DNA of 21,659 nt, taken from positions 1 to 21,659 of the IMG/VR virus record IMGVR_UViG_3300044846_000456; one strand, given 5' to 3'. The stretch is from a virus. Numbering within the stretch: the stretch's first letter is position 1; each line of letters opens with the position of its first letter. Shown in pieces: positions 1 through 21,659 of this stretch. The translations under genes were made by a program, and so were the position numbers. The notes under the pieces are model-generated. The model was not told where the DNA came from. It did no database searches and saw only the letters and a list, made by a program, of their open reading frames with translations.

Positions 1-14
1 TTATAAAGAAGAAG

Positions 15-74
15 ATGCAAATAGTTAATATTAGCGAGGTTAAACCAAACCCGAAGAACCCAAGAGTAAATTAG
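15..74 (+). pseudogene. ParB-like N-terminal stub (19 codons)
   Basis: An ATG at 15 opens a 19-codon frame that ends at TAG 72-74 and reads MQIVNISEVKPNPKNPRVN. The pattern VxxIxEVKPNPKNPR is the start of a ParB/Srx-type domain. It parallels the first residues of the next ParB gene (LSELKPAPYNPRQS, from 580), and the DNA is also partly alike. A complete ParB-like domain would continue for roughly 100 residues, so this is only its first helix-turn region. The HNH endonuclease gene begins about 30 nt later. I infer that a ParB-like gene was truncated by arrival of the endonuclease. It could instead be a translated mini-peptide. A second frame from base 2 ends at TAA 26-28 and may be the tail of the preceding gene. 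Confidence 0.55.
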
Positions 75-106
75 GTATATTGGGGGAAAGTATGTATATT
101 TGTATT

Positions 107-583
107 ATGGAAAAACAAATTAAAGGATTTAGCAAATATACGTTTACTGATTGCGGTAAAATATTCGCACTGGATAAAAAAGGCAAACGAGAAATTAAAG
201 GTGCAAAAGATAAAAATGGTTATTTAAAAATAACTTTAGTAAGTGATGACAAAAAGAATTTATATTTTAGAAAACATCGATTAATTGCTGAGGCATTTTT
301 AGGTAAAAGCGATATGCAGGTTAACCATAAAGACGGAAACATCTTAAACAATGAATTAAATAATTTAGAATATGTTACTGCAATGGAAAATCAATCGCAT
401 AGAAGAAAAATGGAAGGTCGTGATGTTGGAGTATGTTGGGCAAAAAAAGAAAACAAATGGAGGGCTTATTTGCAACACAACAAAAAGTGGTATCATTTAG
501 GATTTTATGAAGAAAAACACGAAGCAAAACAAGCATACAATAGAAAATTAAGTGAATTAAATATTACAAATAAATACGCATGA
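107..583 (+). CDS. HNH homing endonuclease with NUMOD4-like and AP2-like domains
   Basis: This is probably a free-standing homing endonuclease of about 158 residues. Three parts are visible in order. An N-terminal NUMOD4-like segment reads IKGFSKYTFTDCGKIFAL. An HNH_3 core follows, with HRLIAEAFL, QVNHKDGNILNNELNNLEY and the final EN..SH element supplying the metal-binding histidines and asparagines. An AP2-like DNA-binding tail holds GVCWAKKENKWRAYL and YHLGFYEEKHEAKQAYN. I chose ATG 107 because the NUMOD4 match starts there. ATG 92 and TTG 80 are in-frame alternatives, and GGGGGAAAG at 82-90 is an unusual purine stretch ahead of ATG 92. The stop overlaps the next start as ATGA at 580-583. 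There is no room for a downstream intron arm, so an intron-encoded origin is unlikely. Such genes spread by cutting phage DNA that lacks them. Confidence 0.88.
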   Translation: MEKQIKGFSKYTFTDCGKIFALDKKGKREIKGAKDKNGYLKITLVSDDKKNLYFRKHRLIAEAFLGKSDMQVNHKDGNILNNELNNLEYVTAMENQSHRRKMEGRDVGVCWAKKENKWRAYLQHNKKWYHLGFYEEKHEAKQAYNRKLSELNITNKYA

Positions 584-1752
584 TAATAGAAAAGAAAAAA
601 TTATCCGAATTAAAACCAGCACCCTACAATCCAAGACAAAGTACAGCAAAACAAGAAAAGCATTTAAAAGCAAGTCTTGAAAAGTTTGGAGTAGTTGAAC
701 CAATTATTTACAATAAGCAAACAGGATATATTGTAGGAGGTCATTTTAGAGTACGTGAGTTAACAAAACTCGGATACAAAGAAGTTGAATGCGTAATAGT
801 AGATTTAAACGAAGAAGATGAACGCGAATTGAATATTCGATTAAACGCAAACACTGGCGAGTGGGATTGGGATAGTTTAGCGAATGAATGGGATGCTGAA
901 AAGTTAGACGATTGGGGATTAGATTTGCCTGTTGATTTAAGCGTTCAAGAAGAATTTGAAGCTGAAGAAGATGATTTTGATGTTCCTGACGGTGGAATTG
1001 AAACGGATATTGTATTAGGGGATTTATTTGAAATAGGTGAACATCGTTTACTTTGTGGGGATAGTACTCAAACGGATACATTTGAAAAGTTAATGCAAGG
1101 AGAGTTAGCTGATATGGTTGTGACAGATCCGCCTTACAATGTAGCGTATGAAGGTAAAACAAAAGATGCTTTAACTATTGAAAACGATTCAATGGGTAAT
1201 GATGACTTTTATAAATTTCTTTATGATTTTTACACAGCACTTTCAACAGCAGTAAAAAAAGGTGGTGCAATATATGTTTGGCACGCTTCTTCTGAAGTAA
1301 TTAATTTTGGTAAAGCAATGGTTGATGCTGGCTGGTTGTTAAAACAACAACTTATATGGGTTAAAAATACAATGGTAATGGGAAGACAAGATTACCAATG
1401 GAAACACGAACCTTGCTTATATGGATGGTTAAAAGGAGATAGTCACAAATGGTATTCTGATAGAAAACAAACAACAGTTATTGAATGGGATAAACCAATG
1501 CGTAATGGAGAACATCCGACAATGAAGCCAATAGGTTTATTTTCTTATCAAATAGAAAACTCTTCTAAAATAGGAGATATTGTAATAGATGCTTTTGGAG
1601 GCAGTGGAACTACTATGGTGGCTTGTGAACAAATAAAACGCAAAGCAAGAATTATTGAATACGACCCTAAATACTGCCAAGTAATTATTGACCGAATGAA
1701 AAAACTCGACCCGAGTTTAGTTATTAAGAAGAACGGAGTTGAAATTAAATAA
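580..1752 (+). CDS. ParB-like domain fused to a beta-class DNA methyltransferase
   Basis: This 390-residue protein joins two domains. Residues 1-115 form a ParB/Srx-like nuclease-fold domain with KPAPYNPRQ near 12-20 and the conserved VGGHFRVREL at 52-61. Residues 140-390 form an S-adenosylmethionine-dependent DNA methylase. Catalytic motif IV is DPPY at 183-186, HPTMKP is at 312-317, and the SAM-binding DAFGGSGTT is at 337-345. DPPY before the FGGSG motif is the beta-class order, used by N6-adenine and N4-cytosine methylases, and DPPY suits either target base. The fusion is common in phages and prophages. It probably marks phage DNA against host restriction, but no cognate restriction gene is visible. 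Its sequence specificity cannot be read from the window. Its ATGA overlap with the endonuclease implies translational coupling. Confidence 0.93.
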   Translation: MIIEKKKLSELKPAPYNPRQSTAKQEKHLKASLEKFGVVEPIIYNKQTGYIVGGHFRVRELTKLGYKEVECVIVDLNEEDERELNIRLNANTGEWDWDSLANEWDAEKLDDWGLDLPVDLSVQEEFEAEEDDFDVPDGGIETDIVLGDLFEIGEHRLLCGDSTQTDTFEKLMQGELADMVVTDPPYNVAYEGKTKDALTIENDSMGNDDFYKFLYDFYTALSTAVKKGGAIYVWHASSEVINFGKAMVDAGWLLKQQLIWVKNTMVMGRQDYQWKHEPCLYGWLKGDSHKWYSDRKQTTVIEWDKPMRNGEHPTMKPIGLFSYQIENSSKIGDIVIDAFGGSGTTMVACEQIKRKARIIEYDPKYCQVIIDRMKKLDPSLVIKKNGVEIK

Positions 1753-1770
1753 CACCGAAAAAACACCGAA

Positions 1771-2106
1771 ATGGCAAAAGAAGATAATTTAAAACCAGCT
1801 TGGGACAAAGGCGAAAGCGGCAACCCTAACGGAAGACCAAAAGGTGCAAAGAATAGAAGCACAATAGCAAAGTACTGGCTGGAGGTAAATCAAAAGCTAA
1901 AAAACCCTTTAACGGGTGCTGAAGAAACAATGAGTCAAGAAGATTTAATGACTTTGGCACTTATTAAAAAAGCACGTGAAGGAGATGTTTCAGCATATAA
2001 GGCTTTAATGGATAGTGGTTACGGTGCGCCATTACAACAAATTGAACAAACGATTTTAGAACAACCAATATTTCCTGATGTTTCTGCGGACGACTTCGAC
2101 GAATAA
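1771..2106 (+). CDS. DUF5681 protein, probable small terminase subunit
   Basis: This 111-residue protein carries the glycine-rich basic motif GESGNPNGRPKGAKNRS at residues 14-30, which is the hallmark of the DUF5681 family. Phage members lie directly before the large terminase, as here. A helical stretch follows (LMTLALIKKAREGDVSAYKALMDSGYGAP), and the C-terminus is acidic (DVSADDFDE). The last 29 nt overlap the start of the large terminase gene in another frame, so the two are probably co-translated. I infer that it recognises phage DNA and recruits the large terminase. The neighbourhood and family habit support this, but a helix-turn-helix is not obvious by eye. An A-rich leader replaces a Shine-Dalgarno site. 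Confidence 0.72.
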   Translation: MAKEDNLKPAWDKGESGNPNGRPKGAKNRSTIAKYWLEVNQKLKNPLTGAEETMSQEDLMTLALIKKAREGDVSAYKALMDSGYGAPLQQIEQTILEQPIFPDVSADDFDE

Positions 2107-3238
2107 AATACTTAAACTTAAAAAGCGAGTTCGTATTATTCAGGGTGGCACAAGTGCTGCCAAGACGTACGGTATATTATCCGTTTTAATAGCGCGTGCT
2201 TCTGCAATACACGGACTTGAAGTTAGCGTAGTTGCTGAAAGTATTCCGCATTTACGTAGGGGTGCTTTAAAAGACTTTATTAAGCTCATGAAGTGGATGA
2301 ATAAATGGCACGAAAACCAATTTAACAAATCGTTATTAACCTATCAATTTTTAAACGGAAGCAACTTTGAATTTTTTAGCGCTGATGACAGTTCTAAATT
2401 AAGGGGTGCAAGGCGTGATGTTCTATATATAAACGAATGTAATAACGTAACCTTTGAAAGTTATAACGAGTTAGCAATACGTACAAAGAAAGCTATCTAT
2501 TTAGACTTCAACCCGGCAAATGAGTTTTGGGTACATACGGAACTAAAAGACGAAGCTGATTCCGATTTCTTAATTCTCACGTATAAGGACAACGAAGCAC
2601 TCGATAATAGTATTGTTCAACAAATAGAAAAGAATCGTTTAAAAGCGGAAACAAGCGCATATTGGAGTAACTGGTGGCGTGTGTATGGATTAGGCGAAAT
2701 AGGAATGCTTGAGGGCGTTATATTTAGTAACTGGAAAACAATCGACACACTACCGAAAGACGCTAAATTAATAGGTATTGGATTAGACTTTGGATACACA
2801 AACGATCCAACTGCAATAATAGAAATATACAATTACAACGGTACACGAATATTAAACGAACTGAAGTATCAAACTGGTATGTTAAATTCAGATATTGCAA
2901 AAGAACTACCAAAACACGTACCCGTATATGCTGATTCAAGCGAGCCTAAAAGTATTGAAGAAATAAAACGCTACGGAATAACAATTAAAGGCGTTACAAA
3001 GGGCAAGGATTCAATTAACTACGGAATAGATGTAATGCAACGCCAAGAATATTTAGTTACGTCTAACAGCGTTAATTTGATTAAAGAGTTACGTGCTTAC
3101 TGTTGGGATACTGATAAAGCGGGAACACGTTTAAACAAGCCTATTGACACGAATAATCACGCTATTGATGCGCTACGATACCACGAAATGGAAACTTTAG
3201 GAATGAATAGTAACTACGGTAAGTACCATATTTGGTAA
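2078..3238 (+). CDS. terL: Phage terminase large subunit (PBSX/Terminase_3 type)
   Basis: This 386-residue protein is the ATP-driven DNA-packaging motor and headful or cos nuclease. The N-terminal ATPase has a Walker A-like loop QGGTSAAKT at residues 22-30 and a Walker B segment VLYINEC at 115-121, whose acidic residue is E120. The C-terminal RNase H-like nuclease shows the expected acidic series: D237 in GLDFGYTNDPT, D286 in VYADSSEP and D364 in HAIDALRY. The length is slightly short for the family but both domains look complete. The start at ATG 2078 overlaps the small subunit gene and gives the leader TTSTNKILKLKKRVR, which fits homologues known for this class. It is the last gene before a 114-nt gap, and no portal gene follows, which is unusual. 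Confidence 0.96.
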   Translation: MFLRTTSTNKILKLKKRVRIIQGGTSAAKTYGILSVLIARASAIHGLEVSVVAESIPHLRRGALKDFIKLMKWMNKWHENQFNKSLLTYQFLNGSNFEFFSADDSSKLRGARRDVLYINECNNVTFESYNELAIRTKKAIYLDFNPANEFWVHTELKDEADSDFLILTYKDNEALDNSIVQQIEKNRLKAETSAYWSNWWRVYGLGEIGMLEGVIFSNWKTIDTLPKDAKLIGIGLDFGYTNDPTAIIEIYNYNGTRILNELKYQTGMLNSDIAKELPKHVPVYADSSEPKSIEEIKRYGITIKGVTKGKDSINYGIDVMQRQEYLVTSNSVNLIKELRAYCWDTDKAGTRLNKPIDTNNHAIDALRYHEMETLGMNSNYGKYHIW

Positions 3239-3352
3239 ATAAATAATAGTTCGCACCCGTTCAAGTATGCAAATAATGTGCAAATACCTTTTTGCTAACG
3301 TCAGCAAAATGCTACATACTACAAAAACACGAATAAAAAGTTAATTAATAAG
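3239..3352. other. Intergenic region with iteron-like GCAAA boxes and a near-palindrome
   Basis: This 114-nt gap has no convincing gene. TGCAAATA occurs at 3268-3275 and 3279-3286, exactly 11 nt apart (one helical turn). A third GCAAA is at 3304-3308 and an inverted TTTGC at 3291-3295. TTTTGCTAACGTCAGCAAAA at 3290-3309 is a 20-bp palindrome with a single mismatched pair. GCAAA at 3280-3284 could instead pair with TTTGC at 3291-3295, so two hairpins compete. No T-run follows, so a terminator is unlikely, and I see no TAnnTTTG promoter. The place next to the terminases makes a packaging or regulator-binding site possible. Confidence 0.45.
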
Positions 3353-4078
3353 ATGAAAACAGAAATTGTAATACCTACTTCATTAAGTGAAATACCTTTA
3401 AAGAGCTATCAGGAATTTATGAAGGTAGTTGAAAAATCAAATGACGAAGAATTTATAGGTCAAAAGACTATCGAAATATTCTGTGGTTTAAAAATGAAAG
3501 ACGTAGTTAAAGTAAAATGGAGCGACGTTAAAAGTTTGACCCTACATTTAAACGAAATATTCAAAGCGAAGCCTAAATTTCAAGCTACATTTAAAATAGA
3601 AAATACTGAATTTGGTTTTATACCTAATCTGGAGGATATGACTTTCGGAGAATATATAGATTTAGAAAGTAATATTTCAAGCGTAGAAACTTTTCACAAA
3701 GCGATGGCTGTAATGTACCGACCTATTACAAAGAAAGTAAAAGACCGATACGAAATATTCGAGTACACTGGCACGGATGAATTTAGCGATGTTATGAAGT
3801 ACGCTTCGCTGGATGTTGTCTTAGGTGCAACGGTTTTTTTTTCGACTTTAGGAAGCGACTTAGTACAACATACGCTTACCTCTTTGGAGAAGGAAATACA
3901 GAAGAATCCGAAGATAATGACTTTAGCGAAAGAACGCAATTTAATAAACGATGGGGATGGTACAATTCAATCTATGCGCTTTCTCAAGGAGACGTTACAA
4001 AGTTTGATGAAGTTACCCGACTGGGAGTTAGAAAGTGTCTTACCTACCTCACTTATGAAAGACAAAAAAGAGAAATAG
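3353..4078 (+). CDS. Tail assembly chaperone, zero-frame (G-like) product
   Basis: This is the 241-residue unshifted product. It has no signal peptide or membrane segment and is mixed alpha/beta, with a helical second half. Codons 161-163 (V-F-F) sit in a T9 run at 3834-3842, where the reading frame can slip by -1 into a second open frame (see 3841-4116). The zero-frame tail after the slip (STLGSDLVQ... to DKKEK) is itself a plausible helical sequence, so both products are likely made. In lambda the analogous G and GT proteins coat the tape measure and recruit tube subunits. Here the gene follows the large terminase and lies about 4.6 kb before the tape measure. The assignment rests on the overlapping WGWY-type frame and the tail context; the N-terminal half alone is not diagnostic. 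Confidence 0.65.
   Translation: MKTEIVIPTSLSEIPLKSYQEFMKVVEKSNDEEFIGQKTIEIFCGLKMKDVVKVKWSDVKSLTLHLNEIFKAKPKFQATFKIENTEFGFIPNLEDMTFGEYIDLESNISSVETFHKAMAVMYRPITKKVKDRYEIFEYTGTDEFSDVMKYASLDVVLGATVFFSTLGSDLVQHTLTSLEKEIQKNPKIMTLAKERNLINDGDGTIQSMRFLKETLQSLMKLPDWELESVLPTSLMKDKKEK
3834..3842 (+). other. Candidate -1 ribosomal frameshift site (T9 run)
   Basis: Nine T residues are read in zero frame as G-GTT-TTT-TTT-TCG. Bases 3835-3841 form the heptamer T TTT TTT, a textbook X XXY YYZ -1 slip site. The downstream stretch 3851-3857 (GGAAGCG) can pair with 3873-3880 (CGCTTaCC, one bulged A). This starts eight nucleotides after the run, a normal distance for a stimulatory hairpin. RNA polymerase slippage on T9 would give the same result by another route. 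Confidence 0.7.
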
Positions 4079-4116
4079 AAGAAAGAGAATTAAAAAAAAT
4101 ACAAAGGCATGGCTAA
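3841..4116 (+). CDS. Tail assembly chaperone, -1 frame extension (T-like part of G-T fusion)
   Basis: The -1 frame is open from 3787 to TAA 4114-4116 and has no ATG, GTG or TTG that could start it, so it needs a frameshift from the upstream frame. After slipping at T9 it adds 91 residues and gives a fusion of about 254 residues. It contains RWGWYNSIYALSQGDVTKFD and then CLTYLTYERQKREIEE. I recognise this WGWY..IY.L..GD....D.V pattern from small tail-assembly proteins of phages in this lineage. The extension shares 3841-4078 with the unshifted frame, so about 237 nt are dual-coding. Codons rare elsewhere in the window (CTC, GAG, ACC, CCC) cluster there, as expected under two-frame constraint. 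Its end overlaps the start of the next gene (4109). Confidence 0.72.
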   Translation, partial: FDFRKRLSTTYAYLFGEGNTEESEDNDFSERTQFNKRWGWYNSIYALSQGDVTKFDEVTRLGVRKCLTYLTYERQKREIEERELKKIQRHG

Positions 4117-4564
4117 TTATTACACTGTTTTAGATACGTTAAAAACAAACTTAGAAAACGATCCATTTGTAAACACGGTTACTCAAGGCGATATTTTTGC
4201 GGTCGATTTGGCAAAGCAAACAATATTTCCTTTAGTTCATATTATAGTAAATAACGCAACTTTTGAAAGTAACATAATTCGTTTTAACGTGAGTTTGATG
4301 GCAATGGATATTGTGAACAAATCAAAAGACGAAGATACGGATATATTTAACGGAAACGACAACGAAATATATGTATTAAATACTATGCTTTCAGTTCTAA
4401 ATAGATTGTACGAAGAACTACGAAGGGGTGATTTATTTACTGATGCTTTTCAAGTAGACGGTAACCCAACCTTAGAAGCGTTTGCTGAACGGTTTGAAAA
4501 CTATTTAGCTGGTTGGACTATGACGTTCGATATTTTAGTTCCTAACGAAATGACTGTTTGTTAA
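4109..4564 (+). CDS. Putative tail completion/terminator protein
   Basis: This 151-residue protein has no diagnostic motif. It begins with an amphipathic helix (YYTVLDTLKTNLENDPFVNTV), continues through beta-type segments (IFPLVHIIVNNATFE, NIIRFNVSLMAMDIV), then a helix (NTMLSVLNRLYEELRRGDL), and ends with strands (LAGWTMTFDILVPN). This helix-strand-helix-strand order and length resemble tail-terminator and completion proteins of the lambda gpU/SPP1 gp17 type. It sits between the chaperone and an HK97 gp10-like gene, which is the usual neck neighbourhood. Its ATG overlaps the stop of the frameshifted chaperone and its TAA overlaps the next ATG (TAATG). The role is inferred from context and pattern. 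Confidence 0.5.
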   Translation: MANYYTVLDTLKTNLENDPFVNTVTQGDIFAVDLAKQTIFPLVHIIVNNATFESNIIRFNVSLMAMDIVNKSKDEDTDIFNGNDNEIYVLNTMLSVLNRLYEELRRGDLFTDAFQVDGNPTLEAFAERFENYLAGWTMTFDILVPNEMTVC

Positions 4565-5079
4565 TGAGTGAAAGATTAAAAGCATTAGAAAAGTTTCGTG
4601 ATTTAGTAGTAGCTGAAGCAAAAGCTGAACTGCAAAGATTAGGCAAAGATAGCAGCGGTAAATTAAGAAATTCAATTAAAGGCGAAGTAAAAGAAATGCC
4701 TAACTCGATCGGTGTATATTTTGAAATGGAGCCTTACGGAAATTTTCAAGACAAAGGGGTTTCAGGTGTTAAACAAAAATTTGATACACCGTATTCTTAT
4801 AAAACTAAAATGCCGCCGCCGAGTGCGTTCGATAAATGGATCGTTCGCAAAGGAATAGCGCCACGAAGCGCAACGGGTAAATTTCAAAGCAGAAAAGGAT
4901 TACAATTTGCAATTGCTAAAAGTGTATTCAAATACGGAATAAGACCAAGTTTATTTTTTACTAAGCCATTTGAAGCAGCCTACAAAACTTTACCTGATAC
5001 GTTAATAGATAAATACGGATTAGATGCCGAACAACTGTTAAACGAAATATTAGACCAAAATTTAAAGAATATAAAATGA
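4564..5079 (+). CDS. HK97 gp10-like neck/tail protein
   Basis: This is a 171-residue basic protein. After an N-terminal helix rich in Lys and Glu come strands around SGKLRNSIKGEVKEM and IGVYFEMEPYGNFQDKGVSG, then a variable loop rich in Pro and Lys, and a final helix (LPDTLIDKYGLDAEQLLNEI). The Y-x-x-F/Y-x-(D/E)-x-G element and its position resemble the HK97 gp10 family, which sits at the head-tail joint or tail top. I use ATG 4564 because it overlaps the upstream stop as TAATG; a TTG at 4558 would add only two residues. Its stop overlaps the next start as ATGA. Confidence 0.68.
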   Translation: MSERLKALEKFRDLVVAEAKAELQRLGKDSSGKLRNSIKGEVKEMPNSIGVYFEMEPYGNFQDKGVSGVKQKFDTPYSYKTKMPPPSAFDKWIVRKGIAPRSATGKFQSRKGLQFAIAKSVFKYGIRPSLFFTKPFEAAYKTLPDTLIDKYGLDAEQLLNEILDQNLKNIK

Positions 5080-6152
5080 GTATTTTTGCACGTTCACCTT
5101 ATATAGTAGAAATATCCGAAACGGGACAAGACGGTTCTAAGTTAGAAGTATTTATTTGGAACGGTACCGGGAGCGCACCAGCTTCACCAAGTTACACTTT
5201 AAGTAAATTAATACCAGCTTCAAACAACGTAAAGACGTATTATAATATCAGTCCGTATATTCGTGAGTATATCAGTTGGAATACAAGACAAGAAATTTAT
5301 AATACTTTTCCAGCAAGTCAAACTACGCAATGGTGTAACGTTCAACTAAAAAGATACAAATTAGACGGTGGTGTTTATACGCTATTAAGTACGAATTCAT
5401 ATGTAGCTTACGACGGTTTTGGGTGGTATGAAGAAGGGTACAATTACACACCTACCTACGATATACTACACGACGAGGGTACGTTTTTCTATTACTACGA
5501 TGGCACGAATCCAAGTTCAAATTCAAGTAGAAGGGCGGGGCATATAATGGTTAAAACTGCGACAAGCTACAAAGCAAAATATACTAACTTAGCAACGGCT
5601 GCTACATTCACACAAAACTTAACAAACAATTCTATTTTAGACGTACCGAGGGTATATGAAAATTATTACGCTGCTGGAAATAAGTTAGAGATAATTATAA
5701 ATATTTTAGGTAGTGATGTTACTGTTTGGACAGGTTATTTTAAACCTTTCGAGCTATGCCGCTATACAGCCGTTTTGTGCGACTTTGTAAACAAATACGG
5801 TAGTTGGCAAAGGACGTGGTTTTTCGCAGCGTCTAACGATACATTCAGCGTTGAAAATACGGAATACAATTTAATGCAGTCAACGTTTCCTAACTACAAT
5901 ACTTTAGAAGGTCAAAGAAAGGTATTTAACACAACAGCCAAACGTAGTATTAAAGTAAATACGGATTGGGTAACTGAAAGCTATAACGATTTGCTGGAGC
6001 AATTAATGACAAGCGAACGAATATTACTAAACAGTTTACCTGTTAAGATTAACACGAAGTCAACGGAGCTATTCAAGAATATAAATCAAAAAATGATTAA
6101 CTATTCTTTGGAGTTTGATTTTGCTTTCAATGCTATTAACAACGTAATATGA
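5076..6152 (+). CDS. Tail structural protein, function unknown
   Basis: This 358-residue protein is beta-rich and aromatic-rich. Its N-terminal part begins ARSPYIVEI and includes NISPYIREYISWNTRQ. Its middle contains FFYYYDGTNPSSNSSRR, a Tyr/Ser/Asn-rich loop. The C-terminal half (TAVLCDFVNKYGSWQRTWFF, then FNTTAKRSIKVNTDWVTESY) resembles a conserved protein that I recall from flavobacterial phages, where it has no firm function. It is ATGA-coupled on both sides and pairs with the 788-residue protein after it. Being placed before the tape measure with other tail genes suggests a distal-tail or baseplate component. No catalytic motif, signal peptide or membrane segment is visible. Confidence 0.6.
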   Translation: MSIFARSPYIVEISETGQDGSKLEVFIWNGTGSAPASPSYTLSKLIPASNNVKTYYNISPYIREYISWNTRQEIYNTFPASQTTQWCNVQLKRYKLDGGVYTLLSTNSYVAYDGFGWYEEGYNYTPTYDILHDEGTFFYYYDGTNPSSNSSRRAGHIMVKTATSYKAKYTNLATAATFTQNLTNNSILDVPRVYENYYAAGNKLEIIINILGSDVTVWTGYFKPFELCRYTAVLCDFVNKYGSWQRTWFFAASNDTFSVENTEYNLMQSTFPNYNTLEGQRKVFNTTAKRSIKVNTDWVTESYNDLLEQLMTSERILLNSLPVKINTKSTELFKNINQKMINYSLEFDFAFNAINNVI

Positions 6153-8515
6153 GACAAGTACAAGTATATATTGAAGGTCTTAAGATTGAACTATTTGAAG
6201 ACGAACAAATTAATGTTACTTCGAGCGTTCAAAATATTAACGATATTTCAAAAGTATTTACTGATTTCTCGCAGTCGTTTACGGTGCCAGCTTCAACGGT
6301 TAACAATGAAATATTTGAACACTTTTACCAAACTGATATAGACGGTACAATAGACCATAACATAAGACGAAACGCGGTAATAGAAATTGACCTAACTACT
6401 TTCAGACGTGGTAAAATTCAGATTGAAAAGGCGAATATAAAAAACGGTCATGCTGAAAACTACCAATTAACTTTCTACGGTGAAATACGGACATTAAAAG
6501 ATTTGTTTGGTGAAGATAAATTGAACTTATTAGATTTAAGTTCTTTAGAGTTTGCTTATACGGGAACTGAAATTTATAATAGAATAATAGACCTTGCAAC
6601 GGATTACGATGTACGTTATCCTTTGATTGCAAGTAATAGGTTATGGACTTACCACCACGGAACGGAAGATATAACACAAAGCGCAAATGCAATACAATAC
6701 GATGAGTTATTTCCAGCTGTAAAAATCAGTAGGTTATTTCAGGCAATTGCAAACGATTACGGGGTTACTTTTACGGGAACTTTTTTAAGCGACCCGAGAT
6801 TCATTAACGTATTTTTGTACGGTAAAAACACGAACGTTTATTCTTTTATTACTGAAGCTGAAGATGTAGATTTTAGTTCTAAAATAAATAATAATGCATA
6901 CGCTTGGGATTTAGTTAGTACACAAAACGCAACCGACTTTGTAGACTTAAGCACAAACACAATAAACGTTCAAAATTTTGACAACGATGTTTACGGACAT
7001 CGAATTGATTTGAATATTACTTCAATGAGTGGAGTAGGCACTATTTATATTGACGTATTTCAAGACGGTAATTTATATCAAACTATTCAACGAACGTCAA
7101 CGGGTTTAATACCTTTACCTATTTCTTTTTTAAACACTTCAGGATTAAATACTAATATTACTTTTAAGTTACGAGCAACCGAACCAATGAGTGTTGGTTT
7201 AACTATAAGCTATCAAGCAATTGCATATTATCAAGTTCCAGCTGGCGGTGGCGGTGGTACAATATTAACTAATTCAACTTGTACAATACAAACAACTACA
7301 ACCGTATTAAGCGGTAACGTAAGCGTTAATTCTACTATTCCTGATATGAAGGTTAGCGATTTCTTTTCAGGCGTTTTAAAAGAGTTTAATTGTACTTGCG
7401 TAGCTACTTCAGAAAACGTATTTGAAATATTACCTTTAGAAGATTGGTACGGTCAAGGCGCTATTGTAGATATTACACAATATACCGATATTGATTCAAT
7501 CGATATTGAAAGAATTAAGCTATATAAAAAAGTAGCGTTCAAATATCAACAATCTGAAAGTTTTGTTAACCGTAATTTTTTCAAATTGTCAAATAGTGAA
7601 TACGGTAATGTAGAATACCAATTTGCCTATGACGGTGACGAATATACAATAGAAGCACCATTTGAGAATTTATTATTTACACGGTCGATTGACAACTCAA
7701 ATAACTATGCGGTTTTAGGTTACTGTTTGAATGAAAGTTACAACGCCTATACACCTAAACCGATGCTGCTTTATTTGTACGGTGAAAGCAATGATTTAAG
7801 TTTGCATTGTATTAAATTTTACGACGGTACTACGCACCAGGATATAGATTCATTTGCACAATTTGGTCAAGACTTTACATACCAAAATACGAAATATAGT
7901 TTAAATTTTGGCGCTGATAATTCAGTAATACACCAAGAAACAATCCAGCAAGGTTTATTTGCTGAATATTATAGTGCGTATTTATTTAGTTTATTCAATT
8001 TAAAAAATAGATTAGTTCACGTTAAGACGAATTTACCTATTTCTTTACTGACTAACTTACAACTAAATGACCGTCTTATTATAAGAGACAAAAGGTACAT
8101 TATAAACGAAATGAAAAGCAATTTAACTACAGGTCAAGTAGATTTCAGTTTGGTTTTAGATTTTCGACCTTTGACAAGTGGCAAGCCTTTAGTACCTACT
8201 TTTGATTCACAATGTTTAGAAGTTCCGATTAACTTTGTAAATGGTGCTGTAAGTGCTTCAATTACGACTTCATTCGCTGGTGTTACAATTTCACCAAGTA
8301 CAATAACTTCAAGTCAATTCATTACTGTTTGTATTCCTGAAAACACGAACACTCCTTCTTTTATTTTAGCTGAAAATTCAGATGTTTTAATTACTGAAGA
8401 ATTTCAAAACTTAATAACGGAAAATTCAGCGGTGCAAGTTATAACTTTAACAGTAACATACACTTTAAGTAACGGTCAACAAGTGGCAAATCAAATTCAA
8501 ATATTACAACAATGA
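6149..8515 (+). CDS. Large tail protein, candidate distal tail/hub component
   Basis: This is a 788-residue, mostly beta protein and the longest gene here. The first 130 residues (VQVYIEGLKIELFEDEQINV, VFTDFSQSFTVPASTVNN, YQLTFYGEIRTLKDLFGEDK) match a pattern I associate with tail proteins of Bacteroidota phages. FTVPAS followed by a small-residue loop suggests a strand-loop-strand tube or hub fold. A Gly-rich loop (AGGGGGT) lies near residue 367. The C-terminal ~120 residues (after RPLTSGKPLVPTFD) look like an Ig-like or fibronectin-like add-on rich in Thr, Ser and Val, ending in an asparagine/glutamine-rich strand. It probably forms part of the distal tail, a role inferred from context, size and adjacency to the tape measure. 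Confidence 0.6.
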   Translation: MRQVQVYIEGLKIELFEDEQINVTSSVQNINDISKVFTDFSQSFTVPASTVNNEIFEHFYQTDIDGTIDHNIRRNAVIEIDLTTFRRGKIQIEKANIKNGHAENYQLTFYGEIRTLKDLFGEDKLNLLDLSSLEFAYTGTEIYNRIIDLATDYDVRYPLIASNRLWTYHHGTEDITQSANAIQYDELFPAVKISRLFQAIANDYGVTFTGTFLSDPRFINVFLYGKNTNVYSFITEAEDVDFSSKINNNAYAWDLVSTQNATDFVDLSTNTINVQNFDNDVYGHRIDLNITSMSGVGTIYIDVFQDGNLYQTIQRTSTGLIPLPISFLNTSGLNTNITFKLRATEPMSVGLTISYQAIAYYQVPAGGGGGTILTNSTCTIQTTTTVLSGNVSVNSTIPDMKVSDFFSGVLKEFNCTCVATSENVFEILPLEDWYGQGAIVDITQYTDIDSIDIERIKLYKKVAFKYQQSESFVNRNFFKLSNSEYGNVEYQFAYDGDEYTIEAPFENLLFTRSIDNSNNYAVLGYCLNESYNAYTPKPMLLYLYGESNDLSLHCIKFYDGTTHQDIDSFAQFGQDFTYQNTKYSLNFGADNSVIHQETIQQGLFAEYYSAYLFSLFNLKNRLVHVKTNLPISLLTNLQLNDRLIIRDKRYIINEMKSNLTTGQVDFSLVLDFRPLTSGKPLVPTFDSQCLEVPINFVNGAVSASITTSFAGVTISPSTITSSQFITVCIPENTNTPSFILAENSDVLITEEFQNLITENSAVQVITLTVTYTLSNGQQVANQIQILQQ

Positions 8516-8673
8516 TTCAACTAATTTTAGAACTATTAAAAGCTGACGATTTCTTTGGGGTGAGTGAAATAGTAGACGTAGCGAAAGGAAAACACGAACT
8601 GACGGACAATATTAAAAAGATTTATAAACAAGAAAAGCGTAAACAATGGCTGAAAAAAGAACGATTGAATTAG
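8512..8673 (+). CDS. Small 53-residue protein upstream of the tape measure
   Basis: ATG 8512 overlaps the previous stop as ATGA and opens 53 codons to TAG 8671-8673. The product begins MIQLILELLKADDFFGVSEI and ends in a strongly basic stretch (KKIYKQEKRKQWLKKERLN). A hydrophobic first helix followed by a Lys/Arg-rich tail suggests a small helical protein. It fills the only gap in a tightly coupled string and overlaps the tape-measure start by 28 nt, as real coupled genes do. No homologue is recognised, and its position would fit an accessory to tape-measure or tail-tip assembly. Confidence 0.6.
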   Translation: MIQLILELLKADDFFGVSEIVDVAKGKHELTDNIKKIYKQEKRKQWLKKERLN

Positions 8674-10799
8674 AAATACAAGACAATAGCAAAAGTTTAA
8701 AAGCTCAATATAGGGAAGCCGTTGCGGAACTTCAAAAACTTTCTGCGACATACGGTGAAACAAGCGAACAAGCGGTAAAAGCCGCAAGGGCAGCCGCTGA
8801 ATTAAAAGATCAAATAGAATTCAGTAAAGACTTAATCAAAGGTTTTAACCCTGATGCTAAATTTCAAGCTGTTGAGGGCGCTGTAAATGGCGTAATGAAC
8901 GGTTTTCAAGCGTTTACGGGTGGCATGGCTTTATTAGGTGTTGAAAGCGACAAAGTAGAAGAAGCACTTTTGAAAGTACAAAGTGTAATGGCTTTAACGC
9001 AAGGTATTAATGGAGTAATGCAGGCAGGCGATGCTTTCAAAGTTTTAGGTGCAAGTGCTAAGGCTGCGTTGAGTGGTATTAGAAGCGGTTTAGCTGCGAC
9101 TGGTATAGGTTTATTTGTAGTTGCTTTGGGTACTATTGTCGCTTATTGGGATGATATAAAAGCGGCGGTAAGCGGTGTTTCTGAAGAACAATTAAAACTA
9201 AATAAAGACGTAGAGAAACAGGCAACTGCTTCTAAAGATATTTACGAAAACGCACAATTACAAGAAAATAGTTTAAGGCTTCAAGGTAAAAGCGAAAAGG
9301 AAATTTTACAAATACGAATAAATAAATTAAATACTTCAATAAAAGACGAAGAGGTAAGAATAAAAGGATTAGAGGAAACTTCAAAACTTGAAATAGCAGC
9401 CGCAGAACGTAACCAAGAAATAGCAAAAAACATTATTCGTTTTGCTTTAGAATCTTCAGTAATGACTTTAAGGGCATTGGCTGCTCCCTTTGATTTATTA
9501 ATTGAAGGAGCAAATAAACTTTCTGAAACATTAGGCTTGGGTAAAATCACAACTACAAATATAAATACTGAAATTACTAAATTAACTCAATTAGGTGCTG
9601 AAGTAGGGAGTAAGTTTTTATTTGATCCCGCTAAAGTAAAAGCCGACAGCCAAGCAACTATAACAGCGGCAAAGCAAGGGTTAAACCAAATGAAGTCCGA
9701 TAGGGATGGCTTTTTAATTCAATTAAAACAAGGCGATAAACAAGGAGCGCAAGACCGTGTAAATACGGAAAAAAACGCAGCACAAGAACAAATAGATATT
9801 ACACGTCAAATGGAAGAAGAAACAAACCGTTTGATGGAAGAAGGACGTGCTAAAGAATTAGACGCTTTAAGAATTAAGTACAAATACGAACAACAAGAAA
9901 CTGATAAAAACTTTAAAGAGGGTAAACTTAAAAAAGAAGATTACGACAAACTAACTGCACAAGCTATTGAAAGCAAACGTTTAGATGACAAGGCAATTAA
10001 TGATAAGTACGACAAAATAGAAAAAGACGCACGAGATTTAAAGTTACAAGAACAAATAAAAGCTGAAGATGCTGCATGGTTAGAATTACAAAAGGCGCGT
10101 AACTCACAACGTGAACAAGAACTTTTAGATTTACAATTAGCATTTGATGAAAAGATAGCAGCCGCAAACGGTAACGCGGAAATAGAAAAAGCAATTACCG
10201 ATAAATTTAATAAAGAATATGCTGCTATAAATGAAAAATACCGTAAAGAAGAAGAAGAAAAACAAAAGGAACAGGATAAAAAAGATATTGCACGAAAAAA
10301 CGAATTAAGACAAAAGACGCTTGAATTAACTGCTCAATCTTTTAGCGCATTAGGTGAGTTGGCTGGTTCGTTTAATACTAAAAACGAAAAGGACGCACGT
10401 AAACAATTTCAAGTACAAAAGGCTTTTAATTTAGCCGCTGCAATTACAAACACTGCAATGGCGGTAACGGGTGCATTAACTGCTGGCGGTAACCCAATTA
10501 AGTTAGCAACGGGTATGCAATTTGTCGAAGCTGGTATTGCTGCAACGGTAGGAGCTGCAAACATAATTAAAATTTCAAATTCTAAATTTGGAGGGGGTGC
10601 AAATTCAGGCGGTGGCGGTAATGATACTAACGTACCAACTGCTGCTCCTATGACTGCGAATTTTAATACAATAGGTTCAAGCGGTATTAATCAGTTAGCA
10701 CAATTACAACAAACGCCTACACAAGCCTACGTAGTGAGTGGTGAGGTAACAAGCGCACAGGCTTTGGATAGGAATAGAGTACAAAACGCAACTTTATAA
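8646..10799 (+). CDS. Tail tape measure protein
   Basis: This 717-residue protein sets tail length. After a charged coiled-coil N-terminus it has a Gly/Ala-rich hydrophobic region, with a strong membrane-like segment near residues 148-175 (ATGIGLFVVALGTIVAYW). A second weakly hydrophobic stretch lies at about 262-298. From about 365 to 570 it is a long Lys/Glu/Gln-rich coiled coil. Residues ~594-650 are again Ala/Gly-rich and hydrophobic (NLAAAITNTAMAVTGALTAG), followed by a GGGANSGGGG linker. This is the typical tape-measure pattern. At the known ratio of about 0.15 nm of tail per residue, the tail should be roughly 105-110 nm. The protein is unusually far from its chaperone (3353), and the next gene is a head protease. 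Confidence 0.9.
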   Translation: MAEKRTIELEIQDNSKSLKAQYREAVAELQKLSATYGETSEQAVKAARAAAELKDQIEFSKDLIKGFNPDAKFQAVEGAVNGVMNGFQAFTGGMALLGVESDKVEEALLKVQSVMALTQGINGVMQAGDAFKVLGASAKAALSGIRSGLAATGIGLFVVALGTIVAYWDDIKAAVSGVSEEQLKLNKDVEKQATASKDIYENAQLQENSLRLQGKSEKEILQIRINKLNTSIKDEEVRIKGLEETSKLEIAAAERNQEIAKNIIRFALESSVMTLRALAAPFDLLIEGANKLSETLGLGKITTTNINTEITKLTQLGAEVGSKFLFDPAKVKADSQATITAAKQGLNQMKSDRDGFLIQLKQGDKQGAQDRVNTEKNAAQEQIDITRQMEEETNRLMEEGRAKELDALRIKYKYEQQETDKNFKEGKLKKEDYDKLTAQAIESKRLDDKAINDKYDKIEKDARDLKLQEQIKAEDAAWLELQKARNSQREQELLDLQLAFDEKIAAANGNAEIEKAITDKFNKEYAAINEKYRKEEEEKQKEQDKKDIARKNELRQKTLELTAQSFSALGELAGSFNTKNEKDARKQFQVQKAFNLAAAITNTAMAVTGALTAGGNPIKLATGMQFVEAGIAATVGAANIIKISNSKFGGGANSGGGGNDTNVPTAAPMTANFNTIGSSGINQLAQLQQTPTQAYVVSGEVTSAQALDRNRVQNATL

Positions 10800-10810
10800 G
10801 TTAATGAGAT

Positions 10811-11413
10811 ATGGCAAAAGTTGAAATAATAGAATTACTGATTGATGAGACAAAAGAAGAAATGGGAATCAATGCTGTTTCCGTTGTTGAATCACCAGCG
10901 ATTGAAGAAAATTTTGTAGCGTTACAAAAACACGAAGTCGAACTAAAAGAAGTAGATACTGAAAAGCGTATCTTAATGGGTGCGGCTTTAATTCCTAACA
11001 AACAGATTTACCGTAAAAACAAGGATAAAGAGTTCTACATTTACTTTAGTGAGGACACGGTACGCAAAGCTTCGGAACTTTTTTTAATGCGTTCTAATCA
11101 AAACAATGCAACGTACGAACACGAGCGCAAAATGCTCGAAGGTATGAGTGTAGTTGAAAGCTGGATAATTGAAGATGAAAAGACGGATAAAAGTCGATTA
11201 TATAACTTTAATTTACCTAAAGGAACTTGGATGATTTCAATGAAGGTAAACAATGACGAAGTTTGGAAAAAAGTAAAAGACGGTGAAGTAAAAGGATTTT
11301 CAATAGAAGGTTATTTTGTGGATAAATACGATATGAGTTCACACGAAGACGAATTGTTAATTGAAAAATTAAAAGACTTAATTAATAAATATGAAAACAC
11401 CGACAAAAAGTAA
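10811..11413 (+). CDS. XkdF-like prohead serine protease (Peptidase S78-type)
   Basis: This 200-residue protein matches the XkdF-like phage serine protease pattern. The opening VSVVESPAIEENF at residues 23-35 is typical. GAALIPNKQIYR follows, then YEHERK with H104, VVESWIIED, LPKGTWMISMKV, and KGFSIEGYF with the likely nucleophile S164. H104 and S164 are the probable catalytic pair. It would mature the prohead by cleaving scaffold and capsid, consistent with the scaffold candidate and capsid gene downstream. It is the first gene of the head block and comes directly after the tape measure, so tail and head blocks abut here. The C-terminus is Lys/Glu-rich and overlaps the next small gene in a different frame. 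Confidence 0.85.
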   Translation: MAKVEIIELLIDETKEEMGINAVSVVESPAIEENFVALQKHEVELKEVDTEKRILMGAALIPNKQIYRKNKDKEFYIYFSEDTVRKASELFLMRSNQNNATYEHERKMLEGMSVVESWIIEDEKTDKSRLYNFNLPKGTWMISMKVNNDEVWKKVKDGEVKGFSIEGYFVDKYDMSSHEDELLIEKLKDLINKYENTDKK

Positions 11414-11552
11414 AACAAGTCCTAAAGGCGGTAAACGTGGTTGCTTATGTAAAGACGGTAAATACGATTCTAAATGCTGCAACGGTGACTTACAAAATCA
11501 AGGTATAGGAAGTTTAGTAAATCAAGGCACTTCTACAATAGTACATTTATAA
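11391..11552 (+). CDS. Cysteine-rich 53-residue miniprotein
   Basis: ATG 11391 lies inside the end of the protease gene in another frame, and the frame runs to TAA 11550-11552. After a basic leader (MKTPTKSKTSPKGGKR) comes GCLCKDGKYDSKCC, with a CxC pair and an adjacent CC pair, then NGDLQNQGIGSL. Four cysteines in a row of small residues suggest a metal site or two disulfides. I recall similar CLCKDG...CC...QGIG miniproteins in flavobacterial phages, usually in the head/structural region, with no firm function. It is too short for most gene finders but its pattern looks conserved rather than random. Confidence 0.72.
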   Translation: MKTPTKSKTSPKGGKRGCLCKDGKYDSKCCNGDLQNQGIGSLVNQGTSTIVHL

Positions 11553-11589
11553 AAAAGGAACAATTAAAAAACCAATAAGTTAATAAGCT

Positions 11590-11958
11590 ATGATAAACAA
11601 TATTTTAAAGAAAATCGAAAAGGCTGATAACGTTAGCGACGTAAAATTAGCAAAGCACGAAGTTGAGTTAGCAAATATTAATCAATTAGTACAAGAAATA
11701 GATAAAAGTGAAAAATTGCTTGCTGATTTTAATAACCTTTATGGGCAAATTGATAAGATAGCACCAAACCTTATAAAGGTTGGGGATAATTTTACTGCTA
11801 CAAGAGATAAAATAAATGAATTGGCAAGAACATTTGACAAACAATTTGCTGATTTAGGTTTGAAATTTGCTGAATATCCAGAAGCAAAAAGATTAAGAGA
11901 CTTAAATTTAAAATCAAGGGAAGTACCAACAATGGTAGCAAGAATTAAAAATTTATAA
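11590..11958 (+). CDS. Coiled-coil protein in the head block, function unknown
   Basis: This 122-residue protein is almost wholly helical, with heptad-like spacing of Leu/Ile/Val through KAD..DVKLAKHEVELANINQLVQ and KSEKLLADFNNLYGQIDKI. No Cys, signal peptide or membrane segment is present. The C-terminal part (YPEAKRLRDLNLKSREVPTM) ends in a short basic tail. It lies between the prohead protease and the scaffold candidate, and short A-rich spacers separate the three genes. A role in head assembly is inferred from location only, and a minor virion protein is possible. Confidence 0.7.
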   Translation: MINNILKKIEKADNVSDVKLAKHEVELANINQLVQEIDKSEKLLADFNNLYGQIDKIAPNLIKVGDNFTATRDKINELARTFDKQFADLGLKFAEYPEAKRLRDLNLKSREVPTMVARIKNL

Positions 11959-11967
11959 TAAATAAAA

Positions 11968-12543
11968 ATGAAAAATAGCTTAATCAATCAAATTAAAACT
12001 TTACTCGGTATGGAAGTAAAGTTAGAAACAATGAAACTATCGGACGGTGTTACAGTTTTAGAAGCTGAAATGTTTGAAGCTGGAAACGAAGTATTTGTAG
12101 TTACTGAAGATGAACAAAAAATAGCTTTACCAATAGGTGAATACGAAATGGAAGATGGACGTATTTTGATCGTAGTAGAAGAAGGAATAATTTCTGAAAT
12201 TAAAGAGAAAGAAGAAGAAGAAGAAGAAATGCCTGAAGAAGCACCGATTGAAGAAGAAGCGAAGAAAGAACAAGAAATGGAAACGTCAAAAGCTGCGCCT
12301 AAAAAGATAGTTGAAAGCATGATTAAAGAATCTTTCTTTTCTGAAATTGAAGCGCTTAAAAACGAGAATAACGCACTAAAAGCGGAATTATCTAAACTAA
12401 AAGAAGCTAAAGAAGTTGAACTTTCTGAAGTTAAACCAATTTCTTTTAACCCTGAAAACGAAAACACAAACGATTCTATAAAGTTAAGTGCAAAAAGACA
12501 ACGCACAACTATGGATTCAATACTTGAAAAATTAAATAAATAA
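11968..12543 (+). CDS. Putative capsid scaffolding protein
   Basis: This is a 191-residue, very acidic protein. Residues 20-75 look like a small beta domain (LSDGVTVLEAEMFEAGNEVF, IGEYEMEDGRILIVVEEG). A Glu-rich linker (KEKEEEEEEMPEEAP and onward) spans about 78-105. A coiled coil spans about 120-153 (SEIEALKNENNALKAELSKL), and the C-terminus is basic and Ser/Arg-rich (KLSAKRQRTTMDSILEKLNK). Acidic linker, coiled coil and a basic, possibly capsid-binding tail between protease and capsid genes are classic scaffold features. The N-terminal beta domain is less usual and could be a separate structural module. No homologous family is certain. Confidence 0.6.
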   Translation: MKNSLINQIKTLLGMEVKLETMKLSDGVTVLEAEMFEAGNEVFVVTEDEQKIALPIGEYEMEDGRILIVVEEGIISEIKEKEEEEEEMPEEAPIEEEAKKEQEMETSKAAPKKIVESMIKESFFSEIEALKNENNALKAELSKLKEAKEVELSEVKPISFNPENENTNDSIKLSAKRQRTTMDSILEKLNK

Positions 12544-12563
12544 TTAACTAAATACAAAAAAAA

Positions 12564-12986
12564 ATGAGTACAACTTACAACTTTGTATCTAACGACGTAA
12601 CAAGACAAGTAGGACTTGTTGAAACGTTGACTGGTGCAACAACTTTGACTGCTGAAGATTCGGACAAGTCATTTTATTTAAACGCTGCTGCTGGGGCGCA
12701 AATTACACTACCAGCGGTTGCTACTTCTGCGGGTTTTAGATACCGTTTTACGGTAGCTGCATTATTTGCTACTACTGCGTGGACTATTAAAGCTGCTACA
12801 AACAAAATTCAAGGTGGTGTTATTGTGAATTCAGTAAACGTTCCTGGTGCTGATGAAAACACGATTACTTTTTCTGCTTCTGCGGACACTATCGGAGATT
12901 TCGTTGAATTGAATTGCGACGGTACAAACTGGTATGTTTTCGGATTAGGAACTGCTGCTGGTGCAATTACACTAACTGTTGTTTAA
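12564..12986 (+). CDS. Head decoration protein
   Basis: This 140-residue, all-beta protein is rich in Ala, Thr and Gly, with few charged residues. Its core pattern is LTAEDSDKSFYLNAAAGAQI then LPAVATSAGFRYRFTVA, and it ends FVELNCDGTNWYVFGLGTAAG. This order is typical of small capsid-cement or decoration proteins of HK97-like heads, and it stands immediately before the major capsid gene. It starts after a near-poly-A leader (AAAAAAAAATG), a likely strong translation start in this host group. The same strand pattern recurs in the fibre-type gene at 17609, as noted in the findings. Confidence 0.78.
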   Translation: MSTTYNFVSNDVTRQVGLVETLTGATTLTAEDSDKSFYLNAAAGAQITLPAVATSAGFRYRFTVAALFATTAWTIKAATNKIQGGVIVNSVNVPGADENTITFSASADTIGDFVELNCDGTNWYVFGLGTAAGAITLTVV

Positions 12987-13005
12987 TTAAATAAAATATT
13001 ATAAA

Positions 13006-13974
13006 ATGGAAAAAATTAATTTAAGTACAAGTACAAATATCACTACTACCTATGCTGGTGAGTTTGCTGGTAAGTACATCGCTGCTGCTATCCTTAGCGC
13101 ACCAACTTTAGAGCAAGGTGGAATGACTATTCACCCTAACGTGAAATTCAAACAAGTAATTCAAAGAGTAGCGACTGACGATTTAATTCGTAACGCTTCA
13201 TGCGATTTTGATGCGAGTTCTACGGTTACGTTAACTGAAAGAATTTTACAACCTGAGGAGTATCAAATAAATTTACAATTGTGTAAAAAAGATTTTCATC
13301 AGACTTGGCAGGCGATTGAAATGGGTTACTCTGCATTTGATGTAATGCCTAAATCGTTTACTGATTTCTTAATTGCACACGTAGCTGAAAAAGTAGCTGC
13401 TAATATGGAAACTTCTATTTGGCAAGGTGTTAACGCTACACAAGGTCAATTTGCTGGAATCATGACACAATTAACTACAGATGCTTCTTTACCAGCTGCA
13501 CAAGAGGTTGCTGGAGCATCGGTTGACGCGAGCAATGTTATCGCACAAATTGGGGCGATTGTTGACGCTATCCCGACAAGATTGTACGGACAACCTGATT
13601 TGAAATTGTATCTTTCTTCTAACATCGTTAGAGCTTATATCCGTGCTTTAGGTGGATTTGGTGCAAGCGGTTTAGGTGCTAACGGTACAAATAACTTGGG
13701 TACACAATGGTACACTAACGGGTCACTTTCTTTTGACGGGTTACCAATATTCTTGGCTAACGGTTTAGCAAATAACACTGGTTTAGCTTCACAAACTTCT
13801 AACCTACATTTTGCAACTGGATTGTTAAATGACATGAACGAAGTTAAAATTATCGACATGGGATTGATTGACGGTTCAATGAATGTACGTGTAGTAATGA
13901 GATTTACAGGAGACGTTAAATACGGATTTGCTGAAGATGTAGTTACATACGGAATCACTAACTCGGCTAACTAA
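13006..13974 (+). CDS. Major capsid protein (HK97-fold)
   Basis: This 322-residue protein builds the icosahedral head. It has the marks of a Bacteroidota-phage major capsid protein: TYAGEFAGKYIAAAILSAPT near the N-terminus, a charged middle (LTERILQPEEYQINLQLCKK) and the P-domain-like region MGYSAFDVMPKSFTDFLIAH. The C-terminal region includes TGLLNDMNEVKIIDMGLIDG and MRFTGDVKYGFAEDVV. The Ala/Gly/Ser-rich composition and length are normal. Its leader is ATAAAATATTATAAAATG, free of Shine-Dalgarno and rich in A. Just after its stop comes a strong terminator (13997-14026), which suggests it closes the head transcript. The preceding genes supply protease, scaffold candidate and decoration protein. 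Confidence 0.9.
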   Translation: MEKINLSTSTNITTTYAGEFAGKYIAAAILSAPTLEQGGMTIHPNVKFKQVIQRVATDDLIRNASCDFDASSTVTLTERILQPEEYQINLQLCKKDFHQTWQAIEMGYSAFDVMPKSFTDFLIAHVAEKVAANMETSIWQGVNATQGQFAGIMTQLTTDASLPAAQEVAGASVDASNVIAQIGAIVDAIPTRLYGQPDLKLYLSSNIVRAYIRALGGFGASGLGANGTNNLGTQWYTNGSLSFDGLPIFLANGLANNTGLASQTSNLHFATGLLNDMNEVKIIDMGLIDGSMNVRVVMRFTGDVKYGFAEDVVTYGITNSAN

Positions 13975-13996
13975 AAAACCAAAAACTATAAATAAG

Positions 13997-14026
13997 GGTG
14001 GTGCAATATACACCACCTTTTTTTTT
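13997..14026 (+). terminator. Rho-independent terminator after the capsid gene
   Basis: Seven-pair GC-rich stem GGTGGTG (13997-14003) with CACCACC (14011-14017), a 7-nt loop, then nine T (14018-14026). It lies 23 nt beyond the capsid stop. It probably limits read-through from the head block into the tube gene. Confidence 0.92.
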
Positions 14027-14049
14027 GTTAAACTTTAAAAAATAATAAA

Positions 14050-14625
14050 ATGAGCTGTGATATAACAAATGGTAGAATAGAACAATGTAAAGATTCCGTT
14101 TCGGGATTGAAAGCTATCTACTTTATAAACTACGACGACTTAAATTCTGACGATGTAACATACGATGCAACGGACACGGATTTAATTACTGACTGGACTC
14201 CACTTGGTGCAAGCGCTATAAACTTGTATAAATACGAATTGAAAGGAGCTAACAGTTTTGAAACTACAATTAATTCAAGCCGTGATAACGGTACTACTTT
14301 CTTTCAACAAACTTTGACTATTCAATTAAAAAGACAAGACGTTACAACGCATAAAAACGTTAAATTACTTGCTTACGGTAGACCGAGAATAGTAGTTAGA
14401 ACAATGACCGACCAATTCTTTTTAATGGGACTTACACAAGGTGCTGACGTAACAGCTGGAACTGTTTCTTCAGGTTCTGCTTTAGGAGATTTCAACGGAT
14501 ACAATTTAACTTTTGAAGCAATGGAAGTTTCACCCGCTAACTTCCTTGACGTAACAGATGAAAACGGGTTAAAAGTTTTATTTGAAACTGGAGCTGGTAC
14601 TGATGCAACAATAGTTACTTCTTAA
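14050..14625 (+). CDS. Probable major tail tube protein
   Basis: This 191-residue beta-rich protein begins MSCDITNGRIEQCKDSVSG and continues with KAIYFINYDDLNSDD, FETTINSSRDNGTTFFQQTL and LLAYGRPRIVVRTMTDQFFL. It ends with ALGDFNGYNLTFEAMEVSPA. I recall this CDIT.GR.E.CKDS..GLKA.YF pattern in siphovirus structural proteins of Bacteroidota, where it is abundant in virions. It is flanked by a terminator on each side (13997-14026 and 14652-14682), so it stands alone, as expected of a high-copy tube or virion protein. Its leader (AATAATAAAATG) is A-rich. No other gene here fits a tube monomer better. A second capsid-associated role cannot be excluded. Confidence 0.7.
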   Translation: MSCDITNGRIEQCKDSVSGLKAIYFINYDDLNSDDVTYDATDTDLITDWTPLGASAINLYKYELKGANSFETTINSSRDNGTTFFQQTLTIQLKRQDVTTHKNVKLLAYGRPRIVVRTMTDQFFLMGLTQGADVTAGTVSSGSALGDFNGYNLTFEAMEVSPANFLDVTDENGLKVLFETGAGTDATIVTS

Positions 14626-14651
14626 TTTCCTTCATATACTTGCATACAATT

Positions 14652-14682
14652 AACCCTTACTTCGGTAGGGGTTTTTTGTTTT
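14652..14682 (+). terminator. Rho-independent terminator with UUCG tetraloop
   Basis: Nine-pair stem AACCCTTAC (14652-14660) with GTAGGGGTT (14665-14673), one T-G wobble, closed by the very stable C(TTCG)G loop, then T6-G-T4. It follows the tube-like gene by 26 nt and is one of the strongest hairpins in the window. Confidence 0.93.
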
Positions 14683-14716
14683 AAGGACAATTTTGTACTT
14701 TTTAAGTTAATAGTAT

Positions 14717-15049
14717 ATGATTATTCTAACTACTTCAATAAACGATCAAACTTTTGTATTTATACCAAGGTCGCACACGTTTGATTATGTTGGAATAACT
14801 GACGAACAAACGGGCGTAACAACTCAAATAACTGGATACACGCACACGGTAGGCGACTACTATGACACTTTAGAAGCTGAATTCAATTTAGTAGAAAATC
14901 ATTTTTACGATTTAGTATTTATTAACGGTGCTGTCGTAGTATATAAAGATAGGATATTTTGTACTAATCAAAACGTTAATACCTTTACAGTAAATAACGG
15001 TCAATACGTTTCAAACAGTACAACAAATGAATTTATAGTTTATGAATAA
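14717..15049 (+). CDS. Small beta-rich protein upstream of the portal, function unknown
   Basis: This 110-residue protein has alternating strand-like segments (MIILTTSINDQTFVFIPRSH, TLEAEFNLVENHFYDLVFIN, VVVYKDRIFCTNQNVNTFTV) and a Thr/Asn-rich end. Its shape suggests a compact beta sandwich. The stop overlaps the portal start by 8 nt in another frame, implying coupling with the portal. I recall similar VENHFYDL...YKDKIFCTNQ proteins in front of portals of related phages, but without a known role. A neck or portal-associated function is inferred only from location. Confidence 0.7.
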   Translation: MIILTTSINDQTFVFIPRSHTFDYVGITDEQTGVTTQITGYTHTVGDYYDTLEAEFNLVENHFYDLVFINGAVVVYKDRIFCTNQNVNTFTVNNGQYVSNSTTNEFIVYE

Positions 15050-16814
15050 CATACACGTTTTAGAATTAAGTACATACACAACGCCCGTAATTCAAGAATC
15101 TAAAAGAGATGCTTGGGTGGAATTTGGCGAAGATAATAATTACTTTCAGTTTATCATTGATAGGTACGTTAATTCAACTACTAATTCGTCTGTAATAAAC
15201 AACGTTAATAGATTAATTTACGGTCGTGGGTTAAGTGCGTTAGACGCTAATAAAAAGCCTAACGAGTACGCTCAAATGATGGCTTTATTTAATGCCGATT
15301 GTATTCGTAAAATAGTTTTAGATCGTAAAATGTTCGGTCAATTTGCTATGCAAGTTCACTACGACAAAGCGCATAAAAAGATTTTAAAAGCTTATCACAT
15401 ACCCGTTAATTTATTACGTGCTGAAAAATGTAATAAAGACGGTGAAATAGAGGCTTACTATTATTCAGATAATTGGGAAGATACAAAGAAATATGTGCCT
15501 AAAAGAATACCCGCTTTCGGATATTCTAACGAACAAGTTGAAATACTTTATTCTAAACCCTATGCGGTTGGAATGAAATATTACGCTTTGCCTGACTACC
15601 AAGGTGGTTTACCATACGCAAAGTTAGAAGAAGAAATAGCTGATTATTTAATTAACGAAGTACAAAACGGCTTTTCTGGAAGGGTAGTAATTAACTTTAA
15701 TAATGGAGTTCCAACTGAAGAACAACAACTATTAATTACAAATAAAGTAAACAGCCAATTAACAGGACCACAAGGCAAAAAAGTTATTATAGGTTTTAAT
15801 GCAAACCAAGAAAGTAAAACTACGGTTGACCAAATGCCCGTTAATGATGCGCCTGATTTGTACAATTCATTAAGTGAGGAGTGCGTTAAAAAGATTATGT
15901 TAGCGCATAATGTAACAAGCCCTTTGCTTTTCGGGTTAGGCAGCGCAAATGGATTTAGCTCAAATGCTGATGAGATTAAAAACGCTTCTATTCTATTCGA
16001 CAATATGGTTATTAAACCTATTCAAGACCAAATAATAGATTCTTTTGACAAAATTTTAGCTTTTAACGGAATCAGTTTAAAGTTATTCTTTAAAACGTTA
16101 CAACCTTTAGAGTTTGTAGATTTAGAAAACGCACAAACTGAAGAACAAGTAGCTGAAGAAACGGGAACGGAACTAAGCAAAGATTTTAAGATAGCTGAAG
16201 CGTTAATTAATTTAGGCGAAGACGAACCCGAAAACTCGATTCTAATAGACGAATTTACCGTAGATTATGATACGGACGACGAAGAGAACGAAACGCTTTC
16301 TAAAGAGCCTAAACAATCGTTATTAAGTAAGATAGTAAACTTAGTTTCAACGGGCGACAACAGACCGAATATTTCAAGTAAGCAAGACGAAGTTATTGAA
16401 GGTATTAAATTCTTAACTCGGTACGTTTACGCTGGTGCTGAAAATGCAGAACGTGAATTTTGTCGTAGAATGATGGCTGCTAATAAAATATATCGTAAAG
16501 AAGACATTATTAAAATGGGTTCGCAAGTGGTAAACGAGGGTTGGGGTCCAAAAGGTGCTGATACGTATTCAATTTGGTTCTATAAAGGCGGTGGTAATTG
16601 TCACCACAGATGGAATAAACGTGTTTACGCTACATTTAGCGGCAAAGCAATTGATGTTAATAGCAAAGAGTTAAAACAAGTTGCAGTACGTAAAGCTGAA
16701 AAGTTAGGATACGTTGTAAAGAATGATTCTAAAGTAAGCGCAAGACCAGTTGATATGCCTAATTACGGTTTTTTACCAAGTAATCCACAACCTAAAAGAA
16801 AAATCACACGATAA
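15042..16814 (+). CDS. Portal protein with extra C-terminal domain
   Basis: This 590-residue protein should form the dodecameric ring through which DNA enters and leaves the head. Residues 1-365 look like a phage portal: VNRLIYGRG at 55-63, a wing region rich in Tyr/Lys, GGLPYAKLEEEIADYLINEV at 188-207, and MLAHNVTSPLLFGLG at 286-300 before ENAQTEEQV. Residues 366-445 are an acidic linker. Residues 446-535 are an added domain: EREFCRRMMAANKIYRKEDI at 470-489, then GPKGADTYSIWFYKGGG and the motif CHHRWNKRVY at 520-529. The tail is basic. A portal of this size carrying that C-terminal domain is, to my recollection, typical of Bacteroidota phages. It is far from the terminase, and the connector follows with a TAATG overlap. 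Confidence 0.85.
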   Translation: MNNIHVLELSTYTTPVIQESKRDAWVEFGEDNNYFQFIIDRYVNSTTNSSVINNVNRLIYGRGLSALDANKKPNEYAQMMALFNADCIRKIVLDRKMFGQFAMQVHYDKAHKKILKAYHIPVNLLRAEKCNKDGEIEAYYYSDNWEDTKKYVPKRIPAFGYSNEQVEILYSKPYAVGMKYYALPDYQGGLPYAKLEEEIADYLINEVQNGFSGRVVINFNNGVPTEEQQLLITNKVNSQLTGPQGKKVIIGFNANQESKTTVDQMPVNDAPDLYNSLSEECVKKIMLAHNVTSPLLFGLGSANGFSSNADEIKNASILFDNMVIKPIQDQIIDSFDKILAFNGISLKLFFKTLQPLEFVDLENAQTEEQVAEETGTELSKDFKIAEALINLGEDEPENSILIDEFTVDYDTDDEENETLSKEPKQSLLSKIVNLVSTGDNRPNISSKQDEVIEGIKFLTRYVYAGAENAEREFCRRMMAANKIYRKEDIIKMGSQVVNEGWGPKGADTYSIWFYKGGGNCHHRWNKRVYATFSGKAIDVNSKELKQVAVRKAEKLGYVVKNDSKVSARPVDMPNYGFLPSNPQPKRKITR

Positions 16815-17548
16815 TGGCAGAAGCACTTTTAATAACAAGACAAGACGTTGTAAAGTTCACTGCAATGAACGGTAACGTAGACACGGACAATTTTATTCAG
16901 TACGTTAAAATAGCGCAAGACATACACATTCAAAATTTCTTAGGTACTGATTTACTTCAAAAATTACAAGCTGAAATTATTTTAGCTAATTCAGGAATAC
17001 CAACTGCAATAACAGTAAGTAACCAAGGAACTGGATACACAACGGGAACGGCTGTAAATACAACGAGCGCAACGGGAACGGGTTTAAAATTGAATATTAC
17101 AGCTCCTTCTGGTTTAATTACAAACGCTACAATAAATACAGCTGGCACGGGTTACAAAGTTGGAAATATTGCAACTGTTTCTGGTGGTACAAATGGAGCG
17201 GTTACAATAGCTTCTATTTACACAATACCAACCGACTATAATAATCTTTTAGTTACGTATGTTAAACCGATGCTTATACACTGGGCAATGGTTGAATACT
17301 TACCTTTTGCGGCTTACACAATAGCGAATAAAGGGGTGTATAAACACAATTCAGAAAACGCAACTAACGTAGAAAAAGTTGAAATAGATTTCTTAATCGA
17401 AAAAGAAAGAAGTATAGCGCAGCATTACACTGAAAGATTTATTGAACATATAAGTTTTAACAACGATAAATTTCCTGAATACAATAGTAATTCAAATGGG
17501 GATATGTACCCAGACACGAACAACAATTATCAAGGCTGGTATTTATGA
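16814..17548 (+). CDS. Head-tail connector with an inserted beta-repeat domain
   Basis: This 244-residue protein matches the head-tail adaptor class next to the portal. Residues 1-60 (LITRQDVVKFTAMNGNVDTD, IHIQNFLGTDLLQKLQAEII) and residues 138-244 (YVKPMLIHWAMVEYLPFAAY, VEIDFLIEKERSIAQHYTER) form one helical adaptor. I recall homologues where these two halves are directly joined. Here about 75 residues (62-137; 16997-17224) interrupt them. The insert has two repeats around NQGTGYTTG and NTAGTGYKVG, rich in Thr/Gly/Asn and lacking helix-forming residues. It is probably a surface-exposed beta domain. The gene starts in the portal stop (TAATG), and its end overlaps a small gene. Confidence 0.82.
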   Translation: MAEALLITRQDVVKFTAMNGNVDTDNFIQYVKIAQDIHIQNFLGTDLLQKLQAEIILANSGIPTAITVSNQGTGYTTGTAVNTTSATGTGLKLNITAPSGLITNATINTAGTGYKVGNIATVSGGTNGAVTIASIYTIPTDYNNLLVTYVKPMLIHWAMVEYLPFAAYTIANKGVYKHNSENATNVEKVEIDFLIEKERSIAQHYTERFIEHISFNNDKFPEYNSNSNGDMYPDTNNNYQGWYL

Positions 17549-17652
17549 AGAAATATAAACCGAAACAAGAAAACATAAAGAAATTAATAACGTATTTAAA
17601 CAAGCAAAATGGCGAACGTAAAGATAAGTCAGTTAACAGCGAAAGGAAGTAA
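17545..17652 (+). CDS. Possible 35-residue basic peptide
   Basis: ATG 17545 overlaps the connector stop as ATGA and opens 35 codons to TAA 17650-17652, with MKKYKPKQENIKKLITYLNK at the start. The peptide is Lys-rich and soluble. It overlaps the next gene (17609) by 44 nt, which weakens the case, but the coupling is typical of real genes in this region. No function is proposed. Confidence 0.42.
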   Translation: MKKYKPKQENIKKLITYLNKQNGERKDKSVNSERK

Positions 17653-18052
17653 TTTAGCGGCTTCGGATCGTTTTGCAATTGCACAAGACGCTGGGGGTGG
17701 TACTTTTGCAAGTAAGTATATTACAGGTGCTGAAATAGTTACTAAAAATATTAATACTTATTCTTCGACTTTAAACAACTTAGTTTTAGCGGATGCGAAT
17801 AAAATTATTAAAGTAGATAATAACAGCGCTAACGATTTAAGAATACCTACTAATACAAGCCATGCGTTTCCAATAGGAACGGAAATTATTATAATTCAGT
17901 ACGGTACGGGACAAACTACGGTTGCACCAACAGCAACGGTAACAATGCGAAGTAACGGCGGTAAAAATAAACTTTTGGCACAATACGCACAAGCAACGTT
18001 AATAAAGATAGATACTAACGAGTGGGTTTTATCTGGAGACATAACAACTTAG
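17609..18052 (+). CDS. Fibre/adhesion-type structural protein
   Basis: This 147-residue protein opens with VKISQLTAKGSNLAASDRFA, the short anchor-like motif often found at the N-terminus of tail-tip and fibre proteins. The C-terminal ~95 residues are a beta domain running LVLADANKIIKVDNNSAN, then IPTNTSHAFPIGTEIIIIQY, then IKIDTNEWVLSGDI. This L..AD..K...V......IP........G matches a widespread phage fibre and capsid-adhesion domain. The gene is in the block that follows the connector and precedes the receptor-binding candidate, so it is probably a tail tip or fibre part. It resembles the head decoration protein, as noted in the findings. Confidence 0.65.
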   Translation: MANVKISQLTAKGSNLAASDRFAIAQDAGGGTFASKYITGAEIVTKNINTYSSTLNNLVLADANKIIKVDNNSANDLRIPTNTSHAFPIGTEIIIIQYGTGQTTVAPTATVTMRSNGGKNKLLAQYAQATLIKIDTNEWVLSGDITT

Positions 18053-18055
18053 AAA

Positions 18056-18949
18056 ATGGCAAATGCAAATGGATGGGGCGACGGTGCTTCAAATAATAAT
18101 ATAGGGTGGGGAAAAGGCGCTGATAATGCTATCGGATGGGGTTCGGTTTATTCCGTTTCTGAAGCTGGTGCAACTGATATAATAGGGGCGCCTGCTTTTG
18201 ATCCCGCTGCGGCTGCATTTTTTACGGCTGCTAACATAACAGATTCAACGCAAAAAACAGCTGTTAATCAATTAGTTCTTGATTTAAAATCATTTGGTTT
18301 ATTTACGCTTCCTAATTTGGTAGTTTATCCAATGGTAGGGGGGACGAATACAAGTACAAGTTTCAACCTTGTTAATCCAGCTTTATATCAAGTTACTTGG
18401 AACGGTGGTGTAGTTTCTTCAAATAATGGGGTACAATTTAACGGTGTTAATGCTTATGGTAACACGAATTTTAACCCTACTACCGTAGGTACAGGGCAAA
18501 ACTCTTTTCACTTGTCATTCTATTCACGTACAAATAGTAATGGAACTGAAATTGAAATAGGAGGTCAGGATGCTTCGGGTGCAATAGGTAGTTTAATTGA
18601 GATTAGAACAAGCGGCACAACTTATTATAGAGTAAATTCAGCTGGTAGTTATATAACATACGTAGATGCAAATTCGTTAGGGTTTTATATATCTAATAGA
18701 ACTGCATCGAATATAGTTAACGGTTGGAAAAACGGAGTAAAAGTAGCTACGGGAACGACAGCTTCAAGCGGTAATTTTAACGGGGATATTTGGATAGGCG
18801 CTTGGAATAATTTAAACGGTGCTTCTAAATTCTATTCAACAAAACAAGCTGCTACTGTTACAATGGGTGCTGGGTTAACAGATACACAAGCAGCTGATTT
18901 AAGAACTGCAATACAAACTTTTAACACAACTTTAGGTAGACAAGTATGA
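18056..18949 (+). CDS. Receptor-binding candidate with GWG repeats and LamG-like domain
   Basis: This 297-residue protein has three parts. Residues 6-29 hold three GWG motifs (6-8, 17-19, 27-29) about 10-11 residues apart, in Gly/Asn-rich sequence. Residues 45-110 (FDPAAAAFFTAANITDSTQK, LVLDLKSFGLFTLPNLVVYP) form a compact helical/beta region. Residues ~115-265 look like a concanavalin/LamG-type beta sandwich (VQFNGVNAYGNTNF, SFHLSFYSRTNSNGTEIEIG, GDIWIGAWNNLNG). Such folds bind sugars, so host polysaccharide or lipopolysaccharide recognition is plausible. It sits next to the fibre-type gene and is ATGA-coupled to the small gene after it. Length and position suit a fibre tip. Confidence 0.68.
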   Translation: MANANGWGDGASNNNIGWGKGADNAIGWGSVYSVSEAGATDIIGAPAFDPAAAAFFTAANITDSTQKTAVNQLVLDLKSFGLFTLPNLVVYPMVGGTNTSTSFNLVNPALYQVTWNGGVVSSNNGVQFNGVNAYGNTNFNPTTVGTGQNSFHLSFYSRTNSNGTEIEIGGQDASGAIGSLIEIRTSGTTYYRVNSAGSYITYVDANSLGFYISNRTASNIVNGWKNGVKVATGTTASSGNFNGDIWIGAWNNLNGASKFYSTKQAATVTMGAGLTDTQAADLRTAIQTFNTTLGRQV

Positions 18950-19164
18950 TACAAGTAGGGCTTTTAACAGAAATACAAAAAGACGAATTAGTAGGTCAGC
19001 TGTATGACTTAGATTCTTATTTTAACCCTATTCAAGATATAGACGATAATTGGGTAATATCAATAGAAGAAATGGAGCAATGCGTTAATCCGTCTTTTGT
19101 TTGGGTAAAAGATTTAGCATTGATTGAATATAAACCAAAACCAATAACACCACCTTTTGAATAA
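18946..19164 (+). CDS. Small protein coupled to the receptor-binding gene
   Basis: This 72-residue acidic protein contains LLTEIQKDELVGQLYDLDSY and FNPIQDIDDNWVISIEEMEQ. It begins inside the stop of the fibre gene (ATGA) and ends at TAATG with the next gene, so it is translationally coupled on both sides. I recall like proteins following fibre genes in flavobacterial phages. A chaperone-like or fibre-partner role is inferred from the coupling and has no direct support. Confidence 0.66.
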   Translation: MIQVGLLTEIQKDELVGQLYDLDSYFNPIQDIDDNWVISIEEMEQCVNPSFVWVKDLALIEYKPKPITPPFE

Positions 19165-19415
19165 TGAAAATGATACCTTTAACACAATTTATTGAAGTGA
19201 TAAAAAAACAAGGCGCGGTCGGAGTGCTTGCATTATGGTTAACGTACACGCATTTCGAGGTGCAAGACGTTAAAGAACGTTTGTACAACTGCTTAGATAA
19301 AAACGAATATTACAATAGAAAACCTATTGAAGAAAAACAGCCACAAGCTCCGATCATAAAATCTGATACTGTTGCCGTACTTGAAAATAAAAGTCGTAAA
19401 TTAGCGAAAAAATAA
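19164..19415 (+). CDS. Holin candidate, BhlA/UviB-like
   Basis: This 83-residue protein has one membrane segment (AVGVLALWLTYTHFEV) preceded by a short N-terminal domain and followed by a charged helix (DVKERLYNCLDKNEYYN) and a Lys/Gln/Pro-rich tail. A single-pass helix after KKQGAVGV and the C-terminal KERL resemble BhlA/UviB-type holins. It directly precedes the M15 endolysin, the usual order in a lysis cassette. It would open the inner membrane and give the endolysin access to peptidoglycan. The family match is by pattern only, and a signal-arrest or anchor protein is possible. Confidence 0.6.
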   Translation: MKMIPLTQFIEVIKKQGAVGVLALWLTYTHFEVQDVKERLYNCLDKNEYYNRKPIEEKQPQAPIIKSDTVAVLENKSRKLAKK

Positions 19416-19418
19416 GAT

Positions 19419-19793
19419 ATGAAGCTAACAAACAATTTTAGTTTAAACGAGTTCAACAAGCATAATTTTACCGTTCCTACGGACGTGTTAAGAAACTTAA
19501 TTGAACTTGCAAAGAATTTACAAGTGTTACGTGACGAGGTAAAAAAGCCTATTAAGATCACAAGCGGTTACAGGCCAGCGGAACACAACGCTAAAATAGG
19601 CGGTGCGACTAAGTCAAGACATATTACGGGCGAAGCTGCGGATTTTAAAATAGAAGGTTACACACCGAAACAAGTTGCTGCTATTATCGAGAAATTGATC
19701 GCAGCGGGTAAAATGAAACAAGGCGGTTTAGGTACATACAGCACGTGGACGCATTTCGACGTTCGTGGCACTAAAGCACGTTGGGCAAAATAA
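19419..19793 (+). CDS. Endolysin, peptidase M15 family
   Basis: This 124-residue zinc peptidase should cut peptide cross-links in peptidoglycan (D-Ala-D-Ala or L-Ala-D-Glu type). The zinc site is visible: SRHITGEAADFKI with H68 and D75, and WTHFDVR with H112 and D114. The SGYRPAEHNAKIGGATKS loop at 49-66 is the standard M15 signature before the first histidine. It is a single-domain protein with no added cell-wall-binding region, normal for Gram-negative hosts. No signal peptide is seen, so it needs a holin, fitting the gene just before it. The next gene begins 8 nt after its stop. Confidence 0.92.
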   Translation: MKLTNNFSLNEFNKHNFTVPTDVLRNLIELAKNLQVLRDEVKKPIKITSGYRPAEHNAKIGGATKSRHITGEAADFKIEGYTPKQVAAIIEKLIAAGKMKQGGLGTYSTWTHFDVRGTKARWAK

Positions 19794-19800
19794 ATATATT

Positions 19801-20085
19801 ATGGCAAAGAAAAAAATAACAATCGACACTGATAACATCGACGTTAATTTAGAAAAAGACGGTACGAATATTAAACTGGATATAGACTCAAAGAACGTAG
19901 ATATTCACGTATTAAAAGACGAAGTGAATAAAGAATTTAAATTAGATAGTAAAAACATTGACATTGAAATTTCAAAAACCGCTGAAGGGTTAGAGGTGAA
20001 AGTCGAATCTAAAGGCGGTATTTGGAAACTAATAGCTAAACGAATCGTTAAATTTATTGTAAAACGATTTAAAGTAGGCAAATAA
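19801..20085 (+). CDS. Repeat protein with cationic amphipathic C-terminal helix
   Basis: This 94-residue protein starts at ATG 19801 after the endolysin; an upstream GTG at 19765 would overlap it and is less likely. Residues 12-14, 32-34 and 52-54 (NID, NVD, NID) recur every 20 residues. So do S30, S50, S70 and K31, K51, K71, giving three diverged 20-residue units that alternate Asp/Lys with hydrophobic residues, most likely beta. Residues 74-94 (IWKLIAKRIVKFIVKRFKV) form an amphipathic helix with eight Lys/Arg and no acidic residue. Such helices bind or disrupt membranes. Its place in the lysis cassette suggests it assists lysis or attaches to the envelope, but no family is certain. A terminator follows. 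Confidence 0.78.
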   Translation: MAKKKITIDTDNIDVNLEKDGTNIKLDIDSKNVDIHVLKDEVNKEFKLDSKNIDIEISKTAEGLEVKVESKGGIWKLIAKRIVKFIVKRFKVGK

Positions 20086-20114
20086 AAATTTTCTTTCTGT
20101 TTGTTTTGTGTTTG

Positions 20115-20143
20115 AAACCCTTGAGAAATCAGGGGTTTTGTTA
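20115..20143 (+). terminator. Rho-independent terminator closing the lysis cassette
   Basis: Ten-pair stem AAACCCTTGA (20115-20124) with TCAGGGGTTT (20129-20138), one wobble, a GAAA tetraloop, then a T-rich tail. It is 29 nt after the last lysis-region stop and just upstream of the promoter at 20173. Confidence 0.88.
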
Positions 20144-20172
20144 TTTATGTAAATTTTTTTTAATAAAAAGTA

Positions 20173-20202
20173 TTGTTATATGAATTATTTATATTAGTTT
20201 TG
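20173..20202 (+). promoter_or_regulatory. Bacteroidota housekeeping promoter (TTG-N19-TAnnTTTG)
   Basis: TTG at 20173-20175 is followed after 19 nt by TAGTTTTG at 20195-20202, a full match to the -7 box TAnnTTTG with standard spacing. Transcription should begin near 20209 and run rightward into the small-gene string. It follows the terminator at 20115-20143, so it starts a separate unit. The rest of the 139-nt gap (20086-20224) holds only AT-rich sequence. Confidence 0.85.
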
Positions 20203-20224
20203 TAGAAACGTTAAAACAAACACT

Positions 20225-20443
20225 ATGAAAACAATTGAAGAAATTACAGGGTTAGAAAACGCAATTATAATGCAAAGCCAAAGAGATTCATTGCGAAGTG
20301 AATTACAGGCAAAATCAAGGTTTAATCAATTTGATAAAGAATGGGAAGAAAAAACTAATTTATTAAAACGGTTAGACCAACTTTTTTTCTTGCATTGTGA
20401 ATTGTGCAAATTAAAATTAAGCAAATTTGGAAGATTAATATAA
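20225..20443 (+). CDS. Small helical protein, function unknown
   Basis: This 72-residue protein is the first after the promoter. It is charged and helical (EEITGLENAIIMQSQRDSLR, FDKEWEEKTNLLKRLDQLFF), ending with CELCKLKLSK, where CxxC could be a metal or redox pair. Its 23-nt leader and start recur before the second gene. No homologue is recognised. Confidence 0.7.
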   Translation: MKTIEEITGLENAIIMQSQRDSLRSELQAKSRFNQFDKEWEEKTNLLKRLDQLFFLHCELCKLKLSKFGRLI

Positions 20444-20462
20444 AAACATTAAAATAAACACG

Positions 20463-20609
20463 ATGAAAAAACGAACAGGAATCTTAATTAACTCGATAAT
20501 TATTTTGTTGGGTGCAACTTACGACAGTTACTTAATGTTAGGAGCTGGTGTAATTTGTTTATCTTTAGTACTAATTTCTAAAACTAAAAGACATGAACTC
20601 AAAAATTAA
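20463..20609 (+). CDS. Small 48-residue membrane protein
   Basis: ATG 20463 opens 48 codons. After MKKR two hydrophobic stretches (GILINSIIILLGATY and LMLGAGVICLSLVLIS) form one or two membrane spans, and a basic tail (KTKRHELKN) follows. The start is preceded by a leader almost the same as that of the first gene of this unit. Its end overlaps the next start by 17 nt. It could be a membrane-targeted early protein, with function unknown. Confidence 0.62.
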   Translation: MKKRTGILINSIIILLGATYDSYLMLGAGVICLSLVLISKTKRHELKN

Positions 20610-20763
20610 AAACGTGGTTAATACGTATTTTCCGCACAAGCCAAACATAACTTATTTAAAGCGTAAATGGATGAATAAAATTTGCCCTGAAGATAAAGGT
20701 GGATCATTCAACGAAAAGCTATACAATGATTATTTAGATGCTATATTAAACTATACAAAATGA
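20593..20763 (+). CDS. Small 56-residue protein, function unknown
   Basis: ATG 20593 lies within the end of the membrane gene in a different frame. The frame runs to TGA 20761-20763 and overlaps the next start as ATGA. The product has a basic first half (YFPHKPNITYLKRKWMNK) and a more acidic second half (NEKLYNDYLDAILNYTK). Aromatic residues are frequent. No family is recognised; coupling on both sides supports that it is a real gene. Confidence 0.62.
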   Translation: MNSKIKNVVNTYFPHKPNITYLKRKWMNKICPEDKGGSFNEKLYNDYLDAILNYTK

Positions 20764-21029
20764 ACTGGTCAAGTAAGCAAAAACGAACTAAGCAAGTAAA
20801 CGTATCTTTTGAATGGACTAATAAAGGCGATTTAATAGCGATTTTAAGCGATTTAAAAGAGTTTCTATCTTCAGGAATAGAAAAGTACCACGACCAAAAG
20901 AAAAGCGTTGAAATCGCAGATAAATGGCACGAAGTAGAATTTAGCCAAAAGTTCGTGGATAAGATTCACGAAAGTACGGAATCGGATATTAACGGTGAAT
21001 TAAAATTAGTAATAAAAAGTAATTTCTAA
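20760..21029 (+). CDS. Small protein of 89 residues, function unknown
   Basis: This 89-residue protein has alternating basic N-terminus (KQKRTKQVNVSFEWTNKGDL) and acidic or amphipathic helices (LIAILSDLKEFLSSGIEKYH, KFVDKIHESTESD), ending in a strand (GELKLVIKSNF). It is ATGA-coupled to the gene before and TAATG-coupled to the one after. No motif identifies it. Confidence 0.7.
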   Translation: MNWSSKQKRTKQVNVSFEWTNKGDLIAILSDLKEFLSSGIEKYHDQKKSVEIADKWHEVEFSQKFVDKIHESTESDINGELKLVIKSNF

Positions 21030-21121
21030 TGGCAGAAGAAGCAAAGATGGCACTACTATTATTTAGTGTTGGTTTTATAGCAATAGTAATAGGATTAATT
21101 AATAAACATATAAACAAATGA
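21029..21121 (+). CDS. Small 30-residue membrane peptide
   Basis: TAATG at 21027-21031 couples this 30-codon gene to the previous stop, and its TGA (21119-21121) overlaps the next ATG. The product is a short acidic N-terminus followed by one hydrophobic helix (MALLLFSVGFIAIVIGLI) and NKHINK, so a single-span membrane peptide. The precise double coupling argues that it is translated. No function is known. Confidence 0.6.
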   Translation: MAEEAKMALLLFSVGFIAIVIGLINKHINK

Positions 21122-21408
21122 AAACAGAAGTAACTTTAAAAGAATTGTATTTAACACGTACGCCTTTTGCTATCGTGGAAAGTGAGGAGTTTGGCGGCAC
21201 GATCTACTCGGTAGTATTCAGAAACCAAGGAATAAGAACCTACGAAATACTAAAAGACGAAATAAACTATTTCTTTACTATTCACAAACAAGCTAAAAAG
21301 ATTGAGTTTGGATATACTGGAAACGTTTACGAGTTCTTCGACTTTAAAAATAAACTAAGCGCAGCAACTCGATACCAATTTATTGAAGCAATAAGTAGAA
21401 ACAGATGA
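21118..21408 (+). CDS. Small beta/alpha protein, function unknown
   Basis: This 96-residue protein contains strands (FAIVESEEFGGTIYSVVFRN, IEFGYTGNVYEFFDF) and helical ends (YFFTIHKQAKK, RYQFIEAISRNR). It overlaps both neighbours by ATGA. It has no catalytic motif, signal or membrane segment. Its role in the small-gene unit is not known. Confidence 0.7.
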   Translation: MKTEVTLKELYLTRTPFAIVESEEFGGTIYSVVFRNQGIRTYEILKDEINYFFTIHKQAKKIEFGYTGNVYEFFDFKNKLSAATRYQFIEAISRNR

Positions 21409-21533
21409 AAGTAAGGCGTAATTTAACACGGTTTAAACTACCTTCAAAGTGTGTAAGGTATAAATACTTAATGCGAAGCTGGAAAAGTAATTTAAAAGTA
21501 ACAATAGAAAGAATAAATTTAGAAAACGATTAG
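21405..21533 (+). CDS. Small basic 42-residue protein, function unknown
   Basis: ATG 21405 overlaps the previous stop (ATGA), and the frame runs to TAG 21531-21533. The product is strongly basic (MKVRRNLTRFKLPSKCVRYK and more) with one Cys and a short acidic end. Its composition could suit nucleic-acid binding, but no motif proves this. Confidence 0.58.
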   Translation: MKVRRNLTRFKLPSKCVRYKYLMRSWKSNLKVTIERINLEND

Positions 21534-21535
21534 TA

Positions 21536-21659
21536 ATGAAAGTATATTATTTAACTGAAGTCGAAAGAATCCACGACAAAGAAACGGATTTAACGTATTA
21601 CAGAGCGTTTTATTCAAATGGATTCTTAGAAATAGACGAAATATTTGAAATTAATTCTG
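21536..21659 (+). CDS. Partial small gene running off the window
   Basis: ATG 21536 is two nucleotides after the preceding stop. The open frame reads MKVYYLTEVERIHDKETDLT and onward for 41 codons without a stop to the window edge. It is acidic and Tyr-rich. The 3' end lies outside the window, and no family can be named. Confidence 0.6.
   Translation, partial: MKVYYLTEVERIHDKETDLTYYRAFYSNGFLEIDEIFEINS

Follow-up and report, generated by a model that had tools for sequence, protein, structure and literature searches.

The window, the whole 21,659-nt stretch analysed here (IMG/VR virus record IMGVR_UViG_3300044846_000456, positions 1 to 21,659), carries a real and conserved gene in which a run of nine Ts (T9) marks a transition from the zero frame to the −1 frame, and whose DNA beyond this run codes in both frames. 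The −1 domain is constantly out of frame and both frames are under constraint; therefore a conserved short/long protein pair is, judging from sequence, a near certainty. As a whole, the explanation we judge best, with somewhat more than even confidence, is a conserved T9 frame transition, most likely brought about by polymerase slippage and producing a chaperone-like pair. One gene would thus give two proteins sharing a 163-aa N-terminal domain. Normal expression would lead to a zero-frame protein of 241 aa (the N-terminal domain plus a 78-aa zero-frame extension), while a fraction of expression would shift to −1 at T9 and lead to a fusion of ~254 aa, composed of 163 + 91 residues, whose C-terminal part is a helical WGWY domain. 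We infer that both products are expressed. The features concerned are the following:

3353–4078, plus strand: zero-frame ORF (short isoform), ATG at 3353, stop at 4078, 241 aa
3787–4116, plus strand: −1 frame, open from stop to stop, 109 codons, with no ATG, GTG or TTG start
3834–3842, plus strand: T9 run, the frame-transition site (zero-frame codons GTT TTT TTT TCG)
3835–3841, plus strand: T_TTT_TTT heptamer in phase with the zero frame (F162-F163), a candidate site for ribosomal slippage
3841–4116, plus strand: −1 extension of the predicted long fusion isoform (F163-FDFRKR..., WGWY motif in a helical domain)
3842–4078, plus strand: dual-coding stretch of 237 nt, purifying selection on both frames
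3851–3880, plus strand: bulged 7-bp hairpin beginning eight nt past the T run, probably not functional
4109–4564, plus strand: next gene, 151 aa, its ATG overlapping the end of the −1 ORF

The ORF, T9, −1 frame, overlap and hairpin had been located by an earlier sequence-only reading of this DNA, and the coordinates were all right when rechecked on the sequence. So was its statement that the −1 frame has no start of its own: none is present in 3787–4116, and an independent −1 ORF start was also rejected for the relatives, in which GTG, TTG or ATG codons were rare and not conserved. The zero-frame ORF matches phrog_32199 (2e-14) and is homologous to gp38 of Nonlabens phage P12024S.

The two-frame gene follows the terminase large subunit gene and is followed by the conserved 151-aa gene and then by a neck/tail-completion gene. 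Among 63 lineages, terL was found upstream in 47 and the next gene downstream in 59, mostly starting −1 to −14 nt from the −1 ORF end. Since its ATG overlaps this end, the start of the next gene is tied to the −1 stop or product and not to the zero-frame stop. Elsewhere the gene order of the window is unusual: the portal gene and a conserved gene (14050–14625) come after the tape measure gene (8646–10799), and terminase and portal are separated by most of the window. Judging by size and place, the conserved gene may be the tail tube gene. A prohead protease and a scaffold-like ORF, with a third ORF between them (10811–11413, 11590–11958 and 11968–12543), match positions 8–174 and 206–338 of the 349 of phrog_24921 and are separate ORFs here. 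At the beginning of the window, ORF 80–583 resembles by eye a homing-type HNH endonuclease bearing a DNA-binding tail, and adjoins a ParB/methyltransferase-like gene (580–1752).

Relatives were taken from IMG/VR scans (at least 334 distinct regions in 92 lineages, counted as separate when their −1 domains share less than 60% identity), to which the isolates P12024S and P12024L were added. The first scans gave at least 61 distinct regions at 72–100% identity, all carrying T9 and with both frames open over the overlap, except that the zero frame closes early in one (L077) and the −1 stop is lost in another (L029). In the latter, the −1 frame (3483–4208) continues without stop for 242 codons and runs into the region of the next gene, through either a sequence error or a natural fusion. 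Among the 334 distinct relatives listed, the −1 extension measured 80–99 codons in all 92 lineages and was always out of frame; the zero extension varied from 16 to 88 codons, with a median of 55. Two wider scans used N-domain peptides only, hence without selection for the slip site, and yielded 152 loci. In 78/78 and 74/74 of the distinct two-domain loci listed, the two domains were joined through a shift, which supports the proposed joining of the two frames at the T run. Relatives that would have lost the T run and gained a −1 start, or in which the −1 frame would not stay open, were looked for and not encountered. The phages P12024S and P12024L are the sole isolate relatives with annotation that the sequence searches brought up. 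At 26% identity of the N-domain, their T9 run lies at the corresponding position and their −1 domain shares the aromatic motif. They differ in annotation, gp38 and gp39 being given as two separate hypothetical proteins with no frameshift, and in their zero extension of ~26 codons.

We then considered the T run itself. Its length was 9 in 317, 10 in 16 and 8 in a single one of the 334 distinct relatives listed (≥9 in 333/334), and the T7 heptamer lay in zero-frame phase in all 334, as expected for an X_XXY_YYZ site of −1 frameshifting. In 544 kb of these loci, 103 runs of T≥9 were counted, the slip site being carried by 92 lineages; a second T≥9 run in the upstream domain was found in none of the 92. 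The base preceding the heptamer (b−1) was not T in six lineages, and a T was gained at b+8 in five of these six versus 3/86 otherwise (p=7e-6, a value that ignores kinship and concerns six lineages which may not be independent). The b−1 residue was hydrophobic (V/L/I/F) in 86/92 lineages, which partly explains the T at b−1. Leucine at the third −1 codon was encoded by TTR (TTA/TTG) in 55/55 cases, against 58% elsewhere; upstream, CTN accounts for 42% of the Leu codons. This exclusive use of TTR protects the seventh T and is consistent with polymerase and ribosomal slippage alike.

Ribosomal slippage needs T7 in phase, and polymerase slippage a long run in any phase. A conserved element consisting of a run length of at least nine suits polymerase slippage better than a T7 ribosomal heptamer. 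Programmed realignment takes place at A/T runs of about nine or more, of conserved length and independent of ribosomal phase; the site agrees with this description, with few lineages contributing to the flank compensation. Runs of nine A or T are efficient slippage sites for bacterial RNA polymerase (PMC5009743), and Tn with n>8 is regarded as a programmed-slippage site (PMC3711429). The E. coli enzyme prefers poly(T) and insertion over deletion, with 5% at T7 and 10% at T8 (PMC6260861), while U_UUU_UUU is much less shift-prone than A_AAA_AAG for E. coli ribosomes (PMC5009743); the host here is not E. coli. According to this scheme, the polymerase would slip on the nine Ts and add one U, which gives the −1 frame, and ordinary translation of the resulting U10 mRNA would read V-F-F-F-D-F-R.

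The sequence-only reading had proposed a probable −1 frameshift at this T run and pointed to the hairpin after it, which would mean ribosomal frameshifting at T_TTT_TTT with the hairpin as stimulator. With P- and A-site tRNA-Phe each slipping back one base on U_UUU_UUU, the fusion protein would be identical. To our knowledge, all well-studied phage tail-chaperone pairs use ribosomal shifting, and this is the case of the lambda pair (PMC5009743). The invariable in-phase heptamer speaks for the ribosome, and a longer U run might help it too. The start of the next gene overlaps the −1 ORF end, which also fits but points no further than to translation of the −1 ORF. Against the ribosome, what is conserved is nine Ts, two beyond the need of a ribosome, with flanks substituting for each other, and U_UUU_UUU is a weak site in E. 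coli. Nor did the hairpin (3851–3880) fare well as a stimulator. Folding of 60 nt from 3847 gave a z of −0.9, not beyond chance, and from 3833 a z of −2.4, weak at best. Among 44 lineages folded without pseudoknots, no conserved downstream structure and no excess stability were detected, with mean z of −0.26, 0.13 and 0.02 for 40, 60 and 90 nt respectively. A stimulatory downstream structure, as known from −1 frameshifting, was thus not found in these folds, although some known −1 frameshift sites do without one. Taken together, the conserved run length, the flank compensation, the lack of conserved RNA structure and the published slippage data lead us to favour RNA polymerase moderately over the ribosome as the probable cause of the shift; ribosomal frameshifting keeps about one chance in three.

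Polymerase slippage of this kind resembles the transcriptional realignment at T9/A9 in Shigella mxiE and Thermus dnaX, where a homopolymer of ~9 likewise gives two products from one gene and RNA structure is not needed. In contrast to these, the present gene belongs to a phage structural module and is conserved over a whole phage clade. A phage tail chaperone using transcriptional realignment was not found in the literature searched, nor was a tail-assembly ratio set at transcription, which is what slippage by the polymerase would mean. A fuller statement seems to us to have an even chance of being correct: in a clade of Bacteroidetes phages, programmed slippage of RNA polymerase at the conserved T9, and not ribosomal frameshifting, would fix the proportion of the two members of a tail-assembly (chaperone-like) pair, and up to 88 zero-frame codons would have been overprinted on the frameshift domain.

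What could such a pair do? By analogy with lambda gpG/gpGT, it most likely acts as a tail-assembly chaperone set in which the short form would be abundant and the long form rarer. In lambda G/GT-type pairs, the N-domain binds the tape measure protein and the T domain the tail tube protein, and both are absent from the virion. The likeness is that a single tail-region gene would encode both a short zero-frame protein and a longer fusion ending in a −1 domain, and that the slippery site is conserved. The differences are a T9 run in place of the lambda slip site, a dual-coded overlap reaching 88 codons, and a gene located after terminase and not adjoining the tape measure gene: instead of lying directly downstream of the site, the latter is ~4.5 kb beyond the two-frame gene with four genes between. 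No sequence similarity to lambda gpG/gpGT was found.

The assignment of the gene as a G-T type tail chaperone, made in the sequence-only reading, agrees with the short/long architecture and the synteny, and received no confirmation by profile or fold. Pfam and NCBIfam tail-chaperone profiles gave nothing above cut-off, the hits being weak and at chance level (NF047360 at 0.029 in 1/58, PF20962 at 0.029 in 1/62). Other sub-threshold hints were phrog_166, a tail protein (0.002 in 2/58), and BFVD chaperone entries matching only at E 0.8–1.6. The −1-domain motif RWGWYNSIYALSQGDVTKFD, taken there for a known tail-assembly signature, turned out to have PHROGs without assigned function as its sole matches, the tail-chaperone profiles of Pfam and NCBIfam staying below cut-off. 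Remaining matches were viral relatives without assigned function, and sequence and fold searches of the PDB returned no usable match. AlphaFold models were moderate (pLDDT 76 and 74): in the zero-frame model the helix crossing the slip continues, and the −1 domain is all helical. The absence of a chaperone profile match (Pfam/NCBIfam) and the placement between terminase and neck genes, far from the tape measure gene, would also suit a real frame-shifted pair with another tail or neck role. We hold this to be the less likely reading, since a short protein paired with a longer one whose C-terminal helical domain comes from a shifted frame is the hallmark of G/GT and the weak hints point to tail-chaperone families. 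Because the pair sits in the tail block, the chaperone role is quite probable by analogy of architecture and synteny.

Coding in both frames was examined by classifying substitutions, inferred on a tree of 107 sequences, by their effect in each frame (rates are given as ts/tv per unit opportunity). Changes silent in the zero frame and altering the −1 protein dropped about fivefold at the slip, from 1.00/0.72 on its upstream side to 0.18/0.15 beyond, a suppression predicted by the sequence-only reading for a dual-coding overlap. The reciprocal class, altering the zero frame and silent in −1, amounted to 0.29/0.21 after the slip, and changes silent in both frames stayed near 1. Along the extension, zero-frame constraint was strongest in the first 33 codons (0.18/0.11), weaker in codons 34–66 (0.41/0.30), and faded beyond (0.72/0.50), while −1 constraint was strongest in codons 34–66 (0.07/0.11). 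Five other clades showed the same direction, with a zero-frame signal only modestly below the −1-only baseline. When codons were shuffled with the −1 protein fixed, a zero frame open over 66–88 codons arose in no more than 0.05% of the trials with this clade's sequences. By the same procedure, the zero frame was open in 63 lineages for 56 codons on average versus 12 expected, with 52/63 reaching p<0.05; the +1 frame taken as control showed no excess in these 63 lineages (2.1 codons versus 4.9 expected).

Dual coding is thus shown over the first part of the overlap; it is likely over the rest, with weaker pressure on the zero frame. One may object that the zero-frame extension is not a functional part of a protein and is merely kept free of stops, only the −1 fusion being of importance. 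Its variable length, its fading constraint past codon 66 and its early stop in L077 (3001–3546) would fit. There, the zero frame ends after 182 aa with the −1 frame intact, and this close relative offers a natural test of the long zero extension. The objection is nevertheless unlikely to hold: zero-nonsynonymous, −1-silent changes in the first 33 codons are held far below silent change upstream (1.0/0.7), and the LG..L...YL pattern of the extension is conserved across lineages. As its length varies and that of the −1 extension is constant, the zero extension probably represents the overprinted part; in most lineages, the zero-frame tail would have been extended over the −1 domain. Such a long dual-coding stretch, available in many sequences with one frame of constant length and the other variable, makes a clean natural case of overprinting.

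A T9 run is also a classic contingency-type tract, and replication slippage on DNA might switch a phage population between short and long genotypes. Such phase variation is very improbable: an in-frame fusion occurred in 0/152 loci recovered independently of the slip and in 0/334 distinct sequences listed, and simultaneous purifying selection on both frames speaks against it. Even less credible is a miscalled homopolymer or decayed gene with a single true frame, since, despite the proneness of homopolymers to error and several BFVD models (226–267 aa) that fit the models of both domains and might be versions in one frame, it is refuted for this family by a run of 9 or 10 Ts in 333/334 distinct sequences listed and in two isolate genomes (P12024S/L), and by selection on both frames.

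The recoding gene appears abundant and unannotated, at least about 600 stretches being returned by each of four IMG/VR scans. Its second product is missed by gene callers, and P12024S/L carry two hypothetical genes instead. Relatives were seen in isolate phages of a marine flavobacterium (Persicivirga/Nonlabens), and also in contigs that binning had assigned to Bacteroidetes, Flavobacterium and Winogradskyella; one more contig was binned as Pseudooceanicola, probably by error. Phages carrying the two-frame gene therefore probably infect Bacteroidetes, and a Bacteroidota host is inferred for the phage of the window. A distant N-domain relative (E 7e-6) was noticed in Flavobacterium phage 6H (AGN89393; L316 10352–10927, minus strand). 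Its C-terminal end reads ...RCFFYSTR with T_TTT_TTC, and the −1 frame meets a stop straight away; ~300 unannotated nt lie downstream in which, past a single early stop, the −1 frame is open.
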